This document shows, piece after piece, positions 1 through 64,000 of a stretch of 64,000 bases of DNA. A program made the translations under genes and the position numbers. Below the pieces are notes generated by a model, which was not told the DNA's origin, did not search any database, and saw only the letters and a program-made list of their open reading frames with translations. The stretch spans positions 1,240,001 to 1,304,000 of the forward strand of contig NZ_CP104264.1 of assembly GCF_025244845.1 (NCBI RefSeq). Direction: 5' to 3'. This DNA comes from Arthrobacter sp. zg-Y1171 (GTDB lineage Bacteria > Actinomycetota > Actinomycetes > Actinomycetales > Micrococcaceae). Each line of letters begins with the position of its first letter. Within the stretch, counting starts at the first letter, position 1.

Positions 1-159
1 GCTGGAAAAGCGCCCGAGCATGGCGGCCAAACCCCAACAAAAAACAGAGTCCAACCAGTGCGCGCCCTTCGCGGGGCCGGTGGAAAAGACTCCGGTTGAT
101 GCTGGGTCCGGAACGGCGGAAAACGCCTTTCACGGGTTCCCGACAAGGGAAACCGCGAA

Positions 160-188
160 TTGCAAATAACGCCGGAATGGAATAAGAT
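160..188 (+). promoter_or_regulatory. Candidate rrn promoter (-35/-10)
   Basis: A TTGCAA hexamer (160-165) and a TAAGAT hexamer (183-188) are 17 bases apart, the ideal spacing for a housekeeping sigma factor. They lie about 65 bases upstream of the boxA antitermination element and about 245 upstream of the 16S gene. Transcription would start near 195. The first 150 bases of the window hold no other feature I can support; further upstream rrn promoters could lie outside the window. Confidence 0.6.
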
Positions 189-253
189 ATAAAACATTGC
201 AGCGAAGAAGAAAAGGAAAACAATTGTTTTCCCGAGTATTTTCGGATTGCGTC

Positions 254-276
254 TGTTGTTTGAGAACTCAATAGTG
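254..276 (+). promoter_or_regulatory. boxA-type antitermination element in rrn leader
   Basis: The sequence TGTTGTTTGAGAAC plus the following bases is repeated almost exactly in the 16S-23S spacer (2343-2365). Actinobacterial rrn leaders carry a TGTTGTTTGAGA boxA recognised by Nus factors. Its place between promoter and 16S, and its duplication before 23S, fit that role. The 3' half doubles as one arm of the 16S processing stem. Confidence 0.7.
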
Positions 277-283
277 TGCCAAG
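264..283 (+). other. 5' arm of 16S precursor processing stem
   Basis: These 20 bases are complementary, allowing G-U pairs, to 2173-2192 in the 16S-23S spacer. Folding the two would enclose the whole 16S gene in a long-range stem, the expected RNase III substrate. Confidence 0.6.
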
Positions 284-431
284 TTTATTGATACCAATTT
301 ATTTTGATTGGTTGAACAGGCCGTTTCCGCCCACCCCGTGGGTATGGGACGGTTTTTTTAGCCGGTTTCGAATTTAGTGCAGTGCCTGCAGCCAATTTTC
401 CTTGGCTCGGGTGCTGTGTCTGTAACACATT

Positions 432-1963
<1,532 letters not shown>

Positions 1964-2172
1964 AGCACCTCGAAGACCATGTCCTTCCACAGTGTTGGAT
2001 GTGTGCTTTGCAGGAGATGCCCATATCGGAGACATATGTTCTCCGGTGGGTGCTCAAGGGTGGAATATCAATGGATAGGCGCCGGCATGCCGGCCGTAAT
2101 GGATCAGTACGTTCCTTCCTTCGGGGAGGTTCCTGGAACATCCGCTGCGGCCCTGGTAAGTCCGGTTAGTCG

Positions 2173-2192
2173 TTTGGCACACTGTTGGGTCC
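2173..2192 (+). other. 3' arm of 16S precursor processing stem
   Basis: The core TTGGCACACT is the reverse complement of AGTGTGCCAA in the leader at about 273-282, and pairing extends on both sides with G-U pairs. Confidence 0.6.
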
Positions 2193-2342
2193 TGAAGCAA
2201 CAGGCACCCGTGTTCTTCTCCCTTTCGGGGGGTGGTTCTGCGGGTTGACTGGTTTGTTTCTGTTTGTTCCTGCGCAGGCCGGAACCGTGTCGCTGACAGC
2301 CCTTTGCGGGGTGGTCGGGTGCGGGGATGGGTGTGACGGGGT

Positions 2343-2365
2343 TGTTGTTTGAGAACTACATAGTG
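2343..2365 (+). promoter_or_regulatory. Second boxA element, in the spacer
   Basis: Near-identical copy of the leader boxA at 254-276, with TGTTGTTTGAGAACT in common and TAGTG shared after a short divergence. Spacer boxA copies allow antitermination to continue into 23S. Confidence 0.65.
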
Positions 2366-2370
2366 GACGC
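2358..2370 (+). other. 5' arm of 23S precursor processing stem
   Basis: ACATAGTGGACGC at 2358-2370 is a perfect 13-base reverse complement of GCGTCCACTATGT at 5692-5704, beyond the 3' end of 23S. Pairing would enclose the whole 23S gene. Confidence 0.65.
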
Positions 2371-2487
2371 GAGCATCTTAAAATATTAAGTGCAATTTCA
2401 GAAAAACCTGGTAGATCCGGGTGCCTGTCAAAGGGTGCCTGGTGAGACCGTGGTTTTCTCGATAGCGATAATAAATTGATCTTTGTG

Positions 2488-5623
<3,136 letters not shown>

Positions 5624-5691
5624 AGCACCTGGACGGACACGACTTCAAACGGTCCGTCAAAGTATAAAGGGTGTTGTAGATCATGCTGCTT

Positions 5692-5704
5692 GCGTCCACT
5701 ATGT
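5692..5704 (+). other. 3' arm of 23S precursor processing stem
   Basis: Perfect 13-base reverse complement of 2358-2370. The rest of the 23S-5S spacer (5624-5901) shows no gene. Confidence 0.65.
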
Positions 5705-5901
5705 GGTTCCCGGACAACAACCGTTGGTTGTTGCACCAGGAACGAAGACCGAATCACGCCTCCTTGTCCGGGGGGCGGGTTCACCAATATTTACCGCACT
5801 GCCGGCACCCCTCCTTGCGAGGTGGTTTCGGGACGTGTTGTAACCATTGTTTTCCCCACGCATGCCCTGTTGGTTTCGGGTGTGTGGTGCGGGTGGAAGG
5901 G

Positions 5902-6018
5902 TTACGGCGGTCATAGCGTGGGGGAAACGCCCGGTCCCATTCCGAACCCGGAAGCTAAGACCCACAGCGCCGATGGTACTGCATCCGGGAGGATGTGGGA
6001 GAGTAGGTCACCGCCGGA
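5902..6018 (+). rRNA. rrf: 5S ribosomal RNA
   Basis: About 117 bases beginning TTACGGCGGTCATAGCG and ending near GGTCACCGCCGGAC. The two ends are complementary (helix I) and the internal CCCATTCCGAACCCGGAAG is typical. It is the last gene of the rrn operon. Confidence 0.96.
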
Positions 6019-6037
6019 CAATATTTGAATACAGGTT

Positions 6038-6075
6038 GAGCCCGTACCAGTGCTGGTACGGGCTCTTCCTTGTTT
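6038..6075 (+). terminator. rrn operon terminator
   Basis: A perfect 13-base stem (GAGCCCGTACCAG / CTGGTACGGGCTC) with a TG loop, followed by a T-rich tail, 20 bases after 5S. A standard intrinsic terminator. Confidence 0.92.
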
Positions 6076-6350
6076 AACCCGCGGAAACTGTCCGGTAGGC
6101 CGAAAGCGGCGGCGCCGGCGTCGTGCTCCGTACCTGGACCGTGGATGCCCGGGGCCCGTGGGTGTCGAGACTCACTGTCCAACGGGGCTTCAATGTGGCC
6201 GGCGGAATCGGCGCCAGGCAGCACACTGGACTAGAATTACCCAGAGGCATGATGGCCTCCCATAACTTTTACATCTTCATTACAGGTACATAGTGACGAG
6301 CGACTGCAGTAATTCCGTTGGTCGGCTCACGACGAGAGGAACTCAGCAGC
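6076..6350 (+). promoter_or_regulatory. Intergenic region with weak promoter for the Arg/Asp-repeat gene
   Basis: No gene is seen in these 275 bases. A TAGAAT hexamer at 6232-6237 could serve as a -10, but no good -35 stands 16-18 bases upstream. A GAGAGGAA ribosome binding site lies just before the ATG at 6351. Confidence 0.35.
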
Positions 6351-8558
6351 ATGTCAGAGCAAGATAACAGGGATCAGCGGGGCAGCGACGCAGCCCGCAA
6401 CAGCAGCTCGTCAGACCGGCGCGATGACCGCGGCCGTCCCGCCACGAATGACCGTAACGCGCCCAAGCGCTTTGAAGATCGCAAGCCGTCGTTCGGCGGC
6501 CGTCCCGCACGCGACGGCGAACGCAAGTCTTTCGGCGACCGCGGAGCAGCCGGCAAGTCGTATTCGAAGGATCGCAAGCCGTCCTTCGGCGATCGTCCCG
6601 CACGAAGCGGCGATGACCGCCGTCCCGCACGCGACGGTGAGCGTAAGCCGTTCTCTGAGCGCAGCGGTGAGCGTAAGCCCTTCGGCGACCGCAGCGACCG
6701 CAAGCCGTCGTTCGGCGGCGACGATCGCCGTCCTGCCCGTGATTCCGAAGGCCGGACCCCCTTCAGCGATCGTTCTGACCGGAATGACCGTGCCAGCCGG
6801 GGGAGTGATGACCGTCGTCCGCCGCGTGATGGCGAGCGTAAGTCCTTTGGTGATCGTGGGGAGCGTAAGCCGTTCTCGCGCGATGATCGTCCGCAGCGTG
6901 ACAGCCGTCCGCCCCGTGATGGCGAGCGGAAGCCGTTCGGCGACCGCGGAGACCGCAAGCCCTCGTTCGGCGACCGTAAGCCGTCATTCGGCGGCGATGA
7001 CCGTCGTCCGCCCCGTGACGGTGAGCGTAAGCCGTTCTCCCGTGATTCCCGTCCGCCGCGTGATGGCGAGCGTAAGTCCTTCGGCGACCGCGGCGATCGC
7101 AAGCCGTTCTCGCGTGATGATCGTCCCCAGCGCGCTTCCCGTCCGCCCCGCGACGGTGAGCGGAAGCCTTTCGCTGACCGCGGCGATCGTCCGCAGCGTG
7201 ACAGCCGTCCGCCGCGTGACGGTGAGCGTCGTTCCTTTGGTGATCGCGGTCCGTCCGCTGAGCGTAAGCCGTTCGGCGACCGCGGCGACCGCAAGCCGTC
7301 ATTCGGAGGCGATGACCGTCGTCCGCCCCGTGACGGTGAGCGTAAGCCGTTCTCCCGTGATTCCCGTCCGCCCCGTGATGGCGAGCGTAAGTCCTTCGGC
7401 GACCGCGGCGACCGCAAGCCGTTCTCGCGCGATGATCGTCCGCAGCGTGACAGCCGTCCGCCCCGCGACGGTGAGCGGAAGCCTTTCGGCGACCGCCCCT
7501 CACACGGTTCCGACCGTCCGTCGTTCCGCCGTGATGACGCCCCGGCAGCACCTCGTCCCCGTAACGCCAAGGACCTGCGCAGCGCCAACCGGCCCGACCG
7601 TGAACGCTCACCGGAAATCGATGAGGACGTTACAGGGCAGGAGCTGGACAAGGTCACCCGTGCCCAGCTGCGCAACCTGGAGGAAGTAAACAGCGAGTGG
7701 GTCGCCAAGCACCTGGTGATGGCCGGCCGCTTGATCGACGACGAGCCTGAGCTGGCTTTCCAGCATGCACTGGCCGCCAGCCGACGCGGCGGACGCATGG
7801 CAGTGGTCCGCGAAGCTGTCGGCCTGACCGCCTATGCAGCCGAGCACTTCGGTGAAGCCCTGCGCGAGTTCCGCACCTACCGCCGGATCAGCGGCTCCAA
7901 TGCCTATCTGCCGATGATGGCCGACTGCGAACGCGGTCTGGGTCACCCGGAAAAGGCACTGGACATGGCCCGGTCCGACGACGCCAAGGACCTGGACGCC
8001 GCCGGCCAGGTAGACCTCGCCATCGTCGTCTCGGGTGCCCGGATGGACATGGGCCAGTTCGACGCAGCTGTTGCCGCACTGGAGATCCCGCAGCTGGACC
8101 GCAACCGGGCCTTCTCCTACAGCCCCCGGCTGTTCCGTGCCTACGCCGACGCCCTGGAGGTTGCCGGCCGCAACGAAGAAGCACAGAAGTGGCAGAAGCA
8201 GGCCTTGCGGGCTGACGAAGCCCTGGGCTTCGGCGACTTTGCAGAGCCGGAAATCTTCGACCTGGTACCTGAGGAAGAAGAACGCCCCAAGCGCCGTCCC
8301 GAGGCCCGCGAGGACCGCTCCGGTGCCTACTTCGCACCGGCCGAAGAAGCCCCGAAGGACAACCTCGACCCGTCCGACGACATCGACGCGCTGCCCAGCG
8401 ACGAGCAGGAAAACCTGCTCACCGAGGACAGCGACGTCAATGACGACGGCGAGGCCGTGGAAGTCGTAGTCTCGGACTTCGATTACGACGACGATGAGGA
8501 CGAGGAAACCCCTCGTGAAGACGCCGACGAGACGGAGCAGCAGCGCACTGATGGCTAA
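6351..8558 (+). CDS. TPR-like protein with long Arg/Asp-rich repeat extension
   Basis: 735 residues. The ATG at 6351 is chosen over upstream starts because of the GAGAGGAA site. Residues 1 to about 415 are disordered and extremely rich in Arg, Asp, Lys, Gly and Pro, built from degenerate units of the type DDRRPPRDGERKPFGDRGDRK. Residues about 430-640 are a helical, alanine-rich domain like tetratricopeptide repeats (two or more helix pairs). The last ~100 residues are acidic, ending in Asp/Glu runs. Its place before the HAD phosphatase, small protein and tlyA matches the short TPR protein Rv1691 of M. tuberculosis (known synteny), so the repeat part looks like a lineage-specific extension. 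A basic/acidic disordered segment beside an rRNA operon suggests RNA or ribosome association, but this is inference. The stop overlaps the next gene by 8 bases. Confidence 0.85.
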   Translation: MSEQDNRDQRGSDAARNSSSSDRRDDRGRPATNDRNAPKRFEDRKPSFGGRPARDGERKSFGDRGAAGKSYSKDRKPSFGDRPARSGDDRRPARDGERKPFSERSGERKPFGDRSDRKPSFGGDDRRPARDSEGRTPFSDRSDRNDRASRGSDDRRPPRDGERKSFGDRGERKPFSRDDRPQRDSRPPRDGERKPFGDRGDRKPSFGDRKPSFGGDDRRPPRDGERKPFSRDSRPPRDGERKSFGDRGDRKPFSRDDRPQRASRPPRDGERKPFADRGDRPQRDSRPPRDGERRSFGDRGPSAERKPFGDRGDRKPSFGGDDRRPPRDGERKPFSRDSRPPRDGERKSFGDRGDRKPFSRDDRPQRDSRPPRDGERKPFGDRPSHGSDRPSFRRDDAPAAPRPRNAKDLRSANRPDRERSPEIDEDVTGQELDKVTRAQLRNLEEVNSEWVAKHLVMAGRLIDDEPELAFQHALAASRRGGRMAVVREAVGLTAYAAEHFGEALREFRTYRRISGSNAYLPMMADCERGLGHPEKALDMARSDDAKDLDAAGQVDLAIVVSGARMDMGQFDAAVAALEIPQLDRNRAFSYSPRLFRAYADALEVAGRNEEAQKWQKQALRADEALGFGDFAEPEIFDLVPEEEERPKRRPEAREDRSGAYFAPAEEAPKDNLDPSDDIDALPSDEQENLLTEDSDVNDDGEAVEVVVSDFDYDDDEDEETPREDADETEQQRTDG

Positions 8559-9549
8559 TCCTTCACTGGTCTCCGGTTACGACGCGGTCTTTTCCGATCT
8601 GGACGGCGTGGTCTACGCCGGACCGCACGCGATTCCGGGGGCCGTGGAGGCCCTCGGCAGGCTGGCCGATGAGTCGGTCCAGCTTGCCTACATCACCAAC
8701 AACGCATCGCGCTCCTCGGAAACCGTTGCCGCCCACCTGCGCGAACTCGGAGCACCCGCTACTGCGGAAAATGTGTTCGGATCCGCGCAAGCAGGCGCGG
8801 AGCTCCTGGCAACCAAGGTTGCCCCGGGAGCCAGGGTCCTGGTCACCGGCAGCGCGACCCTGGCCGCTGCCGTCGACGCAGTGGGCATGGTGCGCGTTGC
8901 CTCAGCCGATGACGCTCCCGACGCCGTGATCCAGGGGTTCGATCCCTCCTTGGGGTGGGCCGACCTGGCCGAGGCTGCCTTCGCCGTTGGACGCGGAGCT
9001 GTCTGGGTGGCCACGAACACGGATCTGTCCATCCCGCAGGCCCGCGGCATTGCGCCCGGCAACGGGACACTGGTGGCCGCCGTCGGCGCCGCCACGGGTC
9101 GGGTACCTTTCGTTGCCGGCAAGCCTGAAGCCCCGCTGTTTACGACGGCGGCCCGCCACCTGGACGTTCACCGCCCGCTGGTGGTGGGGGACCGGCTGGA
9201 CACGGACATCCTGGGCGGCACCAACGCCGGTTTTGATACCGCGCTGGTACTCACCGGCGTCGACACCCCGCTGACGGCGCTGGCCGCACGGACACCGGAA
9301 CGGCCGGTGTACCTTATTGAGAACCTCGAGGCGCTGTTTGAACCGTATCCAGCACCCGTCTTGGAGAGCGGGCAGTACCGCTGCGGCGCAGCTGCCGCCT
9401 GGGTGGAGGACACCGCTTTGGTGATTACAGGCGACTCCTCCGACCTGGACAGCTGGCGCGCCGGCTGTGCCGCCTGGTGGGCCGCCTTCCCGGAGCTGGA
9501 ATCGGCCCGGGCACCCGAGATCCGCTGGACTGTCACCGCACGCGGCTAG
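8551..9549 (+). CDS. HAD superfamily (IIA) phosphatase
   Basis: 332 residues. The haloacid dehalogenase motif I, FSDLDGVVY (nucleophile Asp16, acid Asp18), stands at the N-terminus. Motif II is LAYITNNASRS (Thr/Asn), the conserved Lys is in VAGKPEAPLF, and motif IV is VVGDRLDTDILGG. This is the NagD/PGP type with a C2 cap, plus about 80 extra residues at the C-terminus. The M. tuberculosis gene in the same place (Rv1692) is described as a glycerol-3-phosphate phosphatase, so a sugar- or glycerol-phosphate substrate is likely. The start overlaps the upstream gene, which implies translational coupling. Confidence 0.85.
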   Translation: MANPSLVSGYDAVFSDLDGVVYAGPHAIPGAVEALGRLADESVQLAYITNNASRSSETVAAHLRELGAPATAENVFGSAQAGAELLATKVAPGARVLVTGSATLAAAVDAVGMVRVASADDAPDAVIQGFDPSLGWADLAEAAFAVGRGAVWVATNTDLSIPQARGIAPGNGTLVAAVGAATGRVPFVAGKPEAPLFTTAARHLDVHRPLVVGDRLDTDILGGTNAGFDTALVLTGVDTPLTALAARTPERPVYLIENLEALFEPYPAPVLESGQYRCGAAAAWVEDTALVITGDSSDLDSWRAGCAAWWAAFPELESARAPEIRWTVTARG

Positions 9550-9623
9550 GCTTCCTAGAGAAGTTCCGTTCATCATTTACGCATTCAAAATGCATCCAGC
9601 ATGCAACAGCAGGAGGAAGACCG

Positions 9624-9848
9624 ATGCCTGAATCCCAGCCGTCAAAGCCATGGCCGCAGACACCGGTCTCCACGGACGACGACGCCGTCGATTCCGTTCT
9701 TGACGCACTCGATCCGCTGGGTGCCCAGCCCGTGGCCGGCCACGCGGCGGTCTACCGGGAGCTGCACGATGCCCTGCTCACTGAGCTGAACACTGAACCC
9801 CCGGCGGCGCCGCCGGCGCCCGGCGCGCACCTCGGGACAGCAGGCTAG
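9624..9848 (+). CDS. Small conserved protein between HAD phosphatase and TlyA
   Basis: 74 residues from an ATG preceded by a strong AGGAGG. The middle is a single amphipathic stretch (DDDAVDSVLDALDPLGAQPV, then a helix ending YRELHDALLTEL) with Pro/Ala-rich ends and no membrane segment. A small gene of this sort occupies the same slot in other actinobacteria (Rv1693 position). It ends 2 bases before tlyA. Function unknown; conservation of place suggests it belongs to this translation/repair gene group. Confidence 0.75.
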   Translation: MPESQPSKPWPQTPVSTDDDAVDSVLDALDPLGAQPVAGHAAVYRELHDALLTELNTEPPAAPPAPGAHLGTAG

Positions 9849-9850
9849 GC

Positions 9851-10723
9851 ATGCCCAGGCTCGACCAGGAACTCGTCACCCGGGGACTCGCCCGCTCCCG
9901 GACCCAGGCGGCCAAGCTGATTGCCGCAGGGCGGGTGCTGCGCGCCGGGAAGCCTGCCGTCAAACCGTCTGCAGCGGTGGATGCCGGCGAACGCCTTGTA
10001 GTGCTCGACGACGGTCTGCCGGACTACGTCAGCCGCGCCGGGCACAAGCTGGCCGGCGCCCTTGCCGCCTTCCCTGCCGTGCAGCCGCACGGACTGCGCT
10101 GCCTGGATGCCGGTGCCTCCACCGGAGGCTTCACCGACGTCCTGCTTCGCTCCGGCGCCGCACACGTGGCCGCCGTCGACGTCGGGCACGGACAGCTGGT
10201 GGAACCGCTTCGGCAGGATCCCCGGGTCAGTGTCTACGAGGGTATGAATGTCCGCTACCTCAATCCGGCGGACATCGGGGGAACCGTAGACCTCACGGTG
10301 GCGGATCTGTCGTTCATCTCCCTGACGATGGTCGTTGGACCGTTGGCGGCCGCCACCCGCCCCGGGGGAAGCCTGCTGCTGATGGTGAAACCCCAGTTCG
10401 AGGTGGGGCGTGAGAGGCTGGACCGGACGGGAGTAGTCACCGATCCGCTCCAGCACCGCTCGGCCGTAACGTCCGTAGCGGCGGCTGCGCTCGGTGCGGG
10501 GTTGGAAATCGCGGGCATTGCACCGAGCCCGCTTCCCGGCCAGAACGGCAACGTGGAGTTCTTTATGTGGCTGCAGGTGCCCCGGCAGCACTCCGCCTCC
10601 ACAGCTGACCAAACCGCGGGAAGTCCACAAGGCGCCGGCCCGTCGCCGGCCGCTGCGGCCGCTGAACTGGTAGATACGGCGTTTGCCGGGTTTGCGGAGC
10701 GGAAGCCCGCCGTAGAAGACTGA
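9851..10723 (+). CDS. tlyA: TlyA-family rRNA (cytidine-2'-O)-methyltransferase
   Basis: 290 residues. An S4 RNA-binding domain (residues 1-60, starting RLDQELVTRGLARSR) is followed by an FtsJ-like SAM methyltransferase with the binding loop LDAGASTGGFTD (85-96), a VADLSFISL motif and MVKPQFE. The family 2'-O-methylates C1409 of 16S and, in the long form, C1920 of 23S rRNA, and its activity sets sensitivity to capreomycin/viomycin. The long N-terminal S4 domain fits the two-substrate type. The ~35-residue Ala/Pro tail is variable. Confidence 0.92.
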   Translation: MPRLDQELVTRGLARSRTQAAKLIAAGRVLRAGKPAVKPSAAVDAGERLVVLDDGLPDYVSRAGHKLAGALAAFPAVQPHGLRCLDAGASTGGFTDVLLRSGAAHVAAVDVGHGQLVEPLRQDPRVSVYEGMNVRYLNPADIGGTVDLTVADLSFISLTMVVGPLAAATRPGGSLLLMVKPQFEVGRERLDRTGVVTDPLQHRSAVTSVAAAALGAGLEIAGIAPSPLPGQNGNVEFFMWLQVPRQHSASTADQTAGSPQGAGPSPAAAAAELVDTAFAGFAERKPAVED

Positions 10724-10777
10724 CGGATGGGCATGCCTCAGGCATTCACCCGTAGGACGAAGAGGACGAAGAGGGAC

Positions 10778-11821
10778 ATGAGCAGACGCATACTGGTTTT
10801 GGCCCATACCGGACGGCGGGCCGCCATGACCGCTGCCCAGGAAGCCTGCACCCAGCTTCATTCCTCCGGACTCGTTCCGGTGATGCGGCGCAGCGACCTT
10901 GAAGACATCCAGGCCGAATACGGAGTGCTCACCGCCCCCACGGAAATCCTCGACGAGGATGTTGCACTGGACGACGTGGACCTGGGTATGGTGCTCGGAG
11001 GTGACGGGACCATCCTGCGTGCCGCCGAACTGGTCCGCGGAACCAGCGTGCCCCTTCTGGGCGTCAACCTCGGACACGTAGGCTTCCTGGCCGAAAGCGA
11101 GCGTGCGGACCTCGCCCAGACCGTCCACTGGGTGGTGGAGCGTGCCTACACGGTTGAAGAACGCATGACCATTGACGTCAAGGTCTGGTTCGGCGGAGAA
11201 CTCATCGCCCGGACGTGGGCGCTGAACGAGGCTGCAGTGGAAAAGGCCGACCGCCAGCGCATGCTCGAAGTGGTTATTGAAGTGGACGCCCGCCCCATCA
11301 GTTCCTTCGGATGCGACGGTGTCGTGCTGGCCACGCCCACCGGCTCCACCGCCTACGCCTTCTCCGCCGGCGGCCCCGTGGTCTGGCCCGAGGTCGAAGC
11401 CCTGCTGCTGGCACCCATCAGCGCACACGCCCTGTTCGCCAAGCCGCTGGTAGTTTCGCCGGCGTCCGTGCTGGCAGTGGAGATCCTGACCCGTACCGAC
11501 GCTGCCGGAGTGCTCTGGTGCGACGGCCGGCGCAGCGTCGATCTGCCGCCGGGAGCACGCGTGGAAGTGACCCGGTCCAAGACGCCCGTCCGTCTGGCAC
11601 GCACGCATCTCACCCCGTTCTCGGAGCGGTTGGTTCGTAAGTTCCAGCTGCCTACCCACGGATGGCGGGGACCTGCACCGGTCCCCGCCGCCGGGACCCA
11701 GCTCAGCCCTGCAGCAGGCCAGGCGGATCCTCGCGGGAACCCAGCCGACGGCGGCGCAGCACACGACCGGCCGGCGGCCAGGGACGCAGCAGTTTCGGAC
11801 AGCGGAGGCATTGTCGAATGA
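10778..11821 (+). CDS. nadK: NAD kinase
   Basis: 347 residues from an ATG with an AGAGGGA site. An in-frame start 51 bases upstream is less likely, since it adds a Lys/Arg-rich non-conserved stretch. It phosphorylates NAD to NADP with ATP or polyphosphate. The GGDGT motif (74-78), the GVNLGHVGFLAE loop and TPTGSTAYAFSAGGP are all intact. The ~50-residue tail rich in Ala, Pro and Gly is unusual and probably disordered. The stop overlaps recN as ATGA. Confidence 0.93.
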   Translation: MSRRILVLAHTGRRAAMTAAQEACTQLHSSGLVPVMRRSDLEDIQAEYGVLTAPTEILDEDVALDDVDLGMVLGGDGTILRAAELVRGTSVPLLGVNLGHVGFLAESERADLAQTVHWVVERAYTVEERMTIDVKVWFGGELIARTWALNEAAVEKADRQRMLEVVIEVDARPISSFGCDGVVLATPTGSTAYAFSAGGPVVWPEVEALLLAPISAHALFAKPLVVSPASVLAVEILTRTDAAGVLWCDGRRSVDLPPGARVEVTRSKTPVRLARTHLTPFSERLVRKFQLPTHGWRGPAPVPAAGTQLSPAAGQADPRGNPADGGAAHDRPAARDAAVSDSGGIVE

Positions 11822-13539
11822 TTGAGGAAATCCGGATCCGGGACCTCGGTGTCATCACCGACGCCACCCTGGACCTAGGCCCGGGCTTTACGGTGGTGAC
11901 CGGTGAGACCGGCGCCGGCAAGACCATGGTCATCACCGCGCTGGGACTGCTCCTGGGTGCGCGGTCCGACGCCGGTGCCGTGCGCATCGGTGCCAAGTCC
12001 GCCGTCGCCGAGGCGCTCGTGCATGTGGATCCGCAGAGCCCTGCGGCCGTCCGCGCAGCCGAGGCGGGAGCCGAACTCGAAGAGTACGACGGCGCCGCCG
12101 AACTTACGCTGGTCCGTACCGTCAACGCCGACGGCCGCAGCCGTGCACATGTGGGCGGACGGTCGGCTCCGGTGGGCGTGCTGGCGGAAGTCGGAGAGCA
12201 CCTGGTGGTGGTCCACGGACAGACCGACCAGCTGCGCCTGAAGAGCGCGGCAGCCCAGCGCGAGGCGCTGGACAAGTACGCCGGTTCCCCGCTTGCCGCC
12301 GAACTCGGCACCTACCGCGAGGACTACGCCCGCTGGCGGACCGCGGCAAAGGAACTCGCGGAACTGCGGGACCAGGCCCGGGACCGGCTGCGCGAAGCCG
12401 AATACCTGACCGCCGCGCTGGAGGAAATCGAAGCGGTGGATCCGCAGCCGGGGGAGGACGATTCCCTCAAGGCGGAGGCCATGCGCCTGAGCAACCTCGA
12501 GGAACTGCGCACCGCCGCGGTGAGCGCCCACGCGGCCCTGATCGCCGACGATTTTGCCGACGGCGGCGACGCCACGTCGCTGGTGGACGCCGCCAAGCGG
12601 CAGCTGGAGTCGGCAGGGGAGCACGATCCGGCCCTGGCCGCTTCCGGACAGCGCCTGGCCGAGGTGGGCTATATCCTGGCCGACATCGCCACCGAGCTTG
12701 CCAGCTACGGAGCTTCACTGGACTCCGAGGGACCGGAACGGCTGGCCGAGGTGGAGTCCCGCCGGGCGGAACTGGCAGGACTGGTCCGCAAATACGCCCC
12801 CTCGATCGACGGGGTCCTGGAGTGGAGCGGCGAAAGCGCCAAACGCCTCGCCGAACTCAGCTCCGACGATTCCCGGATCGAAGCCCTCGAAGCGGAGATC
12901 GGTGCCCTGGGCGAACGCCTGGCAACCCGCGGTGCGGCCCTGACCAAACTGCGGACCGAGGCGGCCGCGGAACTCGCCCAGCGGGTCAGTGACGAGCTCA
13001 CGGCCCTGGCGATGAAGGACGCCAACCTGGTCATCGAGGTGGAACCCACGGGGGAGCCGGGACCGCACGGTGCCGACAGCATTTCCTTCCTGCTCGCACC
13101 GCATCCCGGTGCCCCGGCCCGCCCGCTGGGGAAGGGTGCCTCGGGCGGTGAACTCTCCCGCGTAATGCTGGCGATCGAAGTGGTCCTGGCCGCGGTGGAC
13201 CCGGTCCCCACCTTCATCTTCGACGAAGTGGACGCAGGCGTCGGCGGCAAGGCGGCGGTCGAAATCGGCCGCCGGCTGGCCATGCTGGCGAAGCATGTGC
13301 AGGTGATCGTCGTGACCCACCTTCCGCAGGTGGCCGCGTTCGCCGATCATCACATCCGCGTGATCAAGACCTCCACGGCAACCGACGACGGTTCAGGCGT
13401 CACCGCCAGCGACGTCCGGGTGCTGGGCCAGGAGGAGCGGATCAAGGAACTCGCCCGGATGCTAGCCGGGCAGGAAGATTCGGCGTCGGCCCGTGCCCAC
13501 GCCGAGGAACTGTTGGATTCGGCGGGACATCTTCAGTGA
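11818..13539 (+). CDS. recN: DNA repair ATPase RecN
   Basis: 573 residues, SMC-like. Walker A ([10 protein letters not shown], 29-38) is at the N-terminus, a long heptad-rich coiled coil is in the middle (about 155-370), and the ABC signature [14 protein letters not shown] and Walker [14 protein letters not shown] are near the C-terminus. It binds single-stranded DNA ends and helps recombinational repair of double-strand breaks. It is translationally coupled to nadK by a 4-base overlap. In M. tuberculosis steA and mctB follow recN; here pyrG comes next. Confidence 0.93.
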
Positions 13540-13603
13540 TGTCCCGCAGGAATCCAGACACAGGTCAAACTCGAAACGACAAAAGGTGATAGGCTCGAAC
13601 TCC

Positions 13604-15280
13604 GTGGTGCAGCGATCAAATTCCAGGTTTCCCAAGTCGTCTTCTACGACCAAACACATCTTCGTCACCGGTGGCGTGGCGTCCTCACTTGGCAAGGGAC
13701 TGACAGCGTCAAGTCTCGGCCATCTGTTGAGGTCGCGCGGCATAGCGGTGACCATGCAGAAGCTCGATCCGTATTTGAATGTGGATCCGGGCACAATGAA
13801 CCCCTTCCAGCACGGCGAAGTCTTCGTGACCGACGACGGTGCCGAGACCGACCTCGACATCGGACACTACGAGCGGTTCCTTGACGAGAGCCTTGACGGC
13901 TCCGCCAACGTAACCACCGGCCAGGTGTACTCGACGGTCATCGCCAAGGAGCGCCGCGGCGAATACCTCGGCGACACGGTCCAGGTCATTCCTCATATCA
14001 CCGACGAGATCAAGCGCCGGATGCGCCTGCCCTCCGAGGCGAAGAAGACCCCCGACGTCATCATCACCGAAATCGGCGGCACGGTAGGCGACATCGAGTC
14101 CCAGCCGTTCCTGGAAGCGGCCCGCCAGGTCCGCCAGGACATCGGCCGCAGCAACGTCTTCTTCCTGCATGTTTCCCTCGTGCCGTACATCGGCCCGTCG
14201 CAGGAACTGAAGACCAAGCCGACCCAGCACTCCGTGGCCGCCCTTCGGTCCATCGGCATCCAGCCGGACGCGATTGTCATCCGTTCCGACCGCCCGGTGC
14301 CCGATGCCATGCGCAACAAGATCGGCCGCATGTGCGACGTCGATGTTGATGCCGTCATCGGCTGCCCGGATGCCCCGAGCATCTACGACATCCCCAAGAC
14401 CCTCCACTCCCAGGGCCTGGACGCGTACATCGTCCAGCACCTGGACCTGAAGTTCAAGGACGTCAACTGGACCAAGTGGGACCGCCTGCTTGAATCCGTG
14501 CACAACCCGAAGCACCACGTGGACATTGCCCTCGTGGGCAAGTACGTGGACCTGCCGGACGCCTACCTGTCGGTTACCGAAGCACTGCGTGCCGGCGGCT
14601 TCGCCAACAAGGCCAAGGTCAATATCCGCTGGGTACCCTCGGATGACTGCGACACCCCCGAAGGTGCAGCCAAGGCCCTGGCCGGCGCGGACGCCATCTG
14701 CGTTCCCGGCGGCTTCGGCATCCGCGGCCTCGAGGGCAAGCTCGGCGCCCTGACCTACGCCCGGGAGAACAAGCTTCCGACGCTGGGCCTGTGCCTTGGC
14801 CTGCAGTGCATGGTCATTGAATACGCCCGCAACGTGGTCGGCCTGGAAGGCGCTTCCTCCTCCGAGTTCGAACCGGATACCCAGTACCCGGTGATCGCCA
14901 CCATGGCCGAGCAGAAGGACATTGTTGCCGGCGGCGGCGACATGGGCGGCACCATGCGCCTGGGCCTGTGGGACGCGAAGCTGGAACCGGAATCCGTGGT
15001 TGCCAAGACCTACGGCAAGACGGAGGTGGCCGAGCGCCACCGCCACCGCTACGAGGTCAACAACCAGTACCGCGACCAGATTGCCGACGCCGGCCTGGTG
15101 TTCTCCGGAACCACCACCGACGGCGGCCTGGTGGAGTTCGTCGAGCTTCCGGCCGACGTGCACCCGTACTACGTGTCCACGCAGGCACACCCGGAGCTCA
15201 GCTCCCGTCCGACGCGTCCGCATCCGCTGTTCGCCGGACTCGTCAAGGCTGCCCTGGCCCACCAGAGCGGCAAGGCCTAG
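13604..15280 (+). CDS. pyrG: CTP synthase (glutamine hydrolysing)
   Basis: About 558 residues. It converts UTP, ATP and glutamine to CTP. The synthetase domain starts at [16 protein letters not shown] (P-loop) and includes [18 protein letters not shown]. The C-terminal glutamine amidotransferase has the nucleophile Cys in [11 protein letters not shown] and the His/Glu pair in the AHPE segment. The start is uncertain: GTG at 13604 gives the N-terminus MVQRSNSRF, typical of Arthrobacter; GTG at 13586 is possible. The ribosome site is weak (AAAGG about 17 bases upstream of 13604). Confidence 0.92.
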
Positions 15281-15282
15281 CC

Positions 15283-15945
15283 ATGGCACAGGGGTTCGCC
15301 GACGAACAAAGCCCGCGCCCGCTGCTGGAATCGGAAACGGTTTACAGCGGTCCGGTGTGGGACGTGGTCAAGGAGAAATTCCTCCTGACCGACGACGGCG
15401 AACCCCTGGTCCGTGACTACATCGCCCACCCGGGCGCGGTGGCCATCCTCGCCATGAACGACGCCGGGCAGGTGCTGCTGATCAACCAGTACCGGCACCC
15501 GGTGCGGATGACCCTGTGGGAAATCCCGGCCGGGCTGCTGGACGTGGACGGTGAAGACTTCCAGGTCGGCGCCGCACGCGAACTGGCCGAGGAAGCAGAC
15601 CTGGAAGCCTCCGAATGGCAGGTCCTCACGGACCTGTTCCTCTCACCCGGTTCCTCCCGGGAAGCCCTGCGCATCTACCTGGCCCGCGGTATCTCCGAGG
15701 TACCGGAGGCGCAGCGGCACACCAGGACCCACGAGGAAGCCGAAATCACTACCGCATGGGTGGATTTGGATGAGGCCGTGCAGGCAGCCCTGCAGGGACG
15801 CATGCACAGCCCATCCGCGGTGGCCGCCGTCCTGGCCGCCGCCGTCGCCCGCGGCAACGGGTACCGCGACCTGCGCCCCGCCGACGCCCCGTGGCCCGAA
15901 CACCACTCGCAGCACTCCTCCTGGGCCAACGGCCCCGTGCGCTAG
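15283..15945 (+). CDS. NUDIX hydrolase, ADP-ribose pyrophosphatase type
   Basis: 220 residues, 2 bases after pyrG. The NUDIX box runs from [11 protein letters not shown] through [13 protein letters not shown]: the RELxEE core is intact, but the spacing from Gly to Glu has one extra residue and the Gly near the end is replaced by Asp. The preceding [19 protein letters not shown] is characteristic of ADP-ribose pyrophosphatases. The same gene follows pyrG in M. tuberculosis (Rv1700). It likely clears ADP-ribose or related nucleoside diphosphate derivatives. Confidence 0.9.
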
Positions 15946-15953
15946 GAACCACA

Positions 15954-17210
15954 ATGCCCGGCGCTGATGCTGATGCCAGCTCTACGAATAACGACACCGT
16001 TGCCATTCGCCTGCACGGATCCCTGAACCCCACCCTCAAGCTGGACCTTGAATCGGAAGAAGCACGCAGGCTGCGGGACGCAGACCTGGCCGAGCTGGAC
16101 CGCACCGGTTCCATGCAGGCGCTGCCCCGGAACCCGGCGGCACCGGAGCCCGGGACCGATGCCGAACCAAACCCGGCGCCCGCCCGCAGGGTCGCAGCGA
16201 AATCCGCACCCAAGCCTGCCACCCAGGCACGCTCCCGGGCCGCAACGATGATTTCGGCGGCCGAGGAACTGCGCTCCACACCGGCCGGCAGGGCCATCGG
16301 CAGCTATCTGCAGCACATGGCTGTTGAACGCGGCCTGGCGGTCAATACCCTCGATGCCTACCGCCGGGACCTGCTGCGGTACGCCCGCTTCCTGAGCGCC
16401 CGGGGCGTGGAGGATATTTCCCGGATCTCCCGCCACGACGTGACAGCGTTTGCCCAGTCGATTTCCGAAGGCTCCGACGGTGCCTCCGCACTGAGCGTCC
16501 GTTCTGCCGCCCGCACCATCGTGGCGGTGCGCGGACTGCACCGGTTCTGGGCGCTCGAAGGCATGACCGCCGCCGATCCCGCGTCGGACGTACATCCGCC
16601 CATGCCGGGCAAGCGCCTGCCCAAAGCGATCAGCGTCAACGAGGTCACGCGCATCCTGGAGGCTGTCAGCCTTGATACGCCCTCCGGGCTGCGGGACCGT
16701 GCCCTGCTGGAGTTCCTGTACTCCACCGGAGCGCGCATCAGCGAGGCCGTGGGCCTGGATGTCGATGACCTGTCGCTGGAGCGTATCCCGGCCAAGGGCC
16801 CGGATGTCGTGCGGCTGTTCGGCAAGGGGTCCAAGGAACGGCTGGTTCCGCTCGGTTCCTATGCTGCCCGTGCCCTGGACGAGTACCTGGTGCGCGGACG
16901 CCCGGCGGCCTCGGCCAAGGGCAAGGGCACGCCTGCCCTGTTCCTGAACGCCCGCGGCGGACGGCTGTCCCGGCAAAGCGCCTGGACCATCCTGAAGAAC
17001 GCCGCCGAGAAGGCCGATATCGGCCGGGATGTTTCGCCGCACACCCTGCGGCATTCGTTCGCCACGCACCTGCTCGAAGGCGGTGCGGATGTCCGCGTGG
17101 TCCAGGAGCTGCTCGGCCATGCCTCGGTGACCACCACACAGGTCTACACGCTGGTGACGGCGGAAACACTGCGCGAGGTCTACGCCGCAGCCCACCCGCG
17201 GGCACTGTAG
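15954..17210 (+). CDS. xerD: Site-specific tyrosine recombinase XerD (long N-terminus)
   Basis: 418 residues from ATG 15954. With XerC it resolves chromosome dimers at dif. The core-binding SAM-like domain begins near residue 108 ([20 protein letters not shown]). The catalytic domain shows Arg in [12 protein letters not shown], Lys in [22 protein letters not shown] and Tyr in TTQVYTLV. A normal XerD is about 300 residues, so the first ~98 residues are an extension. Either translation starts at the internal ATG at 16248 (320 residues), or the extension is real; the extension contains an ordered-looking part ([17 protein letters not shown]). No good ribosome site is seen before either start. 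Confidence 0.9.
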
Positions 17211-17692
17211 TGGAGTTCCGTGCCTCGCCGGTGGTCCTGTGTTTCCTGTTCCGGGAGACGCCCCACGGCCGTCAGGTGCTGATGGGATTGAAAAAGACCG
17301 GTTTCGGCCTCGGCCGGGTCGTCACGCTGGGCGGTCATATCGAAGCCGGGGAAACCCCGGAGCAGGCCGCCGTGCGTGAGGTGGAGGAAGAGTCCGGCGT
17401 CATAGTCGCGGAGAATGATCTGGCACGGGCCGGCACCATCGAGTGGATCTTTCCCGCACAGCCCGGCCTGGACATGTCCACCGTGCTCTTCCGGGCACAC
17501 CGCTGGGACGGCGAACCGGGGGAGACAGACGAGATCCTTCCGGCCTGGTATCCGGCCGGGGAAATGCCCTACGCCAAGATGTGGCCGGATTCGGCCCACT
17601 GGATGCCCCGCCTTCTGGCCGGCGAATATTTCAACGCCGTCATCACCATCGCGGACGACAACGTCAACGTTTCGAGTGTCGTCTTTTCCTAG
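17210..17692 (+). CDS. NUDIX hydrolase, MutT/MTH1-like
   Basis: 160 residues. The GTG start overlaps the xerD stop by one base. The NUDIX box is perfect: GGHIEAGETPEQAAVREVEE followed by ESGV. The flanking segments GFGLGRVVTLGG and IEWIFPAQPGLDMSTVLFRA resemble 8-oxo-dGTP diphosphatases of the MTH1 group. Likely role: sanitising oxidised nucleotides. It is the last gene of the 6.3-17.7 kb core run. Confidence 0.88.
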   Translation: MEFRASPVVLCFLFRETPHGRQVLMGLKKTGFGLGRVVTLGGHIEAGETPEQAAVREVEEESGVIVAENDLARAGTIEWIFPAQPGLDMSTVLFRAHRWDGEPGETDEILPAWYPAGEMPYAKMWPDSAHWMPRLLAGEYFNAVITIADDNVNVSSVVFS

Positions 17693-17987
17693 GCAACGAC
17701 ATAACACCGTCGCGAAAAAGCGGGGTCTGGAGGGGCTCGGACTCGGAGATGGCACCGGGCCCAGGGATGCGGCGGCGTTCGGGAGGCACCGGGGAGGCAA
17801 CGTGACCCCTGGTGAGGCGCCCGATGCGGCCACAGGGGACCCCGGATAAGGCGGCTTTAATATTCTCCGCGAGCTCTGCGAGCGGGGAATTTCGTTGCCG
17901 CCGTTCCGGGGCCCCCGGTGGTGCCCCGGTGGTGCCCCGACGGGACCCGGGGACCCGGGGACCCGGGGCCCCGGAAGGGCCTAAACC
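17693..17987. other. Convergent intergenic region
   Basis: 295 bases between the plus-strand NUDIX gene and minus-strand prpC. No gene is supported. The first part has a short AT-richer patch (TTTAATATTCTCC, about 17856); the end holds the GC tandem repeats listed separately. No clean intrinsic terminator with a U-run is seen. Confidence 0.6.
17917..17975. repeat. Short GC-rich tandem repeats
   Basis: Two 11-base copies of GGTGGTGCCCC (17917-17938), then three 8-base copies of GGGACCCG (17942-17965) followed by a variant GGGGCCCC. Each 8-base unit is nearly palindromic, so the transcript can fold on either strand. Positioned 13 bases past the prpC stop. Confidence 0.8.
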
Positions 17988-19121
17988 CTACGGCAGGTGC
18001 CGCTCCTCGGCCCCGTTGTATTCGCTCAGCGGGCGGATCAGGGAGTTGGCTTCGAGCTGCTCCATGATGTGCGCCGTCCACCCGGTGATCCGTGCGGCCA
18101 CGAACAGCGGTGTGAACGTGAGGGTGTCGAAGCCCATCAGGTGGTAGACCGGGCCGGCCGGGTAGTCCAGGTTCGGCATGATGTTCTTGCGCTCACCCAT
18201 GGCCGATTCCAGTGCCGTGTACAGGTCGCCCATGTCCGGACGGTCGTAGTACTTGACCATGTTGTCCAGGGCGGCCTTCATGGTCGGCACCCGGGAGTCG
18301 CCGTTCTTGTAGACCCGGTGGCCGAAGCCCATGATCTTCTTCTTCTCCGCCAGCGCCTCGTCCAGCCAGGCAGCCGCGTGGGCCGCGACGTCGCCGTCGG
18401 CAGCGCTCTCGGTGATCTCCGCGAACGTGTGCATGACTGCTTCGTTGGCGCCGCCGTGCAGCGGGCCCTTGAGTGCGCCGATGGCACCGGTTACGGCCGA
18501 GTGCAGGTCCGAAAGCGTGGAGGTGATGACGCGGGCGGTGAAGGTGGACGCGTTGAAGGAGTGCTCCGCGTACAGGATCATCGAAACGTTGAAGGCTTCC
18601 ACCACCTCGGGGGCTGCTTCCTCGCCGAAGGTCATCCAGAGGAAGTTCGCGGAGTAGTCCAGGTCGTCGCGCGGTTCCACGACGTCCTCGCCGCGGCGGC
18701 GGCGCTGGTCATAGGCGACGACGGCGGGCATCCCCGCGAAGAGGCTCACGGCCTTGTCCATGTTGGCCTGGACGGAGGAATCCCCGGCCTGCTCGTGGGA
18801 CGCGCCCAGCACGGACGCTGCGGTACGGCAGACGTCCATCGGGTGGCAGGTCACGGGCAGCGCGTCAATGACGGCCTTCAGTTCGGGGGTGAGGGCGCGC
18901 TGGCTGCGTTCCCCTTTGGTGAATTCGGCCAGCTGTGCCTCGGTGGGAAGCTCGCCGTTCCACAGCAGATAGGCCACCTCTTCGAAACTGCACCGGGCGG
19001 CGAGTTCCTGGACGGGATAGCCGCGGTACAGCAGGGAATTGGTTTCCGGGTTGACCTTGGAAACGCGGGTGGTGTCTACGAGTACCCCCGCCAGGCCCTT
19101 GTGGATCTGGGTGTCTGTCAT
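17988..19121 (-). CDS. prpC: 2-methylcitrate synthase / citrate synthase
   Basis: 377 residues. It condenses propionyl-CoA with oxaloacetate to 2-methylcitrate, the first step of the methylcitrate cycle; the family often also accepts acetyl-CoA. Citrate-synthase motifs: GPLHGGANEAVM (substrate His), GFGHRVYKNGDSR (His and Arg), and Asp/Arg residues near MGFDTLTFTPLF. The short length and absence of an N-terminal beta domain are typical of PrpC type. Last gene of the operon gntR-prpD-prpB-prpC, 44 bases after prpB. Confidence 0.92.
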   Translation of the reverse strand: MTDTQIHKGLAGVLVDTTRVSKVNPETNSLLYRGYPVQELAARCSFEEVAYLLWNGELPTEAQLAEFTKGERSQRALTPELKAVIDALPVTCHPMDVCRTAASVLGASHEQAGDSSVQANMDKAVSLFAGMPAVVAYDQRRRRGEDVVEPRDDLDYSANFLWMTFGEEAAPEVVEAFNVSMILYAEHSFNASTFTARVITSTLSDLHSAVTGAIGALKGPLHGGANEAVMHTFAEITESAADGDVAAHAAAWLDEALAEKKKIMGFGHRVYKNGDSRVPTMKAALDNMVKYYDRPDMGDLYTALESAMGERKNIMPNLDYPAGPVYHLMGFDTLTFTPLFVAARITGWTAHIMEQLEANSLIRPLSEYNGAEERHLP

Positions 19122-19165
19122 TGGTGCTGACTCCTTCGTCGTGCAGGGAAAATGCGTGGCGGGTC

Positions 19166-20071
19166 CTAGCGGGTGCCCGGAACCTGGAAGTTGAAAACGG
19201 ACGTATCGAACTGGTTGTACGCCTCATAATCCACCAGTTCATACAAACGCGCACGCGTGAGCATATTGGGAACATCGGCCTGCTGGGTGCCGTGCGCCTT
19301 GATGGTCTCCAGCGTGCGTTCGGCGGCGCCCATGGCGCTGCGCAGCAGGGTGACCGGGTAGATCACCATGTTCACGCCTGCCGAGGCCAGCTCGTCGTAA
19401 GTGAACAGGTCGCTCTTGCCGAACTCGGTCATGTTCGCCAGGATCGGCACGTCGACGGCGGCACGGATGGCCGCGAACTCCTCCAGGGACTTCATCGCCT
19501 CCGGGAAGATGGCGTCCGCTCCGGCGTCGACCAGGGCGCGGGCACGGTCCTGCGCCGCTTCCAGGCCGTCCACGGCGCGGATATCGGTGCGGGCCATGAT
19601 CAGGAAGTTCGGATCCCGGCGCGCATCGGCTGCTGCGCGGATGCGCTTGACCGCGGTGTCGGTGTCCACCACGTTCTTGCCGTCCAGGTGCCCGCACCGC
19701 TTGGGGTTGAACTGGTCCTCGATGTGGCAGCCGGCCAGGCCGGCGTTTTCGAGTTCCTGGATGGTGCGGGCCACGTTCATCGGTTCGCCGAAGCCGGTGT
19801 CTGCGTCCACGATGGCCGGGAGGTTCGTCATCCGGGCAATCTGTCCGGCGCGGGTGGCCACCTCGGTGAGCGTGGTCAGGCCGATGTCCGGCAGGCCCAG
19901 GTCATTGGCCAGGACGGCGCCGGAGATGTAGACGCCGTCGAACCCTTTTTCCTCGATCAGGCGTGCCGAGAGCGGGTTGAAGGCTCCCGGGAACTGCTGC
20001 AGGGTGCCGGAGGCCAGCCCTTCGCGGAAGGCAATCCGCTTGGCCTCGGGGGTTACGGAGGAGTACAGCAT
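19166..20071 (-). CDS. prpB: 2-methylisocitrate lyase
   Basis: 301 residues, a TIM-barrel enzyme of the isocitrate lyase/PEP mutase superfamily. It cleaves 2-methylisocitrate to pyruvate and succinate. The catalytic loop KRCGH (Cys126) and the metal-binding VDADTGFGEP and CHIEDQ segments are intact. The start lies directly at the prpD stop, so the two are co-translated or tightly coupled. Confidence 0.94.
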   Translation of the reverse strand: MLYSSVTPEAKRIAFREGLASGTLQQFPGAFNPLSARLIEEKGFDGVYISGAVLANDLGLPDIGLTTLTEVATRAGQIARMTNLPAIVDADTGFGEPMNVARTIQELENAGLAGCHIEDQFNPKRCGHLDGKNVVDTDTAVKRIRAAADARRDPNFLIMARTDIRAVDGLEAAQDRARALVDAGADAIFPEAMKSLEEFAAIRAAVDVPILANMTEFGKSDLFTYDELASAGVNMVIYPVTLLRSAMGAAERTLETIKAHGTQQADVPNMLTRARLYELVDYEAYNQFDTSVFNFQVPGTR

Positions 20072-21589
20072 TTAGAAGAGTCCCTTCGGTGCGGCCGCGG
20101 GGTCAATGACGCCCTCGGCAGCGGTGATGTTCAGCTGGTCCAGCTGGCCGGCGGCCAGTTCGGGCAGGCGCTGGACGGTGGTGAGGAAGCGGTCGATTTC
20201 CTCGGCGGAGACCAGGCCTTCGGCCAGGGTGCGGAACTTGTTGATGTACTGCTCGCGGGTGAACGGCTTGGCGCCGAGCGGGTGGGCATCGGCGACGGCG
20301 ATCTCGTCGGTGATGACGGTGCCGTCGGTCAGCACGATGGTCACCTTGCCGCCGAAGGCCTTTTCGCTGATGTCCAGCGAGTGGTAGCGGCGGGTCCATT
20401 CCGGATCCTCCACGGTGGTGACCTTGTGCCACAGCTCAACGGTGTCCGGCCGGCCGGCGCGTTCGGGGGAGTAGGAGTCCACGTGGTGCCAGGCGCCGTC
20501 CTGCAGGGCGACGGTGAAGATGTACGGGATCGAGTGGTCCAGGGTTTCGCGCGAGGCGGTGGGATCGTACTTCTGCGGATCGTTGGCGCCGGAGCCGATC
20601 ACGTAGTGGGTGTGGTGCGAGGTGGCGATCAGGACGCTTTCCACGTTGGCCGCGTCCGCAGCCTCGGGGTGCTCGGCGTGGATCTTGCGGGCCAGGTCGA
20701 TCCAGGCCTGGGCCTGGTACTCGGCGGAGTGTTCCTTGGTGTAGGTGTCCAGGATGGCCCGCTTGGCTTCGCCGTCTTCGGGCAGCGGCACTTCGTAGGC
20801 GGCGTCGGGGCCGTCCAGCAGCCAGGCAATGACGCCGTCTTCACCCTCGTAGATGGGGGTGGGGGAGGTCTGGCCGCGCATTGCCCGGTCCACGGCCTCG
20901 ACGGCCATCTTGCCGGCGAACGCCGGAGCGTGGGCCTTCCAGGTGGAGATCTCGCCCTTGCGGGACTGGCGGGTGGCGGTGGTGGTGTGCAGGGCCTGGC
21001 CGACGGCCTGGAAGATGGTGTCGACGTCGAGCCCCAGCAGGGTGCCGATGCCGGCGGCTGCGGACGGGCCGAGGTGGGCCACGTGGTCGATCTTGTGCTT
21101 GTGCAGGCAGATGGCCTTGGCCAGGTTGACCTGGATTTCGTAGCCGGTGGCGATGCCGCGGATCAGGTCCCGGCCCGAGGCGCCGGTGTGCTGTGCGACG
21201 GCGAGGACGGGCGGGATGTTGTCTCCGGGATGCGAGTACTCGGCGGCCAGGAAGGTGTCGTGGTAGTCCAGTTCGCGCACGGCCACGCCGTTGGCCCAGG
21301 CCGCCCATTCGGGGGAGGTCTTGGCGAGCACGCCGAACACGGAGGCGCCCTTGCCGTGGGCGGAGGGGGAGAAGGACAGCGCCTGGGCGCGGGCGGCGAC
21401 AATCGGACCGCGGTTCAGGGATGCGACGGCCACGGAGGCGTTGTCGATGATGCGGTTGATGACCATGTCCGTGACGTCGTCGGTGACCTCGACGGGATCG
21501 GCGGCAACCTTGGCGATCTTGTAGGCCAGCTGGTCTTCGCGGGCCAGCTTTTCGTCGCTGCGGTAGACGCGTACTTTGTTCAGGTTCAA
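20072..21589 (-). CDS. prpD: 2-methylcitrate dehydratase
   Basis: 505 residues, MmgE/PrpD family. It dehydrates 2-methylcitrate to 2-methyl-cis-aconitate. The N-terminal helical domain includes [21 protein letters not shown] with the catalytic Asp/His segment, followed by the mixed C-terminal domain ([16 protein letters not shown]). Full length for the family. It overlaps gntR by 4 bases (ATGA) at its start and abuts prpB at its end. Confidence 0.93.
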
Positions 21590-22251
21590 GGGATTGTCCT
21601 TATCTCGGGGGTGGTGATCCGGGCGGATCGAAGGTGTTCAAGGCTTTTGTGCAGGTGGACCGATACCGAGGCGCTCGCCAGGTCCGGGTCGCCGGTGGCT
21701 ACGGCAGCGGCGATGGTGGCGTGTTCGCCGGCGGTTTCCAGCAGCCGTTCGGGGTTGTCCTTGGCCAGGCGCCGTACCCGGGCCAGGTGCAGCCGGACGT
21801 TGCCCAGGGCCTGCGTGAGGTAGGAATTGGCGGCGGCGGCGTCGATGGCGGCGTCGAGTTCGGCCACCAGCTCGTAGTAGCCGCCGCGGTTCTGCCGGTC
21901 CAAGGTGCTGATGAGGCTGCCGGCCGAGCGGAAGCGGGACTGCAGATCTTCAAAGACCGCTGCCTGCCCGCGCACGGCCGCAAGGGCCGCACTTTTGCAT
22001 TCCAGCGCCTGGCGCAGTTCAAAGAGCTCGGCGACGGTGTCGAGGGAGATGCCGGTAACGACGACGCCGCGTCCGCTGTGCGGGGCGGCCAGGCCGTCAG
22101 CAGTCAGCCGGCTCAGTGCTTCACGCAGGGGAGTGCGGGAAACACCCAGGCGAGCGGACTGCTCCACTTCGCCCAGGACGGTGCCCGGCGGGAGCCTCCA
22201 CTCCACGATGTCCTGCCGCAGGGCGGCGTACGCGCGGTCACTGGCCCGCAT
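21586..22251 (-). CDS. GntR-family regulator of the prp genes (FCD domain)
   Basis: 221 residues from the ATG at 22251, which follows GGAGGCGCACC; the frame stays open further upstream but has no comparable site. The N-terminal winged helix-turn-helix has the GntR signature ([20 protein letters not shown] and [14 protein letters not shown]). Helices from about 75 onward form an FCD ligand domain. It is the first gene of the operon and overlaps prpD by 4 bases. It most likely senses a propionate-derived acid, and binds the two TGTATACA sites just upstream, which lie between it and prpE. Confidence 0.88.
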
Positions 22252-22296
22252 GGTGCGCCTCCTCACGACTGATAACTGCGTCACGTTACCCGTCAG

Positions 22297-22367
22297 TGTA
22301 TACATGAGCTGGCTCATATGCGTACTGTGGTGCCACAGAAGGCACCCGGGAGGCCTCGCTGTATACA
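22297..22367. promoter_or_regulatory. Paired TGTATACA operators between gntR-prpDBC and prpE
   Basis: The perfect 8-base palindrome TGTATACA occurs at 22297-22304 and again at 22360-22367. The centres are 63 bases apart, six turns of B-DNA. FadR/FCD-type GntR proteins typically bind palindromes with a TGTATACA-like core. A further palindrome TGAGCTGGCTCA (22305-22316) abuts the first copy. Both sites sit in the 185-base divergent region. Confidence 0.7.
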
Positions 22368-22436
22368 CAATCGCCCCTGTGCGGCCCGCAGAGCATCAGT
22401 TAGCATGGCGGGTCCCACTGGAATCAAGGAGGATTC

Positions 22437-24353
22437 ATGGACGCGCAGAGCACCGGAGCCTATGAACGGGCGTATGCCCGCAGCAGTACCGATCCGGAAG
22501 GCTTCTGGCTGGGCGCCGCCGCCCTGGTGGACTGGGACAAGCCGCCGTCCCGCGCCCTCGAGGACACCAAGGCGCCGCTGTACTCCTGGTATCCGGAGGC
22601 GGAGCTCAACACCTCCTTCAACGCCCTGGACCGCCATGTGGCGGCCGGCCGCGGAGACACCGCGGCGCTGATCTACGACTCCGCGATGCTGGGCACCAGC
22701 CGCACCTATACCTACAGCCAGTTGCTCGCCGAGGTGGAACGCTTCGCCGGCGTGCTGCGCGGACTCGGCGTCGGCCCCGGCGACCGCGTGATCATCTACC
22801 TGCCGATGATCCCCGAAGCCGTGATCGCCATGCTGGCCACCGCCCGGCTGGGCGCGGTCCACTCCGTGGTGTTCGGCGGATTCGCCCCGCGGGAGCTCGC
22901 TGCCCGGATCGACGACGCCGGCCCGACGGTCATAGTGACGGCCAGCGGCGGACTCGAACCCAAGCGCGCGGTTGAATACCTGCCGGCCGTCGCCGAGGCC
23001 CTGGAAACCGCTACCCACCGGGTGGCCGCCGTCGTCGTGGCCGAACGGACAGGCTTCACGGCCACCCGGGAGGAGTTTGACGGCACCGGCGGGGCTGACT
23101 GGCATGACTGGAATACGCTCGCCGCCGACGCCGTGCCCGCCGGTCCGGTCCCCGTGGCCGCCGCCGATCCGCTGTACATCCTCTACACCTCCGGCACCAC
23201 GGGTTCGCCCAAGGGCGTGGTGCGGGACAACGGCTCCCACGCGGTGGCCATGGCCTGGTCCATGGCAAACATCTACGGAGTGGGGCCGGGGCAGGTGATG
23301 TGGACCGCCTCGGACGTCGGCTGGGTGGTCGGCCACTCCTACATCGTCTACGGTCCGTTGATCGCCGGGGCCACGACCGTGCTGTACGAGGGCAAGCCCG
23401 TGGGCACCCCGGACGCCGGTGCGTTCTGGCGGGTGGCCGCGGAGCACGGCGTCGACGTCCTGTTCACCGCGCCCACCGCGCTGCGCGCCATCCGGAAGGC
23501 CGACCCCGACGCCGTCGAACCGGGCCGCCACGATCTCTCCCGGCTGCGGCACCTCTTTGCCGCCGGCGAGCGCCTGGACCCGGCCACGCTGGAATGGGCG
23601 GAGGCCGCGCTCGGGGTGCCGGTGATCGACCACTGGTGGCAGACCGAAACCGGCTGGGCCATCTGCGCCAACCCGGTGGGACTGGAGGAGCTGCCGGTCA
23701 AGGCCGGGTCGCCCACCGTTCCGGTTCCCGGGTTTGCCGTGCGCGTGCTCGGGCCGGACGGGAAGCGGGTACCGGCGGGGACGGAGGGCAACATTGCCCT
23801 GGAACTGCCGCTCCCGCCGGGAACCCTGCAGACCCTCTGGGGCAGCGACGAACGCTACCGTGCCGCGTACCTGGAGGTTTTCGACGGCTACTACGCCACC
23901 GGGGACTCGGGCTACGTGGACGAGGACGGCTATGTGTTCGTGATGGGGCGTACCGACGACGTCATCAACGTCTCCGGCCACCGGCTGTCCACCGGCGCCA
24001 TGGAGCAGGCGGTGGGCTCCCATCCGGCCGTCGCCGAAGCGGCCGTGATCGGCATTGCGGACCCCGTGAAGGGCCAGCGCCCGTCCGGCTACGTGGTGCT
24101 GAAGGCGGGAACGGAGATCGACGCCGACGTGCTGCGCGCGGAACTGATTGAACGGGTGCGCTCGCAGATCGGCCCGGTGGCCGATTTCAAGGACGTGTAC
24201 GTGGTGGACGCCCTGCCCAAGACCCGGTCCGGGAAGGTGCTGCGCAAGACCATGCGCCAGATTGCCGACGGCGTTCCGCACACGGTGCCCTCCACCATCG
24301 AGGATCCCGGCGTGCTGGAGGCCCTGACCGCGGTGCTGCGGCCGGTTCGCTAG
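22437..24353 (+). CDS. prpE: Propionyl-CoA synthetase (acetyl-CoA synthetase family)
   Basis: 638 residues, ATG after CAAGGAGGATTC. It activates propionate (and possibly acetate) with ATP and CoA. The AMP-binding loop LYILYTSGTTGSPKG, the ASDVGWVVGHSY segment, the DHWWQTETGW motif and the C-terminal acetylatable Lys in KTRSGKVLRK are intact. Tryptophan in the acyl pocket motif WWQTE is shared by acetate and propionate enzymes, so specificity is inferred from its divergence from the prp operon and the shared operator region. Confidence 0.88.
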   Translation: MDAQSTGAYERAYARSSTDPEGFWLGAAALVDWDKPPSRALEDTKAPLYSWYPEAELNTSFNALDRHVAAGRGDTAALIYDSAMLGTSRTYTYSQLLAEVERFAGVLRGLGVGPGDRVIIYLPMIPEAVIAMLATARLGAVHSVVFGGFAPRELAARIDDAGPTVIVTASGGLEPKRAVEYLPAVAEALETATHRVAAVVVAERTGFTATREEFDGTGGADWHDWNTLAADAVPAGPVPVAAADPLYILYTSGTTGSPKGVVRDNGSHAVAMAWSMANIYGVGPGQVMWTASDVGWVVGHSYIVYGPLIAGATTVLYEGKPVGTPDAGAFWRVAAEHGVDVLFTAPTALRAIRKADPDAVEPGRHDLSRLRHLFAAGERLDPATLEWAEAALGVPVIDHWWQTETGWAICANPVGLEELPVKAGSPTVPVPGFAVRVLGPDGKRVPAGTEGNIALELPLPPGTLQTLWGSDERYRAAYLEVFDGYYATGDSGYVDEDGYVFVMGRTDDVINVSGHRLSTGAMEQAVGSHPAVAEAAVIGIADPVKGQRPSGYVVLKAGTEIDADVLRAELIERVRSQIGPVADFKDVYVVDALPKTRSGKVLRKTMRQIADGVPHTVPSTIEDPGVLEALTAVLRPVR

Positions 24354-24390
24354 GAGCCCGGGGCCGGGGCTGAGGCCGGGGCTGAGCGCC

Positions 24391-25110
24391 TCAGCGGCGC
24401 CAGCTGTACTCCAGCTCCGGCCGGCCCCGGGTGCCGTACCTCGGCGAGCGCAGCACCGATCGCTGGTCCGCCAGATACTCCAGGTAGCGGCGGGTGGTGA
24501 TCCGGGACATCGCCAGCGACTCTGCCGCCTCGGTGGCGGAGAGCGGTGCCCGGGCACCCTTGAGCAGATCCGCCACGGACTCCAGCGTTTCCGCGGACAG
24601 GCCCTTCGGCAGCTGCCCCGTCACGGCTGGACGGAGCGCGGCAAAAGCGCTGTCCACCTCGCTTTGCGTGGTGGAGGCGGCCTGCTCGGTCATCCGGCGC
24701 CGGTACTCGGCGTAGGCGGTGAGCTTGGCGCTGAACGCCGAATACGTAAACGGCTTGATGAGGTACTGGACAATGCCGCCGGACATTGCGCTGCGCACCA
24801 CCGTCAGGTCCCGGACCGCGGTGATGGCGATGACGTCCACGGGCAGTCCCGCCCCGCGGATCCGGCGCAGCAGGTCCAGCCCGTGCAGGTCGGGCAGGTT
24901 CATGTCCAACAGCACCAGGCCGATCTCCGCTTCGCTGCCGGGCGGCGCCGATTCGGCTGCCTTGAGCGCTTCCAGGGCCTCGGCGCCGGTGCGTGCGATG
25001 CCGGCCAGCCGGAATCCCGGCGCCCGCCGGACATACTCTGCGTGGGCCTCGGCGGGGATTTCCTCGTCCTCCACCACCAGCACGCCGACGTCGGGGGAGT
25101 GCCGGGTCAC
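24391..25110 (-). CDS. Response regulator, DcuR/CitB family
   Basis: 239 residues. A CheY-like receiver (residues 7-128) has acidic pocket VVEDEE, phosphoacceptor Asp69 in VLLDMNLPD, Thr in ITAV and Lys in YLIKPF. A linker leads to a C-terminal helix-turn-helix (about 168-225, with LSATEAAESLAMSRITTRRYLEYL). Overlaps the kinase stop/start by 4 bases (ATGA). Its probable target is the dctA-like gene, which is divergent from the kinase. Confidence 0.9.
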   Translation of the reverse strand: MTRHSPDVGVLVVEDEEIPAEAHAEYVRRAPGFRLAGIARTGAEALEALKAAESAPPGSEAEIGLVLLDMNLPDLHGLDLLRRIRGAGLPVDVIAITAVRDLTVVRSAMSGGIVQYLIKPFTYSAFSAKLTAYAEYRRRMTEQAASTTQSEVDSAFAALRPAVTGQLPKGLSAETLESVADLLKGARAPLSATEAAESLAMSRITTRRYLEYLADQRSVLRSPRYGTRGRPELEYSWRR

Positions 25111-26729
25111 GATGCTGCCCCGGCCAGCGGGACCTGAGCAGAGGCCGAAGCCGGCAGGGGGAGTTCCACGCTGAAGCAGGCCCCCGGCCCGCCCAGCACC
25201 TGGATGCTTCCGTTCAGGCGCGTCACGGCCTGGCGGACCAGTGCGAGCCCGATTCCCCGGCCGGTCAGCACCCGTCCCTGCGGCAGCTCCTTCGTGCTGA
25301 ACCCCTGTTCGAATATATGTTCGATTATCCGGGGGTCCACGCCCGGACCGTCGTCCTGCACCTCGATCAGCAGCTGGCCGTCGCCGCTGCCCAGGTACAG
25401 GCGCACGGAGTCCTTTGCCGCGTCGAACGCGTTGTCCAGCAGGTTGCCGATGATGGTCACCAGTTCCACCGGTTCCAATCCGGCCGCGCTGAAGCGTCCC
25501 GTGTCCGGACCCACCTCGATGTCCAGCTCGATGCCGCGCTCGCGGGCCTGTGCCGCCTTGCCCATCAGCAGGGCGGTTACCGCCGGTTCCTCCACCACGG
25601 CCAGCACTTCGTCATTGAGCTGCTGCGACTGTTCCAGATCGGCCGTGGCAAACCGCAGGGCTTCGTCGCTGCGCCCCAGCTCGATCAGGGACGCCAGGGT
25701 GTGCACGCGGTTGGCGTGCTCGTGGGCCTGGGCGCTCAGGGCATCAGCGAGGGTCCGCATGGAGGCCAGCTCGCCGGTGAGGGATTCGACGTCGGTATGG
25801 TCCCGCAGCGTAGTCACCGTGCCGAACCGCCTGCCGTGAGGCCCTGCGGACACCGCTGCGGACTGGTTGACCACCAGGATGCGCTCGCCGGTGAGGTGGA
25901 TTTCCTCCCGGGCGTCCCGGCCGGAGCGCAGCAGGGATGCCAGCGGTCCGGGGAGGTCCGGCAGTTCCCGGCTCCGCACGGACGCATCAGTCGGCGGCAA
26001 CCCCAGCAGGACGGCGGCTTCGTCGTTGTAGAGCACCAGCTGTCCCCGGTCGTTGAGCAGCAGCAGCCCCTCACGCACCGAGTGCAGCGCCGAGTCGTAG
26101 AAGGCATACATGTGCGTCAGCTCCGCGGGGCCGAGGCCGTGGGTGGCCCGGCGCAGATACCGGCTGAGCAGGAATGACCCCGCGGCTCCGGCAGCGAGCG
26201 CGGCTGCATCGATGGCGAACAGCTCCGGCAGCCGCGCATCCCGGGCAATGGCCACCCGGTCCACCGTGATGCCGGCGGCGACGAGCGCGGTGACATTGCC
26301 GGCGTCGTCGTACACCGGGGTGACGGCGCGCACCGAGGGTCCGAGCGTACCCGTGTAGGTTTCCGTGAAGCTCTCCCCGGCCAGGGCCGGGTCGATGGAT
26401 CCGATGTACGGCTTGCCGATCTGGTCCGGGTTCCGATGGGTGAACCGCGTCCGGTCGGTATCCATGATGGTCAGGAAATCCACGCCCACGCGCTCCATCA
26501 CCTCGCGTGCGTAACCCTGAAGGACCGCGGGGTCCGGGGAGTCGACGGCGGTGCGGACCGTGCTGCTGGCGGCCGCCGTCCCGGCTACTGCCAGCATCCG
26601 TAAGCCGGTCTCCTCACGGGTGTTCTCTTCCGCCTGCTGGTACAAGCCCCAGGCGATTCCGCCCGAGACGCACAGGATGAAGGCAAGCTGGGCCAGGAAC
26701 AACCGGCCGGCCAGGCTGCCTCGATGCAC
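25107..26729 (-). CDS. Sensor histidine kinase, DcuS/CitA family
   Basis: 540 residues. One transmembrane helix (about 9-29), an extracytoplasmic Cache/PAS sensor (about 35-170, including THRNPDQIGKPYIG, the typical C4-dicarboxylate/citrate-binding segment), a second helix (about 177-197), a cytoplasmic PAS (about 205-310), a dimerisation helix with HEHANRVHTL as phospho-accepting His, and an HATPase domain with NLLDNAFDAAK, DDGPGV and GRGIGLAL. The architecture and the adjacent C4-dicarboxylate-type transporter suggest it senses a di- or tricarboxylate outside the cell. Confidence 0.9.
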   Translation of the reverse strand: MHRGSLAGRLFLAQLAFILCVSGGIAWGLYQQAEENTREETGLRMLAVAGTAAASSTVRTAVDSPDPAVLQGYAREVMERVGVDFLTIMDTDRTRFTHRNPDQIGKPYIGSIDPALAGESFTETYTGTLGPSVRAVTPVYDDAGNVTALVAAGITVDRVAIARDARLPELFAIDAAALAAGAAGSFLLSRYLRRATHGLGPAELTHMYAFYDSALHSVREGLLLLNDRGQLVLYNDEAAVLLGLPPTDASVRSRELPDLPGPLASLLRSGRDAREEIHLTGERILVVNQSAAVSAGPHGRRFGTVTTLRDHTDVESLTGELASMRTLADALSAQAHEHANRVHTLASLIELGRSDEALRFATADLEQSQQLNDEVLAVVEEPAVTALLMGKAAQARERGIELDIEVGPDTGRFSAAGLEPVELVTIIGNLLDNAFDAAKDSVRLYLGSGDGQLLIEVQDDGPGVDPRIIEHIFEQGFSTKELPQGRVLTGRGIGLALVRQAVTRLNGSIQVLGGPGACFSVELPLPASASAQVPLAGAAS

Positions 26730-26753
26730 TTTCGATCCTTTGGTTGCGAGTCG

Positions 26754-26813
26754 TTACACGGTGTAAGCGGTTCCACTGGGAACAGTATGAACACAAGGGT
26801 GACTGTGATCACA
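26754..26813. promoter_or_regulatory. Cluster of three inverted repeats between kinase and dctA
   Basis: TTACAC-G-GTGTAA (26754-26766), GTTCC-ACTG-GGAAC (26770-26783), and GGTGA-N6-TCACA (26798-26813). The third matches the CRP/GlxR consensus TGTGA-N6-TCACA at 9 of 10 positions and lies 48 bases before the dctA ATG. One of the first two is a natural candidate for the CitB-type response regulator. Confidence 0.55.
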
Positions 26814-26860
26814 TCACCCAACGAAGATGGAAGCCGACCAATTGCACAAGGAGTACCGCC

Positions 26861-28288
26861 ATGGCAGCTGCCGCCAATCCGTATGCCGGTTCACAGAAGA
26901 GCCGGAAACCGGACAGAACCCATTTCCTCTACATTGCCGTCATTGCGGCGGTTGTGCTCGGTGCCGTTATCGGCCTCATGGCGCCGGAGTTCGCGAAATC
27001 CCTGAAGCCACTCGGAACAGGGTTCATTAACCTCATCAAGATGATGATCGCTCCGGTCATCTTCTGCACCATTGTCCTAGGCATCGGATCAATCGCCAAA
27101 GCTGCCACCGTCGGCAAGGTCGGCGGCCTCGCGCTGGGCTACTTCATCATCATGTCGACCTTCGCCCTGGCCATCGGCCTGGTCGTGGGCAACCTGATCC
27201 ACCCCGGTGAAGGCCTGGACATCCAGTCCGCCTCCGGCGCAGCCCCCGCGGCACCCGAGGAAGGGGACGGCATGACCGGATTCCTCCTCAGCATCATCCC
27301 CACCACGCTGCTGGCCTCCCTCACCGGCGAGTCCATCCTGCAGACCCTCTTCGTTGCCCTGCTCGTAGGCTTCGCCCTGCAGAAGATGGGCGCTGCCGGC
27401 GCCCCCGTGCTCAAGGGCATCGGCTACATCCAGGCCCTGGTCTTCCGGATCCTGATGATGATCATGTGGCTGGCACCCATCGGCGCGTTCGGTGCCATTG
27501 CCGCCGTCGTCGGCGAGACCGGCATCCAGGCGATCGTGAGCATGGCAACCCTGATGATTGCCTTCTACATCACCTGCATCCTCTTCATCGTGGTCATCCT
27601 GGGTGGACTGCTGAAGCTGGTCACAGGGTTCAGCATCTTCAAGCTCATGCGCTACCTGGGCCGTGAATACCTGCTGATCTTCTCCACCTCCTCCTCCGAG
27701 GTGGCCCTGCCGCGCCTGATCGCCAAGATGGAACACCTGGGCATTTCCAAGCCCGTGGTCGGCGTTACGGTGCCGACCGGGTATTCCTTCAACCTCGACG
27801 GAACCGCCATCTACCTGACCATGGCTGCACTGTTCGTGGCCTCGGCCATGGGCAAGCCGCTGGAACTGGGCGAGCAGATCTCCCTGCTGGTCTTCATGAT
27901 CATTGCCTCCAAGGGCGCTGCCGGCGTCACCGGCGCCGGCCTGGCCACCCTGGCCGGCGGCCTGCAGTCCCACCGCCCCGACCTGATCGACGGCGTAGGC
28001 CTGATCGTCGGCATCGACCGCTTTATGTCCGAGGCCCGCGCCCTGACCAACTTCACCGGCAACGCCGTCGCCACCGTGCTCATCGGCACCTGGACCAAGG
28101 AAATCGACAAGGAGCAGGTCAAGGCGGTCCTGAACCGCGAACTGCCCTTCGACGAGGCCAGCATGAACGTCGACGCCGGCACGGACGAGCCGCGGCAGAC
28201 GGCGGAATCCGCCGAACTCGCCGCATCGGTTCCCGGCCCCGCCGGCACTTCCGCGGTCTCCGGCACCGCCGGCGATCCGCGGCACTAA
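26861..28288 (+). CDS. dctA: C4-dicarboxylate/cation symporter, DctA-like
   Basis: 475 residues from an ATG with an AAGGAG site; upstream in-frame codons lack one. A dicarboxylate/amino acid:cation (SDF) symporter with eight membrane helices and two re-entrant loops. The serine-rich STSSSEVALPRLI loop and the GTAIYLTMAALFVA segment are characteristic, with substrate-binding Arg/Asn region MSEARALTNFTGNAVAT. C4-dicarboxylates such as succinate or malate are the likely substrates, given the CitA/DcuS-type kinase nearby. The C-terminal ~40 residues are Ala/Pro-rich and cytoplasmic. Confidence 0.88.
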   Translation: MAAAANPYAGSQKSRKPDRTHFLYIAVIAAVVLGAVIGLMAPEFAKSLKPLGTGFINLIKMMIAPVIFCTIVLGIGSIAKAATVGKVGGLALGYFIIMSTFALAIGLVVGNLIHPGEGLDIQSASGAAPAAPEEGDGMTGFLLSIIPTTLLASLTGESILQTLFVALLVGFALQKMGAAGAPVLKGIGYIQALVFRILMMIMWLAPIGAFGAIAAVVGETGIQAIVSMATLMIAFYITCILFIVVILGGLLKLVTGFSIFKLMRYLGREYLLIFSTSSSEVALPRLIAKMEHLGISKPVVGVTVPTGYSFNLDGTAIYLTMAALFVASAMGKPLELGEQISLLVFMIIASKGAAGVTGAGLATLAGGLQSHRPDLIDGVGLIVGIDRFMSEARALTNFTGNAVATVLIGTWTKEIDKEQVKAVLNRELPFDEASMNVDAGTDEPRQTAESAELAASVPGPAGTSAVSGTAGDPRH

Positions 28289-28320
28289 GGCGCCGACGCC
28301 ACCACCGGCAGTACCTCACA

Positions 28321-28361
28321 ACGCGCCCCGCCCCGGAAGACTCCGGGGCGGGGCGCGTTTC
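28321..28361 (+). terminator. Terminator after dctA
   Basis: A 16-base GC stem (28322-28337 with 28342-28357) and AGAC loop followed by TTTCT, 33 bases after the stop. Confidence 0.9.
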
Positions 28362-28448
28362 TGCGTCCGTGCTGCCGGCAGCTGGAGGGGAATCCGCCTG
28401 CGGGCATAATGGTCCTCGATGCCCGCTCTACGAAACGGTGGTCTTACG

Positions 28449-29036
28449 ATGACAGCCCTTGGCCCCTATCTGCAGCGCGGGACATTGAGCGGCCAGGTGC
28501 AACCGAGCCTCGACGCGGACGGCCTGGTGCTGCGGCCCTGGCGGGACGACGACGCCGCCGTGGTGGTGAAGGCGTACCGCGAGCCGGATATCTGCCACTT
28601 CAGCCGGCGGACGATGGCAACGGAAGCCGAAGCGCTCGAGTGGATCCGCCGCTGGGGTACCCGGTGGCAGGAGGAATCCGGGGCCAACTGGGCCGTCTGC
28701 ACCAGTGATCGGAACGTGGTTGGGCGCGTGGCCCTCAGCCGCGTCAATCTGTACGAAGGCGACGCGGAACTCGGCTATTGGGTGCTGCCGGGGGATCGGG
28801 GAAAAGCCGTGGCGTCCCGGGCCGTGGATGCGCTGAAGCGCTGGGCGTTCGGCTCGGCCGGTCTTATGCGCCTCCAGCTGTCCCACTCGGTGCACAACCA
28901 GGGCTCCTGCGGCGTTGCCGGGAAAACCGGCTTCGCGCTGGAAGGAACCAGGCGCAGCGCCCTCAGGCATGCCGACGGCTGGCACGACATGCATCTGCAT
29001 GCTGCCGTCCGGCTTCAAGGTTCGAGTTCTACTTGA
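28449..29036 (+). CDS. GNAT-family N-acetyltransferase
   Basis: 195 residues from ATG 28449; an ATG at 28419 is an alternative with no better ribosome site. The RimJ/RimL-type fold is readable: the N-terminal strand LVLRPWRDDDAA, the acetyl-CoA pyrophosphate-binding region LPGDRGKAVASRAVDAL, and LSHSVHNQGSCGVAGKTGF with the conserved Asn. The substrate is not predictable: RimJ/RimL-like enzymes acetylate ribosomal protein N-termini, antibiotics or amino acids. Confidence 0.82.
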   Translation: MTALGPYLQRGTLSGQVQPSLDADGLVLRPWRDDDAAVVVKAYREPDICHFSRRTMATEAEALEWIRRWGTRWQEESGANWAVCTSDRNVVGRVALSRVNLYEGDAELGYWVLPGDRGKAVASRAVDALKRWAFGSAGLMRLQLSHSVHNQGSCGVAGKTGFALEGTRRSALRHADGWHDMHLHAAVRLQGSSST

Positions 29037-29150
29037 GCGTCAAGGCTCGCCGGTCATCACGGCCCTGATTCGCGGGATGGCCGTGGCGCGGCTGTAACCT
29101 TGACAAAGACAGCCCGCAGCAAAGCTAGATACGGAAGCGTGGATTTATAC

Positions 29151-30044
29151 GTGAGCAGCGAACAGGGTTCATCAACTCTGCAGGACGCAACCGGAGCCGA
29201 AACGGTGATGGGTCCAACCGGACGTCCCCTGACGGTATTCCCCGAGCCTCCCGTCCTCACGTCCCATGGTCCTGCCCGGATCATTGCGATGGTGAACCAG
29301 AAGGGCGGGGTCGGCAAGACCACCTCCACCATCAACCTCGGCGCCGCCCTGGCGGAAGCCGGCCGCCGCGTTCTGCTGGTGGACTTTGACCCGCAGGGCG
29401 CCCTGTCCGCAGGGATGGGAGCCAACCCGCACGAACTGGACCTCACCGTCTACAACGTGCTGATGGACCGGAAGGTGGATATCCGCGAGGCGATCCATGA
29501 AACCTCCATCGAGAACATCCACCTGCTGCCGGCCAATATCGACCTTTCCGCAGCCGAGGTGCAGCTCGTGAACGAGGTAGCCCGCGAGCAGGTGCTCGAA
29601 CGCGCCCTGCGCCGGGTGTCGGATGACTACGACGTCATCCTCATCGACTGCCAGCCTTCCCTGGGCCTGCTGACCGTCAACGCCCTGACTGCCGCGCACG
29701 GCGTGATCATCCCGCTGATCTGCGAGTTCTTCGCCCTGCGTGCTGTGGCCCTGCTGGTGGAGACCATCGAGAAGGTCCAGGACCGGCTCAACCCCAGCCT
29801 GCAGGTGGACGGCGTCCTGGCTACTATGTACGACGCCCGCACCCTGCACAGCCGTGAAGTGATTTCCCGCCTCGTGGAAGCCTTCGGGGACAAGGTCTTC
29901 GAAACGGTCATCAAGCGGACCATCAAGTTCGCTGACGCCACTGTGGCGGCCGAACCGATCACCTCGTACGCCGGCAACCACCCGGGCGCCGACTCCTACC
30001 GCCGTCTCGCCAAGGAACTGATTGCCCGCGGCGGCGCGCCCTAA
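29151..30044 (+). CDS. ParA/Soj-type ATPase
   Basis: 297 residues from GTG 29151 (GGAAG upstream); a TTG at 29100 would add 17 residues. The deviant Walker A KGGVGKTT, LVDFDPQGALS, and VILIDCQPSLG mark a ParA ATPase. There is no parB next to it; scpA follows directly, with scpB and rluB, as in M. tuberculosis Rv1708-Rv1711. The family moves cargo by ATP-dependent DNA binding; here it probably links to chromosome organisation. The gene overlaps scpA by 23 bases. Confidence 0.88.
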   Translation: MSSEQGSSTLQDATGAETVMGPTGRPLTVFPEPPVLTSHGPARIIAMVNQKGGVGKTTSTINLGAALAEAGRRVLLVDFDPQGALSAGMGANPHELDLTVYNVLMDRKVDIREAIHETSIENIHLLPANIDLSAAEVQLVNEVAREQVLERALRRVSDDYDVILIDCQPSLGLLTVNALTAAHGVIIPLICEFFALRAVALLVETIEKVQDRLNPSLQVDGVLATMYDARTLHSREVISRLVEAFGDKVFETVIKRTIKFADATVAAEPITSYAGNHPGADSYRRLAKELIARGGAP

Positions 30045-30975
30045 GCCGGCGCCCGCCCGCCTGGCGGGGCCGGACGCCACGGGGCCGGCACCGCAGGATC
30101 CGGCTTCCCGTGCCGGCTTCGAAGTCCGTCTGGCAAACTTCACCGGGCCCTTCGATGTCCTGCTGGGACTGATTTCCAAGCACGAGCTGGACATCACCGA
30201 AATCGCCCTCGCCGCCGTCACCGATGAGTTCCTGGGCTACATCCGGGAGCTCTTCGGCACCGGTCCCGAGGTGGCACTGGATGAGGCCAGCGAATTCCTG
30301 GTTATCGCCGCCACCCTCCTGGACCTCAAGGCTGCGCGCCTGCTTCCGGCCGGCGACGTGGAGGACGAGGAAGACCTCGCGCTGCTCGAGGCCCGTGACC
30401 TGCTGTTCGCCCGGCTGCTGCAGTACAAGGCGTTCCGCGAGATGGCCGCCCTGTTGGGGGACCGGCTGATGGACGAGGCACGGCGTTTCCCGCGGCAGGT
30501 CTCCCTGGATCCGCACTTCGCGGCGATGCTTCCCGAGCTGGTCTGGCGGACCACGCCGCAGCAGTTCGCGGACCTTGCCGTCCGTGCCCTGCAGCCGCGC
30601 GACGAGCTGCCTCCGACCGTGGGGCTTGAACACCTGCACGCACCAAAGACCAGCGTCCGGGAGCAGGCCCTGATCCTCGCGGAACGGCTCGCTGCCGACG
30701 GCGCGGCCACTTTCGGGGCCCTGGTGTCCGACGCCGACGGTCCGGTGGCGGTGGCCCGGTTCCTTGCGCTGCTGGAAATGTTCCGGGACGGAGCCGTCAG
30801 CTTCGAACAGGCTGCCCCGCTGGGGGAGTTGCTCGTCACATGGACCGGAGGCGCGGATCCGGCAGGCGCGGTTGCCGCCGGGGGAGATGAAGATGGCAAT
30901 GAGCGCGCCGGCGAAAACATCGGATCCAATGGCGCAGCAATCCAACACACAGCCCTGGAAGGGGACCGGTCATGA
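30022..30975 (+). CDS. scpA: Segregation and condensation protein A
   Basis: 317 residues. Starts at a TTG (30022) inside the end of parA, with AAGGAAC upstream. Kleisin subunit of the SMC-ScpAB condensin. The N-terminal FEVRLANFTGPFDVLLGLI and the following ELDITEIALAAVTDEFL are the SMC-neck-binding helices; the winged-helix C-terminus includes VSDADGPVAVARFLALLEM. ~50 extra residues at the C-terminus are disordered. Overlaps scpB by 4 bases. Confidence 0.92.
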   Translation: MPAAARPKPAPARLAGPDATGPAPQDPASRAGFEVRLANFTGPFDVLLGLISKHELDITEIALAAVTDEFLGYIRELFGTGPEVALDEASEFLVIAATLLDLKAARLLPAGDVEDEEDLALLEARDLLFARLLQYKAFREMAALLGDRLMDEARRFPRQVSLDPHFAAMLPELVWRTTPQQFADLAVRALQPRDELPPTVGLEHLHAPKTSVREQALILAERLAADGAATFGALVSDADGPVAVARFLALLEMFRDGAVSFEQAAPLGELLVTWTGGADPAGAVAAGGDEDGNERAGENIGSNGAAIQHTALEGDRS

Positions 30976-31616
30976 CGGCGGAACCTGGTTTTGGTCCCGG
31001 GAAAAGCAGCGGGGATGACGGCCGCGAAGACATTGCAGCATTTCCCGGGGGAGTGAAGGCCGCCGTGGAGGCGGTGCTGATGGTGGTGGACGAACCCGCA
31101 GCCGCCGAGGTGCTTGCCTCGGTGATCGGTGTGCCGGAGCCGGAGGTGCTCGCGGCCCTCACGGAACTGCAGCGGGAGTATGACGGTTATACTGGGGATG
31201 GACCCGAGGGCGCACCGCGTGGTTTTGAACTCCGCGACGTAGCAGGCGGATGGCGGATTTTTTCCCGCGCTGACTATGCGCCCGTTGTGTCGAAGTTTGT
31301 ACTGGAAGGCCAGAGTGCACGGCTGTCGCAGGCCGCACTGGAAACATTGGCGGTGATTGCCTATCGGCAGCCCGTCTCCCGGGCCCGGGTCTCCGCGATC
31401 CGGGGAGTAAACGTCGATTCGGTGGTCCGCACGCTGGTTCAGCGTGGATTGATCGTCGACGCCGGCACCGAACCGGAAACCGGTTCGCTGCTGTACCGTA
31501 CTACGCCGTACTTTCTGGAACGGCTTGGTTTGGGCAGCCTCGACGAACTTCCACAGATTGCACCGCACCTGCCCGGGCTGGAAAACCTGGCCGAATATGA
31601 AGACACTACTTATTAA
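30972..31616 (+). CDS. scpB: Segregation and condensation protein B
   Basis: 214 residues. Two winged-helix domains (about 30-110 and 115-195); LSQAALETLAVIAYRQPVSR is the family signature. It binds ScpA as a dimer in the condensin complex. ATGA overlap with scpA and a close rluB indicate one operon. Confidence 0.93.
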   Translation: MTAEPGFGPGKSSGDDGREDIAAFPGGVKAAVEAVLMVVDEPAAAEVLASVIGVPEPEVLAALTELQREYDGYTGDGPEGAPRGFELRDVAGGWRIFSRADYAPVVSKFVLEGQSARLSQAALETLAVIAYRQPVSRARVSAIRGVNVDSVVRTLVQRGLIVDAGTEPETGSLLYRTTPYFLERLGLGSLDELPQIAPHLPGLENLAEYEDTTY

Positions 31617-31640
31617 CCGCTACACCCAAAGGACTTACTC

Positions 31641-32861
31641 ATGACACCAGCACCCCGTTCCGGATCCGGCCGCAATACCCCTCGCGGCGGCGGACGCAGT
31701 GCCGGTGGCCCCGCCGGCGGCAAGAGCTACGGCCGCGGCTCCAAGCCCTCCTCCAACCGCACCGGCGGCCCGCGCTCGGCATCGGGCCTGAAGCCCGGTG
31801 AAGACCGCGCCAACGGCTACCGGCCCGTCAGCCCCGAGGCCGCCCGCCCGGAGAAATTCAAGTCCGACGCCGTGAAGGCCTTCGGATCAAGCAACTCCGG
31901 CAAGACCGGTGCACCCCGGACCGGCGACCCGAAGTCCGGTGCTCCCAAATCGGGCGGCTTCAAGCCGGGTTCCAAGTCCGGTGCCGGCAAGTTCGGCGGC
32001 CCGCAGGCAGGCCAGCGCAAGAGCGGCGACCGCGCTTTCCGCGGGGAGCGCTTCGGTCAGAACCTGGGCCCCGTGCGCCGTTCCACCACCCGCCGCCCCG
32101 CGGCCCCGGTGATTTCCGAACAGCACAACCCCGAAGGCGTCCGCCTGCAGAAGGTCATGGCCAGCGCCGGCGTTGCCTCACGCCGCGTGTGCGAGGAAAT
32201 GATTGCCGAAGGCCGCGTCGAAGTTGACGGCCAGGTTGTCACCGAGCTCGGCGTCCGCGTCGACCCGGAGACGGTGGCCATCCATGTGGACGGCATGCGC
32301 CTGCAGCTGGATGAAACCCAGAAGTACTACGTGTTCAACAAGCCCCGCGGCGTCATCTCCACCATGGAAGACCCCGAAGGGCGTCCCTGCATCAGCGACT
32401 TCCTTAAGTCCACCAGCAAGAACGAGCGTTTGTTCCACGTTGGCCGGCTGGACAACGAAACCGAGGGCCTGCTGCTGCTGACCAATGACGGCGAGCTGAC
32501 CAACCGGCTGACGCACCCCTCCTACGAAGTGCCCAAAACCTACCTGGTGCAGGTCCGCGGACCGATGAACCACGGCGTGGGCGCACAGATGCGGGAAGGC
32601 ATTGAACTGGAAGACGGCTTCCAGAAGGTTGATTCCTTCAAACTGGTCGACTCCACCCCGGGCCACCTCCTGGTCGAGGTCGTCCTGCACTCGGGCCGCA
32701 ACCGCATTGTGCGCCGGCTGTTCGACGCCGTCGGCCACCCGGTGGAGCGCCTCGTCCGCACCAAGATCGGCCCGATCAGCCTGGGCGACCAGCGCCAGGG
32801 CAGCATCCGCGTCCTCGGCCGCGGCGAGGTCGGACACCTGCTCGCCTCCGTAGGACTGTAG
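31641..32861 (+). CDS. rluB: rRNA pseudouridine synthase, RluB type, with basic N-terminal tail
   Basis: 406 residues. Residues 1 to about 160 are disordered and basic (Gly/Ser/Lys/Arg-rich, with GxxKSG-like units such as TGDPKSGAPKSGGFKPG). The S4 domain starts at VRLQKVMASAGVASRR and the catalytic domain follows, with the catalytic Asp in GRLDNETEGLLLLTNDG. It modifies U2605-type positions in 23S rRNA. The tail is not part of the typical ~250-residue enzyme and probably adds RNA affinity. Confidence 0.9.
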   Translation: MTPAPRSGSGRNTPRGGGRSAGGPAGGKSYGRGSKPSSNRTGGPRSASGLKPGEDRANGYRPVSPEAARPEKFKSDAVKAFGSSNSGKTGAPRTGDPKSGAPKSGGFKPGSKSGAGKFGGPQAGQRKSGDRAFRGERFGQNLGPVRRSTTRRPAAPVISEQHNPEGVRLQKVMASAGVASRRVCEEMIAEGRVEVDGQVVTELGVRVDPETVAIHVDGMRLQLDETQKYYVFNKPRGVISTMEDPEGRPCISDFLKSTSKNERLFHVGRLDNETEGLLLLTNDGELTNRLTHPSYEVPKTYLVQVRGPMNHGVGAQMREGIELEDGFQKVDSFKLVDSTPGHLLVEVVLHSGRNRIVRRLFDAVGHPVERLVRTKIGPISLGDQRQGSIRVLGRGEVGHLLASVGL

Positions 32862-32864
32862 CCA

Positions 32865-33974
32865 ATGGCCGCTGCCGCTGACGGGGGCACCCACCTGTCC
32901 GGATCCGTGCTGATCATCGGCACGGGACTGCTGGGCACCAGTATCGGCCTCGGGCTTTCTGCCCGGGGTGTCGACGTGGTGCTCTCGGACCTGTCTCCCT
33001 CGACAGAGGCCGTGGCCCGCGACATCGGCGCCGGACGGTTGCTTAGCACCGCCGGTGAAGGCTTCGAGCCGGCACTCGTCGTCGTTGCCGCTCCTCCGGA
33101 CGTCACCGCGGCCCTGGCCGCGGCAGCACTGAAGGACTGGCCGGCCGCCGTCGTCGTCGATATTGCCAGCGTCAAGTCCGCCGTCCTGGCGGACCTGCGG
33201 GAGCGCGACGCCGACCTCAGCCGTTATGTGGGCACGCACCCGATGGCGGGCCGGGAGAAATCCGGGCCGGTGGCTGCGCGGGCGGAACTGTTCAACGGGA
33301 TGCCCTGGGTGATCTGCCCGCCGGAGGAAGCGGCTCCGGACGCCGTCCGCCGTGCCGAGGCCCTTGCCTTCGACCTGGGCGCCGTGGTCTCCCGGATGTC
33401 CGCCGAAGAGCACGACGCGTCCGTGGCGCTGACCTCGCACCTGCCGCAGGTCATGGCTTCCCTGGTGGCGAGCCGGCTGCAGGAAACCCCGCCGCAGTCC
33501 CTCGCCCTGTCCGGCAACGGCCTGCGGGACGTGACCCGGATTGCCGCCAGCGATCCGAATCTCTGGGTGCAGATCCTCAGCGGAAACGCCGGGCGGCTGG
33601 TGCCGATCCTGCACGGGGTCCGCGAGGACCTGAACCGGCTGATCCGCACGCTCGAAGACCCGGTGGCGGACGGTGCGCGCCTGGACATGGCGCAGCTGAT
33701 TGCCGAAGGCAACGCTGGGCAGGCCCGGATTCCGGGCAAGCACGGCGGACCGGCGCAGACCTTTGTGTCCTTCACCGTCCTGGTGGATGACACACCGGGC
33801 CAGATTGCCCGGCTGCTCACCGAAATCGGTGAGATCGGCGTGAACCTGGAGGACCTCCGGCTGGAGCACGCCTCCGGCCGGCAGGTGGGACGGGCGGAAA
33901 TCTCCGTCCTGCCCGGCCGGGTGAATGACCTTGTTTCTGAATTAAGCGCCCGCGGGTGGAAGGTAGTGCAGTGA
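32865..33974 (+). CDS. tyrA: Prephenate dehydrogenase
   Basis: 369 residues, 3 bases after rluB. NAD(P)-binding VLIIGTGLLGTSIGLGL at the N-terminus and the catalytic GTHPMAGREKSG (His). A C-terminal ACT-like segment (about 290-369, FTVLVDDTPGQIARLL) is the usual site of tyrosine feedback. It converts prephenate to hydroxyphenylpyruvate for tyrosine synthesis. Overlaps cmk by 4 bases (GTGA). Confidence 0.92.
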   Translation: MAAAADGGTHLSGSVLIIGTGLLGTSIGLGLSARGVDVVLSDLSPSTEAVARDIGAGRLLSTAGEGFEPALVVVAAPPDVTAALAAAALKDWPAAVVVDIASVKSAVLADLRERDADLSRYVGTHPMAGREKSGPVAARAELFNGMPWVICPPEEAAPDAVRRAEALAFDLGAVVSRMSAEEHDASVALTSHLPQVMASLVASRLQETPPQSLALSGNGLRDVTRIAASDPNLWVQILSGNAGRLVPILHGVREDLNRLIRTLEDPVADGARLDMAQLIAEGNAGQARIPGKHGGPAQTFVSFTVLVDDTPGQIARLLTEIGEIGVNLEDLRLEHASGRQVGRAEISVLPGRVNDLVSELSARGWKVVQ

Positions 33975-34672
33975 GTTCTAATGTGGATCCGGCCCAGTTC
34001 CGGCAGGGCAAGCCGCTGGTTGTGGCCATCGACGGACCGTCGGGTTCGGGCAAGTCCAGCATCAGCCGTGAAGTGGCCCGCCGCCTGCACGCCGCCTACC
34101 TCGACACCGGTGCCATGTACCGCGCGGTCACGCTCTCCTGCATGGAGGCCGGCATCGACCTGACTGATTCGGTGGCCGTCGAGGCCGCCGCGGAAAACGC
34201 CGATATTGCCCTCAGCCTGTCCCCGGACGAGGAATGGGTGCGGGTCAGCGGCCGGGACGTCACCGACGCGATCCGCGAGCCCGCCGTCTCGTCCTCGGTC
34301 AGCGCCGTCGCCACCACCCTGGGTGCCCGGGCGGAACTCGTCCGGCGCCAGCAGCAGCTGATTCGGGACTCCGGCCTGCGGATCGTGGCCGAGGGCCGGG
34401 ACATCACCACAGTGGTGGCTCCGCATGCCGAGGTGCGGATCCTGCTCACCGCCAGCGAAGAAGCCCGGCTCCGCCGCCGCGGCATCCAGCTGGGCGGCAC
34501 GCAGACCGCAGCCGCCCTGAAGGAACAGGTACTGGTCCGCGACGCGAAGGACTCCACCGTGGTGGAATTCCAGCAGGCCGCCGACGGCGTCGTCACCATC
34601 GATTCATCCGACCTGGACTTCGAAGAGACGGTCTCGGCCGTGCTCGAAGTGGTTTTCACCAGTACCCACTAG
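33971..34672 (+). CDS. cmk: Cytidylate kinase
   Basis: 233 residues, GTG start overlapping the tyrA stop. P-loop [20 protein letters not shown] and the EGRDITTVV segment define CMP/dCMP kinase. It phosphorylates CMP and dCMP. Position between tyrA and der is conserved in actinobacteria. Confidence 0.94.
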
Positions 34673-34700
34673 CTCCCTGCCGGGGGACCCGGCACCAACT

Positions 34701-34720
34701 ACGGGCACCCGCCCGTGTTT
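34701..34720 (+). terminator. Weak hairpin between cmk and der
   Basis: ACGGGC-ACCC-GCCCGT followed by GTTT. A second stem TGCCGGG-GGA-CCCGGCA is at 34678-34694 without a T-run. These could be partial terminators or der leader structure; the evidence is thin. der is 170 bases downstream. Confidence 0.35.
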
Positions 34721-34842
34721 CAATGGGAGGAGGACATCCGGCGGCAACGCCGCAAGGTATCCTCCCTCACACTTACCGGGCTGAACGTCCGGCGACGGCC
34801 TGTACGCAGTGCTGCAGACCTCAACGGAAAGAAAGCAATTCA

Positions 34843-36405
34843 ATGAACGGAAAACCTCTCAACGACGACACCGCCGGTGACGGGATCTCCACGGACGAGT
34901 ACGTCCCGTCCGGAGAAGACCAGATCGACGAGCGCCTCGCGGCAATGGATGACGACGAGGCCGATATCCGCGCCCGTTCCCTCCGCGCCGGTCTCGACGA
35001 CTATGAACTTGATGAAGAAGACGCCGCGCTGCTCGCCGGCGGCTTCGAAGAATACGACGAAGACGCACCCCTGCGCCAGGATCCGGTGGTCGCCATCGTG
35101 GGCCGCCCGAACGTGGGCAAATCGACCCTGGTGAACCGTATCCTCGGCCGCCGTGAGGCCGTCGTCGAAGACACCCCCGGTGTGACCCGTGACCGGGTTA
35201 CCTACCCCGCGACCTGGAACGGCGTGAACTTCACCCTGGTGGATACCGGCGGCTGGGAGCACGACGCCCGCGGCATCCACGCCCGGGTAGCCGACCAGGC
35301 CGAAATCGCCGTTGACCACGCCGACGCCGTCATGCTGGTGGTCGACGCGACCGTCGGCATCACCGCCACCGACGAAGCCGTGGTGCGGATGCTGCGCGGC
35401 AAGGGCAAGCCCGTCGTCGTCGTCGCCAACAAGGTGGACGACATCCAGAACGAAGCCGATGCCTCCTCCCTCTGGGGCCTGGGCTTCGGTGAGCCGTACC
35501 CGGTCTCCGCCCTGCACGGCCGCGGCACCGGTGACATGCTCGACGCCGTCCTCGACGTGCTGCCCGAGTACTCGGCGTACGGCGGACTGGACCGCTCCGG
35601 CGGACCGCGACGCATCGCCCTGATCGGCCGCCCGAACGTGGGCAAGTCCTCGCTGCTGAACAAGCTCGCCGGTTCCGAACGCGTGGTCGTTGATGACACC
35701 GCCGGCACCACCCGCGACCCGGTGGACGAAATGATCGAGCTCGGCGGCCGCACCTGGCGCTTCGTCGACACCGCCGGCATCCGCCGCCGCCAGCACATGG
35801 CACAGGGCGCCGACTTCTACGCCTCCCTGCGTACCCAGGCTGCCCTGGAAAAGGCCGAGGTCGCCGTCGTGCTCCTGGCCGTGGACGAGGTCCTCAGCGA
35901 GCAGGACGTCCGTATCCTGCAGCTGGCCATCGAATCCGGCCGCGCACTGGTTCTCGCCTTCAACAAGTGGGACCTGCTCGACGACGAGCGCCGCCGTTAC
36001 CTCAAGATCGAGATCGAGCGGGACCTGGCCCACGTTGAATGGGCTCCCCACGTCAACATCTCGGCCAAGACCGGCTGGCACAAGGACCGTCTTGTTCCGG
36101 CACTGGATACTGCCCTGGAAAACTGGGACAAGCGCATCCCCACCGGAAAGCTCAACGCCTTCCTGGGTGAGCTTGTCGCGGCCCATCCGCACCCCGTGCG
36201 CGGCGGCAAGCAGCCCCGCATCCTCTTCGGTACGCAGGCTTCCTCACGTCCGCCGAAGTTCGTGCTGTTCACCACCGGCTTCCTGGATCCCGGCTACCGC
36301 CGCTTCATCACCCGCCGGCTGCGTGAAACCTTCGGCTTCGAGGGCACGCCCATCGAGGTCAGCATGCGCGTCCGCGAGAAGCGCGGCAAGACCAGCAAGC
36401 GCTAA
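34843..36405 (+). CDS. der: Ribosome-assembly GTPase Der (EngA)
   Basis: 520 residues. Two tandem GTPase domains, each with GRPNVGKS (about residues 87 and 265), [12 protein letters not shown] and NKVD/NKWD motifs, followed by a KH-like domain (about 430-515). It acts in 50S subunit assembly. The N-terminal ~80 residues are acidic and disordered (runs like [20 protein letters not shown]); similar extensions are common in actinobacterial Der. Confidence 0.95.
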
Positions 36406-36418
36406 GTCTCTTGGTGTA

Positions 36419-36464
36419 AAGCCCCGGTCCCGTTCCCTTATGGGGGAGCGGGGCCGGGGCTTTC
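36419..36464 (+). terminator. Terminator after der
   Basis: Long GC stem (AAGCCCCGGTCCCG with GCGGGGCCGGGGCTT, one G-U pair) and loop around TTAT, ending in TTT. This closes the conserved core operon. Confidence 0.9.
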
Positions 36465-36578
36465 CGCAGTTTTGGGGCGCAGGCTGCGGTGCTGTCGGGT
36501 AGGCGGGCCGAGGGTGTTGGGTGTGACAGCGTGGCTTCGGGACTGTGACAGCGGCCCGGGGGACCGGCGGCTCATCAC

Positions 36579-36691
36579 TGTACAGATAACGGGGCTATCC
36601 GGCTGCGAGCAGCCCGTTATCTGTACAAGCGCGGCGGCCGGGAAGCGGAGAAGCCCGTATCTGTACAACCAGGGCAACGGGGAAGCGGATA
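36579..36691. repeat. REP-like inverted and direct repeats
   Basis: TGTACAGATAACGGGGCT (36579-36596) and AGCCCGTTATCTGTACA (36611-36627) are inverted copies across a 14-base loop. The second unit is then repeated directly: 36611-36651 and 36652-36691 share AGCCCG(T)TATCTGTACAA and a GGGAAGCGGA(G/T)A end. Intergenic, just before the tRNA. Likely a dispersed bacterial repeat family. Confidence 0.7.
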
Positions 36692-36836
36692 AGCCGAAGC
36701 GGGGGAGCTGGTGCGCGCTCTGTTTTTGGCCGTACGCCGGTGCCCGCAACGCCCGCGAGCCTCGATGCGACGTAATCGCCGGTTGTGGTGTAAGGTATTT
36801 GAGGTGGTTCAGCCGGGAGACATTCCGGAAGAACTG

Positions 36837-36910
<74 letters not shown>

Positions 36911-36914
36911 CGGT

Positions 36915-36949
36915 AAGCCTGATGAAACGCGAGTTTCGTCAGGCTTTTG
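36915..36949 (+). terminator. tRNA-Pro terminator
   Basis: Stem AAGCCTGATGAAAC / GTTTCGTCAGGCTT with loop GCGA and a TTTTG tail, 4 bases after the tRNA. Confidence 0.92.
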
Positions 36950-36998
36950 TCGTTTAAGCGGGTGCGGGCTGAGCCTGCCGCAGAGCCCGGCCGATGCT

Positions 36999-37640
36999 CT
37001 AGTCACCACCCTCAAGGAAGCCGCCGTCGAGGACCCAGTTGTAGCGCAGCCTCAGTGCGCGCTCGGTGCTGGCTGCCAGCGTTGCCACCAGCAGCACCAA
37101 GTTCGCCGATGCCGGAAGCTGGAACGGACTGGAGAACGTGCCGATGTTCTCCGCGACGGGCGGGAGCTGCATGATCTGCTCAATGATCTGCGGAACGCCG
37201 AGCACGAGCGCGACCACGAGTACGCTGGCCGATACGATGCCAACGGCACGGCTCAGCGCCGGATTGGTCCGTTCCAGTCGGGCGCGCAGTCCTTCGGCCG
37301 AGGCAGGATCAGGTAGAAGCTGTCGCTCGGACCCGTCGGGCGTCACATAGTGGCAGCGTCTGAGCCCGTAGATGCTGACCTCGACCTCGATGGCGCCACC
37401 CGGCACTGCGAACACCGCGGGAAGTTTCGATCGGGCCTGGTTGACCCCGTTGCGGTAGAGCTGCGCGCGCACTTCGCCGTCCGAATCACCCCCGGGCCGG
37501 ACCTCTACGGACCAGATCTCCGGTGAACCGTCCTCGCCGGCGAGCTGCAGATGAAAGAGGGAACGCGAGAACAGCTGCCACCATCGATAGCGCGGAAGCG
37601 TATGGCCGTCCCCGGGGTCCGGCGTCTCTTTGCGTGTCAC
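36999..37640 (-). CDS. Uncharacterised protein with two membrane helices
   Basis: 213 residues from GTG 37640, which follows GGGAGGAACAA; the frame is open far upstream but overlaps the neighbouring gene there. The N-terminal ~120 residues are soluble (with RWWQLFSRSLFHLQL and a beta-rich part VFAVPGGAIEVEVSIYGLRR). Then follow one hydrophobic helix (about 141-165) and another less strong one (about 188-207). I do not recognise a family. It is co-directional with and just downstream of the Sm_multidrug_ex-like gene, so the two may work together. Confidence 0.7.
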   Translation of the reverse strand: MTRKETPDPGDGHTLPRYRWWQLFSRSLFHLQLAGEDGSPEIWSVEVRPGGDSDGEVRAQLYRNGVNQARSKLPAVFAVPGGAIEVEVSIYGLRRCHYVTPDGSERQLLPDPASAEGLRARLERTNPALSRAVGIVSASVLVVALVLGVPQIIEQIMQLPPVAENIGTFSSPFQLPASANLVLLVATLAASTERALRLRYNWVLDGGFLEGGD

Positions 37641-37729
37641 TTGTTCCTCCCGGAATCGCTTCTTCGGAGCTGCCCTGCCAGCGCGGCTACGTTCCGCCGA
37701 TGGATCTTCGATCCGGCCTTTCACGTGAC

Positions 37730-38314
37730 TCAGACCCCGACGACGAAGGTGAGGGCGGCCCAGAACAAGACGGTGGCCACTGTCGTCCATATGACGATTG
37801 CCACACCTTGCCAGAGCAGCACCCAGCCACGGGGGGTTCCGCTCGCGATGAGGATCGCGGAGGTGAACTGGGTCGGGATTGCAAGGGGACCGAGGATGCT
37901 CGCGCCGGGGACGCCGAAGCGGACGAGCCACTTCATGAAGCGCTGGCGCCCCTTGGATACGGGCTTGGCCGGCGCCGTCTCCTCGAACGCAGCGGACCCC
38001 TGGTAACCCAGGGAGGCCGGGACGCGCTCGGCGCTCCGGGCAGCCGAGACACGGTCCCTGTTGTGGTTGGTGACCGCAGTGCGGGCCCGGGAGGTGAAGA
38101 GCACCACGAGAACCACGCTCAGGAAATTGCCGACTGCGGCGGCGATACCGGCAACGATAGGGTGGAGGCCGCCGAGGATGCCGATCACGGAGGCCCCTTC
38201 GGTCTCGATGAACGGGACGGCCCCGGCGAGCATCACGATGAAGGGCCGGATGATCTCGGGCACTTGGGCCGCCAGATCCTGGAAGTTGATGATCAGTTCC
38301 TGAATGAGGTTCAT
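37730..38314 (-). CDS. Small multidrug-export-like membrane protein (COG2426 type)
   Basis: 194 residues. Hydrophobic segments are at about residues 22-42, 46-72, 129-150 and 160-190. The motif PFIETEGASVIGILGGLHPI and the later segment VRFGVPGASILGPLAIPTQF match the pattern of the Sm_multidrug_ex family (Pro-x-x-Glu and a Gly/Pro-rich second half). The name is historical; transport substrates are not established. It is divergent from the LuxR regulator at 38591, which may control it. Confidence 0.7.
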   Translation of the reverse strand: MNLIQELIINFQDLAAQVPEIIRPFIVMLAGAVPFIETEGASVIGILGGLHPIVAGIAAAVGNFLSVVLVVLFTSRARTAVTNHNRDRVSAARSAERVPASLGYQGSAAFEETAPAKPVSKGRQRFMKWLVRFGVPGASILGPLAIPTQFTSAILIASGTPRGWVLLWQGVAIVIWTTVATVLFWAALTFVVGV

Positions 38315-38536
38315 GGTTCGGCGCTTCTTTCTTATGTCTTATGCGGGTCGTGGATTCGTGCGATTCTCGAAACGGTCCGGCACAAACCGTGTTCCCAGGT
38401 CTGGGCCGGGCCGTACTGCTTCGCCTGCACCGGAGTCTTCAGATTCGCAGCGGCAGCGGGGTCTTCGCATCGGTGGAAACCCCTGCCTTTCCGCCGGTTT
38501 CCGCCTAGCTGCTTGGGTCGGAGCGACTTCGATTGC

Positions 38537-38555
38537 GTAGGTGAAAATTGCCTAC
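38537..38555. promoter_or_regulatory. Inverted repeat upstream of the LuxR regulator
   Basis: GTAGG-N9-CCTAC, lying 36 bases before the ATG at 38591 within the divergent region (38315-38590, no gene seen). It overlaps a possible -10 (TACTAA, 38553-38558). It could be an autoregulatory operator. Confidence 0.4.
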
Positions 38556-38590
38556 TAAGGTGCCGTCATGCTCTGAAGGGAGCGACACTG

Positions 38591-41320
38591 ATGGACTTCC
38601 TGGGCCGCTCCGCGGACCGCGCAACGGTCGACAACCTCCTCTCGCAGGCACGTGCCGGGCTGAGTGGGGCAGTCATCGTCCGAGGGGAAGCGGGAATCGG
38701 AAAGACGGCGTTGCTCGAGTACGCCCGCGGCAGGGCTGATGCCTCGGGGTTCCGAGTAGTGTCCTCGGTCGGGGTGGAGTGCGAGACGCAGTTCGCTTTT
38801 GCCGGCCTGCATCAGTTGTGCGCGCCCCTGCTGGACCGCATGGGTGCCCTGCCCGAGCCGCAGCAGACCGCTCTGGGCGTGGCGTTCGGGCAGCGAAACG
38901 GTGCAGTACCGGATTGGTTTCTGATAGGGCTGGCCACTCTCAACCTGCTGGCCGAGGCCGCTGAGGAAGGGCCCCTTCTGTGCCTCGTTGACGATGCGCA
39001 GTGGCTGGACGAGGCGTCGGCTCAGGTCCTCACATTTGTGGCACGACGGGTCGCCGCGGAGCCGATGGCGCTGGTGTTCGCACTGCGGGAGCCCACCGAC
39101 CGCGATGTGCGCGGGTTCGACGGCATACCCGGCTTACGCTTGGGCGGGCTCGACGAGGCCGACGCGCGGGAGCTGCTGGCAGCAGCCGACTACGTACCCC
39201 TGGACGACGGGATGCGCGAGCATGTCGTCGCGGAGGCGCACGGGAACCCTCTCGCGCTGCTGGAGCTGGCCCGAAGCGCGCCGGCGGCATGGGTGGCCGG
39301 CGGGTTCGAGCCGGTGCCGGGCATCACGGACCGCATCGAGGACACCTTTCGGCGCCGCGCGGACAGCCTGCCGGCACCTACTCGACTATTGCTGCTGGTT
39401 GCCGCGGCCGATTCTACCGGCGAGGTGGCGCTGCTCTGGCGTGCGGCCGCGCACCTGGGGATCGCCGGCGAGTCTGCCGCGCCCGCAGAGGCCGCCGGAC
39501 TCCTGGAGATTGATACACGGGTGAGGTTTCGCCATCCGCTGGTGCGTTCAGCTGTGCTTCGGTCCGCCGCCCCGCTGGAGCGCCGCCGTGCACACGACGC
39601 GCTGGCCGCTGCCATCGATCCAGACGTCGACCCCGACCGCCGCGCCTGGCACCGGGCCCAGGCCGTGCTGGGCACCGACGAGGACGCCGCCGCTGGGCTG
39701 GTGCGGTCAGCAGACCGGGCGCGCGCCCGCGGCGGGCTGGCCGCTGCGGCGGCGTTCATGGAGCATGCGGCCAGACTGACCCCTGACCCTGCCACCCGCG
39801 CGAGCCGGGCGCTGGAGGCCGCGCAGGATAAGCACGAGGCTGGTGCGGACGCCTCCGAGTTGCTGACGGTCGCTTCGGCCGGGCCGCTCGATACCCTGCA
39901 GCAGGCTCGCCTCGAACTGCTGCGCGCACGGATCGCGTTCCACCTCGCGCGCGACGCCGAAGGGCAAAGGATGCTGCTGGAAGCCGCTAAGAGCCTGGCC
40001 CCGCTGGACCCGGTGCTGTCCCGTGAGACGTATCTGCGCGCGCTCGAAGCGGCGATCGTCACCGGTGACTTCCGCCGCGGCCGCGGCATACCGGAAGTGA
40101 CCGAGGCTGCCCTGACGGCGCCCGTAGCGACGGGGTCTCTGCGGCCTGCGGATCTGCTGCTCGACGGGCTTGTGACGACCTTCACTCAGGGGTATTCGGC
40201 CGGTGTGCCGGAGCTGCGGCGGGCGCTGGCGGCCTTCGGAGGCCAGGAGCAGGATGTTGATGCGCTGAGCGTCGCCGACACCTGCCGCTGGGGGTGGCTC
40301 GCCAGCCGAACCGCAATGTCGGTGTTCGACGACGAGATGCTCCACGCCGTGTCCATCCGTCATGTCCGTCTGACCCGTGAGTCCGGCGCGCTTGCCGCAC
40401 TCCCGGACGCACTTCTGGGCCAATCCGTCATACAAGTGCTCTCGGGTGAGTTCGACCGCGCAGCCGAGCACGCAGCGATCGCAGCCGCGACCGAGGCTGT
40501 GCCCTTGCTGCACGCGCAGCTCCTCCTGTCTGCCTGGCGCGGCCGTCCAGACGAGACCGCCGGGATGCGCGCGAGCATTGTCCGCAAGGCTGCCGAACAG
40601 GCGCACAGCACCGAGGATGCCCTGACGCAGTACGCCATGGCGGTGCTGCATAACGGTCTGGGCGACTACTCCGCAGCTCATGCCGCGGCGGCACGGGCCT
40701 TCGACACCGAAGCGGTGAGGTTCAACAACCTGGCCCACTCTGAACTCGTCGAAGCGGCGTGCCGTTCCGGCCGGCCGGAGAGTGCGGCCGATGCGCTGGA
40801 GCAACTCACTTCACGCGCCCTCGCCAGCGGTACGCCGTGGGGGCTCGGTCTGGCGGCGCGTTCACGGGCTTTGACCTCTACGGGGACAGCCGCTGAGGAA
40901 CACTTCCGCGAGGCGATCGAACAACTCAACCGCTGCCGGATAACCACCCATCTCGCCCGAACGCACCTCGTCTACGGCGAGTGGCTCCGCCGCGAGGGCC
41001 GCCGCCAGGACGCCCGCGAACAGCTCCGCACCGCGCACGAACTGTTACTGGACATGGGCGCCGAGGCGTTCGCCGCCCGCGCCGCCCGCGAACTTCGCGC
41101 CACCGGCGAGCACCCCCGCAAGCGAAGCGCCCAGCCGGCCGACTCCCTCACCGCCCACGAGATGCACATCGCCCGGCTGGTGGCCACCGGTGCAACCTCC
41201 CGCGAAGTCGCCACGGAACTCTTTCTCAGCCCACGGACGATTGATGCCCACCTCCGCAATATTTTCCGCAAAATGGGCGTCACCTCGCGCCGTCAGCTCC
41301 GCGAGCTGTCCCTTTCCTGA
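38591..41320 (+). CDS. Large ATP-binding LuxR-family regulator (LAL/MalT-like)
   Basis: 909 residues from ATG 38591 (GAAGGGAG upstream); the longer open frame upstream lies antisense to the neighbouring gene. The N-terminal AAA/STAND ATPase has Walker A GEAGIGKTA (about 33-41) and Walker B LLCLVDDAQWLD (about 130-141). The middle ~550 residues are helical, TPR-like repeats. The C-terminal HTH is LTAHEMHIARLVATGATSRE followed by VATELFLSPRTIDAHLRNIF. This architecture is the LAL class of actinobacterial regulators, which respond to nutrients or control secondary metabolism. The target is not known. Confidence 0.88.
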   Translation: MDFLGRSADRATVDNLLSQARAGLSGAVIVRGEAGIGKTALLEYARGRADASGFRVVSSVGVECETQFAFAGLHQLCAPLLDRMGALPEPQQTALGVAFGQRNGAVPDWFLIGLATLNLLAEAAEEGPLLCLVDDAQWLDEASAQVLTFVARRVAAEPMALVFALREPTDRDVRGFDGIPGLRLGGLDEADARELLAAADYVPLDDGMREHVVAEAHGNPLALLELARSAPAAWVAGGFEPVPGITDRIEDTFRRRADSLPAPTRLLLLVAAADSTGEVALLWRAAAHLGIAGESAAPAEAAGLLEIDTRVRFRHPLVRSAVLRSAAPLERRRAHDALAAAIDPDVDPDRRAWHRAQAVLGTDEDAAAGLVRSADRARARGGLAAAAAFMEHAARLTPDPATRASRALEAAQDKHEAGADASELLTVASAGPLDTLQQARLELLRARIAFHLARDAEGQRMLLEAAKSLAPLDPVLSRETYLRALEAAIVTGDFRRGRGIPEVTEAALTAPVATGSLRPADLLLDGLVTTFTQGYSAGVPELRRALAAFGGQEQDVDALSVADTCRWGWLASRTAMSVFDDEMLHAVSIRHVRLTRESGALAALPDALLGQSVIQVLSGEFDRAAEHAAIAAATEAVPLLHAQLLLSAWRGRPDETAGMRASIVRKAAEQAHSTEDALTQYAMAVLHNGLGDYSAAHAAAARAFDTEAVRFNNLAHSELVEAACRSGRPESAADALEQLTSRALASGTPWGLGLAARSRALTSTGTAAEEHFREAIEQLNRCRITTHLARTHLVYGEWLRREGRRQDAREQLRTAHELLLDMGAEAFAARAARELRATGEHPRKRSAQPADSLTAHEMHIARLVATGATSREVATELFLSPRTIDAHLRNIFRKMGVTSRRQLRELSLS

Positions 41321-41352
41321 CGCCCGCGGGCGTGACGGTCGAGGCCTCGCCA

Positions 41353-41868
41353 CTAGAGCGTGCCGACGTCGTCGGCAACCGCCCCCATCCGCCCCTCGAA
41401 CTGGTGCCCGCCGGACGTATGTCGGCGGACTTGCGCCTGCGGCAACCGGGCCGTGTACCGGTCCAGATGGCCGATGGGCACCACATCGTCGTCGACGCAA
41501 TGGTGGAGCCAGACCGGGAAACCGATCGGCAGCTTGGCGTCCGCAGGCAGCGTGTACTCCGCCTGCCAGCCCTCCGATCCCCAGAAAGGCATTGCCAGGA
41601 GGGCGAGTCCCAGCGGCGCCGTGCCCTGAAATCCATCGGCGAGGTGAAGCAGGGCCATCGACGCCCCGAAGGAATGCCCGACGATGACCAGGTCAGGGGC
41701 GAGGGCGTTCCGGTGCCGTTCGATCTCGCTCCGCCAGCCCGCGGCTGACATGTCCTCGTCGGGGAAGCGGGGCGCCGTAACGGGCAGGCCGAGGCGGGTG
41801 TGCAGTTCTTCTGCGAGGGGTAGGTCGTCCTGGTAGCCGCCGGCTCCATGGACGAAGAGCATCTCCAT
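41353..41868 (-). CDS. Alpha/beta-hydrolase (small serine hydrolase)
   Basis: 171 residues; ATG with GGGAG 5 bases upstream. The nucleophile elbow GHSFG (Ser66) follows the oxyanion segment VHGAGG; Asp of VDDDVVP and His of SGGHQFEG complete the triad. Small for the fold, near RBBP9/YdeN size. Substrate unknown. Convergent with the LuxR regulator, 32 bases apart. Confidence 0.82.
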   Translation of the reverse strand: MEMLFVHGAGGYQDDLPLAEELHTRLGLPVTAPRFPDEDMSAAGWRSEIERHRNALAPDLVIVGHSFGASMALLHLADGFQGTAPLGLALLAMPFWGSEGWQAEYTLPADAKLPIGFPVWLHHCVDDDVVPIGHLDRYTARLPQAQVRRHTSGGHQFEGRMGAVADDVGTL

Positions 41869-42086
41869 GCGTTCTCCCGGAATCTCGTAGCCATCCCGTG
41901 GCTGGAGTGGTCGCTTTTCCCTGCATGCCAGCTTGGTCTTCCGCCCGCTGGTCAGTCAAGGGTGCACGGTCACGCGGCGTCGAACCCGAGTTGGAGCTCG
42001 CACTGATCGCACAACAATGGTGGGTTGAAGCCCGCCCCGGTTCAAATCATGCGGATACGCTCTGGACATGTGGTCATGAGCCACGA
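41869..42086. other. Intergenic stretch with tRNA-like fragment
   Basis: No gene is supported. GGTTCAAATC at 42039-42048 is identical to the T-loop region of the tRNA-Pro at 36.8 kb (10 bases, then mismatch); see findings. Confidence 0.4.
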
Positions 42087-42088
42087 AA

Positions 42089-42125
42089 AGGGCCATCCCG
42101 CAGCTACAGCATGCGGGATGGCCCT
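42089..42125 (-). terminator. Terminator after the Ltp lipoprotein gene
   Basis: A perfect 13-base stem (42091-42103 with 42113-42125). Read on the minus strand it is followed by TTTTC, 27 bases after the stop of the gene at 42152-42784. Confidence 0.88.
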
Positions 42126-42151
42126 CGAGGATTTTGCTGGCGAGGCCTGAA

Positions 42152-42784
42152 CTACTGGTTCAGGTTTTGAATCGCGTAATCCGCCTCAGCCGGAGTGAAC
42201 TTTTCTCCGTATTCGGAAACCAGCTGGTCGTAGACGGCATCCGGAGACATGGCCATCGTCTCCTGATAAGTTTTCGCCTTCTCCAGCGCGTTCTTGTTCC
42301 AGTCCGTCTTCACGTTATCGACGGCATATTGTGCGGCCTCGGGTGAAAATTTCCCACCATATTCGGAAGTCAGCTGGTCATAGAGTCCGACTTTGGACAT
42401 GTGCATTGTGTTCGCGTAGGTGTCGGCCTGACGAAGTGCCGACTTGAATTCAACGGGAACAGAATTTTCAGCAGGGGCAGGAGCAGCGGGACTGGGGGCA
42501 GCCGGTTCCTTTGCAGGTTCCGGCTCCTTTACAGGTTCCGGGGCCGTAGTCGAGGGTGCCGCCTCTGAGGACGTCTCAGATGTTTGGGTCTCGTCGGTTG
42601 AGGATGCAGTACTGCTGTCATCAGACCCACCCGTAAGAGAGGACACGCAGCCGCCAAAAAAGAGGATTAGGACAATGGCGACAACCCACGGCCACTTTTT
42701 GCGTTTTTTCTTAGTAGGTACAGAGGCGGGGCCGGGTGTGGGATATTCTCCCTGGGGAGAATGATCTTTGGGGAAATCGGACAT
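42152..42784 (-). CDS. Ltp-type host cell surface-exposed lipoprotein
   Basis: 210 residues. A basic KKKRKK patch leads into a membrane segment (about 31-45) with lipobox FFGGC (Cys46), though the ~25-residue polar start before it is unusual for a lipoprotein signal. A Ser/Thr/Pro/Glu-rich linker (47-110) precedes two ~48-residue repeats (about 112-158 and 159-206), each ending in a QLxSEYGxKFxxxxAxYA helix-turn-helix-like unit. This repeat is the Host cell surface-exposed lipoprotein domain (Pfam PF07553), known from Ltp of Streptococcus phage TP-J34, which blocks DNA entry of superinfecting phage. Function here is inferred. It has its own promoter region and terminator. Confidence 0.85.
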   Translation of the reverse strand: MSDFPKDHSPQGEYPTPGPASVPTKKKRKKWPWVVAIVLILFFGGCVSSLTGGSDDSSTASSTDETQTSETSSEAAPSTTAPEPVKEPEPAKEPAAPSPAAPAPAENSVPVEFKSALRQADTYANTMHMSKVGLYDQLTSEYGGKFSPEAAQYAVDNVKTDWNKNALEKAKTYQETMAMSPDAVYDQLVSEYGEKFTPAEADYAIQNLNQ

Positions 42785-43181
42785 GGGTGTCTCCTAAATA
42801 AACAATTAGACACTGAGTATATCCGTCAAATGCTTAAGCATGTGTTATGGATGTGGGTGTGTTCTTGCCTAGAGCCGACGGGACCATCTCAGCGCCGCAT
42901 TCCTCGGTGCTAAAAGCAGAGCTCGACGGCGGAGCGCAGGCAAACTAACGATGCGGCCGGAAGGTGGGTCCCACACTGTGGCAGTACCGGTCGCGGCACA
43001 AATCCGGCGGAGAGTAGGTGTAGGGATCCATGGCCTATTATCAGCAACGCAACGAATCCCGCTTCTTTCGTGCATCGGTTGACTGCATGCTATTCCGCGT
43101 GATTGCAGGGCCCTGTTAGCCTCGTCCGTCCGGGCGTCCCGGCGTCCGCCATCCAGATTGCATCGGAGAAGGAGCGGGTCC
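42785..43181. promoter_or_regulatory. Intergenic region, palindrome in the ltp promoter
   Basis: About 400 bases without a gene. On the minus strand, TTTAGGAGACACCC is the ltp ribosome site. A 12-base palindrome ATGCTTAAGCAT is at 42830-42841, abutting a TTGACG hexamer (minus strand) that could be a -35, with TATACT close downstream. The part near the ltp gene is clearly more AT-rich than the rest of the window. On the plus side only the SDR ribosome site (GAGAAGGAG) is seen. Confidence 0.45.
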
Positions 43182-43955
43182 ATGGCTGCGGTGATCCCAT
43201 CCCGGAAGGTCATTATCCATGGCGCCGGCGGGGCGATCGGCGGTGCCGTAGCGGAGGAATTTGCCCGCCGCGGGGCGGAGCTGTTCCTCGCCGGGCACCG
43301 CCTGGACTCCGTTAATACGACGGCGGACCGCGTCCGCGCACTGGGTGGCGGGCCGGTGCATACGGCAGAAGTCGATGCCTCCGATCCGGCGGCCGTGGAC
43401 GCGCACGCCGACGCCGTCGTCGACGCCGCAGGAAGGATCGATGCCGTGCTCAATGCGGCCGGCCTCCCCGCGGTGCAAGGCGTCCCGCTGCTCGATATGT
43501 CCGTGGACGACGTCGTCTCGCCGGCAGCAGGCTGGCTGCGCACACAGTTCATCACCTCGCGGGCCGCTGCCGTACACATGGTTGGACGCGGAAGCGGAAC
43601 GGTCCTGCTGCTGTCCGCCTCGCCGGCGAGGGTCTCCATTGCCGGAGTGGGCGGCTTCGCAGCGGCTTGTGCCGCCGTCGAAGCACTCACGCGTACCCTT
43701 GCCGCGGAGTTGGGCCCTTCGGGAGTAAGGGTTGTCTGCCTTCGCCCGCAGCGCATCCTGGAAACCATCGGAAGCACGCCGGACCTGCCGATGGCACTGG
43801 ACGAGTTCACCCGCTTCCTGGAATCCCTCACCACCACCGGAACCCTCCCGACCCTCAAGGAGGTGGCCGAAGCAGCGGTCTTTCTGGTCGAGGGCGGCGC
43901 CGGGAGTATGAACGGGGCCGTCCTGAACCTCACGAGCGGGATGAGCGTCGATTGA
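43182..43955 (+). CDS. Short-chain dehydrogenase/reductase-like protein lacking the catalytic Tyr and Lys
   Basis: 257 residues, ATG after GAGAAGGAGCGGGTCC. Rossmann-fold start VIIHGAGGAIGGAVAEEF (a GxxGxxG variant) and LNAAG match the classical SDR pattern. The catalytic Ser is present (Ser145, LLLSASP). In the YxxxK position the protein has FAAAC (Phe159, Cys163) followed by the normal AAVEALTR helix. Tyr and Lys are therefore both replaced. It may bind a nucleotide without oxidoreductase action or have a changed chemistry. It ends 14 bases before the sugar dehydrogenase gene. Confidence 0.85.
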   Translation: MAAVIPSRKVIIHGAGGAIGGAVAEEFARRGAELFLAGHRLDSVNTTADRVRALGGGPVHTAEVDASDPAAVDAHADAVVDAAGRIDAVLNAAGLPAVQGVPLLDMSVDDVVSPAAGWLRTQFITSRAAAVHMVGRGSGTVLLLSASPARVSIAGVGGFAAACAAVEALTRTLAAELGPSGVRVVCLRPQRILETIGSTPDLPMALDEFTRFLESLTTTGTLPTLKEVAEAAVFLVEGGAGSMNGAVLNLTSGMSVD

Positions 43956-43969
43956 TACCCGGATCATCG

Positions 43970-45118
43970 GTGCGACAGGGAACCGTGAGGCTTGCGGCTG
44001 CGGGCCCCGGGAGTGCCGGTGCGGGTTCCCGTCGGAGCAAGGCACGACGCCGGTTCGCCGCCCTCGCGGCTGTCACGGTGGCGGTGGCCGCTGTGGCCGG
44101 GTGTACTGAAGACGGCCGGCCGGGACCGGAGTCTCCGATTTCCGTTTCGCCCGGACTGGAAGTGGAAAGACCGGAAACGGAAGTCCTCGCCACCGGTCTC
44201 GACGCCCCGTGGTCCATCGCGTTCCACGAGGGCATCCCGCTGGTCAGCGAGCGGGACTCTGCACGAATCCTGGAGCTCGACGCGGCCGGTAACGCCCGCG
44301 AGGCCGGCACCATCGAGGGCGCCGCAGGCAGGGGAGAGGGAGGGCTTCTCGGCATCGCCGTCCAGGACGGGTACCTGTATACCTATTTCACCGGGGACGC
44401 CGGGAACCGGATCGAACGCCGCAGCATCACCGGTGACCCCGGGTCATTGGCGCTGGGCGAAGCGGAAACCATCCTCGACTCAATCCCCGCCGGCCCGGTC
44501 CACAACGGGGGCCGCCTTGCGTTCGGCCCGGACGGCATGCTGTACGCCACCACTGGCGACGCCGGCAGCCGGGACAGCGCGCAGGACCGGGATTCGCTCT
44601 CGGGCAAGATCCTGCGGATGAACCCGGACGGCAGCAACCCGGAGGACAACCCCTTCCCGGGAACGCTCGTGTACAGCTATGGACACCGCAACCCGCAGGG
44701 CATCGCCTGGGACAGCGACGGCGTCCTCTATGCGAGCGAGTTCGGACAGAACACCTGGGATGAACTGAACGTCATCGAGCCCGGCGGGAACTACGGCTGG
44801 CCCGAGGTCGAAGGCATAGCAGGAGAGGAAGGCTTCATTGACCCGGTCCAGCAGTGGACGCCCGGGGAAGCCAGTCCGAGCGGCATCGCCGTGGCGGGCA
44901 GCACTCTGTATATTGCCAACCTGCGCGGCGAACGGCTGCGGGAGGTCCCGCTCGATAATCCCGGTGCCCCCATCGAGCAGCTGGCCGGCGACTACGGCCG
45001 GCTGCGCGACGTCGTCAACGCTCCGGACGGCAGTGTGTGGGTCCTGACGAACAACACCGACGGCCGCGGCCGTCCGGGGCAGGACGACGACCGGATTCTC
45101 CGCCTGGAAACGGATTAG
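43970..45118 (+). CDS. PQQ-dependent sugar dehydrogenase-like lipoprotein (GSDH family)
   Basis: 382 residues. Start is GTG 43970 or GTG 43985 (the latter has AGGGA only 3 bases away). N-terminal RRRFAALAAVTVAVAAVAGC contains a lipobox (Cys45 from the first GTG), so it is exported and anchored. Six-bladed beta-propeller of the glucose/sorbosone dehydrogenase family: ATGLDAPWSIAF, GEGGLLGIAV, YATTGDAGSRDSAQD, SYGHRNPQGIAWDSDG and PGGNYGWPEVEG. These enzymes oxidise aldose sugars with PQQ at the cell surface. No pqq genes are in the window, so cofactor would have to be taken up or made elsewhere. Overlaps the 3' end of the convergent gene by 4 bases. Confidence 0.87.
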   Translation: MRQGTVRLAAAGPGSAGAGSRRSKARRRFAALAAVTVAVAAVAGCTEDGRPGPESPISVSPGLEVERPETEVLATGLDAPWSIAFHEGIPLVSERDSARILELDAAGNAREAGTIEGAAGRGEGGLLGIAVQDGYLYTYFTGDAGNRIERRSITGDPGSLALGEAETILDSIPAGPVHNGGRLAFGPDGMLYATTGDAGSRDSAQDRDSLSGKILRMNPDGSNPEDNPFPGTLVYSYGHRNPQGIAWDSDGVLYASEFGQNTWDELNVIEPGGNYGWPEVEGIAGEEGFIDPVQQWTPGEASPSGIAVAGSTLYIANLRGERLREVPLDNPGAPIEQLAGDYGRLRDVVNAPDGSVWVLTNNTDGRGRPGQDDDRILRLETD

Positions 45119-45693
45119 GCGAGTCGTCTGCGCATCAGCCACCGGGTTTTCCCGCCGGATTTCGACGCCGTCTCCGCCGCGCGTTCGAAGCCGGCTGCCT
45201 CGAACAGCGCAGTAGTGCCGACGTACGCGAGCGAGGAACTGATCCTGCCGCCGGCGGCGTCGATCGGGTAGGCCTCCAGCGCCGGAGCGCCTGCAGAACG
45301 GGCATAGTCGACGGCGCCGTGGAGCAGGTGCCGGGCCAGTCCCTGCCGGCGGAACTGCGGACGGATGACCAGGCAGACCACGCTCCACACCGGAACATCG
45401 TCGACGGCGGGGATGGTCCGTGAGGACCGCAGCCGGTGGTGGCTGGCGCGCGGGCTCACCGAACACCAGCCCGCGGCCTCGCCGTCCACATAGGCGACGA
45501 CGCCGGGCGGGGTGCCTTCCTCCGCATACCGGCGCAGCCTGCCCTGCTGGTCAGCGCCGGCGAGAGCACGGAACTCCGACGTCGGGAGACGGTAGCTGAG
45601 GCACCAGCAGGCCTGGGCATCGGGGCTCTTCGGCGCAAGGACCGCCGCGACGTCGTCGAACCGGTCGGCGGTGGCGGGATGGACCTCGATCAT
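45115..45693 (-). CDS. GNAT-family N-acetyltransferase
   Basis: 192 residues, ATG start. The fold is clear: VWSVVCLVIRPQFRRQGLAR is the acetyl-CoA-binding motif A, followed by YPIDAAGGR and FEAAGFERAAET. A CWCLSYR motif near residue 30 is found in a subgroup of actinobacterial acetyltransferases annotated as GCN5-like. The substrate is unknown. Confidence 0.85.
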   Translation of the reverse strand: MIEVHPATADRFDDVAAVLAPKSPDAQACWCLSYRLPTSEFRALAGADQQGRLRRYAEEGTPPGVVAYVDGEAAGWCSVSPRASHHRLRSSRTIPAVDDVPVWSVVCLVIRPQFRRQGLARHLLHGAVDYARSAGAPALEAYPIDAAGGRISSSLAYVGTTALFEAAGFERAAETASKSGGKTRWLMRRRLA

Positions 45694-45999
45694 TTTCGCA
45701 GGCTCCTGGGTTTAGGGGCCCGGCTACACGTTCGGCCCCCGATCCCTCGTACCGTAGCCTGCGCCTCCGGGCAGCGGAAGCGGACCCGGGTAGCCGGGCA
45801 GCAGTGGCGAACCCTGCCCGTGAGCGCTGTCCGAACCGCCTGATCGGCCGAATAGTCCAGTGGATGACCGGTGAATACCGGGGGTTGGTTTCCCCCTGGC
45901 GTGTGGCAACGGGTACTACTGAGGGCTCTGGGGCTGGGGTGAAACAATGTGCCTTTATTACGCTTGTGGACAACATAGCGTGGTGTAAGCGTCATCCGC
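45694..45999 (+). promoter_or_regulatory. Promoter region of the surface protein; candidate leaderless start
   Basis: 306 bases without a gene. TTGTGG (45964-45969) and TAAGCG (45986-45991) are 16 bases apart. The A of the ATG at 46000 is only 9 bases past the -10 and there is no Shine-Dalgarno sequence, so the mRNA may be leaderless. A GGGGG/CCCCC hairpin lies at 45880-45896. Confidence 0.4.
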
Positions 46000-46758
46000 A
46001 TGCATACAAAACGCCTCCCACATGCCCTTGCCACTACATCGATCTGCAGCCTTGCGGCAGCTTTCGCCCTCGTCGGTTCCCTGGCCGCCGCCCCGACGGC
46101 TGCAGCACAGGGGCCGGCGGCCTCCGTTCGGGTCAACGCCGCCGCGCCAATGGAATCAGGTGTACTGCTGGCCGTTTCCGACCCTACGCCCACGTGCCGG
46201 ATGACGCCGACGCCGATGCCGACCCCGACCGGGACGCCGACGCCGACCCCGACTCCGACCGGGACGCCGACGCCCACGGTCACTCCGACTGGTACCCCAA
46301 CACCGACGGGAACTCCAATCCCGACGGTCACTCCGACGGGTACCCCGACGTCGACCCCGACGGTTACCCCAACACCGACGGGAACCCCGTCGCCGAGCGA
46401 CTCTCCGTCCCCGAGCGATACCACGTCGCCGAGCGACTCTCCGTCCCCGAGCGACTCTCCGTCCCCGAGCGATACCCCGTCGCCGAGCGACTCTCCCTCC
46501 CCGAGCGACACTCCGACGGGCACCCCGTCAGCTTCATCGGGCACAACGGGAATGGGTGCCGAGGTAGCCATGGTCCAGGTCGTGTCCATCACTCCGCCGT
46601 GCATGGGTTCCGCAGGAGCGTCCCGTGATGTGAGGCCCGATCTGGCCGGCACCGGTGCTTCCGGCACATCGCTCGCCCTGCTCGGAGCCGGAGGCCTTCT
46701 TGTTGCGGGTGCTGCCGGCGTGTACTTCACGCGTCGCCGCGGAGTCCAGGAATCGTAG
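46000..46758 (+). CDS. Secreted Pro/Thr/Ser-repeat protein with sortase anchor
   Basis: 252 residues. Signal peptide 1-37 (hydrophobic core, cleavage after AAA). Residues 68 to about 180 are low-complexity: first PTPT(G/P) units, then [12 protein letters not shown] units, repeated in DNA too. The C-terminus has LAGTG (215-219), a hydrophobic helix (about 225-242) and FTRRR, which is a sortase signal of the LAxTG type used by class E sortases of high-GC actinobacteria. The stalk would extend a small globular part (about 190-212) from the wall. No sortase is in this window. Function unknown: adhesion or spacer are possibilities. Confidence 0.85.
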
Positions 46759-46790
46759 GCATAGCCACCCCCAAGAGCCCGGTATGCGAA

Positions 46791-46827
46791 CGGCAGCCGG
46801 ACCCCATCCCGGGTCCGGCTGCTGTTT
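46791..46827 (+). terminator. Terminator after the surface protein
   Basis: Stem GGCAGCCGGACCC / GGGTCCGGCTGCT with loop CATCCC and TTTAT tail. The erm leader region starts just after. Confidence 0.85.
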
Positions 46828-46891
46828 ATCCATGCGCCGAACATACTGCTCCCTCTGGAACCGTCGAGCCGGTCGCCGTATCCTCCTTCCT

Positions 46892-46963
46892 GTGACTTCC
46901 ACGTGTAGGACTTCCTCCCGCGCATTCGACTGCGCGTTCTTCGTGCGCGACCGCCGCCGCTGA
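46892..46963 (+). CDS. Candidate Erm leader peptide
   Basis: A 23-codon frame from GTG 46892 ending CAFFVRDRRR-stop at 46963, 112 bases before the erm start. It has no good ribosome site (CTTCCT upstream), and a longer frame from ATG 46834 is possible. The end RDRRR contains the Arg-x-Arg type motif known to stall macrolide-bound ribosomes in ErmDL/ErmXL-class leaders. The context and the hairpin overlapping its stop support a regulatory role. Not proven to be translated. Confidence 0.4.
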   Translation: MTSTCRTSSRAFDCAFFVRDRRR

Positions 46964-46973
46964 CGGCGGGCGG
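46951..46973 (+). promoter_or_regulatory. Hairpin overlapping leader stop codon (possible attenuator)
   Basis: CCGCCGCCG - CTGA - CGGCGGGCGG pairs with one bulge and brackets the TGA of the leader frame. It could respond to ribosome position. A second hairpin with TTCCGG / CCGGAA arms lies further down (about 47000-47023). Confidence 0.4.
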
Positions 46974-47075
46974 CGCCTCCACTCGCGGTACCGCGCGCCG
47001 TCGTTCCGGATGCCAGGCACCCGGAAGGCGTCGTCTGCCTGAAGGGTGCTCCATGTCGCGGCGATTGGAGCGCTC

Positions 47076-47888
47076 GTGGGAGCGAGAAGCCAGTATGGCG
47101 GCCGGGAGGAGCTCGGCCAGAATTTCCTGATCCACCAACCCACCATCCGTTTGGTCCTTGGCCTGGTCCGTTCCTCGGGCGGCGGGAGCATCCTCGAACT
47201 CGGTGCCGGCGACGGCGCCCTGACCCGTCCGCTTGCAGCCCTCGGCCGCGACCTGCTGGCCATTGACTTGGATTCAGGCTGCGTAGGACGACTGCAACGG
47301 CGTCTGCCCACAGTCCGGGTACTGCAGGCAGATGCCCTGGCCGTGCCCTTCGACCGCCCGGTGATTGTGGGCAATATTCCCTTTCACCTGACTACCCCGA
47401 TCCTGCGCCGCCTGCTGGCAACGGGTACCTGGACCCATGCGGTGCTGCTGACCCAGTGGGAGGTTGCCCGCAAGCGGGCCGGAGTGGGTGGGGGAACCCT
47501 GCTGACGGCCCAGGCCTCTCCCTGGTTCGACTTCGATCTTCGCGGCCGGGTGCCCGCAGCCGGGTTCCGCCCCCGGCCCGCCGTCGACGGCGGCATCCTT
47601 AGTGTCCGGCGGCGCCCGGTCCCGCTGCTGGACCCGCAGGACCGGACACCCTACGAGCGGTTTGTGCGCGCCATCTACAACGGACCCGGAGCGGGGCTGG
47701 GGGAGATCCTGGGCCGGTATCTTGGGTCGGCACGGACCGCACGGACCGCATTGGCCGCTGCGGGAGTTCCGCTGCAGGCACTGCCCAGGGATGCAGCAGC
47801 CGCGCAGTGGCCGCGCTTGTGGCAGGCAGCCGTGGACCAGCCCAGCGCCCGGGCAGGCAACCATCCCCGCCAGCGGGCCGGCAGCTGA
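47076..47888 (+). CDS. erm: Erm(X)-like 23S rRNA (adenine-N6)-methyltransferase
   Basis: 270 residues. GTG 47076 has GGAG at 6 bases; GTG 47046 is alternative. Conserved GGREELGQNFLIHQ, SAM-binding ILELGAGDGALTRPLA, catalytic NIPFHL and QWEVARKRAGVGGGTLLTAQ closely follow the Erm(X)/actinobacterial Erm pattern; ASPWF and FRPRPAVDGGIL are also typical. Family: dimethylates A2058 of 23S rRNA and confers macrolide-lincosamide-streptogramin B resistance. Its target base is at about 4773 in the window's 23S gene. Chromosomal erm genes of soil actinobacteria are often intrinsic. No transposase flanks it. A C-terminal Arg/Gly/Pro tail is present. Confidence 0.92.
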   Translation: MGARSQYGGREELGQNFLIHQPTIRLVLGLVRSSGGGSILELGAGDGALTRPLAALGRDLLAIDLDSGCVGRLQRRLPTVRVLQADALAVPFDRPVIVGNIPFHLTTPILRRLLATGTWTHAVLLTQWEVARKRAGVGGGTLLTAQASPWFDFDLRGRVPAAGFRPRPAVDGGILSVRRRPVPLLDPQDRTPYERFVRAIYNGPGAGLGEILGRYLGSARTARTALAAAGVPLQALPRDAAAAQWPRLWQAAVDQPSARAGNHPRQRAGS

Positions 47889-47976
47889 GCCAGGCCAGCC
47901 GGGGCGCATGCATCGCGGCCGGCCAGTGCGCTTCGGATTCGGCAAGGGCGGTAATCGGCGGTCCTGTTACGGCGCG

Positions 47977-48004
47977 TTGACGCCCTCCCGCACCTGATTA
48001 CTAC
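47977..48004 (+). promoter_or_regulatory. Candidate garA promoter
   Basis: TTGACG (47977-47982) and TACTAC (47999-48004) with 16-base spacing, in the 275-base gap between erm and garA. The 5' UTR would be about 150 bases and includes a GTCAGCC-N9-GGCTGAT hairpin (about 48110-48133). Confidence 0.4.
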
Positions 48005-48163
48005 CTCCTGCGCGGAGAAGCCGTAAGCAGTACTTGTTAATCAGTGCCACAGCGGGCCTGTAACGGGTAGGCTGATACAGCAGGTAAGGCAGAAACAGTC
48101 ATCGGAACCGGGTCAGCCAGATATTTTGGCTGATCAGTTTTCTTTTTGGGGAGGAAATTGCAC

Positions 48164-48634
48164 ATGGCGGGCGAGCAGTACAGCGCCGAACGAGCGGGCA
48201 ACCGACAGGCGCCCGGCACGGAAGACACCACATCCATCAGTCTTCCCCCGATGTCCGATTCCACATCGGTTGAGCCCAAGCTGACCCCGGACGAGCGAGC
48301 CGCCGTCGCGGCCCTCCCTGCGCGCTCAGCCCTGCTGATTGCCCACAGCGGTCCGAACGCCGGTGCCCGCTTCCTGCTGGACCAGGACGTCACCACTGCC
48401 GGCCGGCACCCCAACGCAGACGTTTTCCTCGATGACGTCACTGTTTCGCGCAAGCATGTTGAGTTCCGCCGTACCCCCGAGGGGTTCCGCGTGGTGGATT
48501 CCATGAGCCTGAACGGCACGTACGTCAACCATGACCGGGTCGACAGTGTGCTGCTGCGTACCGGGAGCGAAGTGCAGATCGGTAAGTTCCGACTCACTTT
48601 TTACGCTGCCCGCCCCGCAACTGCCGGAAACTAG
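48164..48634 (+). CDS. garA: FHA-domain regulator GarA/OdhI
   Basis: 156 residues; ATG after a strong GGGGAGGAAATTGC. N-terminal TTS site (DTTSISLPP, Thr22/Thr23) is the kinase phosphorylation motif; the C-terminal FHA domain has AGRHPNAD, SRKHVEF and LNGTYVN. In relatives, unphosphorylated GarA/OdhI inhibits 2-oxoglutarate dehydrogenase and modulates glutamate dehydrogenase, and PknB-type kinases reverse this. Thus it sets TCA flux, relevant to pyc and prp genes here. A conserved neighbour order garA-ftsR-bfn-merR is seen. Confidence 0.92.
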   Translation: MAGEQYSAERAGNRQAPGTEDTTSISLPPMSDSTSVEPKLTPDERAAVAALPARSALLIAHSGPNAGARFLLDQDVTTAGRHPNADVFLDDVTVSRKHVEFRRTPEGFRVVDSMSLNGTYVNHDRVDSVLLRTGSEVQIGKFRLTFYAARPATAGN

Positions 48635-48671
48635 GCTCAGGCCCCGGCGTAGGGCAGATAAGGTAGTAGAT

Positions 48672-49421
48672 ATGTCAGCATCACAGTCCGTCAGGCGCAC
48701 CACCGGACCGGAACGGCTGCGTGGCAGGGTGCTGAATATCGGCGAGGTCCTGGGCGAGCTCAGCACGGACTTCCCTGCCATCAGCGCATCCAAGATCCGT
48801 TTCCTCGAGGAAAAAGGCCTGGTGACGCCGCAGCGCACGGCCGCCGGTTACCGCAAGTACAGTACGGCCGACGTCGAGCGTCTTCGGTTTGTGCTGGCAT
48901 TGCAGCGCGACCAGTACCTGCCGCTGAAGGTCATCAAGGATTATCTGGACGCGATTGACCGGGGAGAGCGGCCCGAGTCGCTTCCCGGCGGTATGTCCCT
49001 TGCCCCGCGCGTCGTATCGGACCAGCTGGCCGGAGAGCTTGCTGCCCGCGCCCATGCCCGCACCTTGACCTTCGAGGAGCTGGTTAAGGAATCCGGCGCG
49101 AGCACGGAATTGGTGCACAGCCTGGTCAGCTACGGACTGATCACCAGCGGCGATGAAAACTATGACGAGCATGCCCTGAAGGTGGCCAAGGCCTGTGTCC
49201 AGCTCGAGGCGCACGGCATCGAACCACGGCACCTGCGTCCCTTCCGGGCGGCAGCGGACCGCGAGCTCGGACTGGTTGAACGCGTGGTTGCCCCGGTCGC
49301 CTCCCGCAGGGACGTCGCCTCGAAGGCGCGCGCCGCTGAGACCGCCCGCGAGATCAGCGACCTGTGCCTGAGCCTGCACAGCGCTTTGGTGCATGGGCAA
49401 ATAGCGCGGATGGAGGGCTGA
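48672..49421 (+). CDS. ftsR: MerR-family regulator FtsR
   Basis: 249 residues from ATG 48672 with weak AAGG site. MerR-type DNA-binding domain (about 21-90: LNIGEVLGELSTDFPAISAS, IRFLEEKGLVTPQRT, GYRKYSTADVERLRF). The C-terminal ~150 residues lack the usual metal-binding Cys. The family member Cg1631 of Corynebacterium activates ftsZ transcription (known). It sits directly after garA as in that genome. Confidence 0.87.
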   Translation: MSASQSVRRTTGPERLRGRVLNIGEVLGELSTDFPAISASKIRFLEEKGLVTPQRTAAGYRKYSTADVERLRFVLALQRDQYLPLKVIKDYLDAIDRGERPESLPGGMSLAPRVVSDQLAGELAARAHARTLTFEELVKESGASTELVHSLVSYGLITSGDENYDEHALKVAKACVQLEAHGIEPRHLRPFRAAADRELGLVERVVAPVASRRDVASKARAAETAREISDLCLSLHSALVHGQIARMEG

Positions 49422-49422
49422 G

Positions 49423-49917
49423 ATGCAGGAAGTCGAAGTTGTCGGCGTGCGGATTGAACTCCCGTCCAATCAGCCGCTGGTCCTGCTTAAGGAAGTCAAC
49501 GGTGAACGGCACCTTCCTATCTGGATCGGCGCCCCGGAAGCCAGCGCCATCGCCTTTGTGCAGCAGGGGATCGTTCCGCCGCGGCCCATGACGCATGACC
49601 TGCTGGTGAACCTGATCCACGCGCTGAAACGCGAAGTGACACTCGTCCGGCTGATCTCCGTGGAAGACACCGTGTTCCACGCAGAGATCCTTTTCGAGGA
49701 CGGAACAGCCGTGAATTCGCGGGCATCCGACGCGATTGCCGTTGCCCTGCGGATCCCGTGCCCTATTTACTGCGCGGACGAAGTCCTGAATGAGGCCGGC
49801 GTCCGGATTGCCGACGCGGACCCCGAAGACGATGAAGAGCAGGACAACGCGGAGCAGGAGATGCGCCAGTTCCGCGAATTCCTGGCCGACGTCGAGCCTG
49901 AAGACTTCGAACGCTGA
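49423..49917 (+). CDS. BFN-domain (bifunctional nuclease, DUF151) protein
   Basis: 164 residues, one base after ftsR stop. The core LPIWIGAPEASAIAFVQQG and TVFHAEILFEDG define the domain; the C-terminus is acidic (DPEDDEEQDNAEQEM). Its place between two MerR genes is conserved in actinobacteria (Rv1829 slot). DNase/RNase activity was reported for plant relatives, but bacterial function is not settled. Confidence 0.9.
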   Translation: MQEVEVVGVRIELPSNQPLVLLKEVNGERHLPIWIGAPEASAIAFVQQGIVPPRPMTHDLLVNLIHALKREVTLVRLISVEDTVFHAEILFEDGTAVNSRASDAIAVALRIPCPIYCADEVLNEAGVRIADADPEDDEEQDNAEQEMRQFREFLADVEPEDFER

Positions 49918-49969
49918 CCGGTTTTCCGCCTCTGCCTCCGACACGCCTGCGGAAAAGTTCCCGGCATCT

Positions 49970-49998
49970 TTGACCTTGGTGCCAGTCGGTTCTAACGT
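49970..49998 (+). promoter_or_regulatory. Candidate promoter of second MerR gene
   Basis: TTGACC (49970-49975) and TAACGT (49993-49998), 17 bases apart, with about 105 bases to the GTG at 50109. Confidence 0.5.
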
Positions 49999-50108
49999 CG
50001 AAGAATAGAGTTCCCATTGCACCGGGGGAGTTCTCGGGGCACACTGAAGAAGCCCTGACAGCTCCGGCCTGTGCCGACCCCCAGGGGAACCGTTACTAGG
50101 AGGCACAC

Positions 50109-50696
50109 GTGAGTCCGAAAGGCGATGCCGGCGAACACGCCGCAGCACCGGGGAGTATCCCTTCCCAGAGCGCCCAGGGCTTGCTGTTCACCGAGGACCT
50201 GCCTCTTCTCGATGAAGACGCAGGCTACCGTGGCCCCACCGCCTGCAAGGCTGCAGGGATAACTTACCGCCAGTTGGATTACTGGGCGCGCACCGGCCTC
50301 GTGGAACCTGCGGTACGAGGTGCATCCGGTTCCGGCACGCAGCGCCTCTACGGTTTCCGCGATATCCTGGTCCTGAAAGTCGTCAAGCGGCTGCTGGACA
50401 CCGGTGTATCTCTCCAGCAGATCCGAACTGCCGTGGAGCACCTGCGGGAACGTGGAGTCGAGGACCTGGCACAGATCACCTTGATGAGCGACGGCGCCAG
50501 CGTGTACGAGTGCACTTCCGCCGACGAGGTCATCGACCTGGTCCAGGGCGGCCAGGGCGTCTTCGGCATAGCCGTGGGCCGGGTCTGGCGCGAAGTCGAG
50601 GGCAGCCTCGCACAGTTGCCCAGTGAGCACGTCAACGAGCAGGACTTTCCCGGAGACGAACTGAGCCAGCGCCGCATCGCCCGCAAAATCAGTTAG
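50109..50696 (+). CDS. MerR-family regulator (ResR/McdR-like)
   Basis: 195 residues, GTG after AGGAGGCACAC. HTH around GYRGPTACKAAGITYRQLDY, then RLYGFRDILVLKVVKRLLDTGV and helices to the end. Homologous in position to M. tuberculosis Rv1830 (ResR/McdR, a division and post-antibiotic recovery regulator). The C-terminus ends just inside a tandem repeat, with the stop codon as part of the first unit. Confidence 0.88.
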   Translation: MSPKGDAGEHAAAPGSIPSQSAQGLLFTEDLPLLDEDAGYRGPTACKAAGITYRQLDYWARTGLVEPAVRGASGSGTQRLYGFRDILVLKVVKRLLDTGVSLQQIRTAVEHLRERGVEDLAQITLMSDGASVYECTSADEVIDLVQGGQGVFGIAVGRVWREVEGSLAQLPSEHVNEQDFPGDELSQRRIARKIS

Positions 50697-50761
50697 GGCG
50701 CACAGCCCAGTTAGGGCGCACAGCTCAGTTAGGGCGCACAGCCCGGTTAGGGTGCGCAGGC
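50690..50761 (+). repeat. Four tandem 18-base repeats spanning the merR stop
   Basis: Units at 50690, 50708, 50726 and 50744, each of the form CAGTTAGGGCGCACAGCC with single differences. The merR stop (TAG, 50694-50696) is in unit 1. Because 18 is a multiple of three, each unit repeats the stop in the same frame. Confidence 0.9.
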
Positions 50762-50774
50762 TCTACAGACCATT

Positions 50775-50815
50775 AACGTTGAAGGGCATCCCCGCGGGGA
50801 TGCCCTTCAACGTTT
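50775..50815. terminator. Bidirectional terminator between merR and ParA-like gene
   Basis: A perfect 19-base stem (50775-50793 with 50796-50814) and a 2-base gap. It can serve both merR (TTTG at its 3' end) and the convergent gene at 50842-51684. Confidence 0.92.
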
Positions 50816-50841
50816 GTCCAGTTGCTTGTAGCCTGCCGGGG

Positions 50842-51684
50842 CTAGGCCACCGGGCGGCGCATCACGCGGTTGCGCACGCTGCCGGAATCCATCAGGTTCT
50901 TCATCAAGGCGTCGAAGGTTCCGGCGGCCTGTTTGGCTGATTCGCCCGGCCAGTGATGCACCGAATGGGCGGCACCCTGGATCTGCTGCCAGTTCGCCTG
51001 TTCCGCAATGGTGGGCGTGAGGAGCAGGTCACCGAACATCTGCTTCATTTCGGCAAGCCGGAAAACGTGCTCGTTGGAGCTGGGCCGCACCCGGTTGGCG
51101 ATGATTCCGGCGGGGGCCAGATTGGGAGCGAATTCCTCCCGGAACAGTTCGAGCGCACGCATGGTCCGCTCGGTGCCGGCCACCGAAAACAGCCCAGGTT
51201 CCGCAACGAGCAGTACCCGGTTGCTGGCGGTCCAGGCCATGCGGGTGAGGCCGTTCAGCGACGGCGGGCAGTCGATGAGGACCAAGCCGTATCCGGATAC
51301 CCGGGACAGCAGGGTGGTCAGGCGTCGAAGATCGCGCTTGCCCAGGTCCGGACGGTCGTAAATACCCGAGTAGGCCGAGCCCATGGCAACATCCAGGACG
51401 GGGTTCCGGCCTTCTGAATTCTTCGCAAGGCGGCGGGCGTTCGCTACCCAGCCGCTGGGGATCACATGATCCGAAAGCTGTGCCCGACGGGCTGTCCGGA
51501 GCATCTCGCCGATTCCGAGCTGGTTGCCTGCGCTGACGCCCAAACCGGTGGTGGCATCGGCGTGCGGGTCCAGGTCCACGACGAGCGTAGGAATGCCGGC
51601 GGCCAGCGCTGCGGATGCCAGGCCGAGGGTGACGGAGGTCTTGCCGACGCCGCCCTTCAGGCTGCTGATGCTCACTACTTGCAC
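50842..51684 (-). CDS. Orphan ParA/MinD-type ATPase
   Basis: 280 residues from GTG 51684 (a TTG at 51696 adds 4 residues). Walker A KGGVGKTSVTLG, DLDPHADATTG and LVLIDCPPSLNGL. The protein has a MinD-like variable region and no parB neighbour. Unlike the ParA at 29 kb it is not linked to scp genes. ParA-like partners position cargo such as chemoreceptors or carboxysomes; here the cargo is unknown. Confidence 0.88.
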   Translation of the reverse strand: MQVVSISSLKGGVGKTSVTLGLASAALAAGIPTLVVDLDPHADATTGLGVSAGNQLGIGEMLRTARRAQLSDHVIPSGWVANARRLAKNSEGRNPVLDVAMGSAYSGIYDRPDLGKRDLRRLTTLLSRVSGYGLVLIDCPPSLNGLTRMAWTASNRVLLVAEPGLFSVAGTERTMRALELFREEFAPNLAPAGIIANRVRPSSNEHVFRLAEMKQMFGDLLLTPTIAEQANWQQIQGAAHSVHHWPGESAKQAAGTFDALMKNLMDSGSVRNRVMRRPVA

Positions 51685-51696
51685 TTGATGAACCAA

Positions 51697-51948
51697 AACC
51701 TAACGTGTCTAGGGATCACTGGACGCTGCTGACTCATTCTATGTGACGCATACCCGTTACCTTGGCAGCGGGCTTTTACAGGGGTGGCGCTTAGACTGGT
51801 GCCACTGTGATGTCGAACACGGCAGCTCCGGAGTCCGCCTGTCGGCGGGACCCCGGTCCGGCTTGAGGTTTTCCTCTCGCGCCGTGGGTAAAATCCGTTA
51901 TTGGCGGTATCTGTCCGGGTGCCCCACCGCAATTGATCCAGGAGACCC
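51697..51948 (+). promoter_or_regulatory. pyc upstream region
   Basis: About 250 bases, no gene supported. A TAAAAT hexamer at 51889-51894 is the best -10, but its best -35 (TTGAGG, 51863-51868) is 20 bases away. AGGAGA precedes the ATG by 3 bases. Confidence 0.35.
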
Positions 51949-54900
51949 ATGTTCTCGAAGATTTTGGTAGCGAACCGGGGCGAGATCGCCATTCGCGCCT
52001 TCCGTGCCGCCTATGAGCTCGGCGCCAAGACCGTGGCCGTGTTTCCCCAGGAGGACCGGAATTCCATCCACCGCCAGAAGGCCGACGAGGCCTATCTGAT
52101 CGGGGAAGAGGGACATCCGGTCCGGGCGTATCTGGACGTTGACGAGATTATCCGGGTAGCTAAGGAATCCGGCTGTGACGCCATTTACCCCGGTTACGGG
52201 TTCCTTTCCGAAAACGCGCACCTGGCACGCGCCGCCGCTGACGCGGGCATCACCTTTGTGGGTCCCGCGGCGGACATCCTGGAACTGGCCGGACACAAGG
52301 TCCATGCCCTGAACGCGGCTCGCAAGGCAGGCATCCCGGTTCTGCGCTCCACCGAGCCGAGCGCCGACGTCGAGAAGCTGCTCAGCGAGGCAGAGGACAT
52401 CGGGTTCCCCATCTTCGTCAAGGCCGTGGCCGGCGGCGGCGGCCGCGGGATGCGCCGGGTGGACACCGCGGACAAGCTGCCCGAAGCCCTGCAGGCGGCC
52501 ATGCGGGAGGCTGAGACAGCCTTCGGCGACGCGACCGTGTTCCTGGAGCAGGCAGTCCTGCGTCCCCGGCACATCGAAGTACAGATCCTGGCCGATGCGG
52601 ACGGCAACATCGTGCACCTGTTCGAACGGGACTGCTCCCTGCAGCGCCGCCACCAGAAGGTGGTGGAGATAGCGCCGGCGCCCAATCTGGATGAGAACAT
52701 CCGCCAGGCCCTGTACCGGGACGCGGTGAAGTTCGCCAAGGCCCTGAACTACGTCAACGCGGGAACCGTGGAGTTCCTCGTGGACACTGTCGGTGAACGC
52801 GCCGGCCAGCACGTCTTTATCGAAATGAACCCCCGGGTCCAGGTGGAACACACCGTTACCGAGGAAATCACCGACGTCGACATCGTCCAGTCCCAGCTGC
52901 GGATCGCGGCAGGTGAGACGCTGGCCGATCTGGGCCTGCAGCAGGATGAACTGCAGGTCCGCGGCGCCGCCCTCCAGTGCCGCATTACCACCGAGGACCC
53001 GGCGAACGGGTTCCGGCCCGACGTCGGCCGGATCACCGCGTACCGTTCCGCCGGCGGCGCCGGGGTGAGGCTGGACGGCGGCACCGTCTATGCGGGCGCT
53101 GAAATCAGCCCGCACTTCGATTCGATGCTGGTCAAGCTGACCTGCCGGGGACGGACCTACCCCATAGCGGTCAACCGGGCCCGGAGGGCGCTGGCCGAGT
53201 TCAGGATCCGCGGCGTTGCCACCAACATTTCCTTCCTGCAGGCGGTCCTGGATGATCCGGACTTCGTTGCCGGGGACGTAGCGACGTCGTTTATCGAGGA
53301 ACGCCCCGAACTGCTTAATGCCCGCGGCTCGGCGGATCGGGGTACGAAGCTGCTCAATTGGCTCGCCGATGTCACCGTGAATAAGCCCTACGGCGATCCC
53401 GTTGCGCATATCGACCCGGCGGAGAAGCTGCCCGCCGATCTGCCGGACGCCGCGCCGGGCTCCCGGCAGCGGTTGCTGGAACTCGGCCCCGAGGGTTTCG
53501 CCGCGGACCTGCGGCAGCGGACCGAACTGGCCGTCACCGACACCACTTTCCGCGACGCCCACCAGTCCCTGCTGGCCACCCGTGTGCGGACCAGGGACCT
53601 GACCGCGGCGGCACCGGCCGTAGCAGCCCTGACTCCGGAACTGCTGTCCGTGGAGGCCTGGGGCGGTGCCACGTACGACGTCGCCCTGCGCTTCCTGGGC
53701 GAGGACCCGTGGGAGCGGCTCGCCGCCCTGAGGCACCAGCTGCCCAACATCTGCATCCAGATGCTGCTTCGCGGACGGAACACGGTGGGCTACACGCCAT
53801 ACCCGACCGAAGTCACCGAAGCCTTCGTGGAGGAAGCCGCGGCTACCGGCGTCGACATTTTCCGCATCTTCGACGCGCTGAATGATGTGTCCCAGATGGA
53901 GCCTGCCATCCAGGCCGTCCGCAAGACGGGGACGGCCGTCGCCGAAGTAGCCCTCTGCTACACCGGCGACATGCTGAACCCTCATGAGGACCTCTACACG
54001 CTGGACTACTACCTGGACCTGGCGCAGAAAATCGTGGACGCCGGCGCGCACATCCTGGCTATCAAGGACATGGCGGGCCTGCTGCGGCCGGCTGCAGCGG
54101 CCAAGCTGGTCGCTGCGCTGCGGGAACGTTTCGACCTGCCCGTCCACCTGCACACGCATGACACCGCCGGAGGCCAGCTGGCAACCCTGCTGGCCGCTGC
54201 CGAGGTTGGGGTGGACGCCGTGGACGTTGCCAGCGCGCCGCTGGCGGGCACCACCAGCCAGCCGTCCATGTCCTCGTTGGTCGCCGCGCTGACCAATACC
54301 GAACGGGATACCGGCATCAGCCTGGACGCCGTAGGCGCACTGGAACCGTATTGGGAGGCCGTGCGGCGTGTGTACGCGCCGTTCGAATCCGGGTTGGCGG
54401 GTCCCACCGGCCGCGTGTACCGCCACGAAATTCCGGGCGGCCAGCTTTCCAACCTGCGCCAGCAGGCGATTGCCCTGGGGCTGGGGGAGCGGTTCGAAGC
54501 CATTGAGGACATGTACACCGCCGCCGACCGGATCCTGGGCCGCCTGGTGAAGGTCACGCCGTCGTCGAAGGTGGTGGGGGACCTGGCCCTCCAGCTGGTC
54601 GGCTCCAACGTCTCCCCGGAGGACTTCGAGGAGAACCCGCAGAACTACGACATTCCGGATTCCGTGATCGGCTTCCTCAGCGGTGAACTCGGTGATCCGC
54701 CCGGAGGCTGGCCGGAGCCCTTCCGGACCAAGGCGCTGCAGGGCCGTAAGGTCAAGGCCCGCGACGTCGAACTGACCGAGGTGGACAAGGCCGGGCTGCA
54801 CGCCGATTCGGCCACCCGGCAGGAAACCCTGAACCGGCTGCTCTTTGCCGGCCCGGCCAAGGAATTCGCGACCGTCCGTGAAACCTACGGCGACGTTTCC

Positions 54901-55347
54901 GTACTGGAGACCCGGGACTACCTGTACGGGCTGCGGCGCGGGGAAGAGCACGTCATCGAACTGGAAAAGGGCGTGCGGCTGATCGCTGCGCTGGACGCGG
55001 TGTCCGAGCCGGATGAAAAGGGCATGCGCACGGTCATGACCACCCTGAACGGGCAGATGCGGCCGGTCTCGGTCCGGGACCGCAGCATCGAAAGCACCAC
55101 GAAATCGGCGGAACGGGCAGATCCGGCGGAAGCCGGCCAGGTTGCGGCACCGTTTGCCGGTGCGGTCACGGTCACGGTTAAGGAGGGTGCAGAGGTCGCC
55201 GCAGGAGAGACCGTCGCCACCATCGAGGCAATGAAGATGGAGGCTTCCATCACGGCACCGGTTGCCGGAACCGTGGAACGGGTCGCCATCTCCCGGGTGG
55301 AGCAGGTCCAGGGCGGGGATCTGCTGCTGGTCATCGCCCCGAAATAA
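51949..55347 (+). CDS. pyc: Pyruvate carboxylase
   Basis: 1132 residues, full length for the single-chain enzyme. Biotin carboxylase (1 to about 455; RGEIAIRAFRAA, KAVAGGGGRGMR ATP-binding, EMNPRVQVEHTVTE), carboxyltransferase (about 530-800; ATYDVALRFLGEDPWERL, metal-binding HLHTHDTAGGQL), PYC/OADA linker domain, and biotinyl domain with Lys1096 in EAMKMEAS. It carboxylates pyruvate to oxaloacetate, replenishing the TCA cycle. Confidence 0.96.
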   Translation: MFSKILVANRGEIAIRAFRAAYELGAKTVAVFPQEDRNSIHRQKADEAYLIGEEGHPVRAYLDVDEIIRVAKESGCDAIYPGYGFLSENAHLARAAADAGITFVGPAADILELAGHKVHALNAARKAGIPVLRSTEPSADVEKLLSEAEDIGFPIFVKAVAGGGGRGMRRVDTADKLPEALQAAMREAETAFGDATVFLEQAVLRPRHIEVQILADADGNIVHLFERDCSLQRRHQKVVEIAPAPNLDENIRQALYRDAVKFAKALNYVNAGTVEFLVDTVGERAGQHVFIEMNPRVQVEHTVTEEITDVDIVQSQLRIAAGETLADLGLQQDELQVRGAALQCRITTEDPANGFRPDVGRITAYRSAGGAGVRLDGGTVYAGAEISPHFDSMLVKLTCRGRTYPIAVNRARRALAEFRIRGVATNISFLQAVLDDPDFVAGDVATSFIEERPELLNARGSADRGTKLLNWLADVTVNKPYGDPVAHIDPAEKLPADLPDAAPGSRQRLLELGPEGFAADLRQRTELAVTDTTFRDAHQSLLATRVRTRDLTAAAPAVAALTPELLSVEAWGGATYDVALRFLGEDPWERLAALRHQLPNICIQMLLRGRNTVGYTPYPTEVTEAFVEEAAATGVDIFRIFDALNDVSQMEPAIQAVRKTGTAVAEVALCYTGDMLNPHEDLYTLDYYLDLAQKIVDAGAHILAIKDMAGLLRPAAAAKLVAALRERFDLPVHLHTHDTAGGQLATLLAAAEVGVDAVDVASAPLAGTTSQPSMSSLVAALTNTERDTGISLDAVGALEPYWEAVRRVYAPFESGLAGPTGRVYRHEIPGGQLSNLRQQAIALGLGERFEAIEDMYTAADRILGRLVKVTPSSKVVGDLALQLVGSNVSPEDFEENPQNYDIPDSVIGFLSGELGDPPGGWPEPFRTKALQGRKVKARDVELTEVDKAGLHADSATRQETLNRLLFAGPAKEFATVRETYGDVSVLETRDYLYGLRRGEEHVIELEKGVRLIAALDAVSEPDEKGMRTVMTTLNGQMRPVSVRDRSIESTTKSAERADPAEAGQVAAPFAGAVTVTVKEGAEVAAGETVATIEAMKMEASITAPVAGTVERVAISRVEQVQGGDLLLVIAPK

Positions 55348-55403
55348 GCACCGGCTTCCGGTGCGAAATGAACGTTGGACCGTGACTGCATAGACTGAAG
55401 AGC

Positions 55404-56831
55404 GTGACTCACTTCGATCTGGCCATCATTGGTTCCGGCTCCGGCAACTCGATCATCACCCCGGACTGGGACGGCAAAAAGGTAGCGATCATTGACGGAG
55501 GCACGTTCGGAGGAACGTGCCTCAACGTCGGGTGCATCCCGACGAAGATGTTCGTGTATCCCGCCCAGCTCGCGGCAGCAGCTGTGGACGGCGCGCGGCT
55601 GGGCGTGGACACGGTGTCGGCCGGGGTCCGGTGGCGGGACATCCGGGACCGGATCTTCACCCGCATCGACGCGATTTCCGACGGCGGGCGCCGCTACCGG
55701 GACGAGGAGCTGGACAACGTCACGCTGTTCAGTGAATACGTCCGCTTCGTCTCGCCGCACGCACTCGTCACGGCGTCGGGGCAGGAAATCACCGCCGATG
55801 AAATCGTGGTGGCCGCCGGATCCCGCCCGGTCCTGCCGGATGTGCCGGGGATGGACCTTCCCCAGGTGCATACCTCGGACACGGTGATGCGTATCGATGA
55901 GCTGCCGGCGCGCGTCCTGATCATCGGGGGCGGGTATATCGCGGCGGAGTTCGGCTTCGTTTTCTCCGCCTTCGGGTCGGACGTCACCCTGGCCGTGCGG
56001 TCGGGGGCACTGCTTCGTTCCCTGGACGAAACCGTGTCCGAGCGCTTCACCGCGGAAGCCGCCAAGCAGTGGAACGTGCAGTTCGAAACCACCGTGGACT
56101 CACTGGTGGAGAACGCCGACGGTTCCGTGCACGCCGTGCTCTCCGGCCCCGCCGGAGAAACGGCCCTGGACGTGGACCTGGTGCTGGTGGCGACCGGCCG
56201 AACCCCCAACACCGACCGGCTGGACGTCACAGCCGCCGGGTTTGACCTCACCGCGGACGGCCGGCTGGCCGTGGACGGCTACGGCAGGGTGCTGGCATCC
56301 GGCGCTCCGGTGGAGGGGATCTGGGCGCTGGGCGACATCAGCAGCCCCTACCAGCTCAAGCACGTGGCCAACCATGAGGCGCGGGTGGTGGCGCACAACC
56401 TGGTGCACCCCGGGGACCTCCGCGCCATGGACCACCGCTTCGTGCCCGCGGCCGTCTTCAGCAGCCCGCAGATTGCGAGCGTCGGGATGACCGAGGACCA
56501 GGCCATCGCCGATACGGAAGCCCGCGGCGTCGAACTCGCCCTGGCCGTGCAGGAATACGGGTCGACGGCGTACGGCTGGGCAATGGAGGATTCCACCGGA
56601 TTCGTGAAACTGCTGGCGGAAAAGGAAAGCGGCCGGCTGCTCGGCGCCCACATCATGGGACATGAGGCGTCGATGCTGATCCAGCCCTTGGTGCAGGCGA
56701 TGGAGTTCGGCTTGGATGCCGCCACCATGGCCCGCGGGCAGTACTGGATCCACCCGGCACTGACGGAAGTGGTCGAAAACGCGCTGCTTTCGCTGAAGAC
56801 AAAGGAAACGCCGGGCAGGAACCGTCTCTAG
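55404..56831 (+). CDS. mtr: Mycothione reductase
   Basis: 475 residues, GTG start. A flavin pyridine nucleotide-disulfide reductase: FAD-binding LAIIGSGSGNSI, redox Cys pair GGTCLNVGCIPTK (Cys39 and Cys44), NAD(P)H-binding VLIIGGGYIAAEFG, and the C-terminal HPALTEVVENALL dimer segment. The N-terminal SGSGNSII with absent second Gly pattern is typical of Mtr. It reduces mycothione with NADPH, in mycothiol-using actinobacteria. Confidence 0.9.
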   Translation: MTHFDLAIIGSGSGNSIITPDWDGKKVAIIDGGTFGGTCLNVGCIPTKMFVYPAQLAAAAVDGARLGVDTVSAGVRWRDIRDRIFTRIDAISDGGRRYRDEELDNVTLFSEYVRFVSPHALVTASGQEITADEIVVAAGSRPVLPDVPGMDLPQVHTSDTVMRIDELPARVLIIGGGYIAAEFGFVFSAFGSDVTLAVRSGALLRSLDETVSERFTAEAAKQWNVQFETTVDSLVENADGSVHAVLSGPAGETALDVDLVLVATGRTPNTDRLDVTAAGFDLTADGRLAVDGYGRVLASGAPVEGIWALGDISSPYQLKHVANHEARVVAHNLVHPGDLRAMDHRFVPAAVFSSPQIASVGMTEDQAIADTEARGVELALAVQEYGSTAYGWAMEDSTGFVKLLAEKESGRLLGAHIMGHEASMLIQPLVQAMEFGLDAATMARGQYWIHPALTEVVENALLSLKTKETPGRNRL

Positions 56832-56863
56832 GGGAGTCGGTTCCTGCCCGGCGCGCGGATAAA

Positions 56864-58672
56864 TCAGACCCGCTGCCCGCTGTAGATGTCGTCGATGACG
56901 TCGGAGAAGTCCCGGATCACCTGGGCGCGCTTGATCTTCAGTGACGGTGTCAGGTGGCCGCTGGTCTCGGTGAAGTCGGTCGGAACCACGCGGAACTGCT
57001 TGATCGCCTCGGCGGAGGACACCTTCTTGTTAGCGCGGTCCACCAGGGCCTGGAGTTCCTTCTGCAGCTCATCGGTCTTGGCCACTTCGGTCACCGTCAT
57101 GGTGGCCGGCAGCTTGTGCCGCCCCAGCCAGCCGGGAAGTGCCTCTTCGTCGAGGGTGATGAGGGCCGATATGAACGGCTTGGCGTCCCCGACCACCACG
57201 CACTGGGACACGATCGAATCGGCGCGGATGGAATCCTCCAGCTGGGAGGGAACCACGTTCTTGCCGCCGGCGGTGATGATGATTTCCTTCTTTCGGCCGG
57301 TGATCTTCAGGAAGCCGTCCGAGTCGAGTTCGCCGATGTCACCGGTATGGAACCAGCCGTCGGTGAACGTGTCCGCCATCAGCTCCGGGCGGTTGTAGTA
57401 GCCCTTCATCACGCTGATGCCCTTGGCCAGGATCTCGCCGTCGTCGGCGATCTTGACGCTGTTCCCGGGAAGGGGCGCACCCACGGTGCCCAGCTTGACG
57501 AGCTGCGGGGTGTTGGTGGTGAGCGGAGCCGTGGTTTCGGTCAAACCGTAGCCTTCCAGTACCAGCAGTCCGATGCCGTGGAAGAAGTGCCCCAGCCGTT
57601 CGCCCAGCGGAGCCCCGCCGGAGACGGCGTACTTCACGTTGCCGCCCATGGCCTCACGGATCTTGCCGTAGAGCAGGCGGTCGAAGAGGGCATGCTTCAG
57701 GGTGAGGCTCAGTGGAACCTTGCCCTCCTGCTTCGCCTTCGACCAGGCTACGGCGGTCGCGACGCCGGCGTGGAAGATCTTGCCCTTGCCGCCGTCTTCT
57801 GCCTTCAGCATGGAGGCATTGAAGACCTTCTCGAGGACGCGGGGAACCACCAGGATGAAGCTGGGCTTGAAGCTCTGCAGGTCGGGCAGCAGGTTCTTTA
57901 CATCGGGGGTGTGTGCCACGGTGGCGCCTGTGGCCACGCACAGCACGGAAATGAAACGGGCGAGGACGTGTGCCAGGGGCAGGAACATGATTGTCTGCGA
58001 GCCCTCGGTGGCAACCTCGGGCTCGGCCAGCTCGGAGTTCCGGGACACATCGACGAAGTTGGCGTGCGTGAGTTCGCAGCCCTTCGGCTTGCCCGTGGTT
58101 CCGGACGTATAAATAATCGTCGCCAGGTCGGTCATCTGTGCGGTGGAGCGGCGCTTCTCGAGATCTTCATCACTCACCGACGCGCCGTCGGCGCGCAGGG
58201 TGTCGAGTCCGCCGCCGTCGATCTGCCACACGTTGGCGACCATGGAAAGGTCTTCGTCCGCTGCGGCCGTGCGGACAATGTTCTCGTGCCGGGCAGCTTC
58301 AACCACAATGCCGACGGCGCCGGAATCGCTCAGGATCCAAGCGACCTGCGAAGGGGAGGAGGTCTCATAGACGGGAACCGATACCGCCCCGGCGAACCAG
58401 AGTGCAAAGTCCACCAGGGTCCACTCGTACCTGGTCCGCGACATGATGGCTACGCGGTCGCCTGCCTTGATACCACTGGCCATAAAGCCCTTTGCCAGTG
58501 CCTGGACGTCCTTGGTGAACTCCGTGGCACTGATCCGCTGCCATTCGCCCTGGCCGTTCCGGACGGCAAAGAGAGCGGGGTTGCTTGGCTTGGCTGCCTG
58601 ATCGAGCAGCATGTTGGTGATGTTCGTCTGCGGCGGGGACTCCGCTAGGACGGGAACACTGAATTCTCGCAC
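56864..58672 (-). CDS. Long-chain fatty acid-CoA ligase (FadD15 type)
   Basis: 602 residues; GTG 58672 follows AAAGGAGCTATC, better than longer frames. AMP-binding signature IIYTSGTTGKPKGCELTH, VLEGYGLTETTAP, and GWFHTGDIGELD are intact. It activates long-chain fatty acids to acyl-CoA for beta-oxidation or lipid synthesis. In M. tuberculosis the FadD15 (Rv2187) gene lies in the same neighbourhood as the acyltransferase, aroG and pknL. A TTACC-N4-GGTAA palindrome lies 67 bases upstream. Confidence 0.9.
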   Translation of the reverse strand: MREFSVPVLAESPPQTNITNMLLDQAAKPSNPALFAVRNGQGEWQRISATEFTKDVQALAKGFMASGIKAGDRVAIMSRTRYEWTLVDFALWFAGAVSVPVYETSSPSQVAWILSDSGAVGIVVEAARHENIVRTAAADEDLSMVANVWQIDGGGLDTLRADGASVSDEDLEKRRSTAQMTDLATIIYTSGTTGKPKGCELTHANFVDVSRNSELAEPEVATEGSQTIMFLPLAHVLARFISVLCVATGATVAHTPDVKNLLPDLQSFKPSFILVVPRVLEKVFNASMLKAEDGGKGKIFHAGVATAVAWSKAKQEGKVPLSLTLKHALFDRLLYGKIREAMGGNVKYAVSGGAPLGERLGHFFHGIGLLVLEGYGLTETTAPLTTNTPQLVKLGTVGAPLPGNSVKIADDGEILAKGISVMKGYYNRPELMADTFTDGWFHTGDIGELDSDGFLKITGRKKEIIITAGGKNVVPSQLEDSIRADSIVSQCVVVGDAKPFISALITLDEEALPGWLGRHKLPATMTVTEVAKTDELQKELQALVDRANKKVSSAEAIKQFRVVPTDFTETSGHLTPSLKIKRAQVIRDFSDVIDDIYSGQRV

Positions 58673-58738
58673 GATAGCTCCTTTGATATCCGTTACGCCC
58701 GTAGGCACTGTTCAGCCTATAACGTAGATCACATTTTC

Positions 58739-58752
58739 TTACCCGTCGGTAA
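58739..58752. promoter_or_regulatory. Palindrome upstream of fadD ligase (TetR-type operator candidate)
   Basis: TTACC-CGTC-GGTAA, 14 bases with perfect 5-base arms, in the 140-base divergent region between the ligase and the glucokinase. TetR-family fatty acid regulators often bind such TTACC-GGTAA sequences. Confidence 0.5.
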
Positions 58753-58812
58753 CCTTGCAGATTCATAACGAACGCGTCGCCGCTCTTGCTGTTTCCCTAG
58801 AATAGGTTTCTG

Positions 58813-59889
58813 ATGCGTCCAGTTACCCCAGCACCCGTTCCCCGTCCCCTTTCCACCCCGCTCCAACGCAGGCTTGCTGCTACGGAACCCTTCCGGCCAC
58901 GCAGGCCCATGCGTCTGCCGAACCGGATGCGGCGGCGAGGTCTGGCCATCGGGATCGATATCGGCGGCACCAAAGTGGCGGCGGGGCTCGTGGACGGCGA
59001 CGGACGCGTGCTGAAGCAGGCGCGCCGGTCGACGCCGGGGCAGGACCCCCGGGAAGTCGAAGCGGTCATCGTGGACCTGGTCCGGGAACTCTCGGCCGAG
59101 CACCACGTGTGGTCCGTTGGAATCGGTGCGGCCGGGTGGATGGACCTCGCCGGCGGCACCGTGTTGTTCAGCCCGCACCTGGCCTGGCGCAATGAGCCCC
59201 TCCGCGAGAACCTTGAGCGGCTGCTGCGCAGACGCGTCTTCCTCGTCAATGATGCCGACGGCGCCGCCTGGGCGGAATACCGGTTCGGCGCCGGTGCGGG
59301 GGAGAGCAGGATGGTCTGCGTCACCCTCGGAACCGGAATCGGCGGGGCGATGGTGCTCGACGGCCGGCTTGAGCGCGGCCGGTACGGCGTGGCGGGGGAG
59401 TTCGGGCACCAGATCATCATGCCCGGCGGGCACCGCTGCGAATGCGGCAACCGCGGGTGCTGGGAGCAGTATGCCTCGGGCAACGCCCTGGGCCGGGAGG
59501 CCCGGGAACTGGCCGCAGCCAACTCCCCGGTAGCCCAGGAGCTGCTCCGCGCCGTGGACGGCAACGCGGATCAGGTGACCGGCGCCGTCGTCACCCGTCT
59601 GGCCCTCGAAGGCGACCCGGCCTCCATTGAACTCCTTGACGAAGTGGGGCAGTGGCTCGGATTGGGGCTGGCGAACCTGGCCGCTGCCCTGGATCCTGGC
59701 ATGTTCGTCATCGGCGGCGGGCTGAGCGATGCCGGTGACCTGCTGCTTGGTCCGGCGCGGCGGTCCTTTGCCCGGAACCTTACCGGGCGGGGTTTCCGCC
59801 CCGCGGCCAAGATGGAGCGGGCGGCCCTGGGTCCGGCCGCGGGGATGATCGGAGCCGCGGACCTGTCTCGGATCGCTGCACGCCGCTGA
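58813..59889 (+). CDS. ROK-family glucokinase
   Basis: 358 residues. The ATP-binding loop IGIDIGGTKVAAG (about 47-59), TLGTGIGGAMV, the GEFGHQ segment and the zinc-binding ROK motif CECGNRGCWEQYASG are present. It probably phosphorylates glucose. The first ~42 residues are a Pro/Arg-rich non-conserved stretch, so an internal ATG at 58909 is an alternative start. A TAGAAT -10 (58798-58803) ends 9 bases before the ATG and no ribosome site precedes it, so the mRNA may be close to leaderless. Confidence 0.85.
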   Translation: MRPVTPAPVPRPLSTPLQRRLAATEPFRPRRPMRLPNRMRRRGLAIGIDIGGTKVAAGLVDGDGRVLKQARRSTPGQDPREVEAVIVDLVRELSAEHHVWSVGIGAAGWMDLAGGTVLFSPHLAWRNEPLRENLERLLRRRVFLVNDADGAAWAEYRFGAGAGESRMVCVTLGTGIGGAMVLDGRLERGRYGVAGEFGHQIIMPGGHRCECGNRGCWEQYASGNALGREARELAAANSPVAQELLRAVDGNADQVTGAVVTRLALEGDPASIELLDEVGQWLGLGLANLAAALDPGMFVIGGGLSDAGDLLLGPARRSFARNLTGRGFRPAAKMERAALGPAAGMIGAADLSRIAARR

Positions 59890-59920
59890 GCCGGGGCGGC
59901 CCCGGGGGAGGAAGCCGGGC

Positions 59921-60448
59921 CTAGACGGCCGCTCCGTCGTCATCCTCATCGCGGTGCTGGGGTAGCCGGAAAAGCAGATAGGCCGCGGATCCCGCAAACA
60001 CGGCGACAGTGCCGAGGATGACGGGCAGCGGCGCGGTGCGCCAGAACATGGCGAACACCAGGAGCAGGAGCGGTCCGGCCAGCGTGCCCAGCCAGCTGAG
60101 CACAACCAGCGGTTCCCCGGTGCCAAGCGGCGGCGGTTCGGGCGGCACAAACCCGCCGTCGTCCTCATCCTCGGCGGTATAGTCCCGGGGCCCCGCTGAT
60201 GCCAGCGGCTGGTTCTCGAAGATGGCGCGGGTCCGTTCCGCCGGGGTCGGTGCCGCCGGATCGCCGGGCGGTGTTGCTTCCCCCGGTTCTCCGCTGCCGC
60301 GCGGGGCGTCGGCATCCGGGGTGCCGGCGGAACGGTCCGGTTCCGGACGTACCGGATCGCTGGCGTCCATATGCTCCAGGCGGGCCACCAGGTCCAGCCA
60401 GACTTCCTCGTCGGTGGACTCGTTATGTTCCGGCTCGCGTTCGCTCAT
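59921..60448 (-). CDS. Acidic protein with two C-terminal membrane helices
   Basis: 175 residues. The N-terminal ~110 residues are disordered and rich in Glu, Asp, Pro; then two hydrophobic helices (about 116-136 and 140-160) and a short acidic tail (HRDEDDDGAAV). I do not recognise a family. It overlaps the upstream hydrolase by 4 bases (ATGA), so it is co-transcribed with it. It might anchor or modulate that enzyme at the membrane. Confidence 0.75.
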   Translation of the reverse strand: MSEREPEHNESTDEEVWLDLVARLEHMDASDPVRPEPDRSAGTPDADAPRGSGEPGEATPPGDPAAPTPAERTRAIFENQPLASAGPRDYTAEDEDDGGFVPPEPPPLGTGEPLVVLSWLGTLAGPLLLLVFAMFWRTAPLPVILGTVAVFAGSAAYLLFRLPQHRDEDDDGAAV

Positions 60449-61209
60449 GCCCGCACCCCGGAACTGACACGGTGGATGAACTCGGAAGAGCGGTCGAAGA
60501 TCAGCGGCGCATCATGGTCCATGGTGGCAACGTGGTAGCTGTTCTCAAGCGGCACCACCTCAAGCTCTGCATTAAGGAGCCGGCGGCGGAGCAGTTCCAT
60601 GCTGGATTCCGGCACCACGGCGTCCACCCGTGAACGGAACGCCAGCACGGGCGCCGTCACGTCGGGCAGGGCGGCGGCAGTATTCCGGAAGAGCCTGCCA
60701 AGTTGCTGCACGGCGCCCACCGGCGTCCGCGGATACGCACCCTCATCCTGTCCCGAGAGCCGGATGTCGTTGCCAATGGCGGGAACCGATTTCAGGAAGT
60801 ACTTCAGCACGCCGGAATAGCGCGCCCGGGGGTCGGCGAACGTCAGGCCGGGGTTAACGACGACGACGCCGGCCACCTGCTGCCGGGCCGCCAGCCGCAG
60901 CGCCAACGTGCCGCCCATGGAAAGGCCTGCCGATACGACACAGTCCGTCCGCTCCCGCAGGTCCAGATAGGCGTTCTCGTAGTCCTCGTACCAGCGCTGC
61001 CACGGTGTCTGGGCCAATTCCTGCCAGCTGGTGCCGTGGCCGGGCAACAGCGGAAGGCTCACGGCGTAGCCGCGGCCCGCCAGATGGCGCGCCCAAGCCG
61101 CAAGGCTCACCGGGGATCCGGTGAATCCGTGGCTGAGAAGCACGCCTACGCCCGCGTTGGGTCCGTGCCCCTCGGAGTGGAAGGCATCAGCGCCGGGGAG
61201 GGAAGTCAT
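60445..61209 (-). CDS. Carboxylesterase / monoacylglycerol lipase-like hydrolase
   Basis: 254 residues. Alpha/beta-hydrolase with LLSHGFTGSP (oxyanion), nucleophile in SAGLSMGGTL, Asp in RSRVDAVVPESS and His in NSYHVATMDHD, the pattern of thermophilic carboxylesterase Est30 and related monoacylglycerol lipases. It is in a lipid-metabolism neighbourhood (acyltransferase, fadD) and probably cleaves short acyl esters or monoglycerides. Confidence 0.9.
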   Translation of the reverse strand: MTSLPGADAFHSEGHGPNAGVGVLLSHGFTGSPVSLAAWARHLAGRGYAVSLPLLPGHGTSWQELAQTPWQRWYEDYENAYLDLRERTDCVVSAGLSMGGTLALRLAARQQVAGVVVVNPGLTFADPRARYSGVLKYFLKSVPAIGNDIRLSGQDEGAYPRTPVGAVQQLGRLFRNTAAALPDVTAPVLAFRSRVDAVVPESSMELLRRRLLNAELEVVPLENSYHVATMDHDAPLIFDRSSEFIHRVSSGVRA

Positions 61210-61378
61210 GTGTCTATGGTTGCATTAGAGGGGCCTTTTTGGACCCTGAAGGGGGGAAACTCCCGGGAACCCCGGCACGCGCCAAATTCACCAGCGGGGA
61301 TAAGCGCGCATACAGTAGAGTCTGGGGAACCAAACGGGTCCCCCGTTATTGTCTTGTCCGGACAGGAGATCAAGCCGC
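61210..61378 (+). promoter_or_regulatory. Divergent promoter region before the acyltransferase
   Basis: 169 bases. TAGAGT (61316-61321) is a candidate -10; a clear -35 is not evident. AGGAGA (61364-61369) precedes the GTG at 61379. Confidence 0.35.
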
Positions 61379-62434
61379 GTGTTCTATTGGGTGATGAAGA
61401 CTATATTCATCGGGCCGGTGGTAAATCTTCTCTTCAGGCCTTGGGTCAAGGGAATGGATAACATCCCCGAATCCGGGCCTGCCGTCCTGGTGAGCAATCA
61501 CCTTTCGTTTTCCGACTCGATCTTCCTTCCGCTGGCCGTACCCCGGCCGGTGAGCTTCCTCGCGAAGAGCGATTACTTCAACGGCAAAGGCATCAAGGGC
61601 AAGCTCACTGCAACCTTCTTCCGGCTCGCGAACCAGCTGCCGATGGACCGCTCCGGCGGAGCCGCGTCCGCTTCCTCCCTCAAGGCAGGCGTCGATGTCC
61701 TGGAAAACGGCGGCCTGCTGGGTATTTACCCGGAAGGTACCCGCAGCCCGGACGGGCGGCTGTACCGCGGCAAGACCGGTGTAGCCAAGCTGGTGCTCTC
61801 TACCGGCGTTCCCGTCATCCCCGTTGCGATGATCGGAACCGACAAGGTCCAGCCCATCGGCCGGCGGATCCCCAATATCCGCCGGATCGGCATCATCGTC
61901 GGCGAACCGCTGGACTTCTCGCGGTACGCCGGGCTGGAGAACGACCGCTTTATCCAGCGCTCCGTGACCGACGAGATCATGTATGAACTCATGCGCCTTT
62001 CCGGCCAGGAATACGTGGATGTATACGCCAGCACCGTCAAGGAAAAGATGGCCGCTAAGAAGGGCGTCAAGGCCGCACAGGCACGCAGCGCGGCTGTCCG
62101 CCTTTCCACCGGATCCGATTCCGGTGCAGTGCCCCCGGCCGGCAGTTCGGAACTGCCTGCCGAAGCGGGCGGCAAACTGCCCGGCGCCGTGACCGTCATC
62201 GGTTCGAGCGCGGCGAAGGGGATCCGAAAATCCTCGAAGCCGGCTGCAGCCGAAGCGGGTGACGCCGCGGGCGAAGCCGGAAACAAACGGCGCCCGAAGT
62301 TCCGTGGCCGGATGCCCGGGGCCAATGGTGCCCGCGCTGCCCGGACTGATGCCGACGAACGCAGCGGTGTCGAAACCGGCGGTGCCCGCCCGGCCGCTGA
62401 CCGCGACGCAGACCCGCGCTCCCACACGGCCTAG
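61379..62434 (+). CDS. 1-acyl-sn-glycerol-3-phosphate acyltransferase (PlsC-like)
   Basis: 351 residues from GTG 61379; ATG 61394 is an alternative. PlsC/AGPAT motifs: NHLSFSDS (catalytic His and Asp; HX4D), YPEGTRSPDG (acyl acceptor binding) and VPVIPVAMIGT. It transfers acyl groups to lysophosphatidic acid. The C-terminal ~110 residues (after about 235) are Ala/Pro/Gly-rich and disordered. In M. tuberculosis the gene near aroG is Rv2182c, the same family. Confidence 0.9.
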   Translation: MFYWVMKTIFIGPVVNLLFRPWVKGMDNIPESGPAVLVSNHLSFSDSIFLPLAVPRPVSFLAKSDYFNGKGIKGKLTATFFRLANQLPMDRSGGAASASSLKAGVDVLENGGLLGIYPEGTRSPDGRLYRGKTGVAKLVLSTGVPVIPVAMIGTDKVQPIGRRIPNIRRIGIIVGEPLDFSRYAGLENDRFIQRSVTDEIMYELMRLSGQEYVDVYASTVKEKMAAKKGVKAAQARSAAVRLSTGSDSGAVPPAGSSELPAEAGGKLPGAVTVIGSSAAKGIRKSSKPAAAEAGDAAGEAGNKRRPKFRGRMPGANGARAARTDADERSGVETGGARPAADRDADPRSHTA

Positions 62435-62498
62435 CTTCCCCTCGGGGGATGGCGGGACCGTGCATGTGTTGCGGGCTCCGGCAGCGTTTGTGACGGCG

Positions 62499-62536
62499 TT
62501 GTTCGCTCCAGCCGGGCAACTAGTAGGATTTAATCC
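62499..62536 (+). promoter_or_regulatory. Promoter of aroG, probable leaderless transcript
   Basis: TTGTTC (62499-62504) and TAGGAT (62524-62529), 19 bases apart; the GTG start is 8 bases past the -10, the expected place of transcription start. There is no Shine-Dalgarno sequence. Confidence 0.55.
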
Positions 62537-63937
62537 GTGACTGACACCCCCGTACACCGCGAGTCCATTCCGACCATGCTCTCGGGCGCGGCGGCCACTT
62601 CCGCGACCCACCCCGAGTTGGACAACTGGCGTTCCCTGCCGATCTCCCAGCAGCCGACGTGGCGGGACGATCCGGGGTATGACGCGGCCATTGCCGAACT
62701 CTCGATGGTTCCTCCGCTGGTTTTCGCCGGCGAAGTGGATGTCCTCCGCAGCCGACTGGCCGAGGCCGCCCAAGGCCGTGCCTTCCTCCTGCAGGGCGGC
62801 GACTGCGCCGAGACCTTCGAAGCAGCCACCGCGGACAAGATCAGCGCCCGTGTCCGGACACTGCTGCAGATGGCTGTGGTCCTGACCTACGGTGCGTCCG
62901 TTCCGGTGATCAAGATGGGCCGGATGGCCGGCCAGTTTGCCAAGCCGCGCTCATCCAACGAGGAAACCCGTGACGGCGTGACGTTGCCCGCCTACCGCGG
63001 CGACATGGTCAACGGCTATGACTTCACGCCCGAATCACGCCGGCACAACCCGGCGCGGATGGTGCGCGCGTACCATACGTCCGCGTCCACGCTGAACCTG
63101 ATCCGCGCCTTCACACAGGGCGGTTTCGCCGATCTCCGGCTGGTGCACCACTGGAACAAGGGTTTTACGTCCAATCCGGCGCACTCCCGCTATGAATCCC
63201 TGGCCCGGGAAATCGACCGCGCCGTACGTTTCATGGATGCCTGCGGCGCGGACTTCGAAGCCCTGAAGCGAGTCGAGTTCTTCGCCAGCCACGAGGCGCT
63301 GCTCCTGGACTACGAACGGGCCCTGACCCGGGTGGACTCCCGGACCGGCCAGCCGTACGACACCTCCGGACACTTCCTGTGGATCGGAGAGCGCACCCGT
63401 GACCTCGATTCCGCGCATGTGGACTTCCTGTCCCGGGTACGCAATCCCATTGGCGTGAAGCTCGGCCCGAAAACGAGCGCCGAAGACGCCTTGGCCCTGA
63501 TCGACAAGCTGGATCCGAACCGGGAACCCGGGCGGCTGACGTTCATCACCCGGATGGGTGCCCGTAACATCCGCGAGAAGCTTCCCGCCCTGGTGGAGAA
63601 GGTGACCGCCTCGGGCGCCCAGGTTCTCTGGGTAACGGACCCCATGCACGGCAACACCGTCACCTCGCCCAACGGCTACAAGACCCGCAACTTCGACGAT
63701 GTGATGGACGAGGTGCGCGGCTTCTTCGAAGTGCACGATTCCCTGGGGACCTTCCCCGGCGGCCTGCACGTGGAAATGACGGGCGACGACGTCGCGGAGT
63801 GCCTGGGCGGTGCGGACCCCATTGACCAGGAGGCGTTCGTGGAGGGCTACGAATCCGTCTGCGACCCCCGGTTGAACCATATGCAGTCCCTGGAGATGGC
63901 CTTCCTGGTTGCAGGCGCCCTTTCCCGCAGGAGCTGA
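62537..63937 (+). CDS. aroG: Class II DAHP synthase
   Basis: 466 residues, GTG start. It condenses phosphoenolpyruvate and erythrose-4-phosphate, the first step of aromatic amino acid synthesis. Type II signatures: LLQGGDCAETFE, KMGRMAGQFAKPRS, LPAYRGDMVNGYDF, WIGERTRDLD, and WVTDPMHGNTV near the metal site. The short N-terminal segment (DNWRSLPISQQPTW) is typical. It supplies the pathway in which tyrA at 32.9 kb also acts. Linked to pknL in M. tuberculosis. Confidence 0.96.
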   Translation: MTDTPVHRESIPTMLSGAAATSATHPELDNWRSLPISQQPTWRDDPGYDAAIAELSMVPPLVFAGEVDVLRSRLAEAAQGRAFLLQGGDCAETFEAATADKISARVRTLLQMAVVLTYGASVPVIKMGRMAGQFAKPRSSNEETRDGVTLPAYRGDMVNGYDFTPESRRHNPARMVRAYHTSASTLNLIRAFTQGGFADLRLVHHWNKGFTSNPAHSRYESLAREIDRAVRFMDACGADFEALKRVEFFASHEALLLDYERALTRVDSRTGQPYDTSGHFLWIGERTRDLDSAHVDFLSRVRNPIGVKLGPKTSAEDALALIDKLDPNREPGRLTFITRMGARNIREKLPALVEKVTASGAQVLWVTDPMHGNTVTSPNGYKTRNFDDVMDEVRGFFEVHDSLGTFPGGLHVEMTGDDVAECLGGADPIDQEAFVEGYESVCDPRLNHMQSLEMAFLVAGALSRRS

Positions 63938-63959
63938 CAGGCGTAGGGCCGCCCCGGGG

Positions 63960-64000
63960 CTACACCACCTTCAGGATGACGGTGGAGCCCTCGGGGGCGG
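63960..64000 (-). CDS. 3' end of a probable PASTA-domain serine/threonine kinase (partial)
   Basis: The window ends in this gene. The last codons on the minus strand, read from 63998 to 63960, are APEGSTVILKVV and a stop. The Gly-Ser-x-Val-x-Leu pattern is the last strand of a PASTA repeat. In M. tuberculosis pknL lies next to aroG. The evidence is short, so the call leans on synteny. Confidence 0.5.
   Translation of the reverse strand, partial: APEGSTVILKVV

Follow-up and report, generated by a model that had tools for sequence, protein, structure and literature searches.

Leader peptides of erm genes are a textbook case of drug sensing, and the Firmicutes peptides from which this was learned have Shine-Dalgarno sequences of their own. 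ErmC has such a Shine-Dalgarno-led leader and uses four RNA segments, ErmDL has a conventional initiation site, and in Saccharopolyspora transcription from one ermE promoter begins at the start codon of the gene itself. According to the accessible part of PMC8298421, macrolides and ketolides can stall ribosomes at a +x+ pattern; in ErmDL, x occupies the P site of the stalled ribosome and the second Arg its A site, and the motif was less important for stalling by erythromycin than by telithromycin. ErmCL is the bacterial example in the accessible part of PMC10219788, and the erm(X) leader might serve erythromycin-inducible translational attenuation, as worded in the available text of PMC3350403. 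A survey of erm uORFs reported no universal conservation pattern, and the word leaderless does not occur in its available text (PMC11264731). Among the titles and abstracts searched, a coverage outside which most subscription papers fall, no description of a leaderless erm leader was found.

We analysed a 64-kb stretch (the window) of an Arthrobacter genome that consists of a single contig of 3.42 Mb. An earlier sequence-only reading of this DNA had proposed a macrolide-sensing leader and an attenuator before an Erm(X)-like gene. The 23-codon leader frame was recovered as described, reading from GTG to TGA, and the distance of 112 nt between its stop codon and erm was exact when counted to the GTG at 47076. 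The long erm ORF opens further upstream (47046), and this GTG is the start with a proper Shine-Dalgarno sequence, the GGAG listed in Table 1. A short conserved ORF is thus present just upstream of erm, and it carries a stall-type nascent-chain motif in which +x+ is R-D-R. Overall, we estimate a probability of roughly 70% that the locus is a macrolide-inducible translational attenuator with a sensor peptide translated from a leaderless mRNA.

Table 1. Features of the leader, the putative RNA switch and erm in the window.
Feature	Coordinates	Strand	Remarks
Predicted -10 box TATCCT	46879..46884	+	Ends 7 nt before the leader start codon
Leader peptide ORF VTSTCRTSSRAFDCAFFVRDRRR-stop	46892..46963	+	GTG start; predicted leaderless translation
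Arg-Asp-Arg-Arg-Arg codons, +x+ motif	46946..46960	+	Sequence and motif conservation; predicted stall geometry from ErmDL
RNA segment 1	46952..46960	+	Overlaps Arg21-Arg23 codons; 46952-46956 pairs with 46964-46968
RNA segment 2	46962..46970	+	From the stop codon on; partner is segment 1 or 3
RNA segment 3 CGCGCCGTC	46994..47002	+	Complements segment 2 (ON); 5' arm of the 3:4 hairpin region (OFF)
Inner 3:4 hairpin TCCGG/CCGGA	47005..47025	+	86.1% of alignment cells paired; two-sided changes in 3 of 5 pairs
RNA segment 4 GCACCCGG	47017..47024	+	Pairs with the segment 3 side or with segment 5
RNA segment 5 AAGGGTGCTCCA	47042..47053	+	Partner is segment 4 or 6
RNA segment 6 TGGAGCGC	47066..47073	+	Contains the erm Shine-Dalgarno sequence GGAG (47067-47070)
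erm, 23S rRNA adenine-N6 methyltransferase gene	47076..47888	+	GTG start at 47076

The downstream protein scored 215.8 bits against the cut-off of 212 bits of the broad Erm model of NCBIfam and passed none of the named Erm models of that collection. The description of the methylase as Erm(X)-like therefore holds in a broad sense only, as it is just 43–48% identical to plasmid-borne Erm(X). Matches to erm were present in 9 of 29 genomes of the genus, and a GGAG, GGAA, GAGG or AGGA site preceded an in-frame erm start in all 63 loci with an assigned leader (see below). A WhiB7-dependent erm of the mycobacterial type was unsupported in this genome: its two Whib-domain proteins both lack the RGRP-type AT-hook that serves as the criterion for WhiB7, and no WhiB7 candidate was found there.

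The main weakness named in the sequence-only reading, a leader start codon without a good ribosome site, proved to be real. No Shine-Dalgarno-like 4-mer precedes the start in the window, and one was seen in 3 of the 63 assigned leaders, so that the leader's own Shine-Dalgarno site of the classical type is replaced by a leaderless placement. A likely explanation is the TANNNT box 7 bases before the start codon, from which a leaderless transcript is predicted. Upstream regions were collected from 31 loci of the genus and family and from the best 80 of 526 GTDB relatives (named loci); removal of 20 of these 111 loci (near-duplicates with >90% ungapped identity, or loci whose upstream sequence was too short) left 91 distinct regions. 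A short ORF starting with ATG or GTG 6–8 nt after TANNNT was present in 82 of the 91, with exactly one such frame in each, compared to a mean of 1.6 and a maximum of 4 in 20 shuffles, 2 on the reverse strand, and 6, 9, 2 and 10 loci at four other spacing sets.

The same spacing was examined in a 68-locus set that was chosen by a C-terminal R.R[RQ] frame, which makes Arg counts in that set circular. The distance from -10 box to start was 6 nt in 17, 7 nt in 39 and 8 nt in 11 cases, with a lesser peak of 14 at 30 nt, as internal in-frame start codons would give. Five of these loci had no leaderless start, and the remaining 63 assigned RxR leaders showed a spacing of 7 nt in 38, 6 nt in 17 and 8 nt in 8; they began with ATG (51) or GTG (12), and C preceded the start codon in 54. 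A consensus scan found no sigma-70 promoter with a good -35 element before the leader. Leaderless initiation in mycobacteria requires a 5'-terminal ATG or GTG and nothing further, according to the accessible part of PMC4633059. These features suggest that the leader transcript probably starts at the leader's own start codon. From the -10 spacing, the scarcity of Shine-Dalgarno sites and the rule for 5'-end start codons, it follows that leaderless translation of this frame is most likely: RNA polymerase would start at the GTG, 7 nt past the -10 box, and ribosomes would load on the bare 5' end without need of a Shine-Dalgarno sequence.

Leader conservation was examined in six loci of the genus Arthrobacter, namely the window and L002–L006. 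Random substitution, the case that the sequence-only reading had set against itself, was absent. The frame was open in all six, the -10 box and stop codon were kept, and the sole length change was a whole codon. The peptides ended in FFVRDRRR in five loci and FFVRNRRR in one, and the start codon was ATG except in the window, which has GTG. This in-frame conservation supports a leader with an attenuator before erm, with induction by the drug as the presumed function. In many other genera the common leader end was RDRRA. Recurring tails included TFRDRRA, YIRDRRA, AVRDRRA, QRDRRA, IRPRRS and IRLRRA, in Microbacterium, Leucobacter, Kocuria, Amycolatopsis, Frankia, Saccharomonospora, Isoptericola, Mumia, Corynebacterium and others. 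At the position between the arginines D predominated, and N, E, L, P, V, I, Y and G also occurred.

An [RK]x[RK] motif lay within the last seven residues of the so-placed short ORF in 72 of the 91 distinct upstream regions, as against a mean of 0.15 and a maximum of 1 in 20 dinucleotide shuffles and none on the reverse strand. As an unbiased count, 72 of the 82 placed leaders had the motif within the last eight residues. The other 19 regions comprised nine without a placed leader (L009, L021, L027, L039, L051, L073, L087, L097 and L105) and ten whose placed ORF showed no [RK]x[RK] among its eight C-terminal residues; several of these exceptions are other leader types (such as IAVARPRTG... and AAMRPW.DAAASSI). 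Within the window itself, a scan of both strands of the 64 kb for ORFs of 8–30 aa placed 6–8 nt after TANNNT yielded ten ORFs, two of which had RxR in their last six residues, this leader and one at 2485 beside a 23S rRNA gene.

GC-rich DNA often holds Arg-rich frames, and the folding energy of the window's leader was unexceptional (z of -1.37 and -1.93), which would suit a chance resemblance upstream of a constitutive erm; the excess of the motif over shuffled sequence, together with the covariation described below, refutes chance, and we regard this explanation as hardly credible. We also consider it very unlikely that the stretch is conserved purely as an RNA or DNA element, with the open frame as a by-product of GC-rich repeats. 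The last codons of the leader are indeed rich in CGC and overlap helix 1:2, such that RNA pairing could account for some of the amino-acid conservation, but the start context, the 6–8 nt spacing from the -10 box and the codon-length indel in the 5' half all lie outside the RNA helices, and the middle codon of R-x-R varies while the CG dinucleotides on both of its flanks stay.

The two hairpins of the sequence-only reading can both form. CGCCG in segment 1 can pair with CGGCG around the TGA, and TCCGG at 47005-47009 with CCGGA at 47021-47025. To place them in a wider frame, an RNA alignment (A2) was made from the leader end to the erm start of 59 of the 63 leader loci; L016, L025, L026 and L031 were left out, as their intergenic parts were judged too different. 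Six RNA segments were common to the 59 loci, forming a predicted ON set of helices (2:3 and 4:5) and a predicted OFF set (1:2, 3:4 and 5:6). The ON helices were paired in 95.8% of alignment cells, and two-sided changes were found at 6 pairs and in 49 cells; shuffles gave a mean of 16.2 such cells (0 of 500 reached 49), and slid versions gave at most 14. For the OFF helices, 91.0% of cells were paired and 52 cells had two-sided changes (shuffle mean 24.9, 0 of 500 reached 52; slid versions at most 16). The number of OFF pairs with two-sided changes was 4, which is no more than in shuffles (4.4) or in the slid versions (up to 6).

Individual helices differed in the support that they received. 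Helix 2:3 was paired in 95.3% of cells (59 loci) and helix 5:6 in 96.0%. For helix 4:5 the value was 96.4%, with two-sided changes in 4 of 8 pairs, 6 of which form in the window. Helix 1:2, paired in 98.6% of cells, was almost invariant; it barely varies and overlaps codons, and hence is without independent support. The outer 3:4 helix was paired in just 72.4% of cells and showed a small preference for its own partner (0.54); a single-column model of this helix was poor, its register differing among loci. When strands were compared with their own and with swapped partners, the own pairing was the stronger one in a fraction of 0.79 (4:5) and 0.75 (inner 3:4) of the comparisons, against 0.52–0.57 for the other four helices. 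Unaided, RNAalifold (59 loci) picked 2:3 and 4:5 plus three pairs of 5:6; these three pairs, which lie over the erm Shine-Dalgarno sequence, coexist with 4:5 in its consensus, contrary to the switch model.

Strand 4 has to pair with strands 3 and 5 alike, and these two accordingly tend to be identical in sequence. The triplets of strands 3/4/5 were GAG/CUC/GAG in 12 loci, CGG/CCG/CGG in 10, GGG/CCC/GGG in 9 and CCG/CGG/CCG in 1, a total of 32 of the 59 loci; the perfect match was missing in the other 27, including the window (CGG/CCG/AGG). Alignment columns 136 and 137, in strand 4, had each changed at least five times by parsimony on the Erm protein tree. This three-way covariation of strands 3, 4 and 5 is the strongest sign of the putative RNA switch. 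As judged from the alignment, two competing and mutually exclusive sets of predicted helices are conserved, one of which would hide the erm Shine-Dalgarno sequence.

We propose the following mechanism. A macrolide-bound ribosome would stall near the leader end, at Arg19-Asp20-Arg21; the motif is conserved, and the stalling is predicted from ErmDL, by analogy with which Asp20 would occupy the P site and Arg21 the A site. The stalled ribosome would mask segment 1, so that segment 2 could pair with 3, and segment 4, thereby freed, could pair with 5; with the footprint usual for a ribosome, it would cover the first bases of segment 2 too. Once segment 5 is taken by 4, segment 6 with the erm Shine-Dalgarno sequence would be exposed, the direction of the switch being deduced from the pairing scheme. 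Without drug, ribosomes would reach the TGA and leave, 3:4 and then 5:6 would form, and erm would presumably be shut.

The sequence-only reading had left attenuation as either translational or transcriptional. Translational attenuation is favoured because the last RNA segment, within a conserved helix, contains the erm Shine-Dalgarno sequence. In transcription attenuation, a stalled ribosome would block a leader terminator ahead of erm. A leader with alternative hairpins would suit that mechanism too, and actinobacterial terminators often have no clear U-tract; against it, the only terminator-like site in 46700-48100, where 0.6 are expected by chance, lies at 46919-46936 inside the leader ORF, and in the 59-locus alignment the last conserved helix is followed, by eye, by the start codon with no U-run. 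We therefore consider transcription attenuation unlikely. A search for an intrinsic terminator (hairpin and U-run) between leader and erm found none.

Folding calculations at equilibrium were less favourable to the model of translational attenuation. Across the 59 loci, the mean probability that the erm Shine-Dalgarno sequence is unpaired did not rise above 0.12 at any of 30 ribosome edges, and no locus exceeded 0.5 at any edge (the window's best value was 0.42). Averaged over loci, the probabilities of helices 4:5 and 5:6 were 0.44 and 0.58 without a ribosome, 0.43 and 0.57 with a ribosome stalled at RxR, and 0.46 and 0.53 with one at the stop codon, and the mean probability of helix 1:2 was 0.03. 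Equilibrium folding thus showed no ribosome position that opened the switch in the 59-locus average. In the window, 4:5 had a probability of 0.76 and 5:6 of 0.23 without a ribosome, and 0.00 and 1.00, respectively, with a ribosome stalled at the RxR codons, which is opposite to the switch model. Since equilibrium folding did not switch, a switch would have to be kinetic, acting during transcription, and because the window's own equilibrium folding opposes the model, our confidence in the full mechanism is lowered.

The missing backing for a stall-driven switch from equilibrium folding is also a point for a translated, erm-coupled leader that responds to another signal than macrolide stalling (such as a general slowing of translation or arginine supply) or acts by reinitiation, and an Arg-rich end (R-D-R-R-R) would suit such sensing. 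Several observations argue otherwise. The tails hold R-x-R while x varies, which fits the +x+ stall rule, the other actinobacterial erm leaders have different sequences in the same place, and the gene downstream is a methylase of the macrolide target. This alternative is, in our judgement, quite unlikely, and macrolide-dependent translational attenuation remains the preferred reading.

A covariance model (R1) built for the RDRRA family was searched against 396 phylum and 390 family genomes under Infernal's stricter filters, with seven candidate stretches scored per genome. The phylum set gave five matches, three of them strong and placed before erm, and two of them weak (E of 2.2e-4 and 9.5e-3) and not before erm; the family set gave 20, of which 16 (E ≤ 1.2e-3) precede erm and four weaker ones (E ≥ 4e-3) do not. 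All matches at E ≤ 1e-4 lay directly before erm (3 in the phylum set and 15 in the family set, the window's own included in both), and none of the strong matches in these 396 and 390 genomes preceded a gene other than erm. Within these limits, the RNA element is an erm element and not a general leader. An erm match was present in 39 of 395 genomes of nearly the same family set, compared to 16 of 390 with R1 before erm, and R1-type RNA was thus found at fewer than half of the family's erm-carrying genomes. Rfam gave four matches at the gathering threshold, none of them over the leader region, and with the cut-off relaxed to E ≤ 1 there was a single weak match, on the opposite strand (E of 0.49).

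Plasmid-borne erm genes were also considered. Nine plasmid records were examined, out of 40 with an erm match (11 retrieved), and all nine had a leader-like ORF 6–7 nt after TANNNT. Named genes were represented by one record each: in that of Erm(X) (plasmid pLEW279a, L138), the leader MLISGTAFLRLRSNR follows a perfect TATAAT 7 nt before its ATG; the Erm(36) and Erm(55) records have the leaders MGSPSIAVTRFRRF and MGITSVAVIRIRRF; that of Erm(46) has MGNTNIAVTEFRRF, without R-x-R; and those of Erm(50) and Erm(51) have leaders of the type MG.MNAIFTTFGRLR..., in which R-x-R is present but away from the end. The leaders of three unnamed erm genes (plasmid records of Dietzia, Kocuria and Rhodococcus) end in RDRRA. 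The R-x-R motif is therefore not common to all leaderless-placed erm leaders, and the same placing in the records of named erm genes implies that leaderless placing is wider than the RDRRA family.

Taken together, we consider it likely that, in Actinomycetota, erm sensor peptides are as a rule initiated on leaderless mRNAs and that these peptides form a separate class of antibiotic sensor, made up of the RDRRA family and the leaders of Erm(X), Erm(36), Erm(46), Erm(50), Erm(51) and Erm(55), in which the RDRRA peptides would be coupled to a six-segment RNA relay whose segment 4 is contested by two strands that tend to the same sequence. If true, such a class across actinobacteria would explain why such leaders can be missed by uORF searches and by rules based on ribosome sites, and it would include named resistance genes from human and environmental strains. 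The -10 spacing rule offers a simple, sequence-based annotation of such sensors, with R1 covering the RDRRA family, and it becomes a testable question how a macrolide-bound ribosome that initiates on a bare 5' end stalls and signals.

Among known systems, ErmXL of Corynebacterium resembles the window leader in being short, placed before erm and provided with R-x-R near its end in an AF..R.R pattern, and in having a -10 box 7 nt before its start. The peptides (MLISGTAFLRLRSNR and VTSTCRTSSRAFDCAFFVRDRRR) and the intergenic RNAs are otherwise unalike, the methylases share the modest identity given above (about 43–48%), and R1 gave no match at E ≤ 0.01 on the Erm(X) plasmid. The window leader and its intergenic RNA thus show no homology to those of the ErmXL family proper; the suggestion of a divergent ErmXL relative stands as to the AF..R.R pattern and the leaderless placing, whereas descent is not demonstrable. 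ErmDL of Bacillus (Arg-Leu-Arg) shares Arg-x-Arg with the window leader and stalls at codon 7, whereas the window motif occupies codons 19-21 of the predicted leaderless ORF. Cysteine-rich uORFs of mycobacteria are likewise short leaderless ORFs, proposed as attenuators in PMC4633059; in contrast to the window leader, they are proposed sensors of cysteine and not of an antibiotic, with no resistance gene downstream. The proposed switch is like that of ErmCL and Erm(C), in which stalling on the leader exposes the methylase Shine-Dalgarno sequence via an alternative mRNA structure, as given in the accessible part of PMC10219788. Compared to ErmC, the window would differ in its predicted six-segment relay and its predicted leaderless leader.

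Identical erm match statistics were observed at six erm loci of different taxa (L053-L058; a Homoserinimonas MAG, a Microbacteriaceae MAG, Kocuria, an Intrasporangiaceae MAG, an Actinomycetota MAG and Propioniciclava), and the leader MGNLICVFAATHTLAVRDRRA was common to all six. As both the leader and the erm match statistics are shared across these taxa, the data suggest that leader and erm were moved together by recent horizontal transfer.

At two other erm loci, L039 and L051, the leader element was separated from the downstream erm gene by ~1.3-1.4 kb; the whole element is present in L039, and part of it in L051. In both, the stretch immediately 5' of erm resembles what we take to be a transposase end, and thus an insertion has probably occurred between leader and erm. 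At locus L009 (genome G018, same genus as the window), a shortened erm frame almost directly abutted the promoter region, which had TGTCCT as its -10 box; leader and attenuator were absent upstream of the erm match, which was partial and covered residues 14-119 only. Judged from its sequence, L009 looks like a decayed erm copy.

The erm gene of the window adjoins ordinary chromosomal genes, since an OdhI-like FHA protein and an FtsR regulator are encoded 3' of it; by NCBIfam cut-offs, the FHA protein falls short for OdhI and the FtsR regulator exceeds its own. A further ORF in the neighbourhood of erm encodes many TPTG/SPSPSD-type repeats and a C-terminal tail (LAGTG, a hydrophobic stretch, then RRR), which we presume to be a sorting signal, such that the product resembles a cell-wall anchored surface protein.

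Neighbours of erm in the window
Feature	Position
Repeat-rich ORF	46000-46758
OdhI-like FHA protein and FtsR regulator	48146-49418

Leaders of other kinds were found elsewhere. At L097, a TGA directly follows the predicted leaderless start ATG, reducing the would-be leader to a start-stop pair. Eight-codon leaderless ORFs (MGTLIFAR) lacking the R-x-R motif occupied the expected leader place at L008, L084 and L089, where the covariance model of the leader-to-erm RNA (R1) still gave a weak match. Leaderless leaders of other types, IAVARPRTG...AAM.S and A.RPW.DAAA..., were observed at L017, L018, L024 and L028-L030, and these represent candidates for additional families of sensor peptides.
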